Shown: one piece after another, positions 1-64,000 of the stretch
Numbering within the stretch: the stretch's first letter is position 1
How the letters are laid out: the number at the start of each line of letters is the position of its first letter
Assembly: GCF_001610875.1 (NCBI RefSeq)
Contig: NZ_CP011272.1
Span: 1,345,988 to 1,409,987, forward strand
Length of the DNA stretch: 64,000 bases
Reading direction: 5' to 3'
DNA from: Pirellula sp. SH-Sr6A
GTDB lineage: Bacteria; Planctomycetota; Planctomycetia; Pirellulales; Pirellulaceae
Notes under the pieces: generated by a model
What the model was told of the DNA's origin: nothing
The model's database searches: none
Seen by the model: only the letters and a program-made list of their open reading frames with translations
Made by a program: the position numbers and the translations under genes

Positions 1-1890
1 GCAACCGGAATCGCGCTGCTGGTTTCAGCATTGGTCGTCATGTGTTCGTTAAGTATGGGTGTCAATGAGCGAATTCGACAATACGCTGTGCTTCGAGCAA
101 TCGCTTTTTCACGAATCCAAGTAGCTTTTGTCATCGTAATGGAAGGTTTTTTGTTGGGGCTCGGAGGACTGTTGTTCGGGCTACTGGCTAGCTGGCTACT
201 GCTTACGATTGTTGGGTGGCTATTCGCCAAGGTTCTCTATCACGGAATTTCCATAGGGACATGGAGCGTAACGCTGGCAAGTATATCGATGTTGGGCGGA
301 GCCTTGATTGCCTCACTAATTCCTGCGATTCGAGTGATGCGATTTCGTCCAATGGATGCTATGGCACCTCGGCCCGAAATTGTCGACGAGCCTCGCTTTG
401 TTCGTTTGTCGCTTCTAATCGGAAGTATTTTGGTGGCCATCAATCCGATTCTGACTTTTCTCCTTCCTCCTGGTTCAGAGCCAGCAACCTACGTGCGAAT
501 GGCTGTTGGGTTCGTAACAATGGCTGTGGGCTTTACACTACTAGCGCCATTAGTTGTTTGTTGGGTTGACCAATTCGGAAGCCCGCTATTAGCTCGAGTG
601 TTCGCGACGGATCAAAAATTACTTTCGAGCCAAATTTCTTCCAGAGTGTGGCGTTCGGTGGGTGCTTCCGTCTCGCTTGCTTTTGGGCTTGGGCTTTTCC
701 TTGGAATTCATGTTTGGGGCTGGACCATGCTGGAGGCATTCGTCCCGGGTCCGTGGGCGCCTGATGCGCTCGCTGCGGTTTCTCCGGGGCTTGCCCTCAA
801 TCAATTGAATAACGTCAGAGAGATCGAGGGAATCCATACGCAGCGATCCACGCTAGTCGTGGTGGAACAGCCAAGACTCTTACAAGATCTTACTGGCAGT
901 GCAACGCGCGCAACGATCACGCGTCAAGATAATATCATCCTGGCTGGACTCGATCCCGGCGTGGCCTTTGGAGGCGACGATCCACTCTTGAAGCTTCGAT
1001 GGATTGAAGGAGATCCGTCGCGGGCCATTGAGAAAATGCAAAGCGAAAGAAGTTGTGTCGTTCCAGTCCACTTTCTCAGAGAAACTGGCTTGAAGTTAGA
1101 CGACCTCATTGAAGTCGTTCCGCCAGAGTCCTCGGCGACCCCTGTGAGCTACACTATCGTAGGTGCCGTCGATCTTCACGGCTGGCATTGGCAAACCAAG
1201 ACGACGGGACTGCGTCCCCGCACACATCGCGCAGCAGCCCTGATTTTCGCCGACCTGAAACAGGTCTCGCGAGATTTTCAATTGCCGGAAGCGACCCACG
1301 TTTGGTTTGATTACACTCAAAGGCAATCTGACCCAGACGCAATCAGCGATGGATTGAAGTCATTGCTTGCCCAGACGCACGCGTCAAGTTCTGGTGAGTC
1401 ATCAGTTCAATCTAGAGTCATCCCGGTCGCCAGCATTCGGAATCAACTTCGAAACATGGCCAGTCGATGGCTGTGGATGCTTAGCCAAGTTCCGCTCCTT
1501 GCACTCGTAATTGCAGCCATCGGAGTCTTGAACGTATTGTTGGCTTCTGTTCGCTCCCGGCGATGGGAATTTGGCGTGCTGCGGTCGATCGGAATCGATC
1601 GATCACAGATCACCCGCGCTATCTTAGCTGAAGGAGTATTGATTGCGATTGTGGCTTGCGTTCTCAGTGTGTCGTTCGGCGTATTGGCTGGTTGGTGCGG
1701 TTGCGGTTTGGCCCAGTACATTAGTTTCTTCGGTGGACTCCATCCACCGTTGGTAATCCCTCTATTGCCAGTGGTTCTTGGGGTGGGCCTCGCCCTTGCA
1801 ATCGGATTTTTGTGCGCGCTGGCACCTGCTTTGGTGATTGGTCGAGCATCCCCATTATCGCTGCTACAACAGACCAAAGATGCTCTTTAG
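1..1890 (+). CDS. ABC transporter permease, MacB/FtsX type (5' end outside window)
   Basis: The frame is open to the left edge, so only the C-terminal ~629 residues are visible. Membrane segments occupy the first ~90 residues and ~140-180. An extracytoplasmic domain spans about 230-480, and a four-helix FtsX domain closes the protein (from about 490). The coupling-helix-like motif occurs twice, NERIRQYAVLRAIA near the start and RRWEFGVLRSIG near residue 515, so this is a permease with two FtsX domains. The family moves lipids, peptides or drugs across the inner membrane with a LolD/MacB-type ATPase, and such an ATPase lies at 3084-3860. The substrate cannot be read from sequence. Confidence 0.9.
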   Translation, partial: ATGIALLVSALVVMCSLSMGVNERIRQYAVLRAIAFSRIQVAFVIVMEGFLLGLGGLLFGLLASWLLLTIVGWLFAKVLYHGISIGTWSVTLASISMLGGALIASLIPAIRVMRFRPMDAMAPRPEIVDEPRFVRLSLLIGSILVAINPILTFLLPPGSEPATYVRMAVGFVTMAVGFTLLAPLVVCWVDQFGSPLLARVFATDQKLLSSQISSRVWRSVGASVSLAFGLGLFLGIHVWGWTMLEAFVPGPWAPDALAAVSPGLALNQLNNVREIEGIHTQRSTLVVVEQPRLLQDLTGSATRATITRQDNIILAGLDPGVAFGGDDPLLKLRWIEGDPSRAIEKMQSERSCVVPVHFLRETGLKLDDLIEVVPPESSATPVSYTIVGAVDLHGWHWQTKTTGLRPRTHRAAALIFADLKQVSRDFQLPEATHVWFDYTQRQSDPDAISDGLKSLLAQTHASSSGESSVQSRVIPVASIRNQLRNMASRWLWMLSQVPLLALVIAAIGVLNVLLASVRSRRWEFGVLRSIGIDRSQITRAILAEGVLIAIVACVLSVSFGVLAGWCGCGLAQYISFFGGLHPPLVIPLLPVVLGVGLALAIGFLCALAPALVIGRASPLSLLQQTKDAL

Positions 1891-1997
1891 GTATGAAAAC
1901 ATATGGTCCATAAGGGAACAAAGCAGACGGGCAGAAATCGCAAAGTGCTTTCAACTACAGATCAAGACTTCAACTCTATCTCACAGAATGAACCCCA

Positions 1998-3041
1998 ATG
2001 ACGAAGCAAAAACAAATTAGTCAAACTCGGAAGCGTGGATTCACACTTGTGGAGCTTCTCGTTGTCATCGCGATTATCGGAATCTTAGTGGGATTGCTGC
2101 TGCCCGCAGTACAAGCGGCCCGCGAAGCAGCGCGTCGAATGCAATGCAGCAATAATCTCAAGCAGTTAGGTTTAGCGCTGCACAACTACGCATCAACCTA
2201 TCGTGAAATGCTACCCAACGCCGGATGGAGTCGCACGGGAGGGTATCCGAACGATTACTCGCCATTAGCTAAGGTGCTTCCCTATTCCGAGCAGGATAAC
2301 CTTCATAGTCTAATTGATTTCTCGATCTATATGGGACACCCAGGGACCGCGGATCTGCCAGCCGCGCTACAACCTGCCGCAGCTACAGTCGTTCCATTTT
2401 TCATTTGTCCGAGCGATGGCGAAAATCCAACGCACAACTTGACGTTACCGTCTACAGCAGTCATTACTGTAGCTGGATCGAACTACTCCATGAACCAAGG
2501 AAGTGGAATGGACAAAGCGTTCCACCCAGGATTCGGTGCATCAGACGGGTTGTGTTGGATCGATGGCAAGACAAAGTTGGCGCATATCACCGATGGTACC
2601 AGTAATACACTGGTGTTTACGGAAACCTTGCGAGGTAATGGAATTAGTCCTACATCGGTGACGCCAACTCGCAAAGAAATACAATCCTATCGAGGTCGTG
2701 CCAGTGCGACAGACGCAAACTTGGCACTTCTAGATGCTGGCAACGTAACCGGCATCGTGGCTGCCGTCTCAGGTTGGGATGCAACGCGTAACTATATGTG
2801 GCTGCGCGGCTCGTCGCCTACGGGCCCTGTTATGAATGGACGACTCGTTCCAAATGCTAAGGTCCCAGATATTACGTTTGGTTCTGCCAAGGTTACCGCG
2901 GCTCGAAGTAATCACTCGGGAGGCGTCAATGCTGCTTACTGCGATGGAAGTGTTCACTTCGTTTCAGATTCTATCGATGCTGTTACTTGGCATGCGATTT
3001 GGACCAAATCCGGCGGCGAAGTCGCGAGCGTACCAGAGTAA
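1998..3041 (+). CDS. DUF1559 protein with prepilin-type N-terminus
   Basis: 347 residues. A type IV prepilin-like signal ([18 protein letters not shown], residues ~13-31) is followed by the DUF1559 hallmark [20 protein letters not shown]. The C-terminus carries the H-X9-DG type motif ([16 protein letters not shown]). Such proteins are hugely expanded in Planctomycetota; they are predicted to be pseudopilin-like surface or periplasmic proteins of unknown function. It sits between an ABC permease and an ABC ATPase on the same strand (28 bp before the next ORF), so it may be co-transcribed with them. The start ATG lies 107 bp after the permease stop. Confidence 0.93.
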
Positions 3042-3083
3042 CTTGTCACAGACAGTATCAACTACTCGATGAAAGCACCAATA

Positions 3084-3860
3084 ATGAATGACAGCTCAAC
3101 TGTCTTACAGGTCAGTAGTCTTACCAAGACTTACAAGCAAGGGGATCGAGATGTACGAGCCCTTTCCGACCTGCACCTAACCGTAAACCGAGGTGAATCG
3201 GTAGCCATTATGGGAGCCAGCGGTTCTGGAAAAAGCACGTTGCTCCACCTGATCGCCGGCCTGACTCGCCCAGACAGCGGTGAAGTCGTAATCGACGGGC
3301 AATCCGTCTTCTCGCTCTCGGATAGCCAGCTCACCAAATTTCGACGCGATCGAATTGGTCTAGTGTTTCAATCCTTCAATCTCGTCCCGGCATTGACTGC
3401 TGAGGACAATATTTTACTTCCGCTGCTTTCTGGGGGCAAACGCTGCGATTCATCGCAGTTAGAAGAATTGCTTGATCACTTGGGGATTGAACATCGCCGT
3501 TTTCATCGTCCAGATGCTCTAAGCGGTGGTGAACAACAACGAGTCGCGATTGCACGCGCGCTGATAACGCAACCTGCGATCGTCCTTGCGGATGAGCCAA
3601 CAGGAAGTCTCGACTCGCAGAATAGCCAAGCAATCTGCGAATTGTTGCATAAAATATCTGAAAAGGAACGTCGAACGATTGTTACAGTGACCCATGAACC
3701 CAGCGTGGCCATCTATTCAAATGTTGTGGTGGTGCTGAAAGATGGCAAAGTGGTTTCGAAATTCGAGACTGGCCAATTTGCTGACTCTGTAGGGTTGGCG
3801 GCACACTATCTAGAGGTCGTTTCTGGTCAAACAGGTGAATTGGAGCACACCACAACGTAA
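3084..3860 (+). CDS. ABC transporter ATP-binding protein (LolD/MacB class)
   Basis: Walker A (GASGSGKST), Q-loop (VFQSFNL), signature ([15 protein letters not shown]), Walker B ([12 protein letters not shown]) and H-loop (VTHEPS) are all present in order. The ADEPTGSLD form is typical of LolD/FtsE/MacB ATPases that pair with FtsX-type permeases, matching the permease at the left edge. An in-frame ATG at 3069 would add five residues; I prefer 3084 because family members usually begin only a few residues before the first strand. The final ~25 residues extend slightly past the usual family end. Confidence 0.93.
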
Positions 3861-4063
3861 ACGACAGATGGAGTGCTCCCCAAAATCAGGTCCATATGTT
3901 ACGAGAGTGTAACGTTTCGATTCGGAGCAGAAGGACTTTCAAATGAGCAAGGAGATATAACCAAATGTTGGATTCTGTGAATTGAGAAAAAGGTGGCTTA
4001 TCCTGCTGGTGTAAACATCAAGTTTCGCTAGCGGCCCAGCGAGGGCACAAGGAGTATGCCGAG

Positions 4064-5287
4064 ATGAAAAATAAGGTATTCGATGCTTCTGAACCAGTGG
4101 GTGGGAACGAAGTTTTGAAGTTTGGACCCGTTGATAACGCCAGAAGCGTCCTCGACCAAATCATCCAAGACGGGGCGAGACGGATGCTGCAAGCTGCTTT
4201 GGAAAACGAGGTCGAAGCATTCCTCGAACGGCACTCGAACAAGGTCGACGAGGAGGGAAGGCGACAAGTCGTCCGAAACGGATACTTACCTTCCCGCGAG
4301 TTGGTGACGGGTGCAGGAACACTCGAGATCCAGCAGCCTCGTGTTCGCGATAGATCGCCCGAGGCAGATGATCGCGTTCGATTTTCCTCCAGCATCCTTC
4401 CGCCCTACCTGCGTCGTTCGAAGGCGATCGACGAGCTCATTCCATGGCTTTACCTCAAAGGCATTTCCACCGGCGATTTCTCGGAAGCCTTGCAATCGTT
4501 GACGGGCGCTCCCGTGGATTCGGTGAGCGCCTCGACAATCGTTCGCTTGAAGGAAGCTTGGACGAAAGAGTATGAAACTTGGAGCAGCCGCGATCTCTCG
4601 GAAAAGCGTTATGCGTACATCTGGGCAGATGGCATCCATGTCAATGTTCGATTGGAAGACCAAGAAAATCAAAGGCAATGCCTCTTGGTCTTGATGGGGG
4701 CAACTGCGGAAGGAGAGAAGGAGCTGATCGCCGTGAGAGATGGATATCGGGAAAGCGAATCAAGTTGGACGGAGCTTCTTAGTGACCTTAAAAGCCGCGG
4801 CCTCAAAGTGGATCCGCAGCTTGCCATCGGTGATGGAGCGTTGGGCTTTTGGGCTGCCGTACGCAAAGTGTTTTCCAAGATACGAGAGCAGCGTTGTTGG
4901 TTTCACAAGAGCGGAAACATCTTGAACAAGCTCCCCAAAAGTGCGCAGCCACGCGCCAAGGAAGCCCTCCATGAAATCTGGATGGCAGAAACACGAGAGA
5001 ATGCTTACAAGGCGTTTGATCGCTTCGGAGAAATGTACAAAGCGAAATACCCGCAGGCATGGGAATGTCTTCCCAAAGACAAGGAGGAGCTCCTGGCATT
5101 TTATGATTTCCCTGCTGAGCACTGGAAGCACCTTCGCACGACCAACCCAATTGAGTCCACCTTCTCAACGATACGGTTAAGGCATCGCAAGACGAAGGGA
5201 AGCGGAACGCGTCAAGCGAGCTTGGTGATGATGTTCAAGCTTGCCGAAGCAGCTGCAAAGAAATGGCGGCGACTCGATGGTCATTAG
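4064..5287 (+). CDS. IS256-family (mutator type) transposase with late amber codon
   Basis: 407 residues with the IS256 layout: N-terminal RMLQAALENEVEAFLERH, catalytic Asp in IWADGIHVNVR, second Asp in AIGDGALGFW, the CWFHK motif, and the catalytic Glu in TTNPIESTFSTIRLRHR. The frame ends at TAG (5285-5287) inside the usual C-terminal helix. It would continue for 20 more codons to 5350 in the same frame, reading HIVSLLEGKKFVNGILQ, which matches the normal IS256 tail. So this looks like a nonsense mutation near the end; since the DDE core is intact, activity is uncertain. I could not define terminal inverted repeats by eye. Confidence 0.92.
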   Translation: MKNKVFDASEPVGGNEVLKFGPVDNARSVLDQIIQDGARRMLQAALENEVEAFLERHSNKVDEEGRRQVVRNGYLPSRELVTGAGTLEIQQPRVRDRSPEADDRVRFSSSILPPYLRRSKAIDELIPWLYLKGISTGDFSEALQSLTGAPVDSVSASTIVRLKEAWTKEYETWSSRDLSEKRYAYIWADGIHVNVRLEDQENQRQCLLVLMGATAEGEKELIAVRDGYRESESSWTELLSDLKSRGLKVDPQLAIGDGALGFWAAVRKVFSKIREQRCWFHKSGNILNKLPKSAQPRAKEALHEIWMAETRENAYKAFDRFGEMYKAKYPQAWECLPKDKEELLAFYDFPAEHWKHLRTTNPIESTFSTIRLRHRKTKGSGTRQASLVMMFKLAEAAAKKWRRLDGH

Positions 5288-5390
5288 CACATCGTATCGC
5301 TGCTCGAAGGAAAGAAATTCGTAAATGGAATCCTGCAGGTTGCCGCCTAGATCCAAATCCTAGAACACAACAATTGACAATACGTCGCCA

Positions 5391-5530
5391 GAGCATTTGC
5401 GCAGCGACAACGGTCCTGAGTTCATTGCCAAGGCGATTCGAGATTGGCTGATCAAGCTTGGAGTTCAACCCCGGTACATTTACCCGGCAGCCCTTGGGAA
5501 AATGGCTACTCGGAGAGCTTTCAACCATCA
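5391..5530 (+). pseudogene. IS3-family transposase (integrase core) remnant, frameshifted
   Basis: From 5391 one frame reads EHLRSDNGPEFIAKAIRDWL then IKLGVQPRYIY, the conserved second-Asp block of IS3-family OrfB. Around 5480 the homologous text moves to another frame, reading PGSPWENGYSESF, the Glu block, so a one-base indel broke it. Both ends are missing. It is only a remnant lying between the IS256 gene and another IS fragment. Confidence 0.75.
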
Positions 5531-5565
5531 CTCTCATGGTAACTGAACAAAAAATGGGGCACTCC

Positions 5566-5661
5566 AGGCCTCAGAGAAACTTGCGCTGCACCATCACCTC
5601 GCCTAATAGTGCCGAGCTCTCGAACGCCTTTTTCCAAAACGTTCTGCAGCGCCGAAGCACA
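5566..5661 (+). repeat. Solo right-end fragment of the IS at 28.2-29.8 kb
   Basis: About 95 bp beginning GGCCTCAGAGAAAC and ending GTTCTGCAGCGCCGAAG matches, with scattered substitutions, the right ends at 26.33-26.42, 29.75-29.84 and 32.98-33.06 kb. No transposase sequence accompanies this copy. Confidence 0.8.
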
Positions 5662-5808
5662 GCATTGCCAACTATAGGTGGACAAAAATCCGCCACACGA
5701 CTGCGGTCAGGACAATTTTCAGTCATTCATCACGATAAATCTCGTGTTTGCGTAGAATCGCATCAACTACTTTTACGTATCTTCCGCGTGCAAAATGAGG
5801 GGCGGCCA

Positions 5809-6960
5809 ATGCTGAGACTTCCAATCTTTAAGACGTACATGCTTATAGCGATCGGTGTTGGGATAAGCATCACCAACATTGGAACGCACAGCCAAGGTGC
5901 TCAAGAGTCGGCTGAATCTGTCGTTTCGACCGGTGTGACTCCAGATAAAAAAGCTGTTGTTGAAAGGGCGCTACGGTATCTCAGAATTGAAGGCCAAGCC
6001 GCCGACGGGACCTTTAGTATTGAAGCTGGCCCAGGCGTCACGGCATTGGTGCTCACTGCAATGTTGCGGCACAAAGTCGGTCTCGATGACCCTGCACTCG
6101 CAAAAGGTCTAAAGGCTCTTGAAGGTTTTGTCAAACCGGATGGAGGCATCTACGGGAATGGTCGCCTAATGAACTACGAGACTTGTGTCGGGGTGCTGGC
6201 CTTTAGTGAGGCCAACAAAATTGCCGGCGATGGTCGCTACAACAAAATTCTTGCCAATGCGAAATCGTTTCTCACAGGCATGCAGTTTGGTGGTGCGGTT
6301 GGTGAAGAGACTGATAACTTAGACTACGGTGGTGCGGGTTATGCTGGCAAAGGTCGCCCCGATTTATCGAATACGACCTATTTGATGGAGGCTCTGAAAG
6401 CTCTCGATGCTGGACAAGACGATCCAGCGATTCAGCGTGCTCTTGTTTTCATCTCGCGTTGTCAGAATCTGAAGAGCGAACACAATGACATCGAACTCTC
6501 AGCGAACGTTAACGATGGAGGTTTTTATTACAAGATTCCAACTGAGAAGGAACTGGAATCCGCTGACAAGTCCTCTTCCTCTGGTGGACTACGTAGTTCG
6601 GGATCGATGACCTATTCTGGTCTCAAGAGCATGATTTATGCAGGCCTTAATGCCGACGATGTTCGCGTGAAAGCAGCAATCGACTGGATCGGCAAACACT
6701 ATACGCTCAAAGAGAATCCAGGGATGGGGAGCGCGGGTCTGTACTACTACTTTCACACTTTCGCGGCGGGTATCAGTGCGGCGGGTCTTAATGAATTCAA
6801 GGATAGCAGCGGTACTGCGCATCCTTGGCGAGAAGAACTCACCAAGGAACTCGCGGGGCTGCAGACTAAATCAGGTTCCTGGAAAAACGAAAATCGACAA
6901 TGGTTCGAGAACGATCAAAATCTATGTACCGCGTTCGCACTTCTATCTTTGGCCTACTAG
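5809..6960 (+). CDS. Exported prenyltransferase/squalene-oxidase repeat protein
   Basis: 383 residues from the ATG at 5809, preceded by a GAGG ribosome site; the frame is open further upstream but that part is IS debris. A signal peptide (MLRLPIFKTYMLIAIGVGI) is followed by repeats of the alpha/alpha-toroid type found in squalene cyclases and prenyltransferases (for example DGGIYGNGRLMNYETCVGVLA, NVNDGGFYYK, MTYSGLKSMIYAGL, TKSGSWKNE). The terpene-cyclase catalytic DXDD motif is not seen. Planctomycetes carry many such exported proteins; the role is unknown and a binding or scaffold function is as likely as catalysis. The next gene overlaps its 3' end. Confidence 0.88.
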   Translation: MLRLPIFKTYMLIAIGVGISITNIGTHSQGAQESAESVVSTGVTPDKKAVVERALRYLRIEGQAADGTFSIEAGPGVTALVLTAMLRHKVGLDDPALAKGLKALEGFVKPDGGIYGNGRLMNYETCVGVLAFSEANKIAGDGRYNKILANAKSFLTGMQFGGAVGEETDNLDYGGAGYAGKGRPDLSNTTYLMEALKALDAGQDDPAIQRALVFISRCQNLKSEHNDIELSANVNDGGFYYKIPTEKELESADKSSSSGGLRSSGSMTYSGLKSMIYAGLNADDVRVKAAIDWIGKHYTLKENPGMGSAGLYYYFHTFAAGISAAGLNEFKDSSGTAHPWREELTKELAGLQTKSGSWKNENRQWFENDQNLCTAFALLSLAY

Positions 6961-7745
6961 GAGCCAGCTCAGAAAAGTTCGTACCTACGGCGTCGGACAA
7001 CCCGACCCGATTGCAAAGTTCCTTGCGAGCCGTTCAATCGTTCAGTTTTCTTGGCGAGCTTTCGTCGCTTGCTATCCTTTACCTTTGGCTCTTGTCAGAC
7101 GGTTATCTCACGCACCTCGTGCTATTTGCAGATACCAAAATGAAACGCTTCGCAGTTACCGATGAGATCATTCAGCCCAGGTATGTAGGGGTGATAGCAA
7201 TTCTGATCGTGTTTAGTGTTTCGTGGTTATTTCACTTTGCGATAAATCAACTTGGCGTCCAATCTGGATCTGGTATTCGGCGCATGCTCCTTCAAATCAC
7301 AACGTTGGCGGCAGGCCTGTCTATTTGGATGGGCTGGTGTTCGATTGTTGATTTTGGTAGGCAACTTCGATTCTCGAAAGATTCGGCAGCCATTGAACGG
7401 TTCGCGGTGTTCGTAGACTCACAGTGGAAAGTATTAGTTGCTGGCGAGTCACCGCTCGTAGTCGGACCCAGCAATCCATACCCTCTATACGAACCTACTC
7501 TACTGATTTATTCAAACATCAACATGATTCCTGATACCGAGATAGCGTTCGTTGCGATTGAACGAACGAGTCAAGAGGCCATCCGATTCGAGCTATCGGG
7601 GAGTAATTTGGGACGTTGGTTAGAAATCCGATTCACGAATGATCCACCAGGCAAGTTCATCGGAGGAATTGAATCGCATTTTACTCCGCTGTCTTACCGA
7701 AAACTCTCTGATCGAATATTTCTAGTTGAGTTCGCGGAATCTTAG
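6924..7745 (+). CDS. Hypothetical membrane protein
   Basis: About 273 residues. Three hydrophobic segments lie in the N-terminal half (around FLGELSSLAILYLWLLSDGY, YVGVIAILIVFSVSWLF and MLLQITTLAAGLSIWMGW). A soluble C-terminal half of about 140 residues follows, probably a beta-rich domain. I do not recognise a family. It overlaps the preceding toroid-repeat gene, suggesting co-translation; an alternative start at 6900 is equally possible and neither has a clear ribosome site. Confidence 0.6.
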   Translation: MYRVRTSIFGLLGASSEKFVPTASDNPTRLQSSLRAVQSFSFLGELSSLAILYLWLLSDGYLTHLVLFADTKMKRFAVTDEIIQPRYVGVIAILIVFSVSWLFHFAINQLGVQSGSGIRRMLLQITTLAAGLSIWMGWCSIVDFGRQLRFSKDSAAIERFAVFVDSQWKVLVAGESPLVVGPSNPYPLYEPTLLIYSNINMIPDTEIAFVAIERTSQEAIRFELSGSNLGRWLEIRFTNDPPGKFIGGIESHFTPLSYRKLSDRIFLVEFAES

Positions 7746-7761
7746 TCGATTCTCTGCGAAC

Positions 7762-7823
7762 TCAAAAAAAGTTGGAATTGGTAACACGCAAAATTATCAA
7801 AAACAATCTTAAACGCAACGACA
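7762..7823 (+). repeat. Short relic of the IS at 39.1-40.2 kb
   Basis: About 60 bp (with GGTAACACGCAAAATTATC and AAACAATCTTAAACGCAACG) matches the transposase gene at about 39510-39570 with several substitutions. The matching part encodes the helix before the DDE core there. No further IS sequence is seen on either side up to 7922. Confidence 0.65.
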
Positions 7824-7922
7824 TCTAGTTTTGTACTATCGAGTCGACAACAGCCTAAAAGTCTAATTCAGATGGTAATTCGGTAAAAGTTTATCGTAAC
7901 CGAGAATAGTGTTCCTATTGAA

Positions 7923-9227
7923 CTACGCGACGATCGACTCACGCTGGCCGAGCTTTTCACGTGTCGACCATAGTCCTGCTGATGGCGTACTGATGAAGAA
8001 AACTTCTTCTCCATCGTGCATTGTGTTCCAACCTTCCTTCATTTTGCCCGCATCATAACGCTGTGTAACCTCGGCGATATCCGCGAACGCATACCCTACT
8101 TGTTCGACTTCTGATCGCGATAGCTTTCCAGGCGCATACCTGATTGTGAATCGCCCGTCGCTCGTACCATGAATCAAGTGCGCCGTACCGTGGCCAATGT
8201 CCTGCATGTCCGCGTTATGCTTGTAAAGGTCTAAGATCTCGAGTCTGGGGCGATATCCGTACTTCCTTATAAGTCGGTCTACCTCAGGCTGCTCACCGAA
8301 CCTTTCCACACCAGGGGCGATGATCAGCAGTTCCCCTTCATCGGCCATGGCCATCCGGGTTCGATAGACAGCCTTATTTGCAACCCATGTGGCTCGAAAC
8401 TCATCTTCCTGCATCACGGCGACGATCTTCTTTACCGGTTTCTCAAATACAGTGATGTTCTGAGCTTTGCTCGCGCGGGCAGCCATCAAATACGTTTCGA
8501 GATCGTCTCCGACATAAACCCCGGTGTGAACAAGCTTGTTCTCTTCATTGCGCGCCATAACGACCTGCAAGTACACATCTGGCAATCGCGAAAGAAATTG
8601 ATCTTCAGCCCAGTTGTAACATGCTCGCAAGGGAGTGATCAGTTTCCCAAGGTTGTTCTCAATTCCATAGACCCCCGCGGCCATATGCGAAGCGCAAATC
8701 AGTTCTTTTCCGCCCAAACCTATAAAGTAATTTTTGTTGTGGTTCGCAAACCCCAGCACTTCATGAGGTACAACGTGACCGATGTTGATAATGAGATCCC
8801 ATGGCTCGTTGACAGTCATCGAGTTTAGATCGACCGGGATATCCCAATCGGCAATGCCATTAGTTGTATCTGCAACCAAGTCACCAGGGATAACTCCAAC
8901 ACGTGTGACTCCGCCTCGCCAGTCGTGGGCGTGGATTCGTTCATTGGGAATAGATCCGAACATCCATTTGTTTTCTGCCTCCGTGTGCGGCACGTGCTGA
9001 CCGAGCGTCGGAATCACGTGGGTATCGCAATTGGCTGGCAACAGTTTGTAAAGACATTCGGTAATCCATCCCGCGCCGCTGTGAGCCCGAGTGAGATCTG
9101 GCGGAAGAAGTAACACCCTACGAAAATCGCAACCCAGGCGGTCCCTAGCTTCATCGAGTAATCGCTGACACATGAGTTCAATCTCTGATCGAGAAATGAA
9201 CGCTGACTCCGAATGAAACCAAGGCAT
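7923..9227 (-). CDS. LarA-like (DUF2088, lactate racemase superfamily) protein
   Basis: 434 residues from the ATG at 9227, chosen because AGGAG lies about 11 nt upstream; a TTG at 9254 would extend it by nine residues. The N-terminal half resembles the DUF2088 domain (VLLLPPDLTRAHSGAG, INIGHVVPHEVLGFANHNKNYFIGLGGKE, ASHMAAGVYG), rich in conserved His and Lys as expected for a family that uses a nickel-pincer nucleotide cofactor. LarA homologues racemise or epimerise hydroxy acids; the substrate here is unknown. No larB, larC or larE genes lie nearby, so the cofactor would have to be made elsewhere. Confidence 0.75.
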   Translation of the reverse strand: MPWFHSESAFISRSEIELMCQRLLDEARDRLGCDFRRVLLLPPDLTRAHSGAGWITECLYKLLPANCDTHVIPTLGQHVPHTEAENKWMFGSIPNERIHAHDWRGGVTRVGVIPGDLVADTTNGIADWDIPVDLNSMTVNEPWDLIINIGHVVPHEVLGFANHNKNYFIGLGGKELICASHMAAGVYGIENNLGKLITPLRACYNWAEDQFLSRLPDVYLQVVMARNEENKLVHTGVYVGDDLETYLMAARASKAQNITVFEKPVKKIVAVMQEDEFRATWVANKAVYRTRMAMADEGELLIIAPGVERFGEQPEVDRLIRKYGYRPRLEILDLYKHNADMQDIGHGTAHLIHGTSDGRFTIRYAPGKLSRSEVEQVGYAFADIAEVTQRYDAGKMKEGWNTMHDGEEVFFISTPSAGLWSTREKLGQRESIVA

Positions 9228-9521
9228 AACAATTTGACTCCTGAACTTGCGCAACGCCTACGACGGCCAGCAAGGTAGCTCTGGAAGGAAAAACCCGCTG
9301 TTCAAATCAGCGGAAGAATAACGTCACATGATACCCGTTTGGCAGCGAGTGCTGAAGCGGCAGTTAGATCAGAGCTTCCGCAGGTTTACGGTGGTCACCT
9401 GAACAAAAGGTGCGATTCGACCAACAAATCACCGATGCAGTCGTGCGAGATCGAATTTTTGACTATCATAAGACCTCCGCTACACACCTCGCCTTTGCCT
9501 CCCAACCAGTCAGCTACTCCT

Positions 9522-10568
9522 ATGAGATTCATCACCGTAATCTTGCTTGCGTTATCCATTGCCGCTCCATCTTTCGCAACCGAAGATACTTCGCAAACCA
9601 AGACTGGTGCTGCCATGGTGAAAGCCGCATCGACTCTCGTGGCCGCTTTGTCTCCAGCCGAGAAGGCCAAGATTGTCCTTGCCTATGATGATCCACGCCG
9701 AACGGACTGGCATAACATTCCCAAGCCCGAACGCAAAGGTCTGCCGCTGCGTGACATGTCCAACGAACTCAAAGACCTGACTCAGGAGTTGCTGAAAGTA
9801 AGCCTCAGTGCTTCCGGGTATGAGAAAGCAACTCGTATCATGTCGCTCGAAAACAACCTTTTCGAAGATGAGAAGAAGTTGAAGACAGCTCCATTGCGAG
9901 ATCCTCAACGTTACTTCCTCAGCATTTTCGGAACTCCGTCCTCAAAAGGTACTTGGGGATTCAGTTTCGAAGGCCATCATCTTTCATTGAATTTCGTCGT
10001 AAGTGATGGCGCAGTCGTCAGTGATACGCCTAGCTTTTGGGGAGCGAACCCAACAATCGTGCGCACCTACATCACAGGCGGACCCGAGGTTGGTGTTCGA
10101 ACGCTCAAGGATGAAGAAGAATTGGGCTTTAAGCTTGTCAAATCCCTCGATGAAAAGCAAAAGCAAGTAGCCATCCGGGCTGACAAATCGCCTGCCGAAT
10201 ATCGCGCTGGCGGGAGTCCTCAACCTCCATTAACGCCGCCTGAGGGAATTGCAGCATCAGAACTCAACAAAGAGCAGAGCGAAATCCTTTGGGATCTCAT
10301 TAAGGCCTACAACAGCCATCTGACTGACGATGTGGCAGCGGGCAATATCGAAGAGATACGACAAGCTAATTTTGGGAGAGTTCATTTTGGTTGGTGGGGT
10401 GCGACCGAGCCAGGCATTGGTCACTACTACAGGGTTCAGGGACCAACGTTTGTCTTAGAGTTTGTCAACTATCAAGACGGCGTCGAAGGCACAAAGGCTA
10501 ACCATATTCATTCCGTATGGCGTAGCCTTAAGGGTGATTTTGCGATTCCGATCAAGGGTGGTAATTAG
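9522..10568 (+). CDS. Exported DUF3500 family protein
   Basis: 348 residues from the ATG at 9522, followed by a clean signal peptide (MRFITVILLALSIAAPSFA). Family blocks include VAALSPAEKAKIVLAYDD, WHNIPKPERKGLPLRDM, FGTPSSKGTWGFSFEGHHLSLN and, at the end, GWWGATEPGIGHYYRVQGP plus a final HSVWRSLKGDF. The function of DUF3500 is not known; members are exported and widespread in planctomycetes. The frame is open upstream to 9339, but that part lacks a coding look and the signal peptide fixes the start. Confidence 0.87.
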   Translation: MRFITVILLALSIAAPSFATEDTSQTKTGAAMVKAASTLVAALSPAEKAKIVLAYDDPRRTDWHNIPKPERKGLPLRDMSNELKDLTQELLKVSLSASGYEKATRIMSLENNLFEDEKKLKTAPLRDPQRYFLSIFGTPSSKGTWGFSFEGHHLSLNFVVSDGAVVSDTPSFWGANPTIVRTYITGGPEVGVRTLKDEEELGFKLVKSLDEKQKQVAIRADKSPAEYRAGGSPQPPLTPPEGIAASELNKEQSEILWDLIKAYNSHLTDDVAAGNIEEIRQANFGRVHFGWWGATEPGIGHYYRVQGPTFVLEFVNYQDGVEGTKANHIHSVWRSLKGDFAIPIKGGN

Positions 10569-10722
10569 TCCAAAACATTCAGCATCGGCAGACTGTTTGA
10601 AACTCAGTCTCACTTCCGACTTGCGTCGAATTGATCCAGCCCGATTCCTGCTGTTTCTGTACAATTCGCATAGCCAACGAATGGTTGATCATGGTTCTGT
10701 ATGTGCGGATCAGCAGATCTCG

Positions 10723-13700
10723 TTAAATTTGAGTTCTTTTGGCCTGCTTTTTGGCCAGCAACAGTCTCGTTGTGTACGACGTATCATCATCCGTTAGTTT
10801 CGGAGCGTCAGCGGCAGTCGAGGGTAGCGTCCGAGTTGCCGTAACGTTTCCGAAGTCGCCAGGAAATTGTGAAATCTCCGATGCCGATCGCTCGCTCGGA
10901 GGCATTTCACTGGCAAAATTCCCATAGCCCTGTGCATTCGAAGGAGGATGCAGTTCAGCCTTCGTGCTCGACAATCGCTCGAGAGAACTACGACGCTGAA
11001 GATCGGCTGCCGACAACTCGCCTCGAAAACGAGTTCGCAGCCAATTCCAAGGTGATGTTAAGTCGATCGCAACTCGACGTACAAATACATCCACAAAAAA
11101 TGCGATGGCACACAGTAGCAGCGTGGTTGGCCAAGCTTGATGTTGCGACCGCGTGACGCGTAAATCGCGACGAAAGCTATTGTGATTTAACAATAGGTTC
11201 AGATTATCTTGGTTGAGCCGTGGAAGCAGTTGTCCTGGCGCACCGCCTTCGGGACGCATGCGAGCTACTTGCTCAAGAAGAGGAATGTTTGCGTGTGTGA
11301 CACGATACTCTTGAGAGTAAGGCACACTTACTCCGCTGATGAGCGGAGCATGTCGCTTCGAAGGCACTACATTCAATACGTAGGCACCGGCGTCGGACAC
11401 ATCGATACTTCCGGTGTAGCGACCGGGAGCTTGCTGTTTGAGATCGAATGACTTTACTCTTAGATCGGGTCCAACCGCAGTCCCTTGCATGTCTAGAAAG
11501 TTCGTAAAGCGTCCTTCTCGATCGATCCCATGTACAACGACTTCAATCTTACCGTCGCGAACCTGAGTTGCAAGATGAAACCCTTCATTCTCTTGAGATG
11601 GTCGCATTGTCCAGCGAACCACTTGAGAAAAGAACTGGTCATATTGATTCCATGCTTGCCAATCATTCGCCCACCTCGGCCCAACATCGCTGGTAAATAC
11701 TGCCGTCCGTCCAAGTCCGTACGTCCATGTGGCCAAAATCGTAGCATTCTCTGACTCAGTAGGTTTGGGAGAAACAAGGGGCACTTCCACTAGCGGACTA
11801 TCTTTGAGTTGAGTCAATACAAAGCCCTTAAGTCGCGGAAATCCCTTTTGGGTGAAACCGGTCAAAGCTTCATGCGAACTCATCAGTTGTGGCTGCACGC
11901 CGCCAACCGGCTCGAATACCAAAGGCTTAGTTACCCGTCGTGCTTCTCGCATGAAAATTTTCGGCAAGACGCGGAGGTTCGAAACCGAGTAGAACTGACC
12001 GCCGCCGTTCGACGCAATGTCTTGTAGCAACCTCAGATTCGAATCTTTTCCCAGCGCCACAGTTGTAGTGCTAATGCCCTTCGATGACATCTCTCGCGCT
12101 AGTTGAGAATAGCGATCCCCGGCGGTCATGCCATCTGTCAGGATTATCGCATGCTTTACAGAGGCCAGTGATCCTTCAAGATCGCGATAAGCCCGCAACA
12201 CGGCAGGTTCCATATTGGTACCCCCGCTTGCAGCCAGGCTACGAATCCTCAGTTGCAACGCCCGCCCAATATCTGCCTTTCGACCAAGTGCCGCCATCGT
12301 CGAAAGCCCATCGTCGAATGCATAGAACCCAACATAGTCGAGTGGTCCAAGTGCATCTACTGCTGCCCGCGCGGCGGTCTTGGCGGCGGCCATCTTTTCA
12401 CCTGCCATTGATCCGGACTTGTCAACAACTAGCGCTAAAGCTCCCACTGCAGAAACATTGGAGTTTTTTACTTGGAAATCGACCGGCATCGCTTCTTCAA
12501 GCTTTGTATTGGACCACCCTCCAGCGCCAAACGCCTCTGGTCCACCTATCATCAGCAGACCGGTGCCAAACTGCTGAACACTGGTCACCAACATCTCCAT
12601 TTGTGCATCTGAAAAACTGGCAAAATTGGCATCACCGCCGCCGCTCGTTCTTGAAATACCAGCCAGCACAACGCAATCGTAGCCCTGCAATTCGATTAAA
12701 CTAGTGAACAGTTGGCTTGAGTCTCGCAGTTCGACCTCGATTTCTTCCCTACGGAGAGCGTCCACCAGCGGCTGATACTCCCCGACGCGGTCTACATTTT
12801 CGATCAAAAGAACTCGACCTTTGCCGCGAGCGTACGTAAAGGCCGTTACTCGATTGTTCTTCGAATTTCCATCTGCTTCAGATGAGTCGGGAATGAATTC
12901 TGCTTCGTAGGTGTAACCGCCGGCCACATCAATCCTGTGTGGGATTGGGAACACATTGATCTCCTGATCTAATGTAACAGGAATATCAACAATCAATTCA
13001 CTCTGAGTTCCCAGTCGACGGGTAACTCGTAACTCACCACTGACACGCTCAGAAGCTAAACCGGGTGCGTTGTATCGATGCAGGACCACGCGACCTTCGA
13101 CTGGCTGGCCCTGGCGAACAGAACCCGGAATATCAATCTTTTCAACCAGAACCTCACTTTCCCCAGCGCGTTCGATTGGTATAACATCGATCCCTATCCC
13201 AGATTCAGTAATAGACTTCGCAGCAGAAGCTAAACTGCCTTCTGTTTCATTCCCATCGGATAGGACTATGAATCTACATGCGCTATCTTCTGGGCAACAA
13301 GCCTTTGCTAGTTTCAATGCAGCCTCGAGGTCTGTCGCGTCGGTGGGACCTAGATGGCTTTCCAAGTATGCAGACTTCGGTAGAGGATCTTGCATGGCTG
13401 GCCGCTCGACGACCGCTTCTCGAGCGAATGCAATGATCCCCACTCGATCCTCGCTGTGCATCAGATTTTGTTGAAATCGCGAGGCATTGCCGGATGCAAA
13501 TCGAAGCATATTCTGCTTGTCCTGCACCGAAATACTGTCGCTATGATCTAGTAGATAAAAGACGCTCAGGCGATCACTAATTGAGATCCATTCGATTCCA
13601 GCAATGGCACAAACAAGCAGCATCAATACAATTGAGCGAACCAAAAGTGCAGTGATATGACGCCATCGACCGAGGCCAGCGAGGCTTCGCTTGGATGCCA

Positions 13701-13773
13701 ACCACAAAACCGGTAGCAACGCCAGTAGGATAAGAAAGGTTGGGAATTCAAAGCCAATCTGCAAAGATTTCAT
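10723..13773 (-). CDS. Large membrane protein with two VWA-like domains and a glutamine-amidotransferase-like fold
   Basis: 1016 residues. Two membrane helices lie at about 10-25 and 38-60. A first VWA-like domain follows (MIDAS-type FYLLDHSDSISV near 75, FIVLSDGNETEGS near 170). Next comes a beta-sandwich stretch, then a class I amidotransferase-like segment (RVLLIENVDRVGEYQPLVDAL, about 315). A second complete VWA domain starts near 445 (LALVVDKSGSMAGEK; later AIILTDGMTAGD). A C-terminal helix (LLCAIAFFVDVFVRR) lies near 893, then a ~120-residue cytoplasmic tail. It resembles the BatA/YfbK-like proteins that planctomycetes encode beside MoxR ATPases, but no MoxR gene is seen here. No ligand can be inferred. 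Confidence 0.88.
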   Translation of the reverse strand: MKSLQIGFEFPTFLILLALLPVLWLASKRSLAGLGRWRHITALLVRSIVLMLLVCAIAGIEWISISDRLSVFYLLDHSDSISVQDKQNMLRFASGNASRFQQNLMHSEDRVGIIAFAREAVVERPAMQDPLPKSAYLESHLGPTDATDLEAALKLAKACCPEDSACRFIVLSDGNETEGSLASAAKSITESGIGIDVIPIERAGESEVLVEKIDIPGSVRQGQPVEGRVVLHRYNAPGLASERVSGELRVTRRLGTQSELIVDIPVTLDQEINVFPIPHRIDVAGGYTYEAEFIPDSSEADGNSKNNRVTAFTYARGKGRVLLIENVDRVGEYQPLVDALRREEIEVELRDSSQLFTSLIELQGYDCVVLAGISRTSGGGDANFASFSDAQMEMLVTSVQQFGTGLLMIGGPEAFGAGGWSNTKLEEAMPVDFQVKNSNVSAVGALALVVDKSGSMAGEKMAAAKTAARAAVDALGPLDYVGFYAFDDGLSTMAALGRKADIGRALQLRIRSLAASGGTNMEPAVLRAYRDLEGSLASVKHAIILTDGMTAGDRYSQLAREMSSKGISTTTVALGKDSNLRLLQDIASNGGGQFYSVSNLRVLPKIFMREARRVTKPLVFEPVGGVQPQLMSSHEALTGFTQKGFPRLKGFVLTQLKDSPLVEVPLVSPKPTESENATILATWTYGLGRTAVFTSDVGPRWANDWQAWNQYDQFFSQVVRWTMRPSQENEGFHLATQVRDGKIEVVVHGIDREGRFTNFLDMQGTAVGPDLRVKSFDLKQQAPGRYTGSIDVSDAGAYVLNVVPSKRHAPLISGVSVPYSQEYRVTHANIPLLEQVARMRPEGGAPGQLLPRLNQDNLNLLLNHNSFRRDLRVTRSQHQAWPTTLLLCAIAFFVDVFVRRVAIDLTSPWNWLRTRFRGELSAADLQRRSSLERLSSTKAELHPPSNAQGYGNFASEMPPSERSASEISQFPGDFGNVTATRTLPSTAADAPKLTDDDTSYTTRLLLAKKQAKRTQI

Positions 13774-13872
13774 ATCACACCTTGTCCCGATCTTCGACCC
13801 ATCTGCATGAATTGAAACGCACTATATTGGCAGCCTCCACACAAATTGGTCTAGCCGACCACGGCAGTAGCT

Positions 13873-14913
13873 TCATTTCTCCGACAACGGAACATCGCGA
13901 TACTTCTTGTGACATGAGGCGCAAGATTTCGCAACCAACGCGAACGCTTGGCGCACGGAATCCGGAGGCAATTGAGTTGACTGCTTTTCCCAATCCGTGA
14001 GCGATTCCTCTAATTGTTTCGCTTCAATTTCACTGCTTCGAAGCGCATCTTCAAATCCTTCCCGTTCATTTGCGAAGTCAAGAACGCGAATCAACTCCGC
14101 ATAGCTCTCTCGAAGTAGGAGCGCTTCGTGTGAGGCGTCAAGGCCTAAGTTTGCCACTGCGCTTCTATCCCAGTTGAGTTGCTCAAGTTTCTTAAGTTTA
14201 GCAAAACGATTCTCAATTTCGACCATCGCTTCCGCAATATGCGATACATCCACTGTTTCCTCGAACTCGATCGCAAGCCTATCGAGTTCCGCATTTTCGA
14301 ATCTGATTGCCTCTCGTGCAGAAGCATAAAGTCCTCGATAGTTCTCGCCGGTACCTGCATGCGTTAGGAACGCCTCTCCGCTGCCGGTAGCAATTAGTCC
14401 AGCTCCGATACATGCTACAGCCGCCGCTGTTGGACTACGATGCTTTCCGTGGTGGCAGTGTACGTAAATAGGGCCGGGCAGATCGCGCACTGCCTTCGCC
14501 AGTTCCTTTCCCCTCGAATTCGAGATGCCATCGTAACCATGTGGCATATGTACGTATCGAAGTCCATGTGCTCGCGCTAACGAAACATCTGGTTTGGCAC
14601 CATCCACGCTGATGATCGTCTTGATGCCCAATCCAGCCAACTCCCTGAAAGCTGCGTCTCCTTCGGGCAACCCACCTGAGATTACTTTTGGATGAATGCG
14701 CCAAGCATTCGGCAAGAGCGACGTCGTTATTCGTTCCGTTTTGAACTGGTTAGCAGAATCTGCTTCAGACGCCATTCCATCGGCAGTAGTGCTTTTCACT
14801 TCCGGCTGAGCCATGGTTTGACCCGCCGCTGGCTCGGTAGGATTCCGCTCAGCACATCCATGCAAAACGAACATCACGATCACAATAAGCACCTTAGTCC
14901 GACTTCTACACAT
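13873..14913 (-). CDS. Lipoprotein with cysteine-phosphatase domain and C-terminal cytochrome c'-like haem motif
   Basis: 346 residues. A lipobox (VLHGC, Cys20) predicts a membrane-anchored lipoprotein. Residues ~70-200 are a dual-specificity/tyrosine phosphatase-like domain with the full HCX5R signature VHCHHGKHRS (Cys153, Arg159). Residues ~200-346 are helical and end with CASCHKKYRD (Cys331-His335). CXXCH followed by Tyr-Arg at the C-terminus is the layout of cytochrome c' and related four-helix haem proteins. The fusion suggests an exported phosphatase with a redox or gas-sensing haem module; this is inference. It lies 99 bp upstream of the VWA gene on the same strand. Confidence 0.85.
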   Translation of the reverse strand: MCRSRTKVLIVIVMFVLHGCAERNPTEPAAGQTMAQPEVKSTTADGMASEADSANQFKTERITTSLLPNAWRIHPKVISGGLPEGDAAFRELAGLGIKTIISVDGAKPDVSLARAHGLRYVHMPHGYDGISNSRGKELAKAVRDLPGPIYVHCHHGKHRSPTAAAVACIGAGLIATGSGEAFLTHAGTGENYRGLYASAREAIRFENAELDRLAIEFEETVDVSHIAEAMVEIENRFAKLKKLEQLNWDRSAVANLGLDASHEALLLRESYAELIRVLDFANEREGFEDALRSSEIEAKQLEESLTDWEKQSTQLPPDSVRQAFALVAKSCASCHKKYRDVPLSEK

Positions 14914-15101
14914 GGAACTTTCCTCAAAGATTACCCGATCGCTGAATCCAGAAATTCTATCTTAACCGATAAAAACAGTCTAAAGGACGAAATAGGCGTA
15001 GTCGATACTGACAAAACACCGAGAAGCCGGTTTGGTCTTTCGTCCAATAAGAACTCTCCGCACGAACTCATTGGCCCACAATTTTGAAGGAGATACTTCT
15101 G

Positions 15102-16526
15102 TTGGTTTCTAAAAACCACATATCGTACCTCCGATTGATGGCGGCGTGCATAGTGCTGGCGATGCGAGGAATTGCGTCTGCGCAAGACCCGACATCGCTT
15201 GCAATCGAGGAAACGGGCTCGAGCTACGCAAGTTATGCTGCGTCGACTTTCGATGGCCAGTCCGAACTATCGACCAAAGAGAAAACGAGTGAAAAGCAGC
15301 CTGATGTCGAAAAAGAGATTGAGAAACTGAAGAAACAGGTTGCGGAATTAAGTAAAGCAGAGAAAGATCGCAAAGACAAAGCGGCGAAACTCCCAACCAC
15401 CAAGATCACGACTCAATTGCAACCCGACTTCTATTGGTTCAGCCAGGATGCAGATAATCGCGCTACGGTCGGAGACATCCAAGATGGCTCAGCGTTTCGA
15501 CGCGCCAGAATTGGAGTGACCGGCGACTATGGCCCTGCACAATATCGAGTAGAGTTTGATTGGGCTCTGGCAAACAGACCCAACTTTTTGGATGTTTGGG
15601 TAGGGATGACTGACGTCGAGGGAATCGACTCAATTCGTGTTGGCCACTTTTTTGAACCGTTTAGTCTCGAACGTGTTACGCCCAACCGCTTTACTGTCTT
15701 TCTTGAACGTTCTCTAATTGATTCCGCTTTCGCCCCAGCCCGAAATCTAGGCGCTATGGCCCAGAACGAAATGTCGGACGAAATGGGAACTTGGGCCATC
15801 GGTGGGTTTAGAACAAATAGCGACGGATTCGGTGATGACGTCGGAGATTTTGGCGAGTATGCAGTAACAGGTCGAGCAACGCGTCTTCTACGGTACGACG
15901 ACTCTTGCGATTCACTCAGCATGTTGCATTTTGGTGGCTCATACAGCTTTCGCGATGCCGATAATCGAGTCTCACGATTTCGATCGCAACCCGAGGCAAG
16001 AGTAGGAGCAGTATTAGTCAATAACGTGCCAAACTTTGTAGACACGGGTAATATTGCGACTGAGAACTTTCAACTATTTGGACTAGAGTCTGCCTGGGTT
16101 GAAGGACCACTCTCAATGCAAGCCGAGTACATGTGGGCTCCTGTCAATGTCATCAATGGGCCAACTGCACTGATGCAAGGTTGCTACGGTCAAGTGTCTT
16201 ATTTCTTGACTGGTGAACATCGACCTTTCAAAAAGAGCAATGCGGTGTTCGATCGCGTCATTCCGAAAAGAAACTTCGTGCCGAGCGGTAAAGGCAGGAT
16301 CGCGGAAGGTCCTGGTGCATGGGAAGTCGCAGCTCGACTATCCCACTTGGATCTCAACGACGGGAATGTTGTAGGTGGTCGGATCACTGACTTAACAGTG
16401 GGAACGACTTGGTACATGAACCCGTTTCTACATGTAACCACCAACTATGTGCATGCTTTTCTTGATCGCAACGCAGCGAAAAGCAACGCCGATATTTTTG
16501 GTTTCCGAGTAAACTTTGATTTCTAG
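15102..16526 (+). CDS. Outer-membrane porin, phosphate-selective O/P type
   Basis: I start at TTG 15102 because AAGGAG at 15087-15092 sits nine bases upstream; a TTG at 15084 would place the ribosome site inside the gene. A signal peptide ends near ASA/QDP. A short coiled coil follows (EKEIEKLKKQVAELSKAEKD), as in other planctomycete porins. Then comes a long beta-barrel region of the Porin_O_P family (FRRARIGVTGDYGPAQYRVEFDWA, VGHFFEPFSLERVT) ending in Phe (FRVNFDF), the usual outer-membrane protein terminus. It probably passes anions through the outer membrane. No phosphate transport genes are adjacent. Confidence 0.85.
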   Translation: MVSKNHISYLRLMAACIVLAMRGIASAQDPTSLAIEETGSSYASYAASTFDGQSELSTKEKTSEKQPDVEKEIEKLKKQVAELSKAEKDRKDKAAKLPTTKITTQLQPDFYWFSQDADNRATVGDIQDGSAFRRARIGVTGDYGPAQYRVEFDWALANRPNFLDVWVGMTDVEGIDSIRVGHFFEPFSLERVTPNRFTVFLERSLIDSAFAPARNLGAMAQNEMSDEMGTWAIGGFRTNSDGFGDDVGDFGEYAVTGRATRLLRYDDSCDSLSMLHFGGSYSFRDADNRVSRFRSQPEARVGAVLVNNVPNFVDTGNIATENFQLFGLESAWVEGPLSMQAEYMWAPVNVINGPTALMQGCYGQVSYFLTGEHRPFKKSNAVFDRVIPKRNFVPSGKGRIAEGPGAWEVAARLSHLDLNDGNVVGGRITDLTVGTTWYMNPFLHVTTNYVHAFLDRNAAKSNADIFGFRVNFDF

Positions 16527-16608
16527 CTGATCACTCGCTGGTAACTAAAGAGTAATTGACCGCTAAGTTTACGCTCGTCAAAACTCACAGGGAGCAAGGA
16601 GGAGAAGA

Positions 16609-16722
16609 ATGCACGAATCTTTCAATAATTTGCACCCTTCAAATCTCTTGGCTCAGACCGTTCCGCATCGAGATTTGCCACTTCCGCTGCCACTCGATGA
16701 AGTAACTTTGAAATCGTTGTAA
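16609..16722 (+). CDS. Possible 37-residue small protein
   Basis: An ATG at 16609 follows an excellent ribosome site (AAGGAGGAGAAGA, 16596-16608). The frame reads MHESFNNLHPSNLLAQTV to a TAA at 16720. No family, no signal peptide and no hydrophobic segment are visible. It lies in the 289-bp space between the porin and the 3' end of nrdB (opposite strand). The Shine-Dalgarno match is the only support. Confidence 0.4.
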   Translation: MHESFNNLHPSNLLAQTVPHRDLPLPLPLDEVTLKSL

Positions 16723-16815
16723 ATTCGACTTTTCTTACTTCATATCATATTCGTAAACTCGACGGCTTCGATCCCACTTCAGCAGTTCGGGCAGGGTTCG
16801 ATCATTCACGAAGCA

Positions 16816-17889
16816 CTAGTCCCAGTTCAGACTTCCAGCCGACTGATATTCTGTGACGCGAGTCTCGAAGAAGTTCTTCTCTTTGGCGAGGTCCATTGTC
16901 TCACTCATCCATGGGAACGGATTGCTCGATCCGTACTGCATCGGTAAGCCGATTCGCTCAAGTCTTCGGTCGGCAACGTACTGGACGTAGTCGCGAAATA
17001 AATCCGCGTTAAGCCCCAGAATGCCGTTTGGCAAGCAGTCGGCAGCATACTGAAGTTCAAGTTCAACTGCTTGCTTAACTCGGGCGATCATCTGCTGCTG
17101 GAAATCATGCGTCCACAGATGCGGGTTCTCGCTCTTGATGCCATTGATCAGATCAATCCCGAAGTTGAGGTGCGTAGTTTCATCGCGAAGAATGTATTGA
17201 AACTGCTCGCCGATTCCGGTCATCAGATTCCGTCGATGAAACGAGAGCATCATCACGAAACCGGTGTAGAAAAAGACGCCTTCCATGATGATGTAGTAAC
17301 CGATCAGGTTCTTGAGTAGCGATTGAGCACCTTCGTCGCTGGCGGTACTAAAGTTAGGGTCGAGTACTTCAGCCGTCAGTTCCGTTTCGAAGGCATCTTT
17401 GGCAGCGATCGAAGGAACCTCGTGATACATGTTGAAGACCTCACCTTCGTCGAGGCCAAGGCTGTCAACGACGTACAAGAATGTATGCGAGTGTACCGCC
17501 TCTTCAAATGCTTGACGCAACAGATACTGGCGGCATTCCGCGTTGGTAATATGTTTGAAAATGGCCAGTACCAGGTTGTTGCCAACCAGACTCTCCGCCG
17601 TAGAAAAGAACCCCAGGTTGCGCATGATGACGTGGCGTTCCGCGTCGCTCAGCCGATTACTGCGCCAAATCTCGATGTCTTTGGTCATGGGAACTTCGGT
17701 CGGCATCCAGTGATTAGCGCATCCGTTCTGGTAATGTTCCCAGGCCCAGTGGTACTTGAGCGGCATGAGTTGATTGACATCGACCTGTCCGCAGTTGATC
17801 AATCGCTTCTCGGACGCATTGAATCTTTCGACAGCAGGAGTAGATTGAGATGCCACGTTTTGATTGGTGCTATTCGTAATTATAGACAT
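16816..17889 (-). CDS. nrdB: Class I ribonucleotide reductase small subunit, class Ic-like (Phe at radical Tyr site)
   Basis: 357 residues from the ATG at 17889 (AAGGAC upstream; the frame extends to 17988 but that part is the intergenic leader). Ferritin-like metal ligands are visible: Glu in [10 protein letters not shown], Glu and His in [12 protein letters not shown], Glu in IIMEGVFFY, Glu and His in [11 protein letters not shown]. The residue four after the His, normally the radical Tyr, is Phe, and a Tyr follows two further on. With Glu rather than Asp as first ligand, this is the pattern of the Chlamydia trachomatis R2 that uses a Mn/Fe cofactor. It makes deoxyribonucleotides with NrdA without B12. 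It is the last gene of the riboswitch operon. Confidence 0.95.
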
Positions 17890-17893
17890 ATGG

Positions 17894-18190
17894 TTAAGTC
17901 CTTGGGTCTGTTGGAATTGGAATGGTTGAACGTTGACTAAGCCAAGCAGCCAGCTCAAGACGGTTCGCAAAATCGCGTGGACCGTCAAGAACTTCGTTGT
18001 CGGCTGAAAAATGGATGATTTGGAATGGTCCGTTTTGATCGGGAAGATCGAATCCCCCCAGATCAGTCAAATAGAAGAAGTCTCCGCGAGGTTCATCTCG
18101 TACGAACGCCCGAGACACTCCGGGCCGATGGACGACTCGGAAGCCTCGTGCAACCCAGTTGTAGTAAAAGCCGCGGGAGTAAAAATGCAT
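17894..18190 (-). CDS. Hypothetical 98-residue protein between nrdA and nrdB
   Basis: It begins 12 bp after nrdA and ends 4 bp before the nrdB start, so it fits tightly into the operon. The sequence is aromatic-rich at its N-terminus ([19 protein letters not shown]) with a middle block [20 protein letters not shown] and no Cys pairs, so it is not a glutaredoxin/NrdH. I recognise no family. Position suggests a reductase accessory or an unrelated rider. Codon use is like its neighbours. Confidence 0.65.
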
Positions 18191-18202
18191 ACTTCACGCC
18201 GC

Positions 18203-21049
18203 CTATTGGCAAGCTTCGCAGTCTGGATTATCGATCAAGCAAGTCTTTGTAGACGCAGGAGCATCAACACGATTGAGTTGAATCGCACTTGACTCGCTCT
18301 TGGACTTCATCCACTTGGGTTGAATTCCGTGGCGATTGACGTCCAGCGTCGATTTCTCAACCTGCGTGGCAGCTAGACAGCGAAGATAGTAAGTCGTCTT
18401 AAGTCCCTTTTGCCAGGCGAGCTGGTACATCGAATCGATCGCCTTACCATTGGGTTTTGCCAAGTAGAGATTCAGTGATTGCCCCTGATCAATCCATTTC
18501 TGTCGTCGCGCCGCTGCTTCGATCAGCCAATGCGGTTCGACTTCAAAAGCGGTCGCAAAGAGCTCTTTCACATCGGGAGGGATCGAATTTATCTCCGCAA
18601 GAGTACCGTCATGGTATTTGAGGTCATCCAGTATCTCAGGACTCCAAAGTCCCCGCAGCTTGAGCGTGTCGACGAATAGCTCATTGATCTGCGTGAAGTC
18701 ACCTGACAAGTTGCTCTTGGCATAAAGGTACTTGTAGGTTGGTTCGATCGACTGTGATGCGCCAACAATCGTCGAAATGGTTGCCGTCGGAGCAATTGCC
18801 AGGCAGTTGCTATTGCGCATACCATTTTGCGCGATCGATTCTCGGACAGGTTGCCAGTCCATCGACGTCCCGCGTGTAATATCCACTCGTTCGCCACGTG
18901 CCTGATCAACGAGTTCCATCGAATCAAGAGGCAGTATGCCGCGCGACCATTTCGAACCATCGTAACTGGAGTATCGACCTCGCTCAGCAGCCAAGCGTGA
19001 GGAAGCAAGGATCGCAAAATAGCTGATAGCTTCCATACTTCGATCTGCAAACTCCATAGCCGCTTCGCTGGCGTATGGAATCCCGAGCCGATGAAGTGCA
19101 TCTTGAAAACCCATGACACCCAGGCCGATAGGTCGATGTTTGAGATTCGACTCGCGCGCCTCTGGGGTTGGGTAATAGTTGATATCGACTACGTTGTCGA
19201 GCATCCGGACCGCCGTGGTTACAGTTCGCTCCAGGAGCGTCATATCCAGTTCACCGCCTCGCAGATGTAATCCCAAGTTGACGCTACCGAGATTGCACAC
19301 GGCCGTTTCTTGCTCACTGGTATTTAGCAAGATTTCTGTGCACAGATTGCTACTGTGAACTACACCGACGTGATCCTGGGGTGAGCGGAGGTTTGAGGGG
19401 TCTTTAAAGGTTACCCACGGATGCCCTGTTTCAAATAATCGCGTCAACAATTTGCGCCAAAGATCAACTGCTGGTAGCTTTCGGTTTTGTCGAAGTTTAC
19501 CTGTTGCAGCCAGGGATTCGTAATGTTCATACCTCGTGTTGAACGCGGTGCCATAGAGATCATGCAGATCGGGAACCTCGCTCGGGCAGAACAGCGTCCA
19601 CGTGCCTCCCTCTCGAACTCGCTGCATGAACAGATCGGGAATCCATGCGGCGGTATGCATGTCGTGTGTTCGACGGCGATCGTCCCCCGTGTTCTTCCTA
19701 AGGTCCAAAAACTCCTCGAAATCCAAATGCCATGGTTCTAGGTAGGCACACACCGCTCCTTTGCGCTTTCCGCCTTGATTCACAGCAATGGCCGCGTCGT
19801 TCACAATCTTCAAGAATGGGATGACTCCTTGGCTTTCTCCATTGGTGCCATGAATGCGAGCACCAATGGCTCTTACGTTCGTCCAATCGTTGCCCAATCC
19901 ACCCGCCCACTTGGAGAGTTGAGCATTGTCGCCGATGCTCTTGAATATGTGCGCGAGATCGTCTTGGACTGTCGTCAAATAGCAACTGCTAAGCTGCGGA
20001 TGGCGCGTGCCTGAGTTGAATAGCGTCGGCGTTGCACTGGTATAACGAAATGATGAGAGCAGGTCATAGAATTCGATTGCTCGATCGGTTTGCACATCGC
20101 CAGGCTCTGCCAGGGCCAAGCCCATCGCGACTCGCATCCAGAAATACTGCGGCGTTTCGATACGTCGCCCATCAATGTGAAGCAAGTAGCGATCGTAAAT
20201 CGTCTGGATTCCCAGATAGCGAAATTCGTTGTCGCGCTGGATGTGCAGTGCGTCGGCTAAACGCTGGAGATCGAATCCTCGCAAGTCTGGGGAAAGACGT
20301 TCGTGCCGAATGCCTTCGATGATGTAGTGTTCAAACTTGTTACGATAGATCGCTTGAAAGTCATCGCGATTCTGAGCGAATCCCAGCGACTGTCGGTAAA
20401 CGATCGCTCGCTGGAGTGCGGCCGCCAAGCGATCGTAGGCTGGATCGACTTCGATACGGCTGCGCGCGGAAAGAACCAACGAGCGGGCGATGTCACTCGT
20501 GGTCATTCCGGAGAACGATCCCTTGATGACTTCATCGATGAGTTCCTCAAGACGAATGGCATCCCTTCTGGACTCAGGCAAAGACAACAAGAACGTCCGG
20601 ATTCGCCCCGCGTCAAAACGAACAAAGACGCCGGGCTCAATTTCAACCTGCGGAACGACTTGAACCGGCTCTGACCGGCTGTCCGCAATGACTGACTCTT
20701 CCTGTCGAACAGCCCGAAGCTTGGCATGTTCGGAACGATAGAGGATGTAGCGGCGCGCCACTTTGAAGTGCTGCCGTTGCATCAAACCGATTTCGACGAT
20801 GTCTTGAATTTGCTCAACGTGCAGTGGCTCGGTTCGTCCCGGTGCAGTGGCAAGCTCAATGACCTGCTCAACGATGCTTAAGATGTCCTGGTAAGAATCC
20901 GCAGGCAGCGGTTGCCCGTCCGCCAGATTCAGTTCCGAACGAAAAGCCTTCTCGATTGCCTGTTCAATTCGACGTCTGTCGAACTCGGCATCGCGACCAT
21001 CTCTCTTCCTGACCCGCATCAATGCGGCACTCTCGACCGTCCAACCCAT
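18203..21049 (-). CDS. nrdA: Class I ribonucleotide reductase large subunit
   Basis: 948 residues. Two N-terminal ATP-cone regions are visible: one at ~11-105 ([20 protein letters not shown]), a second at ~130-230 ([20 protein letters not shown]). The active-site Cys pair is SSCYLTT near 355 and [10 protein letters not shown] near 583, with the NLCTEI catalytic loop near 567. The C-terminus ends in CEACQ, the redox pair that is re-reduced by thioredoxin or glutaredoxin. The ATP cones imply allosteric on/off control by ATP/dATP. A ribosome site AGGA precedes the ATG. It follows the DUF6580 gene by 38 bp and is under the cobalamin riboswitch by position. Confidence 0.96.
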
Positions 21050-21087
21050 GTCTTTAGTTCCTGTGTTAAATTGACGTCAAACAAACC

Positions 21088-21618
21088 TCATGCGATCACC
21101 TCACTGGCAACTACCGGTCGCAAGGCCGGTAATCGCCACTCTGCGAAACGCAATGCCCCAAATAAAACCAAACCAAACACGAAATCCGATAACAACGTGT
21201 TTTGAAAAAATGGCACGGCTGCGACATAGCAGCTTGCAAAGCCGGCCCATGATCTCTCATACATCGTTAGCCAACACGCAAAATTCGTAATGACAAAAAA
21301 GCCAATCGAAGCCGCCAACGAAGCGGCTATCAGTCGCTTAGCGTCGATTTGATGGCCCGCCCACCAGCCAGCCACGACGTACAGAGCCATTGATAGGTAA
21401 ATGACAATGCAGATCCACTGAAATCCAATGGCAACGTCGCTAATGATCATGGCGCAAATCGGAATCAATAACGATAACCAACGATTCCCCAGCGATGCGC
21501 CCGCAAATAGCCCGACAGCTCCCACCGCCGCAAAATTCGGTGGATGCGGAATTAGGCGACTGAGAACAGCTAACACGATCAGTGTAGCAATGACCGCAAT
21601 TCGGTTCGAAATAATCAT
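21088..21618 (-). CDS. DUF6580 membrane protein, BtuM-like predicted cobalamin transporter
   Basis: 176 residues, about six membrane segments. The conserved family blocks are SRLIPHPPNFAAVGAVGLFAG, ICAMIISDVAIGF, VITNFACWLTMY and CYVAAVPFFQNTLLSDF. I start at ATG 21618, which overlaps the upstream stop as ATGA and has GAAGGA eight bases before it; a GTG at 21675 is less likely. From memory this is the family of BtuM, an S-component-like cobalamin transporter of Gram-negative bacteria found behind B12 riboswitches; its cobalt-binding Cys may correspond to Cys55 or Cys70 here, which I cannot decide. The riboswitch upstream strongly supports a cobalamin role. Confidence 0.82.
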   Translation of the reverse strand: MIISNRIAVIATLIVLAVLSRLIPHPPNFAAVGAVGLFAGASLGNRWLSLLIPICAMIISDVAIGFQWICIVIYLSMALYVVAGWWAGHQIDAKRLIAASLAASIGFFVITNFACWLTMYERSWAGFASCYVAAVPFFQNTLLSDFVFGLVLFGALRFAEWRLPALRPVVASEVIA

Positions 21619-22478
21619 GACGTTGGTCCTTCTAACAATCTTCGCGAATTTGCTTTGCATCGGCGTCGTCGCCACAAAGCAATGCCAGTTCCAGCGATGC
21701 CTAGTAATGCAAAGCTCGACGGTTCAGGAACGGCGGTGATGGTCAAGTTGTCGAATGCAACGTAGGTCGGTGTATTAATGCCAAAGGCACCGACATCTGA
21801 CGAGGCGGACGACAATGACACAGATCGAGAGTTCGCAATTGATGAAAGGTCAACAGTTAACCAATTCGATAGAATGAAATCCTGGCTATTATCCGCAAAA
21901 GTGAAGTCGGCAAGATTGACCGTAACCGAACCGATGGAATTGCCCGTACCGTTTAGCCCGTCGAATCCACTGAGCGAGACGCGAAAGAAATCGGGATCGT
22001 TCCCAGAGACTCCGCCAAAGTTTTTGGCGAAGCTATCTCCGGTCTGCATCGACAACGCTGCATAGGTCGTGTTGGCCAGTGAAACAGAGGACAAGAGTGT
22101 GCTGGACGGCAAGTTAAAGAATGCTCCGTCGGCATATGCCACCGCATACTTAGACGAGCCGTTCGCACCTGTTCCAGCGAAGGAACTGTATTGATTCGAA
22201 AAACCTGGGGTCGTGGTGTCAGTGTGATTGGAAACTGCGAAACCCCTCCAACTGCCATAGAGATCATTGTTGCTGTTGAAGAATTCAACACCGCTGACGG
22301 CGAACGTGCCATTTCGATCATTTCCACCGAAGGGCCCAGGTGTGGAAATTGCATTGCTTGTGGGGCCATTAAAAACACCAGATCCATTGAGCGGAAATCC
22401 CTCAAAATCGACGACAATGTCCGCTCGACCTAGTTGCGTCAGGGACACAACGAGTATCATTGCAAAGGCTAAACGCAT
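21615..22478 (-). CDS. DUF4465 surface protein with PEP-CTERM anchor
   Basis: 287 residues: signal peptide (MRLAFAMILVVSLTQLGRA), then a DUF4465-like domain (WRGFAVSNHTDTTTPGFSNQY, SSKYAVAYADG, LANTTYAALSMQTGDSFAKNF), then the PEP-CTERM sorting signal (AVPEPSSFALLGIAG plus helix and RRRR). PEP-CTERM proteins are processed by exosortase and displayed at the surface. Family members in Bacteroidota occur with B12-uptake genes (recalled, to be checked). With a cobalamin riboswitch upstream, a cobalamin-capture role is a fair hypothesis. Its stop overlaps the start of the DUF6580 gene. The basic tail after the helix is longer than usual. Confidence 0.85.
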   Translation of the reverse strand: MRLAFAMILVVSLTQLGRADIVVDFEGFPLNGSGVFNGPTSNAISTPGPFGGNDRNGTFAVSGVEFFNSNNDLYGSWRGFAVSNHTDTTTPGFSNQYSSFAGTGANGSSKYAVAYADGAFFNLPSSTLLSSVSLANTTYAALSMQTGDSFAKNFGGVSGNDPDFFRVSLSGFDGLNGTGNSIGSVTVNLADFTFADNSQDFILSNWLTVDLSSIANSRSVSLSSASSDVGAFGINTPTYVAFDNLTITAVPEPSSFALLGIAGTGIALWRRRRCKANSRRLLEGPTS

Positions 22479-22504
22479 ATTGGTACTCCAAGTTGGAAAA
22501 ATGG

Positions 22505-23473
22505 TTAAGGCAATTCCACAACCTCTTGCTTGGCTCGTGTGATCAGCTTGCCAAGAAGTTGTTTATCGATTGATTCAGAAACAAATAACGTTCGAGCATC
22601 CGCGAATAGAAACATCGCGCCACCTTCGTGAGCACTGCGGATTTCGTTATCACCAACCCAAGCGGTTGGGTCGTTGATGCCATGAGCGACCGCAAAGATA
22701 TTGCGACCGTTGATCCACTGACGGTCTGGTCCACCAACGTCCTCTGAGACGGCAAGCGTATTGCTCAAACCGTCGATGACGTCGCTAAAACGGAATGCTC
22801 GTTCGTTAACAAAGAGCCCGTCATCCTGCTCTCGATCAACAATCAGTTCACCGAAGATGCCGCCGTAGCTGATTTGGCCCTTATTGGGTGTGAGGTCTGG
22901 TTCCGTCGGACACAAATAGATGGACAAGTCAGTTTTGGCTACGCTTGAGTTCTCAGGCGCATCGAATGGCTTATTCCAATTGATCTGCTGATGAAGATTC
23001 AGTTGCTCCACAAAAGGCAGTAGCATTGCAGACCATGCGAATTGGCGTCGGTTCGGAGGAGCGTTCCACGCTCTCCATTCAACGCATCCAGTAGGCAACG
23101 ATTTGTGCGTGTCGTGATAGTTATGAAGTGCAATACCGACCTGCCTTAGGTTATTCTTGCAAGGCACCTTTCGAGCGGCCTCTCGGGCGGCTTGCACTGC
23201 GGGCAGCAATAGAGCAACAAGAACCCCGATAACGCCGATCGTCACAAGCAGCTCGACAAGCGTGAAGCCATCCGAGCGATCTCGCGAGCATAGAAGGCGA
23301 AGCCGGACCAAAGCTCGCTCAACAATTTGCTGCTTCACCGAATCATCGCTGCATGACCAGAGTGCAATCTCCGATCGATCTCTACCGCAACCGACGCAGA
23401 CTTCCATCTCCGATAGTTGGCACTGGCGATTGCAAGGCGATGCAACTTGGTGGACCATATTTGACCCCTCCAT
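22505..23473 (-). CDS. DUF1289 Fe-S-type motif fused to DUF1559 prepilin-like protein
   Basis: 322 residues. Residues ~10-45 match DUF1289, a four-Cys motif ([20 protein letters not shown] followed by DRSEIALWS). After ~25 residues comes a prepilin signal ([20 protein letters not shown]) and a full DUF1559 region ([20 protein letters not shown]). The H-X9-DG end is modified to [14 protein letters not shown]. An N-terminal extension of ~65 residues before a prepilin signal would stay cytoplasmic, so the Cys cluster would sit on the inner face or be removed by prepilin peptidase. It is eight bases after the previous gene, in the riboswitch operon. Confidence 0.85.
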
Positions 23474-23481
23474 GACGATCC

Positions 23482-24393
23482 CTATACGCTTTCTGTAGCT
23501 TTGCCTTCCGTGTCGCGTGATCTAGAATGCCGACGCCTACGAAAGGCAAAGCCCCCCATGCCCGCAATGGTGAGCAATGCTAGACTCGATGGCTCTGGGA
23601 CTGCTGAGACATTCATAACTCCAACGCCAAGTCCAGTGCCCAATCGGAAATCAAAACCACCTGATCCCGTTGTTAGCCAGTTGTCGCGTATTGGATTGCC
23701 TAAGCTGTCGACGAACGCTCCGTTACCTGGTATGTCAAAGAGTCGGACATATTGAATGTTGTTCAAGTCGAGCAGACCGCCAGACACCAGGGTGTGCGAG
23801 GTCAATTCAGCGAGATCGAACGGCGTACCGAAACCTCCAGCATGTTTGCCTGCCAGGTTGTAGACGTTCGTGACGTCGTAACCAGCGAATGCTCCGCTCC
23901 CTTGGATCGGACCCGTGTTTCGACTGATGCTACTGAACCTTGCGAAGTCAATGCCGTTAGTTGAAACATCGACGTAGGCGAACTCGGCGAACAAGCCTGG
24001 AATACCATTCGAGTTAGTGCCAAAGGTAAAGCCGTTTTCGAATACTGCGAAGTCGTGCCCCAGACCGTTCCTGATTCCGGTCGGGAACGTGACTGTTAGA
24101 AATCCTGGTGAGAGACCATTAGCGATTTGAGTGGCGTCTAGGTCTCCGAGGCTGTTGAATCCACCTGTCTGATTGATGACCGAACTGCCTCGGGGCGCGA
24201 ATGACGTTCGAGTTGGATCGATGAAATTTGCCCACTCCCGAAATCGGCTGTCATTGGCTGCAATGGCTGGATCGATCGCGTGAGTGGTCTCAGTGGGGCC
24301 TGAGAAAACAAGATCAGCTTTTGCTCTACCGCTTTGAATGCTAACGACTGCGAAGATGGACGCTAAAAGAAGCGTCTTGTGTTTTTGGATCAT
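23482..24393 (-). CDS. PEP-CTERM surface protein, first gene of cobalamin riboswitch operon
   Basis: 303 residues. Signal peptide ([15 protein letters not shown]), then a domain with [32 protein letters not shown] and [16 protein letters not shown]. That layout matches the 'cell surface protein' families seen beside cobalamin loci in other phyla (recalled, not checked). A PEP-CTERM signal ([15 protein letters not shown], helix, RRRR) closes it. The ATG has AAAGGCG upstream. It begins about 240 bases after the B12 box, which leaves room for an expression platform. Probable function: surface binding protein; ligand unproven, cobalamin is the obvious candidate. Confidence 0.83.
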
Positions 24394-24551
24394 GGCACGC
24401 CTTTCATTCCATGCGCGCAGTCGCTAGCGGAATCCGGACCGCACCAAATTGATGCAACCAGATCACGGGGGCTTTTGAGCGAATGGACTAGCCAACGAAT
24501 GGCTGTTACTGGCTTTGAATAAACGGGTCAGAAGATCAATGAAGAAGGCAA

Positions 24552-24569
24552 TTGGGGCGTCGACCCCAA
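24552..24569 (-). promoter_or_regulatory. Hairpin in the riboswitch leader, possible expression platform
   Basis: TTGGGG and CCCCAA form a perfect six-pair stem around a six-base loop, about 70 nt after the B12 box and 160 nt before the first gene. A pyrimidine-rich run follows but no long U tract, so it may be an attenuator or an unrelated hairpin. Confidence 0.35.
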
Positions 24570-24629
24570 CGAGACAAACAGCATCGATCAACTGCAACGA
24601 TTGCCTCAATCCAGGAAGGCACGACATCG

Positions 24630-24880
24630 TCTAGCTCAAGGTAGGTCTTCTGACTCACCACCGTATCGTTCGCTCACAGCCTTCTCATCCGTTTCAACCC
24701 TGATTTGAGTCAGGCGGACAATGGCTCATTCCAAAGAAAGGAGCAACGATTGCAATCAGTTAAGATCACGGGTGGCACACAGCGGCCGGACCGTCCCGGA
24801 ATTGCCTTCGGGAAGAAGACGCACCGGAGTTCCCTGTTCACCTTGTTGGCATCCAACAAGATCACCTTGAACAACATCAA
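24630..24880 (-). ncRNA. Cobalamin (B12) riboswitch
   Basis: On the minus strand the conserved parts occur in the right order and spacing: a GGATGCC start near 24855, CAGGGAACTCCGGTG (24822-24836), GGTCCGGCCGCTGTG (24778-24792), and the B12 box AGTCAGAAGACCTACC (24640-24655), about 200 nt in all. This is the core plus peripheral arm of the adenosylcobalamin class. It lies in a 536-bp space with the seven-gene nrdAB operon downstream. Such riboswitches turn expression off when cobalamin is bound. Boundaries are approximate. Confidence 0.93.
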
Positions 24881-24929
24881 TATACGAAAACCAACTCGCT
24901 AGTCAATCACTCATTTCTGAGGAAGAAAG

Positions 24930-25262
24930 CTAACGAACCTGATCGCTTGCGAACCTCAATGCCATCGTTTGCGCAGACTCCCACTCGCCTTCGCCCGCCA
25001 TCTCAAGGACCTTCTTGAAGGATGTGATTTCTTCACCACTGACCTTGCCTTCCGACTCAAGTTCCGCCAATCGCTCAACACATTCAGCGAGTCGCTTTTG
25101 GTTTTTCGTGTTGCACGCGGTATAAACCTGCTTGATGAACTCAAGTGATTCTTTTGAGGTTGCTTTCGGATGCTGACTGCACCCACCGAGCAGTATCGCA
25201 GCAATAACCAGCAATACACTATGCCTCCATAATGGAATGGAACCGCGATTACTAATCCTCAT
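24930..25262 (-). CDS. Small lipoprotein, unknown function
   Basis: 110 residues from ATG 25262. Lipobox LLGGC follows a hydrophobic run (SVLLVIAAILLGGC), then a helical Lys/Glu-rich domain (ESLEFIKQVYTACNTKNQKRLAECVERLAELES). Planctomycetes often place such small lipoproteins directly behind a DUF1559 gene, and a DUF1559 C-terminal fragment overlaps here by a few bases. No function known. Confidence 0.7.
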   Translation of the reverse strand: MRISNRGSIPLWRHSVLLVIAAILLGGCSQHPKATSKESLEFIKQVYTACNTKNQKRLAECVERLAELESEGKVSGEEITSFKKVLEMAGEGEWESAQTMALRFASDQVR

Positions 25263-25551
25263 GAGCAAACACCTCCCCCTTGCCACAACTGCTCATCGCA
25301 GCCCACGTATCAAGATTTATCGTTGTGGCAACGTACCGTACGCTGCCATCACCCAAAAGTACATAGCCACCTCCTCCGTTCCAAGGTGCGTACATCTGAC
25401 AAACATGACATGTCGGAAACGAAGGAGCGTGAATAACTCCAGGTTCGTCTGCAGCTGGACCGGAATGGCAAAGAACATACGTCGCGCCATGATCGCATTC
25501 GGTAAACGGAAATCGATTTGGGTCCTTAGGACATGAGAAGCTTCCAGGCAC
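25252..25551 (-). pseudogene. C-terminal part of a DUF1559 protein
   Basis: The 99-residue frame ends with GGGGYVLLGDGSVRYVATTIN and a Gly-Glu-Val tail, the C-terminal end of DUF1559 proteins. It lacks the prepilin signal and most of the domain. It begins with GTG at 25551. It is either a small stand-alone relative or, more likely, the remains of a full gene whose 5' part was lost; IS debris starts about 400 bp upstream. Confidence 0.6.
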
Positions 25552-25627
25552 AACACCTGTCTTGCCTCTCTAGAAAGTGGAATTCCCGCTGATTAGGCTA
25601 ACATAACCTGATCTTAGGAGGATTCCG

Positions 25628-25858
25628 ATGCTCCCCGTGCGAAAACGTCATGGGGAGCTTGAATGGTTGGAGATGCTGCAGCTAACACGGCAATTGCGGG
25701 GTAAGCAGAGATTTGTTTGTTCCGATTCTTTTCAGACGGTAGAAACCGGTATACGGAAACACGACGTTCGAAGGCGCGGTCTGCGGAATCGCAAACGTCT
25801 TGGTCGCCACTCAGGCGACATCTACAGGCGACTGGGAACTTCATTGTCACGCTTTTAG
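25628..25858 (+). CDS. Doubtful 76-residue ORF with strong ribosome site
   Basis: ATG at 25628 follows AGGAGG by six bases. The product starts MLPVRKRHGELEWLEMLQLT and becomes Arg-rich and low in recognisable structure. No family seen. The stretch 25552-25980 holds nothing else that I can support, so this may be a truncated gene start next to IS debris. Confidence 0.25.
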   Translation: MLPVRKRHGELEWLEMLQLTRQLRGKQRFVCSDSFQTVETGIRKHDVRRRGLRNRKRLGRHSGDIYRRLGTSLSRF

Positions 25859-25980
25859 AGACGTGACGGCGGTCGCTAAACTTGAATGTGGGCAGTTGGG
25901 AACTAATCTCAAAGCCTAGCGTCCCTGTGCAAATATTCTGCCCCGCCCGAGCTTTTCTCAGGAAATCCACTGTTTCGACG

Positions 25981-26418
25981 ATGGCAAGCTTCCGCAACGT
26001 TTACACAACCCTCTTGCTCGCCACTGCCGGGGCAACGGACAGAGAACTCGCCCGCCAGCGCTCTAAGCTGTGATTTATGCAGAGCAAAAACCAGCGAACC
26101 AGCGCTTATATCACTCCAAAACAAAACGAGCTGAGCCTTGCGCACCGGTGATTTGTACCAAGAAACGAGGACAACCAAGCGAGCGAAAAGAATCGATGGA
26201 TGACTGATTGACTGTCGCGAGATAGAAAATCGAGGTCGAACCATCTCACAAAACCATAGAAACACCCCAACAAATAGCCCGTTTACACCGAAGTGAGTCC
26301 AAGCACATCGATTGCACGAACTGGGCCTCAGAGAAACTCTCGCCGCACCATCAACTCGCCTAATAGCGCCGAGTTTTCGAACGCTTTTTTCCAAAAATGT
26401 TCTGCAGCGCCGAAGCGC
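25981..26418 (+). mobile_element. Chimeric IS debris: start of one IS joined to the right end of another
   Basis: 25981-26058 matches the start of the transposase gene at 39117 (MASFRNVYTTLLLA, TDRELARQ). At about 26059 the sequence switches to the right part of the other IS (last ~22 codons plus trailer, as at 32702-33062), ending CAGCGCCGAA at about 26416. Two different elements have been fused by deletion or nested insertion. The right end sits directly in front of a truncated abiEi-like gene. Confidence 0.8.
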
Positions 26419-26419
26419 A

Positions 26420-26817
26420 AACGCTCGCCCCATGCTACGGTCTGCCTGCTAAGTGCCCTGCGAATGCACGACATGACAACGCAGTCACCTCATGAAGTTT
26501 GGTTGGCAATTGGGGCGAAAGACCGCAAACCCCAGATGAGCTATCCCCCAATTCGCGTGGCGCGATTCTCTGGGGAGTCGAAACGATTCGGAGTACAGTA
26601 TCGAACGATCGAAGGCGTGACGATTACGGTATACTCACCAGCGAAGACGATTGCGGACTGCTTCAAGTATCGCAATAAGATCGGCCTCGACGTTGCTATA
26701 GAGGCTCTCAAAGATTGTCTTCGTTCACGCAAGGCCACCATGGATGAAATCTGGGAGGCCGCCAAGGTTGGTCGCATGGCAAACGTGATACGACCTTACC
26801 TGGAGGCAATAGCTTGA
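26420..26817 (+). pseudogene. AbiEi-type antitoxin, C-terminal two thirds only
   Basis: The frame carries the AbiEi C-terminal domain: HATVCLLSALRMHDMTTQ, PHEVWLAIGAKDRKPQ, VYSPAKTIADCFKYRNKIGL, EALKDCLRSRKATMDEIW and RPYLEAI. The N-terminal winged-helix DNA-binding part is missing and is replaced by the IS right end, with which the frame is now fused (open from 26293). In type IV AbiE systems this protein represses its own promoter and neutralises the AbiEii nucleotidyltransferase. It can no longer bind DNA in the usual way. Confidence 0.85.
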
Positions 26818-27001
26818 CCAGTAAGTCACCGCGAGACGTATCCGCGTGGTTCGCGCGCGATTACTGAACATCTCCAAAAGGAACAGTGAAGCTTTCGACT
26901 TGGTTCTCGTTCGATTTGCAATGGAACGTCTGCTGTATCGACTTTCCCAATCAACGTTCCGCGATCGATTCAATCAGCCATTTTTTCGCCCTGCGAAATA
27001 A
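26814..27001 (+). pseudogene. AbiEii-type toxin remnant, frameshifted and truncated
   Basis: TTG at 26814 overlaps the antitoxin stop, as usual in abiE pairs, and reads TSKSPRDVSA before the frame breaks. From 26864 another frame reads LNISKRNSEAFDLVLVRFAM and ERLLYRLSQSTFRDRF, the start of AbiEii toxins, then loses similarity and stops at 27001. The nucleotidyltransferase motif GSxxD is absent. A dead toxin gene. Confidence 0.8.
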
Positions 27002-27152
27002 CCACTACTTGCACAATCTCGTTTCTGCACTGTGCTGGAACCAGCCAGTCCTGGCGCCCCAACCTCGCCCTCAATCTTGGAAAAATCCAAACCCCCTGGT
27101 AAGATGGAGTGACCGACGATTGTTCTCCGTATCTCCATGTCGAGTTTGACAA

Positions 27153-27407
27153 GTGACCGAACAAGAACGACTCCTTAGACTGGAAGAAGCACGATCTGAC
27201 TCGGATTCGTGGAAGGAGTGGTATCGCCTCACCCCGCTTGAGAGAATGCAGGAATCCACAAAACTTTGGCGGTTCTACTTGGAGGCCGGAGGCTCACTTG
27301 ATCCCGAACCCGATTCTCAAAGTCCTTTCGACGCTGTCATGCCACGAAGTACGCCACCTGCTTATCGGCGGTCAGGCATGCGTGTTGTACGGCGCAGCGG
27401 AGTTTAG
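27153..27407 (+). CDS. Small helical protein paired with a nucleotidyltransferase
   Basis: 84 residues, GTG start. The N-terminal ~50 residues look helical and charged (TEQERLLRLEEARSDSDSWK, LTPLERMQESTKLWRFYLEAGG); the last ~25 residues overlap the next gene in another frame and look unconserved. The LTPLERxxxxxxLW pattern parallels the small protein at 41136-41363, which also precedes a nucleotidyltransferase. It may be the antitoxin-like partner of the following gene. No clear ribosome site. Confidence 0.55.
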   Translation: MTEQERLLRLEEARSDSDSWKEWYRLTPLERMQESTKLWRFYLEAGGSLDPEPDSQSPFDAVMPRSTPPAYRRSGMRVVRRSGV

Positions 27408-28062
27408 CCGCGACTGCGATGTCGTGATTTTGGCCGATGAAGACAACTTCAAGAATCTAAACGCGGCCTTGGCCGAATTGCAGGCAGAATGTATAGCGGT
27501 TCCCGAATTCAAGGCGGAGTATCTCCGACGCGGACACGCGGTTCACTTTCGGTGTAAACACTCCGACGTGAACGGCTTGCGAATCGATGTAATGACCCAA
27601 CTACGTGGTTGCGACCCATTTGATCGCCTGTGGGAACGGCGAACCACGATCCAAGATCCGATCGCAGGCGCTGCCTATGAGGTTCTCGCGATTGAAGATC
27701 TCGTTTGTGCAAAAAAGACGCAACGCGATAAAGACTGGCCCATGATCCGCCGCTTAGTCGAGGCTCACTATGATGAGAATCAAGATGATCACAATGACGC
27801 GATGGTTCAATTCTGGCTGCGAGAGTCGCGCACGCCAGAAATGCTAAGCCAGCTCATGCAACGCTTTCCCGAATCCGCGATGTCGCTGACTTCATCGCGT
27901 CCATGGTTGTCGTTGGTTGAACCGACTGATTTCGGACAGATCGAAAAGTACCTGAGGCAAGAAGAGGAGATGGAGCGACGTGCAGACGAACTATATTGGA
28001 AGCCACTCAAGGAAGAACTCGTGCAGCTTCGATTAAATCGGGAACGCCGGAACAAAGACTGA
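27298..28062 (+). CDS. Nucleotidyltransferase-fold protein (toxin-antitoxin-like)
   Basis: About 254 residues from TTG 27298, chosen because GGAGG (27288-27292) is five bases upstream. The N-terminal domain has the polymerase-beta-like nucleotidyltransferase motif: LLIGGQACVLYGAAEFSRDCDVVI (Gly-Gly then Asp-x-Asp), a later Asp in GLRIDVMTQLRG, and LAIEDLVCAKK. The C-terminal ~100 residues are charged helices. Overlap with the small gene upstream suggests a two-gene unit of the kind found among MNT-type toxin-antitoxin or defence modules. Target and partner are unproven. Confidence 0.75.
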   Translation: MIPNPILKVLSTLSCHEVRHLLIGGQACVLYGAAEFSRDCDVVILADEDNFKNLNAALAELQAECIAVPEFKAEYLRRGHAVHFRCKHSDVNGLRIDVMTQLRGCDPFDRLWERRTTIQDPIAGAAYEVLAIEDLVCAKKTQRDKDWPMIRRLVEAHYDENQDDHNDAMVQFWLRESRTPEMLSQLMQRFPESAMSLTSSRPWLSLVEPTDFGQIEKYLRQEEEMERRADELYWKPLKEELVQLRLNRERRNKD

Positions 28063-28242
28063 GCTACTCCCCTGAGTGTGGTTCATACCGCCAGCCGAAG
28101 CTGCATGTCACGGCAGATTGTTTGTGAAACTCTGGCATCCAAGTAAAGGATGGACAGAAAAGAAATAGCTCAAAAGACAGTTACAGCTGTCTTCTTCAAC
28201 TCCATTCCGTGCGACCTCAGCGTCGCACCAACTTCCTCTGCT

Positions 28243-29559
28243 GTGATCGCACCTAAACGCCAACAGAACTCGTATGACCATCGTCTGCGGGAGTTGGTCT
28301 TTCAATCTGGAAGAACGGAGACCGCGAAACGAATCGGTGTGCCGCGATCTACCATCCATGGCTGGACTAAGGCTCGACCTCGACCGGTCGTGACACTGGT
28401 TGCAAAAGATGATTATGTCGCGAGCCTCGAAAGGCGGGTCTACCTTCTCGAGCGGCGCACAGCACGATTGAGAGCTTTACTTCGACTATGCGTTGTCTTG
28501 TTTCGGCTATGGGGTTTTTCGCTTACCTACCAACGCTTGCCTCAGGGGAGCGACAAAGAAAAACTCCTCCGAGTCATCGACCATGCAAGCCTCTTCGTTC
28601 GATTGCCGAGATTACTTGCCTGCATTGGACTCTCTTCTTCACGCTACTACGATTGGAAGAACGCGCAAGAATGTGGACTCGATGATGTCTCGTCTTGTCC
28701 CAGATCTTTGCCAGGGCAAATGACTGCGACGGAACGCTCCGAAATGCGATCGATGGTGCAGTCTGAAGACTATCGTCATCTCAGCGTCGGATCAATCGCT
28801 CGGTTGGCCTCGCGACTGGGAAAGGTCTACGCTTGTACCTCGACTTGGTACCGAGCGATTCAAAATGGAAATTGGATCCGGTCTCGCAAACGCATCTACC
28901 CACCGAAACCTCGAATCGGCTTACGAGCTACGAAGCCGAACGAATATTGGCATGTCGATACAACCATTGTTCGATTGCTCGATGGCAGCCGCGTGTACCT
29001 TCACGCAATTCTCGACAACTTCTCGCGCCGCATTCTCGCATGGAGATTGAATAGCACCTTTGAAACAGGTACGACAGCGGAACTCCTCAAGGAAGCAGCG
29101 AAGGGACTCCCCGAAAACACAGTACCCTCTGCTGTTATGGACTCGGGCGTTGAAAACGTGAATGGCTCGGTAAATGAGCTTGTTTCTGATGGCACCATCC
29201 GACGTATCCTTGCGCAGGTCGATATTGTGGAATCGAACAGTATGATCGAAGCCTGGTGGCGTCAGCTGAAGCACCAGTGGTTGTATTTGAACGAACTTGA
29301 AAGTGCGAATTCGGTTCGCAAGTTTGTTGCCTTTTACGTCGAGCAGCACAACTCGGTCGTGCCCCATTTTGCCTTCCAAGGGCAGACACCCGACGAGATG
29401 CACTTTGGGACCGGAGCGAATGTTCCGGTGGACCTTAAAGAGAAGCGAGCAACAGCGAGAACTGCGAGGTTAGCGCACAATCGCGCTCTGAGCTGTGATT
29501 TATGTAGAGCAAAAACCAGCGAACCAGCACTTGTATCACTCCAAAACAACACGAGCTAA
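28243..29559 (+). CDS. IS transposase with rve-type DDE core, copy 1
   Basis: 438 residues from GTG 28243. N-terminal HTH (LRELVFQSGRTETAKRIGVPR, STIHGW), a central helical region, then an integrase core: first Asp in NEYWHVDTTIVRLLDG, second Asp in VMDSGVENVNG, Glu in NSMIEAWWRQLKHQWLYLNE. It resembles IS3/IS481-type transposases but I cannot name the family. The frame is open upstream to 28150, but homology with copy 2 starts only at 28244, inside the start codon, so the first base of the start is flank. Copy 1 has no internal stop and may be active. Confidence 0.88.
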   Translation: MIAPKRQQNSYDHRLRELVFQSGRTETAKRIGVPRSTIHGWTKARPRPVVTLVAKDDYVASLERRVYLLERRTARLRALLRLCVVLFRLWGFSLTYQRLPQGSDKEKLLRVIDHASLFVRLPRLLACIGLSSSRYYDWKNAQECGLDDVSSCPRSLPGQMTATERSEMRSMVQSEDYRHLSVGSIARLASRLGKVYACTSTWYRAIQNGNWIRSRKRIYPPKPRIGLRATKPNEYWHVDTTIVRLLDGSRVYLHAILDNFSRRILAWRLNSTFETGTTAELLKEAAKGLPENTVPSAVMDSGVENVNGSVNELVSDGTIRRILAQVDIVESNSMIEAWWRQLKHQWLYLNELESANSVRKFVAFYVEQHNSVVPHFAFQGQTPDEMHFGTGANVPVDLKEKRATARTARLAHNRALSCDLCRAKTSEPALVSLQNNTS

Positions 29560-29842
29560 GCCTTACGCACCTGCGTCTTGTACCAAGAAAAGAGTGTCAC
29601 CAAGCGAGCAGCAAGCTCGATGGATGTCTAAAAGACCGTCGCAATCCAGAAAATCGAGTGAGAAGCAGTACACAACGCTGGAGAAAGCCACCAACAGATC
29701 ACCCGTTTTAACCGAAGTGAGTCCAAGCTCATCGATTGCACGAGTTGGGCCTCAGAGAAACTCTCGCCGCACCATCAACTCGACTAATAGCGCCGAGTTC
29801 TCGAACGCTTTTTTCCAGAATGTTCTGCAGCGCCGAAGGGCC
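28244..29842 (+). mobile_element. Insertion sequence copy 1 (~1.6 kb)
   Basis: Boundaries are taken from comparison with the copy at 31468-33062: shared sequence starts TGATCGCACCTAAACGCC and ends TTCTGCAGCGCCGAA. I see no matching terminal inverted repeats. A ~280-bp non-coding trailer after the gene is conserved in all copies. Target duplications are not evident. Confidence 0.75.
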
Positions 29843-29915
29843 TTCATTCTCGACATGGCGTTATCCTCGGGCACCGACAAATTCTGAGACATCGTCGGCA
29901 GGGGCGGAAAAAAAA

Positions 29916-30036
29916 CAGGACCGGCCCGCTTTAAGTAGAAATACCGTGGGGCCGGTCCTGCTTGGAACAAAGCCAGCCCGGCTTAGAGTCAACCAATACC
30001 GTTGGGCTGGCCATGTTGGTGGCGGGTTTCCCCGCC
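29916..30036. repeat. Tandem stem-loops with related loops and different stems
   Basis: Three hairpins in a row. The first has a perfect 12-pair stem (29916-29927 with 29949-29960, CAGGACCGGCCC). The second has an eight-pair stem (29972-29979 with 30004-30011, GCCAGCCC). The third is GGCGGG/CCCGCC (30021-30036). Loops one and two share GCTT.A.GT....AATACCGT although their stems differ, which suggests selection on structure. It could be a REP-like element or terminator cluster. Confidence 0.7.
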
Positions 30037-30076
30037 AACGACATCTCAAAGGGTAACTAATCCTTCAATTTGTCGA

Positions 30077-30176
30077 GCTCCCCGAGCGCAACCCTCTTCG
30101 TAACAATACTCTCTTTTTGCAAGAGCCGTAAGTTGTTTTATGGAAAGGACTTAAGTGGTTTCGAGACCCGTTCGGT
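30077..30176. repeat. Dispersed ~100-bp repeat, copy 1
   Basis: The first 38 bases (GCTCCCCGAGCGCAACCCTC ... ACTCTCT) are identical to 41697-41734. After a variable centre the end matches again (AAGGACTTA ... TTCGAGACCCGTT). Both copies follow strong hairpins. No gene is seen in 30177-30319. Confidence 0.75.
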
Positions 30177-30319
30177 ATATTGCTATCGGTCGGAACGAGT
30201 TCCAACCCATTCTTCAAATTCGGTTCACAATCGGACACTGTTTTTTAATCTCGCACATACAGTTAAACAGAGATTTCTGGAATGGACAAGGCCGTAACGA
30301 ACTTCTTCCGCTCAATATG

Positions 30320-31411
30320 TCAGCCGCCACGCCGGTGGATGCGATCCTGGAGGGACTCTGTGATCTCTTGAAGTTCCTCAAGGCTCTTACCAGCAAGGTC
30401 CGTTGCCTCAGACTCCACACCTAGGATGGACTCGAGAGTACGGATCAATCTAATCTCGCCCTCCTGACGCCCTTCCTGTCGTCCCTCCTGACGTCCCTCC
30501 TGACGTCCCTCCTGTCGTCCCTCCTGTCGTCCCTCCTGTCGTCCCTCCTGTCGTCCCTCCTGACGCCCTTTCGTGAGCAATTGGTCAGCGACGGAGCCTG
30601 GCTCGGGTTTTACGGGCCAGAATTCTGCAAATATCCCTTGGACTTCGTTTTCGCCTACGATCGGATTCACGGACATAACATACTTCCTTATCGTGTCGAG
30701 CAACGTCGATGCCCGGTTGCCTTCGAACTGACCTGCGACGCTTCGGAAGACTTGCCTCAGCACAGCCGCCAATTCCTCATCTCTTCCGTATTTTAACAGA
30801 GTAAACGTGATATGCAAAATTGGCTCCCCGGCCATATCCGAATCCTTCATTCGACTCACGTCGAGAATCGGAATCTCCATTCCCGGCACATAACGCTTCC
30901 AAGACTCCGGGATCGGAATGAGCTCGGAGAGGCTCTTGGCCACCGTCCAAGGCCGCACGCCGTTGTAGATTACCCAGGGAATGATGGGAATCACCGGTAA
31001 GCTGTTTTCCACGCTGTGCTCCCAAATGCGGACCATGTAGCCAAGCATCTGGATAACGGTGTGCTTGTCGGGTGCACTCTTGTGATCTACCAGCACAAGC
31101 AAATGAACGTGAGGGCTTTCCATCCCCAGTTCTCGCGCCGTTTCGTCGATCATCTCTACCTTGAACAAGCGATCGGCAAACCTCCGTTTGAGATTGGCGT
31201 CGATGAAGCTGGTGTCGGCTTGCTCTAGCGTCTCCGGCTTCAGATGCGCCACAAACTCGGGAGGAAGATGGGATCGCACCAATTCCTGCGCGGACTCCTT
31301 TTGCATCAGCGTCCGCGACAGCAATCGATCGAAAGGCGTTTGGACGACTTCGCTTGAGTCATCACCCGGCATGAAGCGTTCGTCCTCATCTTTTTTTGGT
31401 GGCTCGTTCAT
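30320..31411 (-). CDS. Rpn family recombination-promoting nuclease/putative transposase
   Basis: 363 residues from ATG 31411; the frame runs on to 31579 only by reading into the neighbouring IS. Family blocks: TPFDRLLSRTLMQKESAQEL, the PD-(D/E)XK-like LLVLVDHKSAPD, MLGYMVRIWE, and IPWVIYNGVRPW. The C-terminal part holds nine tandem Arg-Gln-Glu-Gly units encoded by a 12-bp repeat, then a helical end. Rpn proteins are DNA endonucleases linked to recombination and phage defence. IS copy 2 begins 57 bp upstream of the start, so the native promoter may be displaced. The family's usual Glu before His-Lys/Gln-Ser is Asp here. Confidence 0.87.
   Translation of the reverse strand: MNEPPKKDEDERFMPGDDSSEVVQTPFDRLLSRTLMQKESAQELVRSHLPPEFVAHLKPETLEQADTSFIDANLKRRFADRLFKVEMIDETARELGMESPHVHLLVLVDHKSAPDKHTVIQMLGYMVRIWEHSVENSLPVIPIIPWVIYNGVRPWTVAKSLSELIPIPESWKRYVPGMEIPILDVSRMKDSDMAGEPILHITFTLLKYGRDEELAAVLRQVFRSVAGQFEGNRASTLLDTIRKYVMSVNPIVGENEVQGIFAEFWPVKPEPGSVADQLLTKGRQEGRQEGRQEGRQEGRQEGRQEGRQEGRQEGRQEGEIRLIRTLESILGVESEATDLAGKSLEELQEITESLQDRIHRRGG
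30460..30567 (-). repeat. 12-bp tandem repeat inside the rpn gene (nine units)
   Basis: Nine near-identical 12-base units (CCCTCCTGACGT with T/A variants) encode Arg-Gln-Glu-Gly nine times. The reading frame is kept for any unit number, so the protein can lengthen or shorten by four residues per slippage event. Confidence 0.92.
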
Positions 31412-31466
31412 TCGCTCAATATAGCATCCAGGTGAATGCCATTTCGGGATCATAAGGGACATTGCA

Positions 31467-32783
31467 TTGATCGCACCTAAACGCCAACAGAACTCGTATG
31501 ACCACCGTCTGCGGGAGTTGGTCTTCCAATCCGGAAGAACGGAGACCGCACGACGAATCGGTGTGCCGCGATCTACCATCCATGGCTGGACGAAGGCTCG
31601 ACCTCGACCGGTTGTGACGGTGATTGCAAAAGATGATTATGTCGAGAGCCTCGAAAAGAGGATCTACCTTCTCGAGCGGCGCACAGCACGATTGCGAGCT
31701 TTACTTCGACTGTGCGTTGTCTTGCTTCGGCTATCGGGCTTTTCGCTTACCTATCAACGATTGCCTCAAGGAAGCGATAAAGAAAAACTCCTCCGCGTCA
31801 TCGACCATGCAAGCCTCTTCGTTCGATTGCCGAGATTGCTTTCCTGCATTGGACTCTCTTCTTCGCGCTACTACGATTGGAAGAACTCGCAAGAATGCGG
31901 ACTCAATGATGTCTCGTCTTGTCCCAGATCTTTGCCGGGGCAAATGACTGCGACGGAACGCTCCGAAATGCGATGTATGGTGCAGTCTGAAGACTATCGT
32001 CATCTCAGCGTCGGATCGATTGCACGATTGGCCTCACGTTTAGGAAAGGTCTACGCTTGCACCTCGACTTAGTACCGAGCAATTCAAAATGGAAATTGGA
32101 TCCGGTCTCGCAAACGCATCTACCCAACGAAACCTCGAATCGGATTACGAGCGACGAAGCCAAATGAGTATTGGCATGTCGACACGTCCATCGTTCGATT
32201 GCTCGATGGCAGCCGCGTGTACCTTCACGCAATTCTCGACAACTTCTCGCGCCGCATTCTCGCATGGAGATTGAAGGACACCTTCGAAACAGGTACGACA
32301 GCGGAACTCCTCAAGGAAGCAGCCAAGGGACTCCCCGAAAACACAGTACCCTCTGCTGTCATGGATTCGGGCGTTGAAAACGTGAATGGCGCTGTAAATG
32401 AGCTTGTTTCTGATGGCACCATCCAGCGTATCCTTGCGCAGGTCGACATTGTCGAATCGAACAGCATGATCGAAGCTTGGTGGCGTCAGCTAAAGCATCA
32501 GTGGTTGTACTTAAACGAACTCGATAGCGCGAATTCGCTTCGCAAGCTCATTGATTTCTACGTGGAGCAGCACAACTCGGTTGTTCCCCATTTTGCTTTT
32601 CAAGGGCAGACACCCGACGAGATGTACCTTGGGAACGGAGCGAAAGTTCCGGTGGACCTTAAAGAGAAGCGAGCCACAGCAAGAGCTGCAAGGTTAGCAC
32701 AAAATCGCGCTCTAAGCTGTGATTTATGCAGAGCAAAAACCAGCGAACCAGCACTTGTATCAATCCAAAACAACACAAGCTAA
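31467..32783 (+). pseudogene. IS transposase copy 2, amber-interrupted
   Basis: Nearly the same protein as the gene at 28243-29559. The Trp codon TGG of copy 1 (in CTSTWYRAIQNG) is TAG here (32070-32072), splitting the gene between the HTH half and the catalytic half. The second half remains open to 32783 with all three acidic catalytic residues. A start within the second half would make a truncated protein lacking the HTH. Confidence 0.9.
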
Positions 32784-33062
32784 GCCTTGCGCAACTGCGT
32801 CTTATACCAAGAAACGATTGTCACCAAGCGAGCGACAAGCTCGATGGATGTCTGATTGACCGTCGCGAGATAGAAAATCGAGGTCGAACCAACTCACAAA
32901 ACCACAGAAACACCCCAACAGATCACCTATTAACACCGAAGTGAGTCCAAGCACATCGATTGCACGAGGTGGCCCTTAGAGAAACTCGCGCCGCACCATC
33001 AACTCGACTAATAGCGCCGAGTTCTCGAACGCGTTTTTCCAGAATGTTCTGCAGCGCCGAAT
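31468..33062 (+). mobile_element. Insertion sequence copy 2 (~1.6 kb)
   Basis: Same ends as copy 1 (TGATCGCACC at the left, CAGCGCCGAA at the right) and about 90% or more identity by eye. It lies 57 bp upstream of the rpn gene in the opposite direction. Confidence 0.75.
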
Positions 33063-33073
33063 GGCGGATCCGT

Positions 33074-33706
33074 TTAATGCGTTGGTTTAGTTCTTATTGG
33101 TGAACGCTTTTTTCCAGAATGTTCTGCAGCGCTGAAGGGTCGCCAATCTAGGATCGACCAGTCGATGACATGCTGAGGTAGCCAACAGGAACCCCAATTT
33201 GGTTTTCTCACAAACGAAACACTTATCTCCCATCCATTTTCAAAGCACTTCCAATATGTTGCGACGAAAGGTCGAATAGGGTTAATCACCGGCGGACAAT
33301 CCCCCAAGACTGAAACGGTTTGATCAACAAGAAGATAAAAACCAACAACTTCGCGAATTCGATACTGAGTCAATGATGAAACTACCCAATTGCTTAAATC
33401 ACCAACTTCCTCTTCTCGGAAGCAAAAAAAACTTTGCCAATTCGGTCTGCGGAAATCTTCCCATAAGCTCGCCCCAATGGAGGTGACCGATACACCTTCT
33501 TGCGTAACTTCAATCAATCCCAACCTCTTGAGATCAACAATCTTTCTCCTAACGTCACTTGGATCGATTTCGGCTGAATAAGCCGGTAGGTTTGTAAGGT
33601 GTTCAAATTCCTCGGGAGAACTTACAAGAACATCCAAATCGATTGCATACTCAATTACGGAATCGAGTAGCCAAGTAGCTAATGGGTCTTTATGTAGTTC
33701 AATCAA
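33074..33706 (-). CDS. Candidate partner (immunity-like) of the RHS protein; C-terminus replaced by IS sequence
   Basis: 210 residues. It starts six bases after the RHS stop, so the two are translationally linked. The N-terminal half is helical with a winged-helix look (DPSDVRRKIVDLKRLGLIEV, VSVTSIGASLWEDF). No family recognised. The last ~20 residues (RPFSAAEHSGKK...) are encoded by the solo IS end at 33100-33138 and the flank beyond, so the native C-terminus is lost. Position behind an RHS C-terminal region is typical of immunity genes, which is the only basis for that idea. Confidence 0.6.
   Translation of the reverse strand: MIELHKDPLATWLLDSVIEYAIDLDVLVSSPEEFEHLTNLPAYSAEIDPSDVRRKIVDLKRLGLIEVTQEGVSVTSIGASLWEDFRRPNWQSFFCFREEEVGDLSNWVVSSLTQYRIREVVGFYLLVDQTVSVLGDCPPVINPIRPFVATYWKCFENGWEISVSFVRKPNWGSCWLPQHVIDWSILDWRPFSAAEHSGKKRSPIRTKPTH
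33100..33138 (+). repeat. Short solo right end of the 28-kb IS
   Basis: 39 bases, GAACGCTTTTTTCCAGAATG then TTCTGCAGCGCTGAAG, repeat the last part of the IS right end that also occurs complete 50 bp to the left (33000-33062). So two IS ends lie in tandem at the 3' end of the RHS partner gene. Confidence 0.8.
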
Positions 33707-33711
33707 GTGGT

Positions 33712-35310
33712 TTAGTTTCCTTTAAATTGGCAAGTACACATCTCCTTCACGACTGGCATTCCAGAAGAATCGTCACAACATTGACCGCAAACAAGTCCCC
33801 ATCCGATCTTTTTCGAACCACTCATTCTGCAATTGTAGTGTTTTGCGCCTGGGAAAAAATACTCGCGTTGGCTCGGTCGGCCGTTGTCCGGAAACCAATT
33901 CGCGCCCCCGTTGCATATCCTACATGCTTCGGTCCTATTGGAAGTGATACCGCCCGCAGGGCATATCGGCACGGACGGACCGAATACATCCTCGCAGGTC
34001 CTTTTCGGCTGTGGATCTGGCTTTGGATCGGGAGCAGGTTGTGGGTCTGGTTGTGGATCTGGGGCTGCATCGGATCCTCGAGGAGGAACCGGGTCACCTT
34101 CACCGTTGTCGCAGATCCATTCCACGGTCTTAACACAAACAGGAACCGTTGTGTAAGGCGCTGCGAGTTCTCCACACTGTTCACCCGCTACGAACACTGT
34201 GATATAAATGCAACTCCTCCCGGCCACTAACCTACAGGTGGAACCTGCGCTAGGTGCCGCAGGAGGAACGTAAATGCGTGGAAATGGCCTTGGAGACACT
34301 GGAACCGTCGGTGTCGTTGGGTTTGGAATTGGCAGCGCGGAATGGAGTCCACTGGGATCAACTGCACTTTGAACTTGTGCAGCAACGTAGCCATATAGAA
34401 GGTTTTGTTTTCCCCTGAACCCGATAGGGTCTCTGGTGAGGAACCTGCCACTTTTCGAGCTCATCCACCTAGCCCGGAAGTGATACAGCCCTAACGTCGC
34501 ATCCCATTCACGTCCCGTGTAGGTATAGCGATTATTGATCGCGGAACTCGAGAGAACCGCGCCTGAACCATCAAGGATCGTTGGTTGGCCATAGGCCGTG
34601 TAGGCGTAACGTTCCGCTACGGAGCCACTGGAAGTGGTTACTGCGGTGATGGAGTACTGCTGGTTTCTGTGTAGGTAGTGAATCGTTCCACTGGTACCAG
34701 CTGCTTTGCGGACAACCGGTTCGTCGATGTAGCTAGCGTACACATAACGATGCGTTGGAGAGCTAGGAGCATCCCCGTAGCCATAATCGGCGATCGTCTG
34801 CTGGTCATGCTGCACATAGACGAAGGAGCCGGAGGTTCCTTGTCGCGCTACGCGTCTGCCCAGTGCATCATACTGGAACGTGACATCGTTCGAGCCGTTG
34901 TTATCCACATCGGCGCTCTTGAGCTTGTTGTCGAAGTCATAGCCAATTGCCATGGCCACGCCACTGGTTGTGAGCGTCGTGGGGAGCAGGGTAATGTTCC
35001 CCTTCACATCCGTCGTGACGTTCTGTCCCCCTGCGGTGAGCAGTTCGTGGGTAGGACCATGGGTGCGGTTCTGCGCTGTGCCATTGGTGGTGATGCTGTT
35101 CCAGTCACCCACACTGGTGAGACTCCACGATTGGGTAAACGTTCCGCTGGCACGGGCGAAGCCGGTTAAGCGGTCCTCGTCGTCGTAACTGGTGCCTGCT
35201 GAAGTAAACCCGTAATTGCTCATCGTTCCACCGATGGTTTCCGATGTTTTGTTCTTGTTCGAATCCCAAGTAGAAATCCAAACAGTGGTTTTCCCTGCGT
35301 TTTTCCGCAT
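33712..35310 (-). CDS. RHS-repeat protein, 5'-truncated, with Cys-rich C-terminal region
   Basis: 532 residues. RHS/YD repeats (YDALGRRVARQGTSGS, RYAYTAYGQPTILDGSG) lead to the RHS core end (RYTYTGREWDATLGLYHFRAR, SGRFLTRDPIGF, VDPSGL near 320). The variable C-terminal ~210 residues contain at least 15 Cys, a (Asp-Pro-x-Pro)n linker and no known toxin motif. A normal RHS protein has a signal peptide and many more repeats upstream. Here the RHS text stops at about 35290, where the integrative element begins, so the 5' part is gone. Expression would need a promoter inside the element. Confidence 0.85.
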   Translation of the reverse strand: MRKNAGKTTVWISTWDSNKNKTSETIGGTMSNYGFTSAGTSYDDEDRLTGFARASGTFTQSWSLTSVGDWNSITTNGTAQNRTHGPTHELLTAGGQNVTTDVKGNITLLPTTLTTSGVAMAIGYDFDNKLKSADVDNNGSNDVTFQYDALGRRVARQGTSGSFVYVQHDQQTIADYGYGDAPSSPTHRYVYASYIDEPVVRKAAGTSGTIHYLHRNQQYSITAVTTSSGSVAERYAYTAYGQPTILDGSGAVLSSSAINNRYTYTGREWDATLGLYHFRARWMSSKSGRFLTRDPIGFRGKQNLLYGYVAAQVQSAVDPSGLHSALPIPNPTTPTVPVSPRPFPRIYVPPAAPSAGSTCRLVAGRSCIYITVFVAGEQCGELAAPYTTVPVCVKTVEWICDNGEGDPVPPRGSDAAPDPQPDPQPAPDPKPDPQPKRTCEDVFGPSVPICPAGGITSNRTEACRICNGGANWFPDNGRPSQREYFFPGAKHYNCRMSGSKKIGWGLVCGQCCDDSSGMPVVKEMCTCQFKGN

Positions 35311-35356
35311 GTTTGCCAGCTAGTACACTTGCCGATACACTAATGCTAGCTATTTA

Positions 35357-35377
35357 GTCCTATTTTAGGACGTTTTT
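35357..35377 (+). terminator. Intrinsic terminator-like hairpin at element border
   Basis: GTCCTA/TAGGAC stem with a three-base loop, followed by GTTTTT. It lies between the truncated RHS start and the integrase gene and points into the integrase, which may insulate the element from outside transcription. Confidence 0.55.
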
Positions 35378-35447
35378 CTCGACGAAAAATATGACCCCGC
35401 GACCGTTCCACCGATCCGGGGTCCGATGCACAACAGAAAGGGTTGGC

Positions 35448-36578
35448 ATGGCTACAAGTGTACCAAAAAAGGCGGACCGTTTCCCACTTTTCAAGCATCC
35501 TCGGGGGTACTGGTGCAAAACCGTTCTCGGGAAGCATCGCTACTTCGGGAGAGTCTCCGAAGATCCAGACGGGAAGAACGCGTTAAAGCGTTGGTTGTTC
35601 GAGAAGGATTATCTACTTGCCGGATTGGAGCCTCCATCGGGTGATGAGGAAGCAATCACGATTCTCTACCTTTGCAACAAATACATTGCGAGCAAGGAAT
35701 CGGAACTAAACGCCGGAGAGATTGGAAAGCCGACTTTCGAGGGTTGGAAGCGACTTTGCCAAATGGTGATGGCGACAATTCCAAAGTCGTTGCCGTTGGA
35801 CAAGGTTATCCCCGACCACTTCGAGAAGTTGCTACATGCGATCAAAACGCGGTATCGATCGCCTAACAGCCGTGGACAGCATCTCATGGGGGTTCGGTCG
35901 CTTTTCAATTACGCGTTCGATATGGGGTTTATATCGCGTCCCCCGACCTATTGTCCTGGGTTCAACAAGCCACCCGCGAAGGTTTATCGAAAGCACCGCG
36001 CAGAAGCTGGCGACCGATCGCTAACACGCGTTCAGGTTTGGAAGCTACTTGATGCAGCCGACGTGAACATGCGGGTTGCAATCTTGCTTGGTTTGCAAGC
36101 TGGTTTTTCGAACATTGAATGCGCATTGTTGCCGCGATCCGCGATCCAAGACGGATGGCTAGTGTGGCCGCGAGCGAAAACGGGAATCGAACGAAAGATT
36201 CCACTTTGGAAGGAAACCCAAGCGGCGATCAAGAAAGCGATTGCAGCCGGTCCGGTCGATGGCGAACGCGTTATCTATCGCAAGAACGGGAAGCCGTTTC
36301 GAACATGCCAAAACATAATGTACGCGTTCGAAGTCGTTGCCGCGAAAGCTGGCGTTGAGTGCAAGTTTTACGACTTGCGGCGAACGCTTCAAACGGTCGC
36401 AGAGAACCATATCGATAACTTCGACTTGCCAGCAATCCAGGCGATTATGGGACATTGCGTTCGCAGGGATGACATGAGTTCCAACTACCGGCAAAACATG
36501 AAGGACGAACGGTTGATTGCCGTTACCGATGCGGTTCGGAAGTGGCTTGGCACAAAGCCGAAAGGCGGTGCAAAGTGA
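35448..36578 (+). CDS. Tyrosine-type site-specific recombinase (planctomycete integrase)
   Basis: 376 residues from ATG 35448 (AAAGGG upstream). N-terminal arm-binding-like part, SAM-like core-binding domain (ITILYLCNKYIASKESE), catalytic domain with Lys in RAKTGIERKIPLW, YDLRRT, IMGH and the nucleophile Tyr in MSSNYRQN. Where the first catalytic Arg is expected the text is GLQAGFSNIECALL, with Gln; planctomycete integrases of this kind often lack that Arg. It likely integrated the 35.3-38.5 kb element into the RHS gene. Confidence 0.9.
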   Translation: MATSVPKKADRFPLFKHPRGYWCKTVLGKHRYFGRVSEDPDGKNALKRWLFEKDYLLAGLEPPSGDEEAITILYLCNKYIASKESELNAGEIGKPTFEGWKRLCQMVMATIPKSLPLDKVIPDHFEKLLHAIKTRYRSPNSRGQHLMGVRSLFNYAFDMGFISRPPTYCPGFNKPPAKVYRKHRAEAGDRSLTRVQVWKLLDAADVNMRVAILLGLQAGFSNIECALLPRSAIQDGWLVWPRAKTGIERKIPLWKETQAAIKKAIAAGPVDGERVIYRKNGKPFRTCQNIMYAFEVVAAKAGVECKFYDLRRTLQTVAENHIDNFDLPAIQAIMGHCVRRDDMSSNYRQNMKDERLIAVTDAVRKWLGTKPKGGAK

Positions 36579-37225
36579 GTTCGCAATCATGGTTTGTTGA
36601 AGGGTTGAGGAAGCTTGCCGGAAGCATCAAGGAAATCGAGTACTACCAAACCGGTTCGGAGTATGCGATTTGGCAGGCGATGAACCAAGCCGGTAATCCT
36701 CTTGCCGCGAAAGATCATCCAGACGTTAAGGCATGGCGACAATTCAAGGAGGATATTGTTGTTGAACTCAACGCGGTGGTGAAGATTGGATTGCAACAGT
36801 ACGGAGCCGATTTGGCATGTTGCCGGAAGCTATCGGTTGAGCTGTCACAAGGTTTTTACAAAGACGGTTCAAGTACGACTTTCGATGCGATTGTCGAAGT
36901 AGTTGCGTTGGCGGACAAGCTAGAGTTTTGTTCGACATCGCGGGAGAATGAAGCCGGGGGAAGCTGCGATAACTTCAATGATAATATCACACAAGTTAGG
37001 AATGACATCGACGCGAAGGTTGCCGCGATTGTGAATAGAGTTATGCGGCGCAAGCTGTCACAAACCGAAAAAGGTAAAGCGATTGCCGATCAAGTAACCG
37101 AATCGGATTGGACAGCGTTTGCTACTGCACACGGAACAACGCAAGATCCCGTTTCCTATTTCACAAAGCTGGTTCAAGACATCGACCGGGAGAGACCGCC
37201 GAAGTGGTTGAAAAGTAAAAAATAG
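36575..37225 (+). CDS. Hypothetical protein coupled to the integrase
   Basis: 216 residues from GTG 36575, which overlaps the integrase stop (GTGA). Mostly helical (SWFVEGLRKLAGSIKEIEYY, DIVVELNAVVKIGLQQYGADL, IDAKVAAIVNRVMRRKLS), ending in a basic tail. No known family. Coupling to the integrase suggests a recombination or transfer accessory. A terminator follows at 37266. Confidence 0.75.
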   Translation: MSSQSWFVEGLRKLAGSIKEIEYYQTGSEYAIWQAMNQAGNPLAAKDHPDVKAWRQFKEDIVVELNAVVKIGLQQYGADLACCRKLSVELSQGFYKDGSSTTFDAIVEVVALADKLEFCSTSRENEAGGSCDNFNDNITQVRNDIDAKVAAIVNRVMRRKLSQTEKGKAIADQVTESDWTAFATAHGTTQDPVSYFTKLVQDIDRERPPKWLKSKK

Positions 37226-37265
37226 CAAGCCGACCATACGCGAAAACCTGCTATACGCAGACTCT

Positions 37266-37305
37266 ACGCAGCGAGATTTCCCAAAATTTTTCGCTGCGTT
37301 TTTTA
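37266..37305 (+). terminator. Intrinsic terminator
   Basis: ACGCAGCGA (37266-37274) pairs with TCGCTGCGT (37291-37299), followed by TTTTT. It closes the integrase-ORF transcript. Confidence 0.8.
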
Positions 37306-37328
37306 TTGGTTTTGTGGGGGTACGCAAA

Positions 37329-37351
37329 CTATACGCAGCCGTTGCGTATAG
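37329..37351. promoter_or_regulatory. Palindromic operator-like site amid TACGCA repeats
   Basis: CTATACGCA and TGCGTATAG form a perfect nine-base inverted repeat with a five-base spacer. Further TACGCAG or CTGCGTA words occur at 37250-37275 and 37350-37362. The cluster sits 79 bp before the HTH gene and could be its binding site or an origin/att-like region. Confidence 0.5.
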
Positions 37352-37429
37352 CTGCGTACGCGTTGAGCAAACATTTGTTTTCCATAGTCTTTAACCATCA
37401 TTTCGCTTCACGGAGACGGGGGAAAGACG

Positions 37430-37693
37430 ATGAATTTGGATACGACATTCGACCGAGCGTTAACGGTCGCACAGGCGGCGGAGTTCCTGAATACAACGGA
37501 AATTGCCGTACTGGATTTAATCAAGCGGCAGGTTGTACCCGCCAGCAATATCGGGAAGGGATCGCAGCGCCCACGTTGGCGCATTCTTGCAAGCGACCTC
37601 GGGAAGTTTCTGCTTAGCACCCGACCGGCACCACTTCAGCCGGCGACGCCAAAGCGATCACGCAAAACGGCAAGCGTGAAGAACTACTTCTAA
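37430..37693 (+). CDS. Excisionase-like HTH protein
   Basis: 87 residues with a ribosome site (GGGGGAAAG) before ATG 37430. The HTH_17/MerR-like motif LTVAQAAEFLNTTEIAVLDL followed by PRWRILASDLGKFL is the layout of excisionases and phage DNA-binding regulators. It lies beside the palindromic site and near an integrase, so a role in excision or regulation of the element is likely. Confidence 0.78.
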   Translation: MNLDTTFDRALTVAQAAEFLNTTEIAVLDLIKRQVVPASNIGKGSQRPRWRILASDLGKFLLSTRPAPLQPATPKRSRKTASVKNYF

Positions 37694-37766
37694 CAAAGAA
37701 CCCCCAGCGTTATTAGCGCTGAGGGTCTCTTTGAAATCCAAACTCTCACAGATTGGTACTCTCATT

Positions 37767-38012
37767 ATGACAAACAGATGCCGTAAGGCAAAGCTGGTTG
37801 ATTTGGTTTTCTCGGAACGGGAAGAGTCCCCGTTAACGCCGTTGATTGATGCGTTAATCGATCTTCAAGCAGAAGAAATCGAGCTGAACCAAAACTTCGT
37901 TTTGGATGCGATTTGCTTGCGATGGGCTTTAGCCGACATCCTGAAAGGACAGGGGATTTCGCCAGAGTTGACAGACGTTAACCCAAATATGGAAGTGAGG
38001 GTTGGCGAATGA
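37767..38012 (+). CDS. Small hypothetical protein upstream of primase
   Basis: 81 residues from ATG 37767 (an in-frame ATG at 37731 is possible). Helical and acidic (SPLTPLIDALIDLQAEEIEL). Its stop overlaps the primase start (ATGA), so it is translationally coupled to replication functions. No family recognised. Confidence 0.65.
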   Translation: MTNRCRKAKLVDLVFSEREESPLTPLIDALIDLQAEEIELNQNFVLDAICLRWALADILKGQGISPELTDVNPNMEVRVGE

Positions 38013-38578
38013 TTGTTGATGCAATCAAGCAAGCCGCGCATGGTCGATGGCGTTCGATTCTTGCGTTGCCGTTAACACGCGACGACGCGGGCGGACAGCC
38101 TTGTCCTAAATGCGGCGGTGAGGATCGATTTCATACCGATCGCGAGTTCGACGATAACGGCAAGGTTTATTGCCGGGGTTGTCTATCGAAAGGATCAGGC
38201 GACGGAATATCAACGTTCGCATGGTTCAACGGCATCGAGAACAAGGAAGCAATTAAGCAGCTAGCAAGCGAGCTTGGCGTTAGTGTCGATCGCGACAATG
38301 CACCTAAACGCGATTTAATCGAAGCGGTTTGCATCGAGAAGCGAATGCCGGTTGATGCGTTCAAGCAATTTGAACCGACCCTTGCAAAGCGAGGTAATCG
38401 GGAAGTTGTTCGGGTTCCGGTTTGGAACAGCAAAGGCGAGAAGCATTCCTACTTCGATTTGTGGTCGAATGACAAAGGAAAGTTTGCACGCGCGCGTGCG
38501 GTCGTAGCACCTTCTGGGGCTGCCGCGATGGTCTTTCCGACCAGCTTGTTTCCCGTTGCCAGCGTCACGATGATCTGA
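38009..38578 (+). pseudogene. Element-encoded DNA primase, zinc-ribbon part only
   Basis: The N-terminus carries a primase zinc ribbon (PCPKCGGEDRFH and VYCRGCLSKG, four Cys) and a following helical domain. At about 38490 the native text (FDLWSNDKGKFA) ends and the frame runs into the antisense of a phage DUF2190 gene, so the catalytic TOPRIM/AEP and helicase parts are absent. Full-length relatives are several hundred residues longer. It can bind DNA at most. Confidence 0.82.
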
Positions 38579-38742
38579 TCGTCGGACTTCCAGTAGACCT
38601 TGGTCCCTACGCTGATCACCTCATCAGGGTCTTTGGCAATGTCGAAGACGCCGGCCACGGCGAGTGAACCGAGGTTGTTCGCTCCCCGGACCGACCCTGA
38701 TAAGGAACCTTCTCGGAGAAGTCGATTTGGAAAATGCGGCAA
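38486..38742 (-). pseudogene. Phage DUF2190 (capsid decoration-like) C-terminal fragment, inverted
   Basis: On the minus strand the frame reads NNLGSLAVAGVFDIAKD, ISVGTKVYWKSDDQI, GKTIAAAPEGATTARAR, the C-terminal part of DUF2190 proteins found next to phage capsid genes. The N-terminus is incomplete. The right part of the element (38743-39116) shows no gene that I can support. Confidence 0.65.
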
Positions 38743-39116
38743 AACAAAGAGCTTTTTGAGTTCGAGACCGGATCGCTCGGTCGTAAAAGGTGTGCCGCGT
38801 TACGGAAAATCTGCTTAACAGTCAGGACTTTCGCTGCGCGCGTTTTTTGTCATTTCAACTTTCCGCGACTTGCACTTAAGTGCTTACAAAAACTGCCGTT
38901 AACGGCTTTTGGGTTGCAACGATGCCCCGCATCGGTCTCGATCGCATGCGACATACCACTTAACAATCACTGCGATCCGGCGTTCGCAGTACTCAACCGG
39001 CTGCACCGCCATGAAGCAGTTGTTACATGCAGCCGTCGAACTATCCTATGCCCACATCCGGGGTGCAAAAAGTGCGCTCCGCCTATGTACTTCTGGGGAA
39101 TTCACGGCTTTTCATC

Positions 39117-40226
39117 ATGGTAAGCTTTCGCAACGTTTACACATCCCTCTTGCTCGTCATTGCCGGGTCAACGGACAGGGAACTCGCCCGCCAGGTCAAC
39201 TACCTCAAGGCGGAGAACCAAATCCTCCGCAGTCGGCTTCCCGATCGAATTAGTCTAACTGAACGCGAGAAGAACCGCCTGATTCGTTTTGCCAAAAATC
39301 TTGGTTCGGCACTCAATGAGTTGGCCACGATTGTTCACCCCGGGACCATCCGTCGCTGGATTCGCGAAGCAGCAGCAAAATCCAAGACGCGCCGAAAAGA
39401 CAAAAGCGGCCGTCCCCGGACTGCAAAGGATATCGAGAAGCTGATCCTTAAACTGGCCAAAGACAATTCCTGGGGCTACACCAGGATCCTTGGTGAACTC
39501 AAAAAACTGGGGATCGAAACGGTAACACGCAACACGGTCAAAAACATTCTCAAACGCAATGGCTTCGAGTCAGGCCCTAAGCGTGGACCGGGCACTTGGG
39601 ACGAGTTCGTCACTCGCCATGCGAAAACTCTTTGGCAATGCGACTTCTTCTCGAAGAAGATCGTTTCGAAAGCTGGCCTTCGAGACATCTTTGTTTTGAT
39701 CTTTATCAACGTTGAAACACGTCGCGTCTACATTTCGCCGTCGACATACAAGCCAGATGAGCAATGGATGGTTCAGCAAGCGACAACGTTTATCGAGTCG
39801 ACAAAGGCGGGAGGTCCGAAATGCAAGATCCTGATGCTCGACAACGACGGAAAGTACTCCAAGTTGTTCATGGATGCATTTGAAAGGGGAAAAATCAAAA
39901 CCCAACGAACTCCGATCCGATCCCCGAACATGGTCGCCTTTGCCGAACGATTCGTTCAAACGATCAAGCAAGAATGTCTCGACCATTTCGTCGTTTTTGG
40001 CCACAAACACATGGACCTACTGTGCCAAGAATTCAAAGACTACTATCACGCAGAACGGCCGCATCAGGGACTGGAGAACGAGCTTGTGATTGACGGTACC
40101 AGAACGAAGAAAAGAACGAAGTCCGGAACGAAGCAATCCGAAACCGTTTCAATTCCGATTTCTGGGATTCGTTGCAAAGAACGTCTCGGTGGACTGCTCA
40201 AGAGCTACAGCCGCAAAGCAGCGTAA
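39117..40226 (+). CDS. IS transposase, integrase-core (IS3/IS481-like)
   Basis: 369 residues from ATG 39117, the point at which the relic at 25981 also starts. N-terminal helix with VNYLKAENQILRSRLPDRIS, HTH-like middle (IRRWIREAAAKSKTRRKDKSG), then the DDE core: Asp in LWQCDFFSKKIV, Asp in MLDNDGKYSKLF, Glu in VAFAERFVQTIKQECLDHFV, and the C-terminal YYHAERPHQGLEN. This class is common in planctomycetes. It looks intact. Terminal repeats were not found by eye. Relics of the same gene lie at 7762 and 25981. Confidence 0.87.
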   Translation: MVSFRNVYTSLLLVIAGSTDRELARQVNYLKAENQILRSRLPDRISLTEREKNRLIRFAKNLGSALNELATIVHPGTIRRWIREAAAKSKTRRKDKSGRPRTAKDIEKLILKLAKDNSWGYTRILGELKKLGIETVTRNTVKNILKRNGFESGPKRGPGTWDEFVTRHAKTLWQCDFFSKKIVSKAGLRDIFVLIFINVETRRVYISPSTYKPDEQWMVQQATTFIESTKAGGPKCKILMLDNDGKYSKLFMDAFERGKIKTQRTPIRSPNMVAFAERFVQTIKQECLDHFVVFGHKHMDLLCQEFKDYYHAERPHQGLENELVIDGTRTKKRTKSGTKQSETVSIPISGIRCKERLGGLLKSYSRKAA

Positions 40227-40572
40227 CTCAAATCATCTTTCCACTTTCTTTGATACGTTCACTTCAGGTTTGAGCTTACTGCTGCGCGCAAAGCGAACAT
40301 CCATCTGCACCGCAGCCATCTGCATCAAGAAATGTTCAACCTGCGATCTCAAATCTGAATCCAACTACTCTCGATCCCTCAGATTTTTCGTTCGGAAAAT
40401 CACCTTGCTCGATGCAATCTAGTTTTTGCACAGGGCGCCCCGCAACCTTAGACTTGGTAAAGAATAAACTCACTTGCGTTGAAGAACTGGGTGGTCACCT
40501 CAAGTCCTATCGAGTCGCTGCGTAGTTGTGCACCGGTCAAATACCTAATTCAAACTTTAGCTGCCCAAGTTC
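40227..40572. other. 346-bp intergenic stretch, no feature seen
   Basis: I see no supported gene, strong hairpin or repeat here; it may include the right end of the IS at 39-40 kb. Confidence 0.4.
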
Positions 40573-41139
40573 CTACGCAATCGCATCCTGTGCATCGCCA
40601 AGCAATTTATCTAGAACGCTGGCCACACCGATTCGTTCTGCCCATTGTTCGAGGTACGGAAAGTCAATCGTCGATTTTGAGACTGCGAGAATACCAGCCG
40701 AATCGCTAAGCTGGCGATCCGACGGTGAAATGCAATACCAACGTAGTTTGTAGAGGATAACATCCTCAGGGCGAGCAATAAACGCTTTTTCGCCAAACAA
40801 CTGAATGGAAAGCCGCCTTTCAAACCGAATTCGATCGTACTCATCTTGAGCAACCGAAAAAAAATCTACCTTCAGGGCCGATCGATTATCGAGCGCGTTG
40901 AATTGATAAGGAGGTCGAAGAGCTGCTCTGACGCTATGCTCTTGAATGAAGAACTGTTCTTCGAAAGCTTTCATGAACTTCGGGACATCTGACAATTGAA
41001 ATTCAACGACGAAATCGATGTCGTGAGTAGAACGAGGCACTCCCCAGAAATTGCTCGCCATCGATCCGACGATCATATACGGAATTTGAGCCGCATTTAA
41101 CCTCCGTAAACAGTCGATCAGTAGTTCTTGTTCGGTCAT
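40573..41139 (-). CDS. Nucleotidyltransferase-fold protein (MNT-like)
   Basis: 188 residues from ATG 41139. IPYMIVGSMASNFWGVPRST followed by HDIDFVVEF is the nucleotidyltransferase core (Gly-Ser, Asp-x-Asp), a later acidic residue lies in LKVDFFSV, and RPEDVILYKLRWY is the conserved second block. The start overlaps the upstream stop as ATGA, so the two genes are coupled. Such pairs are usually annotated as toxin-antitoxin-like; no activity can be assigned. Confidence 0.8.
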   Translation of the reverse strand: MTEQELLIDCLRRLNAAQIPYMIVGSMASNFWGVPRSTHDIDFVVEFQLSDVPKFMKAFEEQFFIQEHSVRAALRPPYQFNALDNRSALKVDFFSVAQDEYDRIRFERRLSIQLFGEKAFIARPEDVILYKLRWYCISPSDRQLSDSAGILAVSKSTIDFPYLEQWAERIGVASVLDKLLGDAQDAIA

Positions 41140-41363
41140 GCCGTCGGTAATGTTTGACGTTGGAGTTGGTAGCCAACGCGTATTCGCTGGCGAAGCTGCG
41201 CTTCGACTTCTTCGGACGTTAGGTTCGCCGAGCTTGCACGAATCGACTCGCGACACACTCCACACGATAGCTCATGTAAATTGAGTGCAATCTGAAGCCG
41301 CTCCTCTCCAGACATTCTCTGATAGGCTTCGATCTGCAATTTGGTCGCAGTGGACGGGTCCAT
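41136..41363 (-). CDS. Small helical partner of the nucleotidyltransferase
   Basis: 75 residues with AAAGGA eight bases before ATG 41363. RMSGEERLQIALNLHELSCG and LTSEEVEAQLRQRI match a recurrent small family found upstream of nucleotidyltransferases in planctomycetes and cyanobacteria (pattern recalled). Stop overlaps the next start. Confidence 0.75.
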   Translation of the reverse strand: MDPSTATKLQIEAYQRMSGEERLQIALNLHELSCGVCRESIRASSANLTSEEVEAQLRQRIRVGYQLQRQTLPTA

Positions 41364-41624
41364 TTTACGTCATCCTTTGGGTTGTTCATTGTCCTTATGC
41401 TTTGCGATCGCACTATCGTCCAGAGGCCTTGGGCGATTACCGGAAAGAATTCTCAGAGACTCGTCCGGGTTGTTAAACCAAAGTACTCTGTAAAATAGAG
41501 AATTTGAGAGTTGCAGACGAATTTGCGCGATCCGGTCTCGACCATGCGATTTTTGGCTAGCCTGCAGACTTCTCTTCGCGGTGACTAACACTCGCTGGAC
41601 GGGCAAAATCCTCAGAGAAAACAC

Positions 41625-41657
41625 GAGAAGCCAGGAGCCATCAGCTCCTGGCTTCTC
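41625..41657. terminator. Perfect 14-bp hairpin
   Basis: GAGAAGCCAGGAGC pairs with GCTCCTGGCTTCTC around a CATCA loop. No long T run. It lies 40 bp before the dispersed repeat, as the hairpins at 29.9 kb do. Confidence 0.6.
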
Positions 41658-41696
41658 TCTTAAATCGCATACTCGGAAATTCCGAGGATTTGAAAG

Positions 41697-41796
41697 GCTC
41701 CCCGAGCGCAACCCTCTTCGTAACAATACTCTCTGCGCTCGAAATTCGTAAAGCCTTGCAACGCAAGGACTTACGAAGTTCGAGACCCGTTTGGTC
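41697..41796. repeat. Dispersed ~100-bp repeat, copy 2
   Basis: Identical to 30077-30114 over the first 38 bases and similar again near the end. In this copy the centre has an inverted repeat (CTCGAAATTCGTAA with TTACGAAGTTCGAG). The rest of the space, 41364-41624 and 41797-42096, shows nothing I can support. Confidence 0.75.
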
Positions 41797-42096
41797 TGTT
41801 TCTTCACGAAGAGGTTCTAACTATGGGTTAACATCCTCTCCGGGTATGATAACGACGACTCACTTTCGCAACAATAGGAAAAAGCGGCTTGTTCGCCATT
41901 CGCCATTCCATCATTCACCGCCTGTCTACACCAGCCCGTTGACGAGCCGACCCGATCAATGCGACGAACTGCATTGCGTTTCTTTCCACAGTTGGGAAGC
42001 AAAGCTCGTTCGCAAGCAGCCCGATTCGCGTGCATGTTTCGGCTCCTACACTCTCGTCACCGGGGAGCCAACTGGCATGGATCGAGTGAAACGATG

Positions 42097-43200
42097 CTAA
42101 TGAACTAACTGGCACTCGATAGATACTCGGTCGCCGGCTCGCTGCTCCCAAAACACGAAAACTGGCGATTCATTGCCGTCACCAACTGCGACGATTGGAT
42201 CTCGAGCGTTTTCAGCAATAGTTGTCGAGTTGGGAGTTCCAAGCTTCGCCAGCCGAACTTGGCCATCGCGTTTGGTGAGCCAAACGACATAAGTCCCACT
42301 CGGGTTGCTTGCGATCCAAGGTTGTTCACCGTTTTCCAACATGGTATCCGACTTGGCTTTTCCAATGGACGTGAAGACAGTGTTGCCACGACGCCAAGCG
42401 GTAACAACTTCGCCATTCGGTGCGATCGCCAACATGCCGCCGTCCATTGGGCAAGCATTTAAGCTCCAATGTTGGATTCCAAGTCGTTCTCCGAGGCCGA
42501 ATGTCTCGCCTTTATTGTTTGAAGAAACCAGATACATATCACGATTCCCCTTCAATGAGTTTCGAAACAAGACATGCACGGAATCGCCTTCGGTCGCTAC
42601 CGATGGATGGCAGCACTCACAAATACTTCCATCGGGAGATTGGTAGACCAACTGATTCTTGCTCCAACTGGCCCCTTGATCGATCGATTTAGATGCGAAG
42701 AGCTGAGTCCGCTTCGCACGAAGGTCAAGCCAAACGCACCACAATGTTCCATCGTCACTGGCTGTCATTGCGTGCAGGCCCTCCCGCGCCGAGGCCTCAA
42801 TGTCGTTGACCTTCACTGGGCCAAGCCAGCTCTTTCCGCCGTCCAGTGAGCGGTACGCCAAAACGTCTCCATCAGCACCTTTGCCCTGCGGACCTCCAAT
42901 CGCAGTGATGACAATAGCGTCGCCGGCATGAGCAATCCGAGGACCTCTTCGCATTCCAAGAGACATGTTAGGTACCTGAAAGGCGACGAGCGGTGAGGGC
43001 TTTTCATCAACTCCGGTTCTGCAGTAATAAACGTCAGCTCCAACGCCGAATGTGACATGGGCGACACCCCTCGAGTCAACACACGCTTGGGGTTGTTTCG
43101 GTGATCTCTCGCCGCTCCCCGAGATGATGGTGAATGGTTCGGAACCAGAGACGAACGCGGGAAGCAACATCAGAAGAGCTGTCAAAGCAGTCTTAAACAT
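42097..43200 (-). CDS. Exported BNR/sialidase-repeat protein of the metal operon
   Basis: 367 residues with a signal peptide (MFKTALTALLMLLPAFVSG). Beta-propeller/BNR-like repeats: YRSLDGGKSWLGPVKVN, SKSIDQGASWSKNQLVY, SSNNKGETFGLGE. An unusual CECCHPS motif near residue 200 provides Cys/His metal ligands (formally also CXXCH). It overlaps the RND pump gene by eight bases, so it belongs to the efflux operon. True sialidase catalytic residues were not identified. Probably a periplasmic or surface metal-related propeller. Confidence 0.8.
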   Translation of the reverse strand: MFKTALTALLMLLPAFVSGSEPFTIISGSGERSPKQPQACVDSRGVAHVTFGVGADVYYCRTGVDEKPSPLVAFQVPNMSLGMRRGPRIAHAGDAIVITAIGGPQGKGADGDVLAYRSLDGGKSWLGPVKVNDIEASAREGLHAMTASDDGTLWCVWLDLRAKRTQLFASKSIDQGASWSKNQLVYQSPDGSICECCHPSVATEGDSVHVLFRNSLKGNRDMYLVSSNNKGETFGLGERLGIQHWSLNACPMDGGMLAIAPNGEVVTAWRRGNTVFTSIGKAKSDTMLENGEQPWIASNPSGTYVVWLTKRDGQVRLAKLGTPNSTTIAENARDPIVAVGDGNESPVFVFWEQRAGDRVSIECQLVH

Positions 43201-46200
43201 TCGGTGAACTCACTTGGTCTGACACGGGTAGTCCAGAGCCAAAAAGGTAAAAAAGTGCAGGAGTGACGATTTGGTCTAGAACGGTTGATGCAATCATGCC
43301 GCCAAACAACACAATGGAAAGCGGGTAAAGGATCTCCTTGCCAGGTTCGCCGTACCCGAACAACAAAGGAAGCAGTCCTACAAAGCTGGTCATGGCTGTC
43401 ATCATTACGGGCGCGAGGCGTTCAAGGCTGCCGCGAATGATCATTTCCTTTCCAAATGGCATTCCATCAACTTCCATCAAGTGTTGATAATGCGAGATCA
43501 TCATGATGCCGTTGCGACTAACAATGCCTATGAGCGTGATGAATCCAACCCAGTGCGCCAAAGATAAATGGGTCGCCTGAATCCAGATACCTGGCCAGAG
43601 ATACCAAGCTTGGCCCACGAACTCAGAAGCTTCAGGTCTATTCACAATCAGGAGCGCAACAATCGCGCCTAGCGCTGCTAATGGCACGTTCACAATCACC
43701 TGGAGTGCAGAACGCTGCGAGCCAAGTGCTTTCATCAGCAGCAGGTAGACGCCGACGATACTCAGCAGTGCAAATCCCCATAATCTGTACGTGGCCTGCT
43801 GCTGTGCTTCGAATTGTCCACTGTAGTCGAGATAGTACTCACCTGGCAGCTCATGAAGAGATTGTTCAACCGGCTGGAGTGCTAGTTTGATATCGCGTAC
43901 GACACTTGCCAAGTCGCGCCCCTGGACATTGCAGAAAACGGCAACTCGGCGTTGAACGTTTTCACGATTGAGTACATTGGGGCCGGTCGTATCCAAGATT
44001 TCGGCTACTTGCGAAAGTGCGACCTTAGCTCCGGAAGGCGTCTCAAGAATGGTTTCTTCTATGACGTTTGGATCTTTGCGCGCCTCCTCGTCATACCAGA
44101 CCACTAAGCCGAAGTACTTATCCTCTTCGATAACCTGTGAAACAATTCTGCCTTTGAAAGCCGTCTCCAATACTTCCGCCACGTCACCCGGTGTAAGACC
44201 GTATCGTGAAGCCTCGTCACGCTTGACTCGCATCTGCAGTTGCGAAATCTCAATCTGTGGCTCAATCTGCAGGTCGACGACCCCGTCAATCTCTTGCATC
44301 CGAGCCTGAATATCGTATGCCGCGGTGCGAAGCTCACGCAGATCAGGACCAAATACCTTCACCGCGATCTGAGCGCGAATGCCGGACATCATGTGATCTA
44401 AACGATGGGAGATCGGCTGGCCGATGTTGACGGCCGCACCCGGAATGCTTGAAATCCGATCGCGCAGGTCCGCAATCACCGACTCCTGCGCTCGCCCCTG
44501 GTATTCAAAGCTCCAAAGATGCGCGATCGGAATCGCTCGCAGGACAGCATTGTGCCATCCCACTTTCTCGGTCTTATGTTGAGCGAATCGCACTTCGAAT
44601 TCCGTGTTGTTCACACCTTCTGCATGCTCATCCAACTCGGCACGTCCGGTCCGGCGGGCAACCGAGAGAACCTCTGGCACTTCAAGCAGGATATCTTCAA
44701 CGCGGCCAGCAATTCTCTGGCTCTCGCCTAGGGAAGTTCCTGGTTCAAGTCGTAGATTGATTGTCGCTGTTCCTTCATTGAATGGCGGCAAGAACTCACC
44801 GCCCATCCAAGGAAGGGTCATGCAACTGAGCAGCACTAATACGCTTACTCCAGCGAGGACTGTCCTTGGACGACTAAGCGTCCATCGCAGCAATCGTTCG
44901 TCCCAGTACTTCAACCATCGCATGATTAAAGGTTCGCGTCTGTCGGCTAAGAACGGCGCGCGAGGCAGCAATACACTGGCCAGTACAGGTGTAAAGGTTA
45001 AGGCGACCACCAACGAACATAGTAAGGCGACGATGTAGGCAATACCCAGCGGTGCGAACAACCGCCCCTCGATTCCGGACATCATGAACAGCGGCAACAC
45101 AACCAACACGACGATGAGAGTTGCGTAGACGATCGAGTTGCGAATCTCGCTCGATGCTGAGAAGATAACATCCAAGGCAGGCTTCTGAGCTTCAGTTGGC
45201 AACTGCTTGTTTTCGCGAAGTCGACGATAAATGTTTTCAACGTCAACGATCGAATCATCGACCAAGTCACCAATGGCAACCGCGATCCCGCCAAGTGTCA
45301 TCGTGTTTATCGAGATACCAAACAGGTAAAAGACGATGACAGTTAGCAATATTGACAGCGGCATGGATGACAATGAGCTGATGCTTGTACGAAAGTTGCC
45401 CATCAAAAGAAACAGAATCACGATGACCCAGATAGCGCCGTCACGTACTGCTTCACTGACGTTGTCAACCGCCGCTTCAATGAAGTGGCTCTGGCGAAAG
45501 ATTTCGGATTCAAGCTTTACGTCCGCTGGCAACTCACGCTGAACCGAAGCCAGCACATCGTTTATTCTTCGGTCAAGCTTAATCGTGTCCGCGTCAGGCT
45601 GCTTTTGCACGGTAAGCATTACCGCCATACCGCCTCTCAACTCGCGGTACGGCCTAGCATGTGGTTGTCCAACGAGATCTCTATCGCTAGCTGCTTGGTG
45701 CTCGCCATCGTTCATCTGCGCATATTCCGCAGCTCGATCGACGGCGAAATTTACATCTGGCTCAATCTTCACGACCGCAGAAGCGTCGCCGCGCTTAATC
45801 GGTCCGCCCAGTTTGACATCGGCCACATCGCCGATTCGTATGGGTACTTGCTCACGCCAAAGTATAGGAGTTGCGGCGACCTCCTCGAGAGTTAGCGACT
45901 GGCCTTGGATACGAAGTAGCGATTCTTTTTCGCCGCGATCCATCACACCACCACCCGCAAGCACATTGGCTTTTGCGGTGGCGTCCGTTAGCTGTGCAAG
46001 GGTTACATTGCGAGCCGCCAACCTCGAAGGGGAGGTGAGGACTTGATATTGCTTAAGAATTCCGCCCATCACGGAAACCTGCGATACGCCTTCAACGGCA
46101 AGGAGTCGATTGCGCACCGTGAACTCGCCCAGCGTGCGCAGCTCCATCGCTTTCGCGTCCGCCTCAAACTTCGAGCTCGGTTCAATATCGCTACGAAGCG

Positions 46201-46627
46201 CGAGCAACATGATTTCACCCATGATGGATGAAATAGGCGCGAGCGTCGGGTTGGTACCCGCCGGTAGTTTTGATTGAGCTAGCTGCAACTTCTCATTCAC
46301 GATCTGTCGATCAATGAAGATGTCGGTTCCCCAGTCAAACTCAACCCAAATGATCGATAGACCAATGGCCGACGATGAGCGAACGCGTTTGACGCCGGTC
46401 GCTCCGTTTAAGAGTAATTCGATCGGTCGCGTCACGAGCACTTCGACTTCTTCCGGAGCCAGGCCCGGTGCTTCGGTCATAATCGTCACCGTGGGACGAT
46501 TAAGGTCGGGAAACACATCGACGGGCATAGTCCGAAGCAAAGATGCTCCGACTAGCATTACGAGCAGTGAGGCAATCGCAACGATCGCCCGGTTGTGCAA
46601 TGAGAAACGAATGATGCTGTCGAGCAA
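43193..46627 (-). CDS. Heavy-metal efflux RND pump (CusA/CzcA family)
   Basis: 1144 residues. Starts IIRFSLHNRAIVAIASLLVM, with porter-domain landmarks (VDVFPDLNRPTVTIMTEAPG, EEVEVLVTRPIELLLNGATG) and twelve predicted helices; the end has VGFITLIGIVSRNGIMMISH and LLPLLFGYGEPGKEIL. The helix-4 ion-relay motif is AIGDLVDDSIVDVENIYRR. This is neither the CzcA form (DFG...DGA) nor the CusA form (...DAAIVMIEN), so metal specificity is not clear. It exports metal ions from periplasm or cytoplasm with the adaptor next door. No outer-membrane factor gene is in the operon. Confidence 0.93.
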   Translation of the reverse strand: MLDSIIRFSLHNRAIVAIASLLVMLVGASLLRTMPVDVFPDLNRPTVTIMTEAPGLAPEEVEVLVTRPIELLLNGATGVKRVRSSSAIGLSIIWVEFDWGTDIFIDRQIVNEKLQLAQSKLPAGTNPTLAPISSIMGEIMLLALRSDIEPSSKFEADAKAMELRTLGEFTVRNRLLAVEGVSQVSVMGGILKQYQVLTSPSRLAARNVTLAQLTDATAKANVLAGGGVMDRGEKESLLRIQGQSLTLEEVAATPILWREQVPIRIGDVADVKLGGPIKRGDASAVVKIEPDVNFAVDRAAEYAQMNDGEHQAASDRDLVGQPHARPYRELRGGMAVMLTVQKQPDADTIKLDRRINDVLASVQRELPADVKLESEIFRQSHFIEAAVDNVSEAVRDGAIWVIVILFLLMGNFRTSISSLSSMPLSILLTVIVFYLFGISINTMTLGGIAVAIGDLVDDSIVDVENIYRRLRENKQLPTEAQKPALDVIFSASSEIRNSIVYATLIVVLVVLPLFMMSGIEGRLFAPLGIAYIVALLCSLVVALTFTPVLASVLLPRAPFLADRREPLIMRWLKYWDERLLRWTLSRPRTVLAGVSVLVLLSCMTLPWMGGEFLPPFNEGTATINLRLEPGTSLGESQRIAGRVEDILLEVPEVLSVARRTGRAELDEHAEGVNNTEFEVRFAQHKTEKVGWHNAVLRAIPIAHLWSFEYQGRAQESVIADLRDRISSIPGAAVNIGQPISHRLDHMMSGIRAQIAVKVFGPDLRELRTAAYDIQARMQEIDGVVDLQIEPQIEISQLQMRVKRDEASRYGLTPGDVAEVLETAFKGRIVSQVIEEDKYFGLVVWYDEEARKDPNVIEETILETPSGAKVALSQVAEILDTTGPNVLNRENVQRRVAVFCNVQGRDLASVVRDIKLALQPVEQSLHELPGEYYLDYSGQFEAQQQATYRLWGFALLSIVGVYLLLMKALGSQRSALQVIVNVPLAALGAIVALLIVNRPEASEFVGQAWYLWPGIWIQATHLSLAHWVGFITLIGIVSRNGIMMISHYQHLMEVDGMPFGKEMIIRGSLERLAPVMMTAMTSFVGLLPLLFGYGEPGKEILYPLSIVLFGGMIASTVLDQIVTPALFYLFGSGLPVSDQVSSPNV

Positions 46628-46632
46628 GGATG

Positions 46633-48852
46633 CTACCTCAATGATGCAAAGGCCGTCTGTAACTCACGACCACCAACGGTTACGACCAACTCACCCGCTT
46701 CGATACCGTCAACAATTTCCGTGTACGCACCGTCAGAGCGACCAATTTTTAGTCGGCGTCGATCGACGTATCCATCGTCCTTTTGAACAAAGCTGAAATA
46801 GTGCATCCCCTCGCGAAGGATGGCGGATGAGGGGATCGCAAGAGTCGATGTCGGACTTCCGATCGGCAAGACGACCGTGATCAATGCGCCTGAGCGAAGT
46901 TGCGGGACACTGGAGTTAGACTTTGGAGTAAGCCATATCCTCTGTGTGCGGGTCGACTCGTTTACGGTTGGACTGATTCGTGAAACGACGACTGGAAAGC
47001 TAATGTCAGGATCGGCAAGTATCGTGGCGATGCCATTCACTTCTCCATTTAGAGAATGGGTCTCGGGCGATCGTACATGCGCCTCAATCCATACGGACTC
47101 GAGATTGTGAATTTCGACAAGAGGCTGGCTCGCGGAAACGGTTTCGCCTAATGTGACTACGGACGAGGTAATGCGCCCTGCTATGTTGGAGCGAAGTGGA
47201 AGATAGTTGAGGATTCGCCGTTCTTTAACGATTGATTCTATTTCGCTTTCAAGTAATCCCAACGTAGAAAGCTGCCGCCTTAGGCTTTCGGCCCGCGCCT
47301 TTAACTGGTCCGCTTCCGAGCGCGTTTCCAATACGATGCGTAGTGAAACCGCATCGCCTTTGACGCCGTCAAGCCGATCAGCGCGACGAAGCGAGAGATC
47401 GGCGTCAAGCGACGTGCTGATCAGGTCGAGCTGGAGCTTGTGAAATTCAGGCGAAGCAATCTCCAATAATATTTCACCGGCCTCGACGTATCGTCCCGGA
47501 TTTAGTTTGTGCGAATAGACCGTTCCGTCTAGTTGAGAGGAAAGTACGCTTCGGTTCTCGGGGGGCAACGTCACGGACGCTGTTAGCTGCGTAGTCGAAG
47601 CAACTTCGCGGTGACTCGCTGGCTCGGACCGTATCCCTAAACGTTGCTGGTCACTGCTATAGAGCTTTAGGACGCCAAGAAAGAACAAGCTCGACAACTC
47701 GTGACCTCCCTTTACTACCACTCGGTCACCAGGATAAATGTCGCCTTGGAGCACTTCGACCATCGGCTCGCTTTGCTTATGCGCTTCCAGAGTACGCTTA
47801 CCTAACTGGATGGTTTTCTTCCGGTACTCTGCGGATGTCCGAGTCGATGCCTCTTCAACAAATACATAATTCTGCAGCCCGTCGCTGTATACTGCCCGCT
47901 GCGGAACGGTGAGTTTCTCATCTTGCTCTGACGTATAAATCGTGCCCCGACCAACAAGTCCAGGAATGATCGTTTGGTTTGCGAGTGTCATCCACGCTGA
48001 ACTGACTTGAGTTTGGGAATCTAAACCAGCATCCATGCGATCGATAATGCCTTCTACCGAGATCGACGACGCAGGGAACTCGACCTTCACTCGGTTGCCT
48101 ACTTTGGCCTTGAAAATATCCTTTTCCAAGAGTTGAAGCCGAACCCAAACTTCATCGGTATTAACAACTTCAAATAGGTGTTCCAACGCCTCCACGTACT
48201 TGCCCTCTGCCAGGTCCGAGTGAAGGATCTGGCCAGCGATAGGCGACCGAATGGGATAGTTCAACGAACCAGATGCGCTGTTTTGGAAGACATCGGAAGA
48301 AACGCCAAGAGTACGGGCGCGAATTCGGGCGACTTCCACTCGGTTCTGACTCTGCTCAACTGCGTTTTCGATTTCCAGCAATCGTTGCATCGGCACAGCG
48401 CCGGCCAACGCAGTTGGTCTTGTCATGTCAAGCAGACGCTGATTAAGGCTTACGTCATTAACTGCTTGCTGATAATCCAGTTTGAGCAGTTCCAATTCGC
48501 GGCTACTCAACTCGGCAATGATCTGGTCCTTTTTCACAAAGTCCCCAGGACGCGATAGTAGTTTGGCGATGCGACCAGAGATCTGCGCCGAGCCGAACGC
48601 CTTTGCTTGCCACGGTGTAACGGCCTCCGCATAGACCGTCAACGTGGAAGCAACGGTGCCTACCAGAAGTTCTTCCGCTTGAAGTCCAATGGCATTCCGC
48701 GCTTGCGCTGACAATGTCAGTTGACCATTCTGTGTATCAACTTGAACACCCTTGGTGGGAAGCGGTTGATGTCCCTCGTGGCCGCTAGCCGCCGACGTAG
48801 CCAGGGCAAGCATTAACACTGCGATGAATCGAGCTTGTGATGGAAGATTCAT
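46633..48852 (-). CDS. Tandem-duplicated RND periplasmic adaptor (two CusB/HlyD modules)
   Basis: 739 residues, about twice normal. Signal peptide and a metal-binding-like HEGHQPLP start. Module one (~60-385): GSAQISGRIAKLLSRPGDFV, helical hairpin, SPIAGQILHSDLAEGKYVEA, a beta-barrel and a membrane-proximal end. Module two (~410-739) repeats the order: SQLDGTVYSHKLNPGRYVEA, hairpin, SNIAGRITSSVVTLGETVSA, barrel, IPSSAILREG, VDGIEAGELVVTVGG. Adaptors act as hexamers on RND trimers, so a fused pair would form a trimer of covalent dimers. It lies five bases from the pump gene. Confidence 0.92.
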   Translation of the reverse strand: MNLPSQARFIAVLMLALATSAASGHEGHQPLPTKGVQVDTQNGQLTLSAQARNAIGLQAEELLVGTVASTLTVYAEAVTPWQAKAFGSAQISGRIAKLLSRPGDFVKKDQIIAELSSRELELLKLDYQQAVNDVSLNQRLLDMTRPTALAGAVPMQRLLEIENAVEQSQNRVEVARIRARTLGVSSDVFQNSASGSLNYPIRSPIAGQILHSDLAEGKYVEALEHLFEVVNTDEVWVRLQLLEKDIFKAKVGNRVKVEFPASSISVEGIIDRMDAGLDSQTQVSSAWMTLANQTIIPGLVGRGTIYTSEQDEKLTVPQRAVYSDGLQNYVFVEEASTRTSAEYRKKTIQLGKRTLEAHKQSEPMVEVLQGDIYPGDRVVVKGGHELSSLFFLGVLKLYSSDQQRLGIRSEPASHREVASTTQLTASVTLPPENRSVLSSQLDGTVYSHKLNPGRYVEAGEILLEIASPEFHKLQLDLISTSLDADLSLRRADRLDGVKGDAVSLRIVLETRSEADQLKARAESLRRQLSTLGLLESEIESIVKERRILNYLPLRSNIAGRITSSVVTLGETVSASQPLVEIHNLESVWIEAHVRSPETHSLNGEVNGIATILADPDISFPVVVSRISPTVNESTRTQRIWLTPKSNSSVPQLRSGALITVVLPIGSPTSTLAIPSSAILREGMHYFSFVQKDDGYVDRRRLKIGRSDGAYTEIVDGIEAGELVVTVGGRELQTAFASLR

Positions 48853-48855
48853 AAC

Positions 48856-49761
48856 CTACTTCTTGATGAAACTATCTGGATCAGGCAGCGGGTCCGTTGA
48901 CTCTTTTGCGGAAGCCAAAAATTCGTCGACGCACGGAGGGCAGCAGAACTCGTAAGGCTTACCATCGATAATCCACGTAAATTTGGAATTCGCTTTTGTT
49001 CCCGAGATAGGACACAGCATGTCGCCGACTTCTGGCTTCATGTCATGTTCCGACTTCATCCCTTTGAACTTTTGCGAAGCCGTCATATTGCCATTGGCTT
49101 CGATGTCCGCAACGGTGTACCGACCGCCCGGTGTCAAATACAACTCTCGTTCTGCTTCGTTAGCGACCTTAGCCGGCATGTCGGACGATTCATCATGGCT
49201 CTCCTGCCCAGAGACAAAACCCAGACGAAATCGCTCGCCATCGATTCGAATGTTTGGAATGGTTACATCCAGCTTGCGCCCCACCAGCTCCTGTGGCAGT
49301 TGCCCCATGAAAAGCGAAGTCTTCCCAGGGCTGTCGCCGTCCTGTGGAGATGCCTCAAACGAGATTGGTTTGGAATCCGCGTCCCCTTCGGCTTTGACAA
49401 ACCCTTTCAACGTCTGGCTTTCCACGTCGATAACTCGACTCTCATCCTTGCCAAGCGTGTAAAGCCGAACAGCACCTGCTGAATCGATGACCGCTTCCAC
49501 GTGATAACTGTCTCTCCCCAGCGAAATCATGATGCCGCCGTGAGCACCCGGGATATGACCATGTTCACTGTCAGCGTCGCCGGCAATTGAGTTCGTTGCA
49601 GATCTCTCATCGCTTGCAACGCCAGCCTTTTCACCCTCAACGCGTGGTGCAGTCTGATCTGCGGTCTCGTCCGATTGCGACGGATTACAGCCACTAAGGA
49701 AGACCAGAGTGGTCACCGCTAGGGGCAGAATAAACAAACAACACAAGTTCCATCTTTTCAT
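48856..49761 (-). CDS. Lipoprotein with C-terminal TRASH/YHS-like Cys domain
   Basis: 301 residues. Lipobox LSGC after a hydrophobic run. An acidic, His-containing linker (DADSEHGHIPGAHGG) leads to a middle beta domain (GAVRLYTLGKDES, FRLGFVSGQESHD). The C-terminal ~60 residues hold LCPISGTKANSKFTWIIDGK then FCCPPCVDEF, a Cys arrangement like TRASH/YHS metal-binding domains. Three bases from the adaptor gene. Likely a periplasmic or envelope metal-binding component. Confidence 0.82.
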   Translation of the reverse strand: MKRWNLCCLFILPLAVTTLVFLSGCNPSQSDETADQTAPRVEGEKAGVASDERSATNSIAGDADSEHGHIPGAHGGIMISLGRDSYHVEAVIDSAGAVRLYTLGKDESRVIDVESQTLKGFVKAEGDADSKPISFEASPQDGDSPGKTSLFMGQLPQELVGRKLDVTIPNIRIDGERFRLGFVSGQESHDESSDMPAKVANEAERELYLTPGGRYTVADIEANGNMTASQKFKGMKSEHDMKPEVGDMLCPISGTKANSKFTWIIDGKPYEFCCPPCVDEFLASAKESTDPLPDPDSFIKK

Positions 49762-49799
49762 TTCTAAACACCTTCAGTTGAAACAGTAGAATCGGACGG

Positions 49800-50264
49800 T
49801 TACTTCTTGAGCGACGCTTCGTAAAGGTCATCAAGCTTGGACAAGAACTTGGCTGGTTCGGCCTTCATCTTCTTTACACATGGCGGGCAACAGACGTATA
49901 CAAAGTGCCCATCGACAATACCGTGCTTCGAATCGGCAGAGATTTCATTGTCCGTCATCACCAAGCAGTGTCCTTGGGCTTTGGCGAAGTTGGTTCGGAT
50001 CTTTTCAATGTGCTTGGCATCCGGCTTCGCCTCTAGGCATGCTTCACAACAGACATAAAGCACCTCTTTGGTTTCTGGATTCGTCATCTTGACCGGCTTG
50101 GCATGGTCAGTGAGGGACTCGCCCGACACTGGACATATCGCTTGCACAGCTATCCGCAGACGCTCGCGACGTTGCTCAGACGTTTCGTCTTTTGCTGTTT
50201 GCGCATAACTTGATGCTGCCGCAGTGAAAACGAAAAGGAGAGCGAGAATACTGTTCTTGATCAT
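49800..50264 (-). CDS. Exported protein with paired TRASH-like Cys motifs
   Basis: 154 residues with a signal peptide (ILALLFVFTAAASSYA). Cys motifs: ICPVSGESL, VLYVCCEACLEAKP and FVYVCCPPCVKKM, i.e. CPVSG plus two CCxxC clusters. Related to the C-terminal domain of the next gene (FCCPPCVDEF). Probably binds soft metal ions in the periplasm. 38 bp before the lipoprotein gene. Confidence 0.82.
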   Translation of the reverse strand: MIKNSILALLFVFTAAASSYAQTAKDETSEQRRERLRIAVQAICPVSGESLTDHAKPVKMTNPETKEVLYVCCEACLEAKPDAKHIEKIRTNFAKAQGHCLVMTDNEISADSKHGIVDGHFVYVCCPPCVKKMKAEPAKFLSKLDDLYEASLKK

Positions 50265-50325
50265 GGTTTGGTCCTCTATGGAACAAGGGAGTTGGAAAGG
50301 GATAGCGAATTCATCGAAGTGGAAC

Positions 50326-51165
50326 TTACAACTTCAGAGATGCTACCCAGTGATTCACTTCAGTCAGATCATCTGCGCCGAGGATCGTCATTTGCCGATC
50401 TTGATTTCTCCAGCTAACGGCTAGTTGCCCAGCTGACTCAATAATCTTGCAAGGCATGCCCGCGCACTGCGTCTCAATTGACGGGGAGTCGCCAAACCAG
50501 ACAGGTTGCTCATCTCTGTGTTCAAAAACAATCAGTGATGTGCCGTCGCTTCGCTCACAAATGGTTGCCGAGCATTTGCAGCATGGCATGTTCAAAACGT
50601 GTGTTGACACACGTGTGAACCCCTCGGGAACACTCTTGAATAATGCCGGCTGATAACCAAGATATTTCGTAGCTTCTTCGGTACCTAGTTCACGGCCGTC
50701 GTACTTCTCGCTCAGTTTGGACAAGGCGATCTGAGGTTCCGTTCTGGCTGAGCGGAATACCTCGGCAAAATCTACAGCCATGGCAGCATGATCGTGCAAC
50801 GCATTAGCGGTGTCGTGATTATCGGGCGCAGCATAGCGCAGTGCCGAAACCAGGATAAGAACACCAGCAGCCGCGGCCAAAATAGAAGTGCCATAACGCT
50901 TGGCCCAATCCCTCCATTGGAATTCTGTCGAAGCAAGTGTCACAACAGGAGATTCAAGTTTGCGAGAAACTTGTTCCCATACTGCTTCCGTATCGACTAT
51001 TCGCTCCGAACGTCGCATCAATACGCCCATCGAGCGGTATTCAGACATCAGCCCACGGCATGCATCGCATTGCTCAACATGCTCCTCCAGTTGGAGACAA
51101 GCCGCGGTGTCGAGCTCTTGGTCGATGTACGCCGACAAGTGCTCTGCAACCATATCGCAATTCAT
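50326..51165 (-). CDS. Anti-sigma factor (zf-HC2) with Cys-rich outer domain
   Basis: 279 residues. N-terminal zinc-finger anti-sigma domain (Cys3; later HVEQCDACRGL gives His-x3-Cys-x2-Cys), one membrane helix (SILAAAAGVLILVSALRY, ~93-110), then an outer domain with NMPCCKCSATICER and CAGMPCKI. The cysteines in the outer domain suggest direct sensing of metal, which would release the sigma factor; this is inference. It follows the sigma gene by two bases. Confidence 0.9.
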   Translation of the reverse strand: MNCDMVAEHLSAYIDQELDTAACLQLEEHVEQCDACRGLMSEYRSMGVLMRRSERIVDTEAVWEQVSRKLESPVVTLASTEFQWRDWAKRYGTSILAAAAGVLILVSALRYAAPDNHDTANALHDHAAMAVDFAEVFRSARTEPQIALSKLSEKYDGRELGTEEATKYLGYQPALFKSVPEGFTRVSTHVLNMPCCKCSATICERSDGTSLIVFEHRDEQPVWFGDSPSIETQCAGMPCKIIESAGQLAVSWRNQDRQMTILGADDLTEVNHWVASLKL

Positions 51166-51167
51166 TC

Positions 51168-51776
51168 TTATGCCTCCCAGCCCAAGTGGATCAGAGAAGT
51201 CCTCAATTCGTTTCTAGCCTTGTTTAGTCGTGAACCAACGGTACCTTCGGGTATGCCCAGAACGCTTGCGATCGCTGAGTATCCAAGCCCTTCGACTTCT
51301 TTCATGTGCAAAATCGCTCGCTGCTCACCCGTGATTTGCTGCATAGCCAACTCAAGAACCTCGATGTCTTCGTCTGCTTGAATCTTTTGATTAAAATCTA
51401 AAGACACCTCTCCAGCCTCCGCGACTTTTTGAATGCGCTGTTCTTCCCGTTTCATTTTTCGCAGGTACTGCAAGCTTTGATTCACAGCCATGCGGTGCGC
51501 CCATGTTTCGAGCGTCGATTCGAAACGAAACTGACTAAGCCTCGAAAACAAGTGGATAACGAAGTCCTGCATCACGTCGTCAGCATGACTATCGCCAACA
51601 ATCTTTCGAATGACTCGATAGCACCTGGCTGCCAATAGCTCGTAAATGTGCTTTTGTGACTCTCGATGTCCGTTGCTGGCACGACTAATCCACAGCGTCA
51701 ATTCTTCTTTAGTCAGCGGTGATGCACGATCCTCCGCTTTTCCATTCATCTCATTGGATGACTCTGTTGGTATCAT
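51168..51776 (-). CDS. ECF-type RNA polymerase sigma factor
   Basis: 202 residues. Region 2 (ILWISRASNGHRESQKHIYE-like start in another order here: WISRASNGHRESQKHIYELL, DVMQDFVIHLFSRL, WAHRMAVNQSLQYLRK) and region 4 (MKEVEGLGYSAIASVLGIPE, GTVGSRLNKARNELR). Paired with the anti-sigma gene directly downstream, and therefore the likely regulator of the metal operon and perhaps of the CopZ/CopA genes. The target promoter was not identified. Confidence 0.92.
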   Translation of the reverse strand: MIPTESSNEMNGKAEDRASPLTKEELTLWISRASNGHRESQKHIYELLAARCYRVIRKIVGDSHADDVMQDFVIHLFSRLSQFRFESTLETWAHRMAVNQSLQYLRKMKREEQRIQKVAEAGEVSLDFNQKIQADEDIEVLELAMQQITGEQRAILHMKEVEGLGYSAIASVLGIPEGTVGSRLNKARNELRTSLIHLGWEA

Positions 51777-51867
51777 TCTTCACTCCTTCCCGCCGAAAAG
51801 AGAAAACTGCCCGAAGCCTTCGGAAGCTTCGAGCAGGACTCAATCTCAGACCGTACTTGTCGTCGAT

Positions 51868-52041
51868 CTAGCGAAGGCAGCAAGGTTGATCTACAGCACA
51901 GCAGTAAGCATTTTTCATGCAGCAGGAAGCTTCGCTAACGGAGGCCTCAGACGCTGCATTCGTGCTTTGCTGACTTCCATTTACCGAGTAGGAAACTGCG
52001 GAAAGAGCGAGAACGCTCAAAAGAGCGAGTTTTGTCAACAT
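51868..52041 (-). CDS. 57-residue exported peptide with three Cys-Cys pairs
   Basis: ATG at 52041 with AGGTG upstream. A signal peptide (MLTKLALLSVLALSAVSYSV) is followed by a Ser/Ala linker and SCCMKNAYCCAVDQPCC before the stop at 51868. Six of the last 20 residues are Cys, all in pairs. It lies 91 bp upstream of the sigma gene on the same strand, so it may be the first product of the metal operon. Probably a soft-metal-binding or sensing peptide. No homologue recalled. Confidence 0.72.
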   Translation of the reverse strand: MLTKLALLSVLALSAVSYSVNGSQQSTNAASEASVSEASCCMKNAYCCAVDQPCCLR

Positions 52042-52144
52042 GATTCACCTATTTTGTATAAGAAACTAAAAAGCCAGTGGTGTGTGCCTGAAGTTAAGCA
52101 CACAGCCAGTCAACAATCCCGAAGCTATCGGATTGTCGGTCTTC

Positions 52145-52615
52145 TCATTTCTTCCAAACACAGGCGATCGACTGCCAGGAACAACCCTCGAAGGGAATTG
52201 GAACTTCATGTCTTTGAAACACAATCCGTTGCGCACGAGGGATGACGTCCCAAGTCGCGAGGCTAGTCGCGATATACTGCACAGCAATGGACGCAGATCG
52301 AGGTTCGTGCTGAGCAGTAGCGCTAGAAATAGCTTTCGCGCATTGGCATTCGTTGCTCCCCGCAACGCTGAAAGTTCGAAGTCCCTCGGAATTCACACTT
52401 CTCGCACCGGATGCTTGGGCAGCAGCACATTTGGGGCACTTTGGCGCTAGGGACGCGTTTGGCATCGCGTGATCAGCGCTGGCTGGCGTAGCCACTTGCG
52501 CAGTCGCCAGACTTGCAATGATCGTTCGCGAGAGGCAGCAACACGAAACTCCGCCAAAGATTTGACTGTACGCAACCGCGAACAGCAAAACGATATGGAG
52601 GGTAAGTGATGACAT
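52145..52615 (-). CDS. Exported or membrane-anchored Cys-rich protein
   Basis: 156 residues. An N-terminal hydrophobic segment (LTLHIVLLFAVAYSQIFGGV) runs into SCCCLS, then LAPKCPKCAAAQ and ECQCAKA. Size and Cys motifs fit small periplasmic proteins found beside copper-resistance genes. It heads the minus-strand island, 103 bp before the Cys-pair peptide, and is divergent from the CopZ-like gene. No family name can be given. Confidence 0.65.
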   Translation of the reverse strand: MSSLTLHIVLLFAVAYSQIFGGVSCCCLSRTIIASLATAQVATPASADHAMPNASLAPKCPKCAAAQASGARSVNSEGLRTFSVAGSNECQCAKAISSATAQHEPRSASIAVQYIATSLATWDVIPRAQRIVFQRHEVPIPFEGCSWQSIACVWKK

Positions 52616-52841
52616 GACTCGTGCTTTTGCTTCAAATTTCGAGGCTTACGTGCTTTGGATGGACCTCAAGCCGCGTTCCTTCACGGAATTTCCGATTTTT
52701 TTTCCGATTTTGGCTCCGCGAGTCGAAGTGCCGGCAGATTCCCCCGCGAACAGGACCATTCTACCTGAAGAATCGGTACCGTGCCGGCATCCAACCTAGC
52801 GATACGGCCACTTCACCTCTACGCCAATAAGAGACGCAAAA
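52616..52841. promoter_or_regulatory. Divergent promoter region of the metal island
   Basis: 226 bp between the minus-strand Cys-rich gene and the plus-strand HMA gene. It must hold promoters for both. A direct repeat TTCCGATTTT (about 52697-52722) is the only evident motif; no clear CueR-type dyad was seen. Confidence 0.5.
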
Positions 52842-53060
52842 ATGAACCAAGAACCACGTAAACAGGCCTTCCAGATCACTGGCATGACCTGCGGCCACTG
52901 TAAATCAGCGGTTGAGTCAGCCATCCGAGCCACCGATGGCGTAACCGCTGCCCAGGTTGATTTGAAAGCAGGAAAAGCAGTTGTCGAGGGGCAATTCGTC
53001 GACAAATCAATAATGGCTTCCGTCGAAGAAGCCGGCTATGAAGCAGTAGCCTCTAATTAG
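52842..53060 (+). CDS. copZ: HMA-domain copper chaperone (CopZ-like)
   Basis: 72 residues, one heavy-metal-associated domain. GMTCGHCKSAVESAI gives the Cys-x2-Cys copper site; the beta-alpha-beta pattern runs to EAGYEAV. It would carry Cu(I) in the cytoplasm to the CopA ATPase, whose gene begins 45 bp later. Confidence 0.92.
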   Translation: MNQEPRKQAFQITGMTCGHCKSAVESAIRATDGVTAAQVDLKAGKAVVEGQFVDKSIMASVEEAGYEAVASN

Positions 53061-53105
53061 CAAGCGCTAGCCAAATGGTGGGCCTCTCAGACGAGGAGAT
53101 GGATA

Positions 53106-55367
53106 ATGATGAATGCTGAGCAGACGGTCGAGATTGGCGTCAAGGGCATGACCTGCGCTGCGTGTGTCAGACGCGTCGAAAATGGACTGCGCAAGATCCC
53201 ATCAGTGACCAGCGCTTCAGTCAACCTCGCGACGGAGCGTGCGGCGGTCGAGTTCGACCATTTCCCACAAGCTGGCGAACTCGAAACGATCCAACTTGCG
53301 ATTACAAAGCTGGGTTATGAGCCAGTTGAGCTCTCCACGGTGCGAAACGCGGGTTCGATTGAGGACAACGATTTAGAAGCTCAGCGATTGTGGCATTTGT
53401 TCGTCGGAGCAGCGATCTTTGCACTACCGATCGTTGTGCTTGCGATGGCTCCCATGTTGTCCGACGGAGTCATGAGTTTGATGATGTCCTGGTTGTCGAT
53501 GGAGCAGTGGAATTGGGTCATGTTCGGCTTGGCCATTCCTGTTCAATTCTGGTTTGGCGGACGCTTCCTTCGACTAGGCGCAAAGAGCCTCTTTTCAACA
53601 TCTCCCGATATGAATTCGCTGATTCTTCTGGGGACGATGGCCGCTTTCCTCTACAGCACTGTTGTCACGGTTTTTCCCCAGTGGATTCCTCCGCAATCGC
53701 GTCATGTCTACTTTGAAGCGTCAGCAGTGGTGATCACACTGATCTTGTTAGGCAAATTCCTTGAAACGAAGTCCAGGCATCAAGCGTCTGACGCAATGAA
53801 GGTACTGCTAAAACTGGTACCGAAAATGGCCACAGTTATACGCAACGGTGAAGCGGTAACCATTCCTGCGGAGGCTGTTGTCCTTAATGATGTTGTTGAA
53901 GTCCGCCCTGGATCTGCCATCGCAGTGGACGGTGTGGTCGTTAGTGGCTCTACCTATATCGATGAGAGCATGGTGACTGGTGAGAGCGTACCAGTGGCCA
54001 AGGAAGCGGGGGACGAAGTGGTGGCAGGTACGATCAACGGCAGCGGAAGTATTCAGTTTCGAGCCACTGCCATCGGAGCCGACACGACTTTAGCGAAGAT
54101 CGTGGCGTTCGTTGAATCTGCGCAGGCTTCCAAGCCGCGCATTCAAGGCATTGCTGATCGAGTCGTCGCGTACTTTGTACCCGTGGTGTTGTTGATCGCA
54201 TTGCTTACTGCCCTCGCATGGCTTTTCGTAATGCCTGGCGGCTCAATCGATCAAGCACTCATCCATGCGGTCGCTGTACTCATTATTGCTTGCCCATGTG
54301 CAATGGGACTCGCGGTTCCTACGAGTGTGATGGTGGGTACGGGCAAGGCGGCGCAACAAGGGATTCTGTTTCGCTCGACGGATGCGATCGAGTCTTTGAG
54401 CCAAGTTGCATTGATCGCTTTTGATAAAACCGGAACGCTGACGGTTGGAAAACCGCACCTCTCGCTATTCCACGTATTGCCACCGTTCTCGAGTGACGAC
54501 TTGCTGGCCCAACTGGCTCTCGTAGAACAGCGATCGGAGCACCCTTTGGCCACGGCTATTGTGGATGCCGCTGCCAAAGGGCCCAAGTCGCCTCTTACCG
54601 TAACCAGCTTTAACGCCATTGCAGGCGCGGGAGTTGAAGCCGAATTATCCAACGGTCACGCGATAATCATCGGCTCGGAAAAGATGATGCGAGAACGCCG
54701 CATCGAAACATCGTCGTTTGATGCACAAGTAGCTGATGCAATGTCCGAGGGGAGCGGATACTTTTTCGCGGCCGTCGATGGTTCGCTCGCCGCGATCATG
54801 ATCGTGTCAGATCCGATCAAACCATCGACGCAAAGCGCAGTGGAGCATCTAAAACAATCGGGCTACGAAGTGGCGCTCATCTCAGGGGACAATGAGCGAA
54901 CCGCGTTATCCATTGCAGATCGCTGCGGAATACCAGCAACGATGGTCTATGCGGAAGTACGTCCGAATGACAAGGCTGACGTGGTATACACGCTCAAGCG
55001 AGACGGACGGCGTGTGGCTTTCGTGGGCGACGGCTTGAACGATGCTCCTGCACTAACGATCGCCGATGTCGGCATCGCGATGGGCACAGGAACAGACCTT
55101 GCGATCGAGAGCGCCGACGTGATCGCCATGTCTGGCGACATTCAAAATATTCCGCGTGCGATAAGCTTGTCGAAGGCCGTGATGTTGAACATCAAGCAGA
55201 ATCTGGGCTGGGCGTTTGGCTACAACGTTTTGCTTATTCCCATTGCAACCGGCCTGCTTAAACCCATGACAGGTCTGAGTCTGTCACCGATAGCGGCAGG
55301 TCTGGCGATGAGTCTCTCTAGCTTCTTTGTCGTGACAAACGCATTGCGATTAAGGTCGTGGCGATGA
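53106..55367 (+). CDS. copA: Cu(I)-exporting P1B-type ATPase
   Basis: 753 residues; GAGGAG precedes tandem ATGs at 53106/53109. One N-terminal HMA domain (GMTCAACVRRVENGL, ~13-27), eight membrane helices, actuator motif TGES, transmembrane Cys-Pro-Cys (IIACPCAMGLAVPTS, ~396), phosphorylation motif DKTGTLT (~440), HP motif in RSEHPLA, and GDGLNDAPAL (~640). The late helices have the Cu(I)-type YN (FGYNVLLIP) and MSxxS (AMSLSSFFVV) signatures. It pumps Cu(I) out of the cytoplasm. Confidence 0.96.
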   Translation: MMNAEQTVEIGVKGMTCAACVRRVENGLRKIPSVTSASVNLATERAAVEFDHFPQAGELETIQLAITKLGYEPVELSTVRNAGSIEDNDLEAQRLWHLFVGAAIFALPIVVLAMAPMLSDGVMSLMMSWLSMEQWNWVMFGLAIPVQFWFGGRFLRLGAKSLFSTSPDMNSLILLGTMAAFLYSTVVTVFPQWIPPQSRHVYFEASAVVITLILLGKFLETKSRHQASDAMKVLLKLVPKMATVIRNGEAVTIPAEAVVLNDVVEVRPGSAIAVDGVVVSGSTYIDESMVTGESVPVAKEAGDEVVAGTINGSGSIQFRATAIGADTTLAKIVAFVESAQASKPRIQGIADRVVAYFVPVVLLIALLTALAWLFVMPGGSIDQALIHAVAVLIIACPCAMGLAVPTSVMVGTGKAAQQGILFRSTDAIESLSQVALIAFDKTGTLTVGKPHLSLFHVLPPFSSDDLLAQLALVEQRSEHPLATAIVDAAAKGPKSPLTVTSFNAIAGAGVEAELSNGHAIIIGSEKMMRERRIETSSFDAQVADAMSEGSGYFFAAVDGSLAAIMIVSDPIKPSTQSAVEHLKQSGYEVALISGDNERTALSIADRCGIPATMVYAEVRPNDKADVVYTLKRDGRRVAFVGDGLNDAPALTIADVGIAMGTGTDLAIESADVIAMSGDIQNIPRAISLSKAVMLNIKQNLGWAFGYNVLLIPIATGLLKPMTGLSLSPIAAGLAMSLSSFFVVTNALRLRSWR

Positions 55368-55379
55368 GTTCGGTTTCGA

Positions 55380-55398
55380 GCCGCGCCTGAAGCGCGGC
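55380..55398. terminator. GC-rich hairpin between convergent copA and csp-like genes
   Basis: GCCGCGC/GCGCGGC stem with a five-base loop just after the copA stop; a T-rich but interrupted run follows. Confidence 0.6.
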
Positions 55399-55445
55399 CC
55401 GAAACAACAGACTCTTCCTTTTACTTCCCGGTTGTTGCTATGCAA

Positions 55446-55868
55446 TCATTTCTGAACTTGCTTGAGCATGTCGCGACATTCCTTCGCGCACTCTCGGCAG
55501 GATTTAGCACATGCGGCCATATGTTCATCATCGGGAAATTTTTCACACGCAGCCGCACACTCTTCACAACACTTGGCGCAACATTCGAGCATAGGCTTAG
55601 CTAAGGGACTGTTGCGGGCACACAGTGTCGCGCATGTTTTGCAGCACTCGGCGCAGTCAGCGCACATTCTAGCGGTTGCCTGATGCTCCTTTTTCCCTTC
55701 CGAAAGCATTTTCAGGCAATGATCGAAACAGCTATCGCACTCGACTTGGCAAGCGGCACAGACTTCGGCGCATTTCTTCATTTTCGAATCCTCATGTTGG
55801 TCAGCAAATGCCGCGAGCGGAACAATCGCGGATAGGGCGAACGCGGCAACAAGTGAAAAGTGGGACAT
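55446..55868 (-). CDS. Exported four-helix Cys-rich copper storage protein (Csp/DUF326-like)
   Basis: 140 residues from ATG 55868 (GAGG upstream); the longer frame to 56603 is not real. Signal peptide (LVAAFALSAIVPLAAFA), then 22 Cys in helical repeats such as CAEVCAACQVECDSCFDHC, CADCAECCKTCATLC and CAKSCRECAKECRDML. This is the layout of Csp proteins, whose helix-bundle core binds many Cu(I) ions. With a Sec-type signal it would store copper in the periplasm. It is convergent with copA. Confidence 0.9.
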   Translation of the reverse strand: MSHFSLVAAFALSAIVPLAAFADQHEDSKMKKCAEVCAACQVECDSCFDHCLKMLSEGKKEHQATARMCADCAECCKTCATLCARNSPLAKPMLECCAKCCEECAAACEKFPDDEHMAACAKSCRECAKECRDMLKQVQK

Positions 55869-56250
55869 AGCAAACCTCACATTGAATTGGCTTAGATGAC
55901 CTCGAAAAGTTCGAGCCTTCGTGATGAAGCCCCCGCAGCACTCATGCCGGAATGCGGTATTTCTTGCAGATAAAGCAAGTATCGAGAAAATGCCAAAAAA
56001 ATCAAAAAAGCTGTGAAGGCAATTCAATTGAGCTTCATCTGAGCACTCAAGCAAGATTTGGCGAGCATTCTGCAAACGACTGGAGCAGTGCCGAATCTGG
56101 ATGAGCGCCAATCGAGCAGGACGGGTGCACCGCGTTCGAAAATAATCCAAAGTTCGCTGAAGAAAGTGTCTGCCAAATGCATCCAAACTCAAGGTTGCGG
56201 AAGTGGTTTCATGCAACGCGAGGTCCAATAGTGAAATACGAGGTTGAAAA
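55869..56250. promoter_or_regulatory. Divergent intergenic region between csp-like and metallothionein-like genes
   Basis: 382 bp that must hold the promoters of both flanking metal-binding genes. An A-rich tract (about 55990-56015) is present; no dyad operator or small gene was recognised. Confidence 0.45.
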
Positions 56251-56592
56251 ATGAAGTCAGTAGCTATGTTTTTGATGTTGGTTTTTTTTGCGGTTAGTCT
56301 TGCAATTGCGGCGAGTGTCGCAAGCAACCCGACCACTGATGTGTCACAATCATGCGTTTGCTCCAGTTGCTGTACCGACGGCGGCTGCTGCTGTGAAACC
56401 GGGATTTGCAGCTGCGTACAGTGCACATGCGAATGCTGCACAAGCGATTCCAATGCCTGTGAGGCCACTTGTTGCGGAGGCAAAGAATCCAGCTCAGCCG
56501 CCAGCACGCTCACACAGGGTGTCGAGAGTGGTACGTGCCCAATGTGCCCATCCGAGAAGGGACTGAAAAAGGTCGTCTCAGGTGCCAAGTAG
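56251..56592 (+). CDS. Exported metallothionein-like Cys-rich protein
   Basis: 113 residues; GAGG lies nine bases before ATG 56251. Signal peptide (MFLMLVFFAVSLAIAASVAS) followed by a cluster rich in CC and CxC (SCVCSSCCTDGGCCCE, CSCVQCTCECC, CEATCCGG) and a final CPMCPSEKGLKK. Eighteen Cys in total, all outside the signal peptide. I know no named family; composition and context point to envelope copper sequestration. Confidence 0.8.
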   Translation: MKSVAMFLMLVFFAVSLAIAASVASNPTTDVSQSCVCSSCCTDGGCCCETGICSCVQCTCECCTSDSNACEATCCGGKESSSAASTLTQGVESGTCPMCPSEKGLKKVVSGAK

Positions 56593-56638
56593 ATTGTCAA
56601 CAATACTAACCCGTTTGTTAAACCGGCAGGTTGTCAAA

Positions 56639-56669
56639 GAGTGTTGGTTGTCTTTAACGACCAACACTC
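56639..56669 (+). terminator. Hairpin after the metallothionein-like gene
   Basis: GAGTGTTGGT pairs perfectly with ACCAACACTC; a second short palindrome (56671-56690) follows. There is no T run, so it may stabilise the transcript rather than end it. Confidence 0.5.
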
Positions 56670-56792
56670 AATGCGAGGCTAGCTTCGCATTGGCCTGAAA
56701 TGTTAATTAGGAAGCATTGAACAAAAATTTGTCTCGACGATCGGGGAGGAATCGTTATATCCACAAACGAAGAAGGAATTGAGCGCGTTGCC

Positions 56793-57005
56793 ATGCGTTA
56801 TGAGACATTGGTGATAACGGATGCAGCATTCACGCTCGCTCCGCGAAAAATCGATAGGCTTGTGTATTCACTACTTCGACGCGTAGGTATTGCCGACTTC
56901 AGCCTGCTCATGTGTTCCAACGTCGAACACTTAGCTGCATCCGGACAAAAGTTACCCGACGGGATTGAACTAATCCTCAAACAAGCGAACGCTTGTTCGT
57001 CTTAG
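56793..57005 (+). CDS. Hypothetical 70-residue protein
   Basis: MRYETLVITDAAFTLAPRKI and a helical end (IELILKQANAC). The frame stays open and protein-like for ~12 codons upstream of the ATG with GGAGG further up but no standard start there. Unknown family. A terminator follows, which supports it being transcribed. Confidence 0.5.
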   Translation: MRYETLVITDAAFTLAPRKIDRLVYSLLRRVGIADFSLLMCSNVEHLAASGQKLPDGIELILKQANACSS

Positions 57006-57035
57006 CTTGATTTTCGCTGCGCAGCGGTCACCGAG

Positions 57036-57059
57036 CCAGCAGTGCTGGTCGCTTTTTTT
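57036..57059 (+). terminator. Intrinsic terminator
   Basis: CCAGCA/TGCTGG stem followed after a few bases by seven T residues. Confidence 0.6.
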
Positions 57060-57180
57060 CAATTGCTTGCTCTCCATTGTTTTATTTTATCTGGGTTAGG
57101 CGTTGCGGTTACGGTTCGCTTTGGACTTACGATGCCCCAAGCTCTTCTTGCTAGCTCGTTTCCGTGCTAGCGATTCGATG

Positions 57181-58725
57181 CTACAGATTGAGCACAGCAC
57201 ACAATCGGAAGAATGCTGATGTGTAGTCCGTCCAGTTCAGGAGCCGATGAATCGTTTTCCTGGCATGTCGTAGAATTTGGCATGGCACATGAATGAACAC
57301 GGACAGAAACGTTTTAAATTCCATTGTTAGGAGCCGTTTCTTTTCTGCTTGATGTTCTTGCTCTTGACCAGTCACCACGGGGGTCAGTAGTGCAGACCAG
57401 GATTTTAGGTTCCACGCAATACTCGTTATCACCATATACGCCCAGTTGCTTTCCAAATTGTCCACCGGAGCGCACAGCGATCGAACTCCACCGGAGAGTT
57501 GTGCTATCAAATTTTCTTGGTCGCATCGGTCATTGCAGCCAAAAACAATGTCCTCGCTCGATACCGAGGGCATGTCGTTGCTGATGTAAAAGAAGTAGCG
57601 GATCTCGTCGATGAGCCGAACATCGCCCTGCTCTTTGGAGACGTTCTTCCGAACAACCACCATTCGATACGTTTTCTCGCAGGCGTTGGGTTGGTATTCG
57701 AACTCGGCCACTTCCTCATGTAGTAACTCCAGATGGACGTAATTGCGTTCCCGAATGATTTGGCGTTTGACATTGGTGGGTTTGGTACGAGTTTCATTGG
57801 TCTTGTTTTTTGGCAAGGCGCGGGTGAGTTTCTTCCATGCCGACGCATCCAAGTTGTCTGCGATTTCCTTCAGATTCGCTCGCGCCTCATAACCGAACTG
57901 GAAGCGTACTCCCAGGGCGTCCCATCCGTCGAGATACTCCGTCTGCGAGAACTTGCAGTCCCCTCGCATTCGAATGCGCCGGAAGCCTCCAGCGATACAA
58001 GTGCAGATCGCCTTATCTAAGTAGGCTGCCGCGTTGTGAGCGCTGTGAACCGAACCGCTGCGATTCACAATCGCAAGTACTTCTTTGGTGTTGGCTAAGC
58101 TGACCAGCAAAGGGTGGTATCCCCAACTCCCCTTGTACGAGATATCCATTCCTTCTTTGCACTCGGCTGTAGTTGCCACGATAACGCCATCGACATCGAT
58201 AAGGGCTTGGTCAAAGAACGCATCATCCTGTTGTCTCCATACGTTGATCCTGGCTTCGTTAATAGCTTGCATCAGGGAGTCGATGTCGGATTGATGGAAT
58301 CGACGGCAGAAATCGCCTGCCGTGGTTGGATCAGGAATCGAATCGGCACCGATCGCATCGAGGAATGTCGAATCGTTTCGAAGACGCTCCAAATGCTCCA
58401 GCCTCGTTCCGTTGCATAGAACATTCATAACCATCGCGAGGACGTGGTCGGATTCATGATAAGGAGCATGTGACTTTAAGAGTTGGACACGATGATTGAT
58501 GGCATCGGTCAATCCGACATGCCCGGCGAGCTTGAGCATGGCGGAGACACCAGCGTAGCTGATGGCATGGGTGCGATCAGCAAGTTCGTATTTGACAGAG
58601 TTGGTAGCGAGAACGGGATTCGGATTCGAGATACCACGAGAGAAGCGATTCTCCCTTGCTACTGCGAGCCTTTTCAGGATTTGCTTCTTGCGTGCACCGA
58701 TACGTTTTGCGAAACTTGACTTCAC
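57181..58725 (-). CDS. IS1380-family transposase
   Basis: 514 residues from GTG 58725 (GGAGGG upstream). IS4/IS1380-type DDE features: SVKYELADRTHAISYAGVSA, IPDPTTAGDFCRRF, ALIDVDGVIVATTAE (first Asp), RMRGDCKFSQTEYLDGW (second Asp), DRCDQENLIAQL (Glu) and an insertion domain between. Upstream, 58726-58811 contains the likely IS end (CCTGAAACCTCCCGG on the minus strand). The opposite end, somewhere in 57060-57180, was not resolved. Looks intact. Confidence 0.9.
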   Translation of the reverse strand: MKSSFAKRIGARKKQILKRLAVARENRFSRGISNPNPVLATNSVKYELADRTHAISYAGVSAMLKLAGHVGLTDAINHRVQLLKSHAPYHESDHVLAMVMNVLCNGTRLEHLERLRNDSTFLDAIGADSIPDPTTAGDFCRRFHQSDIDSLMQAINEARINVWRQQDDAFFDQALIDVDGVIVATTAECKEGMDISYKGSWGYHPLLVSLANTKEVLAIVNRSGSVHSAHNAAAYLDKAICTCIAGGFRRIRMRGDCKFSQTEYLDGWDALGVRFQFGYEARANLKEIADNLDASAWKKLTRALPKNKTNETRTKPTNVKRQIIRERNYVHLELLHEEVAEFEYQPNACEKTYRMVVVRKNVSKEQGDVRLIDEIRYFFYISNDMPSVSSEDIVFGCNDRCDQENLIAQLSGGVRSLCAPVDNLESNWAYMVITSIAWNLKSWSALLTPVVTGQEQEHQAEKKRLLTMEFKTFLSVFIHVPCQILRHARKTIHRLLNWTDYTSAFFRLCAVLNL

Positions 58726-58810
58726 CTGAAACCCTCCGTGTGTGTGGCTTAATCGATTTGTTGTTACTTCGTTAAACCGCAAAAACACCGGGAGGTTTCA
58801 GGTTTTTTTA

Positions 58811-59376
58811 CGAAAATCTCAAACGAACTCAACCAAGCTTCGCTTGATCGAGGACTAATTGAACTATCGGTCGAGAGCTTCGATATTCTTTCACAGTGCA
58901 ACCCGCTCCTCCAGTGCGAAGCTTTTCAATATCTCGATCGTAAAAGATTTCGTTGCTATGCATTAATGGCCAGCGAAGCAATTGTTGCATATGCCTGGGT
59001 TGGCACGGGCGATATTCCAGCCGCGCATAACTCCAGCGGACATGTATGGACAGGTCTTCCGTTATTTCTGGATCCTGAGACCGCTTATCTTTTCGCCGCA
59101 TTCGTAAAACCTGAGCATCGTGGAAAGCGGTTATATCAAGTGCTCATTAGTCAGGCAGCAGAGATTCTTAGGGCGGACGGAGTCCTGCGAATTGCTTTAA
59201 CGACTGACGCCAACAATGCACGAGCGATTCAGGCTGTAAAACGGATGGGATTCGAAGTTTGTGGAGTAACAACGTTTTGTGCGTTTGTTGGCTGGAGAAG
59301 AGCTTACTACTGCGTTTCGTCAAGCTTCGAGCCGAGTAAAGTTGGACAATACGTGGGTGACCCCCGCACTCGCTAG
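58811..59376 (+). pseudogene. GNAT acetyltransferase, 5' end lost to the IS1380 element
   Basis: The coding frame is continuous from the IS border: GLIELSVESFDILSQCNPLL, EAFQYLDRKRFRCYALMASE, VAYAWVGTG, then the acetyl-CoA binding motif VKPEHRGKRLYQVLISQ and TTDANNARAIQAVKRMGFE. The first ATG is at 58966, in mid-domain. The N-terminal part of the gene is absent on this side, so the gene was probably cut by the insertion. A protein from 58966 would lack the first strands of the fold. Confidence 0.75.
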
Positions 59377-59582
59377 CAAACCGGCCTTCGTCAATCCGAG
59401 ATCCCGACACGCATTCAACATTACTTCGACATTCATGCTCCGAATCAGTTTTATTTCTGAAGGTGAGTCGCGAGCGAAGCATCAAACTTGCATGTGTGGA
59501 CCGGATGGCGGTTCACGACCTCACAGAAGTCGACATCTTTGTATTCACGATGTCGCAATTCATGTTCTTGAAAGGAACTATG

Positions 59583-60179
59583 ATGAGTATCGAAAGTTTT
59601 GGAAAATTTGCAGCTTCGATCGCACTGGTAGCGGGTCTCGCACTTGCCTTTCCGCAAGTGACACAAGCCCAATCACGGATCAATGACAAGGTGTCGAGAA
59701 ACAATGGGGCTGGCTTTTGGGCCAACCAGCGAACGTCTCGCAACATCCAACATGCCAGAGACTATTCAACTGGAATCCAGCGGTATGCGACTCAATCGCC
59801 GATGATTCAAACGCAGGTGACGCAAGCAGAATCCCAGATGCTTGGTCAGCAATTGCAGGCCATTCAGCGTGATTTGGTAATTGTTCGTGACGAACACGCA
59901 ACTAACCCGAAGGTTGTCGCGCAAGTCAAGAAGATCGAAACGCAACTCGGCCAAGCGAACGCAGTCCAGAAGTCGCTTCATGAAGAATGCTGCAAATCAT
60001 CACCAGATGGAAAAATGTGCGCAGAGATGTGCAGCAAGATCCAAGTATCGCTAGATGAAATGAAGAAGGAGCACGACAAGCTGCTAAAGGAGCTCGGTCA
60101 CGAAGATGCCGCACACCATGCGGCAGGTGGACATGAGCCTCTCGATCATGAAACGCCGGCACCAAAGCCTGGGAAGTAA
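59583..60179 (+). CDS. Exported helical protein with Cys cluster and His-rich tail
   Basis: 198 residues from ATG 59583 (AAGGA six bases upstream; ATG 59580 also possible). Signal peptide ending ...TQAQS. A helical centre (LGQQLQAIQRDLVIVRDEHA, VAQVKKIETQLGQANAVQKS) leads to HEECCKSSPDGKMCAEMCSK, another helix and a His-rich end (HEDAAHHAAGGHEPLDHE). Cys and His content suggests metal binding, in line with the copper island nearby. No family recognised. Confidence 0.78.
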   Translation: MSIESFGKFAASIALVAGLALAFPQVTQAQSRINDKVSRNNGAGFWANQRTSRNIQHARDYSTGIQRYATQSPMIQTQVTQAESQMLGQQLQAIQRDLVIVRDEHATNPKVVAQVKKIETQLGQANAVQKSLHEECCKSSPDGKMCAEMCSKIQVSLDEMKKEHDKLLKELGHEDAAHHAAGGHEPLDHETPAPKPGK

Positions 60180-60308
60180 AGTTTTTATCGCCCGTGTTCA
60201 CCTTGAACAATCGTTAGTAGGCAGTTCGCCTTTTGCGAGCTGCCTTTGGCGTATCATCGCTGGAATCTTTCCATTCAGTCGGTTCCTCTACGCTTCTTTT
60301 ATTCGCGA

Positions 60309-61442
60309 CTATGACTGACGAAGAGCGTGCACGATTGAAATTGTTGAAGCTTGGATTGCTGGAGGTAAACCAGAGATCACGCCAACACAAAGGGAAATTG
60401 CTGATCCGGAAAACGCCTGTGCTACGGACGGTCGGAAGGCAATAGTCGCTCCCTCAGCTCCGATCGCAAAACCACCGAGACTCAGCGCGAGCATCGCAAG
60501 CAACGTTCCGGTTACGCCTCCCACCAAGCATAAGAGTGTGCTTTCGGTGAGAACCAGACGCATGGTGGTTAGAGGACGCACGCCGATGGTCTGCAACACT
60601 GCGTATTCCTTGATGCGATCCTGGACACTCATGACCGTTGTAGTAGCCACAAGCGATAACACCAGACCGACACACGCGTAGCCGAGCCAGTGGGCAAACC
60701 CGATGAGGTCGACAAGATCCGAAAGTGTGCTCGCTTGAAACGCTCCTTTACGACGCGTTTTGGTTGCCACGGCACCGGCTCGCAACTTGGAGTCGATTTC
60801 ACTTGCCACGCGATCGGGATCGGCATCGTCGGTCAATTGGACCTCGTGCTGAGTAACCAGTCCGGCTGCGTTGAGGCCGCGGGCATACTGCAGAAAAGCG
60901 AGACTCGTATAAATAAGGTTTTCTTCGGAAGGCACCGTCGACGAAAAAAGCCCTGCTATCCGCACCGAAATGTCACCGATCGAAAACTGGTCGCCGACTT
61001 TTAAGCCTCGACGATTCGCAACATTGCGCCCGACAATGGCTGCATCGCGTTGTGATTGAAACTGTTGCCAGCTACCGCTTACAAGCGTGAGTGGTCGCGA
61101 CTTTTGGATCTGGATGGGGTCGGCACCGTTGAACACCACGATGTCCAAGCTTGCTCGACAGTTATTCGTCCACACTTGGATAGGCATGACATCGCGCACC
61201 CCATTAATCTCACGGATCTTCGTTGCATAATCCTCTGGCAAGCGGCTGGTGGTTGGGCAAAAGCGATTTTCCTGAAACACAATCAAGCTGCGATCCGCAT
61301 CCGAACCCGTCGTCAGCCGATGCAGCCCCTCTTGAACAGAGCCCACAAAACAAAAAACGAACATCGCCACTGCTGCACCGGATACGGTCAGCAGAGTTCG
61401 AGTGCGGTGTCGCCACAATGTTTTCAAGACATAACCTATCAT
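60309..61442 (-). CDS. ABC transporter permease, FtsX/MacB type
   Basis: 377 residues with the four-helix FtsX layout: one N-terminal helix ([20 protein letters not shown]), a periplasmic domain (~45-245), then three helices with the coupling motif [20 protein letters not shown] and [20 protein letters not shown]. It overlaps the ATPase gene by four bases (ATGA). Last gene of the exporter operon. Confidence 0.9.
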
Positions 61443-62131
61443 CGAGCTGCTCCTTCAGCGCGAGCCAGGAACTTGCCCCGATCAAGGATTAATTGCTTGG
61501 TTGCAATGGCCGCGACGTTGCTATCGTGCGTGACCATCAACATCGTGATATTGAGTTCACGATTAAGTCTCTGTAGTAGTATCTGAACTTGGTCGCTGGT
61601 TTCTGAGTCCAGACTCCCAGTCGGTTCATCCGCCACAACAACTTTCGGATGAGCCACGATTGCACGAGCAATTCCCACGCGTTGTTCTTGTCCACCGGAA
61701 AGCTGGCGGGGATAGTGGTTTGCTCGATCGCTCAAGCCGACCGCCTCTAGAGCCAGTTCAACTCGTTGCCTTCGTTTCGCGGAGGATAACTTCAACAGCA
61801 GCGTTGGTAGTTCAACATTCTCATAAGCGGTCAACACAGGAATGAGATTGTGTGTCTGAAATATGTACCCAAAGTTGGCAGCTCTCCAATCAGCAAGCTG
61901 CGTGCGAGACAACTTGGTCACATCTGTCCCATCGACAGTGATTGTTCCCGCATCGGGCCGGTCAATTCCGCTCACCAAGTTAAGCAGCGTGCTTTTGCCG
62001 GTACCACTGGGACCCATTAAGGAGATGAACTCGCCTTCCTCAATGTCCATGCTGATGTTGTCAAGTGGCGTGATGGTCTCTTCGCCCTTACTAAAGCTCT
62101 TGCTTACACCACGAAGTTCTACGAGTGCCAT
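61439..62131 (-). CDS. ABC transporter ATP-binding protein (LolD/MacB class)
   Basis: 230 residues. Walker [25 protein letters not shown], Walker [13 protein letters not shown] and VTHDSN are present. The signature motif reads SGGQEQR, with Glu inserted where SGGQQQR is usual. Starts directly next to the adaptor stop and overlaps the permease, so the three form one transport unit. Confidence 0.93.
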
Positions 62132-63703
62132 CTATTTCATTCCTATAATTGGATCGTCGCTTGTTACATGCACCCTCGCACCATCTCGCAATCCATCTCT
62201 TCCTGAAGCGATCAACTTATCTGTAACTCGGAGACCTGATTTGATTGCGATGAGGTCATCGGCCGCTTTACCACCTAATTCCACCGTGCGTTTTCTCGCC
62301 GTTGAATTCTCATCAACTATCCATAGAAACGATTGTGAATCGCTGGCCTGCACGAAAGACTCTGGAACGAATATGCGCTCGGCCTCTCCCATTGAATCGG
62401 ACGATACGTCGCTTTTCGGAGCCAGAAAAGCGGCTGTGACGAGCATCTCGGGGCTCACGGATAGTGGTGGGTTAAGCAACTCAACCTTGACCTCCAATGT
62501 ATTTTTCTGAATGTTCGCCGAGCTGGTGATCTGCAGCACTTGACCGTGGATTACATCGGCAGAAGAGGCGGTCTCAATGTTGACTTGTTGGCCCGGTATG
62601 ACCATCGGAACGTCCTCAAGTCGCACATCAACTCGCACCTGAAGTTTTTGTGGATCATACATTTCGACGACCGTACTTGAGCTTTGTCCAGCCGTAGTTT
62701 CGAGGCCCATGACTCGCGATCCAGGAGATGCGACCACTCTTAGAATGCGACCCTGCATCGGAGCGCGTACTGTGCTCCGCTCGAGGGCAAGTTCCGCTTG
62801 GCGTACTTGCAGCTTAGCTTCATTTCGATAAGCCTCCGCCGATTGAACCTTCGCTTCTGCTTCTTGCAGTTGCCGAGTTTCCTCTACCAGCAACTCCAAT
62901 TGCCGTTCAAGAGCGTGAACGACTTCCTCGAGCGCACTGACCTCGCGTTCCAGATTAGGTTCGCGTTGTTTCAACTCTTGCAAGTTTGCTGTTGCCATCG
63001 CATGCTCGTTTTCGGCTTTCGCGATCGTGTTATCTGAGATCGCCCCCTTGGCTGATTGCTTTCCTGCCATACTTCCGAGCGTGTATTTAACGCTCGATTC
63101 GGCAGACTTGATAAGGAAGGGCAGTTTGGCTAACTCTGTTTTTGATTTCGTCAAATTGCTCATTGCATCGGCCAGTTGAATTCTCAAGTGCACGGGATTG
63201 TCGAAGCGAATGCGCGCTGCGGAAAGCTCCGCCTTCGCGCGATTAAGTTCACCCTCGCGGATTGCTAGAGCATTCTTCGCTTGCTCAAGTACCAATTCCG
63301 CATCGATGGAAACCAATCGTGCGATCGGCTCCCCTTTCTGCACTGTTTGCCCGCCTACGACCATTAGCTCCTCGATAACTCCGTGAGTCATCGCGGCTAC
63401 GCTAATGGCGGTTGGACGAGGCTCGATCCAGCCTGGCGCTTGGAATAGCGTTGTACCTGCTTGCTGAAGCTCAGCTCGCTTTACAATCACCGGAACGACC
63501 GTCACTGAGCGGGCTGGCATGAAGCGAGAGCCCGCTGCAGCGAAAAGTAGCATCGCAAAGCCCAACAAAACGCCGACAGGTAATGCATACCGCGACAACC
63601 ATCGCTTCTTGTGTTGAAGTGATGGCGCTTTGGTTGCGCTGATTGTCGGCGTACGATCTAGCGCCAGGCTACTAATATCTAGTTGTTCTTTTGCCATGAT
63701 CAT
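62132..63703 (-). CDS. HlyD-family periplasmic adaptor of the ABC exporter
   Basis: 523 residues. Cytoplasmic N-terminus, one membrane helix ([20 protein letters not shown], ~40-60), lipoyl half ([28 protein letters not shown]), a long coiled-coil hairpin (~130-310, e.g. [20 protein letters not shown]), the second half ([20 protein letters not shown]) and a beta-barrel. It links inner-membrane permease to the envelope. Its start overlaps the preceding gene (ATGA). Confidence 0.92.
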
Positions 63704-64000
63704 TTACCTGGCCGAACAAACACTTGGTTAGCGGCAATGGTAAGGTTGCCTTGTTCATCGCGTTTGGCTTTACCTTTGACAACCACCGTCGATAGTTCTT
63801 TGACCTTGAGTAGGTCGCGAGCACTTGACGCAACTGGTTTGCCTGTCTCGTCAACGAGTTTGATCGTGGCGATATTTTCCTTAACGGCTTCCGTCTGACA
63901 GCAATAGTCCCAAGGAGTTGGGCAACCTTCATCGTCCGCGCAGTATGGCACTTTCGGATCGACAATCGTGAACGCTGCCAGTCCTTCAACAAACGGCTTG
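63700..64000 (-). CDS. Exported hypothetical protein, 5' end outside window
   Basis: The frame is open to the right edge. Visible text: [20 protein letters not shown] then [45 protein letters not shown]-like [12 protein letters not shown]. It is a small beta-type domain with a Cys-rich block of a kind common among planctomycete lipoproteins; the signal part would lie to the right. Coupled to the HlyD gene by a four-base overlap. Confidence 0.8.

Follow-up and report, generated by a model that had tools for sequence, protein, structure and literature searches.

A cobalamin riboswitch operon of Pirellula sp. SH-Sr6A that may combine vitamin B12 capture, import and a B12-independent ribonucleotide reductase

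We analyze a seven-gene operon of Pirellula sp. SH-Sr6A that stands behind a cobalamin riboswitch and that probably (we put this reading at about 0.74) forms a B12-repressed unit for capturing the vitamin, importing it and bypassing the need for it; the functions given to all of its genes are predictions from sequence. The genome is a single contig of 6.53 Mb, and "the window" denotes the whole stretch analyzed, 64,000 nt of its forward strand (NZ_CP011272.1:1,345,988-1,409,987). We think that the key player is the pilin-like DUF1559 protein of gene 2, which the preliminary description of this DNA had not singled out.

The riboswitch and the operon

The aptamer is the sole Rfam match at gathering level within the window and bears out the earlier claim of a well-formed cobalamin riboswitch (Table 1), at a moderate score of 67 bits when RF00174 matches in relatives reach 125 bits. 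The promoter-like sequence at its start is the only such minus-strand match between 16500 and 25300, a region in which the scan gave 4 matches in total versus a mean of 6.9 in shuffles, i.e., no excess. Terminator counts were no higher than in shuffles either, and the scan listed no minus-strand terminator-like hairpin between the aptamer and gene 1. The first ATG lies 229 bp from the aptamer, and the 281 nt that run from the 3' end of the aptamer into gene 1 have a folding z of -2.58.

The seven minus-strand genes are as tightly packed as had been described, with successive gaps of 8, 26, -4 (an ATGA overlap), 38, 12 and 4 bp, and every domain named beforehand was recovered: PEP-CTERM; DUF1289, N_methyl and DUF1559; DUF4465 with PEP-CTERM; DUF6580; ATP-cone/NrdA; and NrdB. 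The gene set stands, but two of its starts change: the longer ORFs are most likely entered at ATG 21618 for the DUF6580 gene and at ATG 17889 for nrdB. Elsewhere in the genome, a second RF00174 match (C1:1266045-1265799, 56.7 bits) precedes a DUF1289-DUF1559 fusion paired with a DUF4465-PEP-CTERM gene, the same as genes 2 and 3.

Table 1. Features of the operon (positions in the window)
Feature	Position	Strand	Details
Cobalamin riboswitch aptamer, RF00174	24623..24884	-	67.2 bits, gathering 31.5; model 1-189 (full)
Sigma-70-like promoter match	24879..24906	-	TTGACT-16-TATATT, 10/12; at riboswitch start
Gene 1, BtuH-like surface protein, PEP-CTERM anchor	23482..24393	-	303 aa
Gene 2, DUF1289 fused ahead of prepilin-type DUF1559	22505..23473	-	322 aa; PF06945, PF07963, PF07596 above cut-off
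Gene 3, DUF4465 (BtuJ-type B12-binding jelly roll) + PEP-CTERM	21615..22478	-	287 aa
Gene 4, DUF6580 six-helix membrane protein, S-component/BtuM fold	21088..21618	-	176 aa from ATG 21618
Gene 5, nrdA, class I large chain with ATP cone	18203..21049	-	948 aa; PF02867/PF00317/PF03477
Gene 6, ORF98	17894..18190	-	no family (Pfam, NCBIfam)
Gene 7, nrdB, class Ic type small chain	16816..17889	-	357 aa; PRK07209 614.2 bits

Capture and reductase genes are joined in one operon in 2 of the 27 genus members searched, namely this genome and one congener, G007. In G007 the reading frame of nrdA ends early, near residue 462, a stop codon interrupts the DUF6580 gene in frame, and nrdB is absent from the contig. 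A cut by the contig end was considered and rejected because other genes follow inside the contig; nrdA is either truly truncated or lies on a contig that was joined wrongly. Conservation of the gene order, for which the preliminary description had proposed a survey, is therefore rejected: among the genomes searched, all seven genes in order were seen only in the present one, and G007 follows it up to the broken nrdA.

Surface capture and inner-membrane import

Two PEP-CTERM surface proteins had been put forward as B12 binders, a role that homology to the BtuH-like and DUF4465 families makes plausible for genes 1 and 3. The BtuH fold was found for gene 1, and in sequence a profile aligned with residues 372-475 of BtuG1 (E 4.2e-5), the first part of the BtuH domain only; the protein alone gave no match in the PDB. 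Gene 3 matches PF14717 at 155.3 bits (cut-off 25) and 9hmu at E 6.6e-15. Its HI-loop motif is NTPTY and that of the copy behind the second riboswitch NTPAY; in the accessible part of the source, a motif of the NTPAY type supplies the B12-contacting Tyr of DUF4465/BtuJ (PMC13398666). The pattern [NGS]TPxY is present in 69 of the 78 DUF4465 ORFs of the fetched loci, overlapping loci included, and absent from 9. Mucisphaera, which we take to be a planctomycete, has a member of the family as well. It is among the eight DUF4465 members for which the same accessible text reports B12 binding (PMC13398666). Across 80 related genomes, 38 of 39 DUF4465 domains follow an RF00174 match on the same strand within 4.5 kb. 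One exosortase match was found in the Pirellula genome.

BtuH-like genes keep similar company. RF00174 was found in 48 of the 64 loci tested (from 80 BtuH-like loci), where the density of matches in the 80 relatives would predict about 0.17, and was absent from 16, some of them ending at contig ends. Because this pairing extends to further phyla, we reject the idea of a planctomycete-specific uptake route. As far as the available text describes them, the BtuB-BtuG, BtuH and BtuJ1/J2 loci of Bacteroides thetaiotaomicron likewise combine a B12 riboswitch with BtuH-type and DUF4465 surface binders. They use lipoprotein anchors, whereas those here are PEP-CTERM; here no TonB receptor was found and the pilin-like DUF1559 stands in that position, and reductase genes are attached.

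The term BtuM-like suits gene 4, a predicted transporter for which we found the six-helix S-component fold. The protein alone had no PDB match; a profile of 31 DUF6580 proteins aligned with 6fnp_A over positions 1-168 (E 1.9e-9), an entry that the accessible part of its source gives as ECF-CbrT (PMC12075633). BtuM was not among the matches of this profile search, and the two may still be related. The fold is common to gene 4, BtuM of Thiobacillus denitrificans (6FFV; 8C7P, 8OVV) and the S-component CbrT (6FNP), with a near full-length alignment and a shared B12 gene context. Identity to BtuM is 14% in structural alignment, and the invariant cobalt-binding Cys (Cys80 in BtuM_Td) could not be placed in gene 4, which has several Cys. 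Within the 80 genomes, 52 of 59 DUF6580 genes are not behind a riboswitch. The unlinked btuFCD-like proteins of the Pirellula genome fall short of NCBIfam's BtuF and BtuC cut-offs.

DUF1559 and the TonB-dependent receptor

The lack of a TonB-dependent receptor, noted before for the operon, holds for the entire genome within the reach of Pfam searches: Plug (PF07715) and TonB_C (PF03544) each gave 0 matches, and the Plug control gave matches in E. coli, Caulobacter and Bacteroides, 3 of the 14 genomes. The absence is not general, since plugs above cut-off occur in 38 of the 80 relatives.

DUF1559 is the first gene behind 47 of 99 riboswitch matches, a set that includes five without a called gene, one match below cut-off (G046, 24.9 bits) and one operon with two matches that was entered twice (L024). 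Defining the cassette as DUF1559/DUF4465/BtuH-like genes behind the riboswitch, and treating genomes as independent, we find the cassette only in 57 of 71 related riboswitch-bearing genomes, a TonB receptor only in 10, both in 1 and neither in 3; with the own genus dropped, the counts are 33, 10, 1 and 2 (p 1.7e-7). The receptor and cassette tests follow different rules, and genes were called by a simple longest-ORF picker: the Plug search gives 11 receptor genomes (84 plug rows) and the operon map 10 loci, missing G043, and G030, in which an antisense ORF separates the riboswitch from the DUF4465 gene (start at a distance of 869 bp, outside the operon rule), is tallied as neither here and as DUF4465-positive in a separate count. 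Among the 80 BtuH-like loci from many phyla (labels assigned by us), the neighbor is a TonB receptor in 29, DUF1559 in 28, both in 1 and neither in 22; for Verrucomicrobiota these counts are 5, 11, 0 and 1 (p 0.001). DUF1559 and BtuH-like genes pair repeatedly in Verrucomicrobiota; Armatimonadota and Sumerlaeota give one such pair each. One riboswitch-linked receptor (L057) has TonB-B12 as its best NCBIfam match, at 305 bits versus a cut-off of 600. Because partners are swapped in this way, DUF1559 seems to occupy the place of BtuB, an assignment we make tentatively and at somewhat under even odds.

The same proteins may instead be a sponge and not a gate, which we hold to be possible but doubtful: the PEP-CTERM proteins and DUF1559 would do no more than hold B12 in the matrix or at the cell surface, an unrecognised porin would provide the passage across the outer membrane, and DUF1559 would be a display pilin. 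The accessible parts of two studies (PMC10404256, PMC13398666) describe BtuH and BtuJ of Bacteroides as binding B12 at the surface or on vesicles, alongside a transporter distinct from them, DUF1559 has no transporter-like Pfam part, and five cyanobacterial BtuH-like loci have neither DUF1559 nor a TonB receptor near. Against this, a genome without TonB must still pass a molecule above the porin limit, ~600 Da according to the available text of PMC5394234, and the near-exclusive distribution of cassette and receptor over the 71 genomes exceeds what a display role would lead one to expect.

We regard it as unlikely that DUF1559 is a pseudopilin for secreting the PEP-CTERM capture proteins, so that its riboswitch association would reflect secretion rather than uptake. 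Gene 2 does carry a prepilin N-terminal methylation motif (PF07963, 27.5 bits, cut-off 21.2) and a GspG-like match below cut-off, and DUF1559 accompanies DUF4465 or BtuH-like genes in 24 of the 99 riboswitch operons. However, it is also the leading gene of eight riboswitch operons that contain btuFCD-like genes or genes for corrinoid salvage (L007, L011, L012, L013, L016, L019, L074, L076) in which the called operon, in some cases ending at a contig end, has no DUF4465 or BtuH-like gene.

The reductase genes and the proposed response

NrdA matches PRK07207 at 1355.5 bits (cut-off 965), and ORF98 resembles an ORF of another genome (G038) that likewise lies between nrdA and nrdB (68% identity over 90 aa). 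NrdB, with E values of 2e-171 to 6e-171 against 4d8f, 1syy and 2ani, was expected to be class Ia; the alignment points to class Ic instead. Aligned with 4d8f/1syy, and with 13 NrdB compared, it has Phe in place of the radical Tyr and Glu as the first metal ligand of R2, the signature of class Ic. The match to 1SYY and 4D8F, which we take to be the class Ic R2 of Chlamydia trachomatis, has E ~2e-171 over 336 residues, Glu and Phe being common to both; the host differs, and the operon here is headed by a riboswitch.

A survey for a class II nrdJ had been proposed, and an NrdJ is indeed encoded in this genome, as is a B12-binding-domain frame of MetH length. NCBIfam separated NrdA from NrdJ for this pair only; in relatives the distinction was made by PF02867 score, with our own HMM in addition for NrdA, some reductase matches being fragments and G046, G047 and G058 having a further short reductase type. 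The suggested riboswitch logic for a class I reductase recurs among relatives: nrdA belongs to a riboswitch operon in 9 of 80 genomes, and all nine have an NrdJ-type chain. It is the first gene of such an operon in seven other genomes, all with an NrdJ-type chain, and two riboswitch operons have the order nrdA-metE-nrdB. By NrdJ status, the 16 NrdA genomes divide into 9/13 with riboswitch-operon nrdA when an NrdJ-type chain is present and 0/3 when it is not; those three (G031, G034, G037) have no RF00174 match, and the dependence is only suggestive. The other arrangement, nrdA without a riboswitch, is seen in 7 of the 16, four of them with an NrdJ-type chain (G074 with ~170 bp upstream only). 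Borovok (2006) and Rodionov (2003) reportedly described B12-riboswitch-controlled class I reductase and metE in actinobacteria and others. These systems share the B12-independent isozyme behind a riboswitch and a class II B12-dependent enzyme also in the genome; unlike them, the present operon has a Chlamydia-like class Ic small chain and unites it with capture and import genes.

There is a small chance that the reductase genes are an unrelated neighbor, with an nrdA promoter in the 38-bp gap or upstream gene and no B12 control. The start of nrdA is 3.6 kb behind the riboswitch, and seven of the 16 NrdA-bearing relatives have no riboswitch ahead of nrdA; but no minus-strand sigma-70-like match lies inside the operon (a weak test), gaps are at most 38 bp, and the seven genomes with nrdA first behind RF00174 and the two nrdA-metE-nrdB operons speak for a connection. 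Hardly credible is DUF1559 as a chance companion with many planctomycete paralogues: the family is large and accounts for 2% of the remaining genes in the fetched loci (17/870, a background with repeats from overlapping loci, L080/L082, and from L024, L035 and L047), but 47 of 94 first genes belong to it (Fisher p 4e-39), the B12-linked proteins mostly cluster in a tree, by eye and with exceptions, and the BtuH-like pairing recurs in the further phyla given above.

In the capture, import and bypass reading, low intracellular cobalamin would let the riboswitch allow the mRNA to be made or translated. Genes 1 and 3, by their homology, would bring two B12 binders to the cell surface by way of PEP-CTERM and exosortase, and gene 4, by its fold and sequence relation, would carry the vitamin across the inner membrane like BtuM or CbrT, perhaps with the unlinked btuFCD-like genes as partner. 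Gene 2 may form an outer-membrane or periplasmic part with the task that BtuB/TonB has elsewhere, as partner swapping suggests. The products of nrdA-orf98-nrdB would form a B12-free, Chlamydia-like class Ic reductase, so that DNA precursors continue to be made while NrdJ is without its cofactor; such bypass under B12 shortage is known from other bacteria. A fuller scheme, which we offer as speculative, is TonB-free B12 uptake across the outer membrane in planctomycetes and some other phyla, in which BtuH-like and DUF4465 PEP-CTERM proteins, induced through the riboswitch, catch the vitamin, a dedicated DUF1559 fibre or pseudopilus takes the position of BtuB and pulls or ferries the vitamin to the periplasm, and DUF1289 is the cytosolic pre-leader of DUF1559.

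The question addressed is how a vitamin of ~1.36 kDa crosses the outer membrane of a bacterium without a TonB receptor. For uptake of large molecules by planctomycetes, crateriform structures and pili-like fibres are merely speculated on in the available text of PMC5394234. The gene set (DUF1559, BtuH-like, DUF4465), the B12 riboswitch and genomes for each of the two alternative solutions are now named, and the uptake idea is therefore testable. For the DUF1559 family this is a concrete pointer to function, and the operon suggests that a single riboswitch may govern the change from a cobalt-dependent reductase to one of class Ic. If the scheme is true, the DUF1559 fibre or pseudopilus would represent a new class of vitamin importer in the outer membrane and would give a first genetic handle on the unexplained uptake of macromolecules by planctomycetes.

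The cobalamin riboswitch operon of Pirellula sp. SH-Sr6A

The genome (G000 in a set of 80 related genomes) is one contig (C1) of 6.53 Mb. In the window, C1:1345988-1409987, the covariance model of the cobalamin riboswitch, RF00174, matches over its whole length ahead of seven minus-strand genes: a BtuH-like PEP-CTERM protein, a DUF1289-DUF1559 protein, a DUF4465 PEP-CTERM protein, DUF6580, nrdA, ORF98 and nrdB. Intergenic gaps are 8, 26, -4, 38, 12 and 4 bp, with the ATGA overlap at the DUF4465/DUF6580 junction. The riboswitch, gene order and domains of the preliminary description were recovered with RF00174, Pfam and NCBIfam; its starts for DUF6580 and nrdB were not, and the likely ones are tabulated below together with the other features (L numbers denote loci fetched around riboswitch or BtuH-like matches). 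A porin-family gene is convergent with the operon end. The genome holds a second cassette behind another RF00174 match, with neither reductase nor DUF6580.

In both own-genome copies of the fusion, DUF1289 precedes the prepilin motif, forming a long, Cys-rich pre-leader, and four relatives (L067, L088, L092, L095) share this arrangement. If prepilin peptidase cut at the motif, DUF1289 would stay in the cytosol. Stand-alone DUF1289 adjoins DUF6580 in G044 and G030 (loci L014, L054).

Coordinates of the features discussed
Feature	Location	Detail
Cobalamin riboswitch	window 24884-24623 (-)	RF00174, 67.2 bits
DUF1289-DUF1559	window 22505-23473 (-)	operon copy
DUF6580	window 21618 (-)	likely start
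nrdB	window 17889 (-)	likely start
Phosphate-selective porin O/P family protein	window 15084-16526 (+)	
Second riboswitch	C1:1266045-1265799	RF00174
Second cassette	L005:7396-9611 (G000:C1 1263395-1265610)	DUF1289-DUF1559 fusion, DUF4465 PEP-CTERM
DUF1289-DUF1559	L005:8367-9611	second copy
Giant surface protein	L044:569-5122	1517 aa, two DUF4465, BtuH-like
Giant surface protein	L093:3019-9030	2003 aa, three DUF4465, BtuH-like
nrdA-metE-nrdB	L009:1948-8453	G051
nrdA-metE-nrdB	L017:1974-8518	G053
Interrupted nrdA	L095:1-5451	G007
Tandem cobalamin and c-di-GMP-I-GGC riboswitches	L146:6862-7487	deltaproteobacterial MAG
Acido-Lenti-1 RNA cluster	L143:9851-10430	six copies

DUF1559 cassettes and TonB receptors

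Across the 80 genomes, RF00174 gave 99 matches (98 above cut-off) in 71 genomes, and we fetched the surrounding DNA and mapped the genes of each riboswitch operon. DUF1559 occurred in 51 of the 99 operons, DUF4465 in 34 and BtuH-like genes in 16; 15 had corrinoid salvage or btuFCD-like genes, 10 a TonB receptor, nine nrdA and three metE. One or more of DUF1559, DUF4465 and BtuH-like genes stood in 66, and seven carried no labelled family. DUF1559 was the first gene in 47 of the 99 (no gene was called in five), versus 17 of 870 other genes at the same loci. Eight operons have DUF1559 first and then salvage or uptake genes, the longest including cbiA-like, cobO, cobU, btuF, btuC, btuD, cbiB and an aminotransferase. 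Of the 39 DUF4465 occurrences (34/80 genomes), 38 follow an RF00174 match of the same orientation at a distance of no more than 4.5 kb, and the sole exception, in G020, is at a contig end. The two giant surface proteins behind riboswitches are possibly multivalent B12 binders.

When all 84 receptor-plug entries of the 80-genome search were checked for riboswitch linkage, 11 genomes proved to carry a TonB-receptor plug no more than 1.5 kb behind a riboswitch, and none of these 11 has DUF4465 (p = 4.5e-4 over the 71 genomes with a riboswitch; p = 0.003 when the own genus is dropped). Scoring the cassette as present if DUF1559, DUF4465 or a BtuH-like gene stood in a riboswitch operon, we found the cassette only in 57 of the 71 genomes, the receptor only in 10, both in one (G078) and neither in three (G020, G030, G059; p = 6.5e-9); with the own genus removed, the counts were 33, 10, one and two (p = 1.7e-7). 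Receptors away from riboswitches do exist, as a plug scored above cut-off in 38 of the 80 genomes. In Pfam searches the own genome gave neither a plug nor a TonB match, which extends the preliminary description's lack of a TonB-dependent receptor to the whole genome and makes a BtuB route unlikely there.

A similar alternation is seen in BtuH-like loci from many phyla. When GTDB species genomes were searched with the alignment of gene 1, at least 543 relatives were returned, of which we analyzed the best 80, the nearest being from Rhodopirellula rubra and planctomycete TBK1r. Looking up to 3.5 kb away on the gene's own strand, we found a TonB receptor at 29 of these 80 loci, DUF1559 at 28, both at one and neither at 22 (p = 6e-7); DUF4465 was near or fused to the BtuH-like gene in 41. 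By phylum, assigned from record titles, Planctomycetota had DUF1559 in 15, a receptor in none and neither in nine; Proteobacteria with Desulfobacterota-like records, a receptor in 18, DUF1559 in none and neither in two; and Verrucomicrobiota, DUF1559 in 11, a receptor in five, both in none and neither in one. Myxococcota (receptor three, neither two), Bacteroidota (three, one), Cyanobacteria (neither, five), Lentisphaerota (both, one), Armatimonadota and Sumerlaeota (DUF1559, one each), and Spirochaetota with one unassigned record (neither) complete the set. RF00174 matched in 48 of 64 loci tested, whereas the density in the 80 related genomes, from which other phyla may differ, predicts ~0.17 hits; by partner, the rate was 19/22 for receptor, 14/22 for DUF1559, 14/19 for neither and 1/1 for both.

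Among the cyanobacterial loci, L127, L133 and L134 have a riboswitch and no TonB receptor or DUF1559 within 3.5 kb, and L131 and L136 have no riboswitch match in the locus. The tandem riboswitches of L146 precede DUF4465 and BtuH-like genes, a possible two-signal control of B12 capture. The RNA cluster of L143 lies behind a DUF4465/BtuH-like locus.

Ribonucleotide reductases under the switch

Riboswitch control of B12-independent isozymes is already known. The own genome has two PF02867 large chains, the operon NrdA and a 990-aa NrdJ (PRK06556, 1417.5 bits; cut-off 859), so the class II nrdJ sought elsewhere in the genome is present. The nearest structures to NrdB are 4d8f, 1syy and 2ani (E 2e-171 to 6e-171), structures of Chlamydia R2. 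In all 13 NrdB proteins compared, the radical-Tyr site is occupied by Phe and the metal site by Glu, a class Ic signature, which the operon NrdB carries.

NrdA-type chains were found by score in 16 of the 80 genomes, the own included, and in nine of these nrdA is within a riboswitch operon: leading it in G038, G039, G051, G053, G059, G060 and G076 (which ends at a contig edge), and distal in G000 and its congener G007. All nine have an NrdJ-type match (partial in G059). The remaining seven have no riboswitch before nrdA, and four of them (G028, G043, G045 and G074, the last with only ~170 bp upstream) have an NrdJ-type chain, which weakens a strict riboswitch-nrdA rule.

In the own genus (27 genomes, own included), only G000 and G007 have NrdA by score, and in the NrdA tree they group with G038 (support 1.0), whose order is riboswitch-nrdA-orf98-nrdB and whose orf98 is 68% identical to the own. 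The simplest history would be that, in this lineage, a module of this kind came to stand downstream of a capture operon. The G007 nrdA frame stops at about residue 462 within the contig, with unrelated genes next, from either truncation or a misjoined contig.

G051 and G053, from two families of the order, have nrdA-metE-nrdB behind one cobalamin riboswitch, tying two B12-independent isozymes to a single switch. G043 (L034, L104, L108) has riboswitch-metE and riboswitch-TonB receptor; no RF00174 match lies at its nrdA-nrdB, so its isozymes are wired separately.

A possible route for B12 capture

Of the mechanism that we propose, the observed part is the riboswitch, the order of the genes, their family relations and the neighbour counts. 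Low B12 would turn the operon on; the surface proteins would catch B12, DUF1559 would fill BtuB's outer-membrane or periplasmic role, DUF6580 may be the importer, and the class Ic reductase would stand in for NrdJ. Bacteroides is known to have BtuH and DUF4465 proteins that bind B12 (PMC10404256, PMC13398666). Sections of PMC5394234 describe planctomycete crateriform structures bearing pili-like fibres, which are speculated to take up macromolecules, as well as active dextran uptake into the periplasm, and put the size limit of porins near 600 Da. A pilin-like partner in B12 uptake agrees with these descriptions but proves nothing.

In titles and abstracts of a literature that covered few subscription journals, we found no link of DUF1559 to the cobalamin riboswitch, no PEP-CTERM form of BtuH and, in searches not aimed at that pairing, no B12 riboswitch ahead of a class Ic reductase; these negatives are weak evidence that such reports are absent. 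The boldest reading, if true, is that the cassette may represent a new class of outer-membrane importer.
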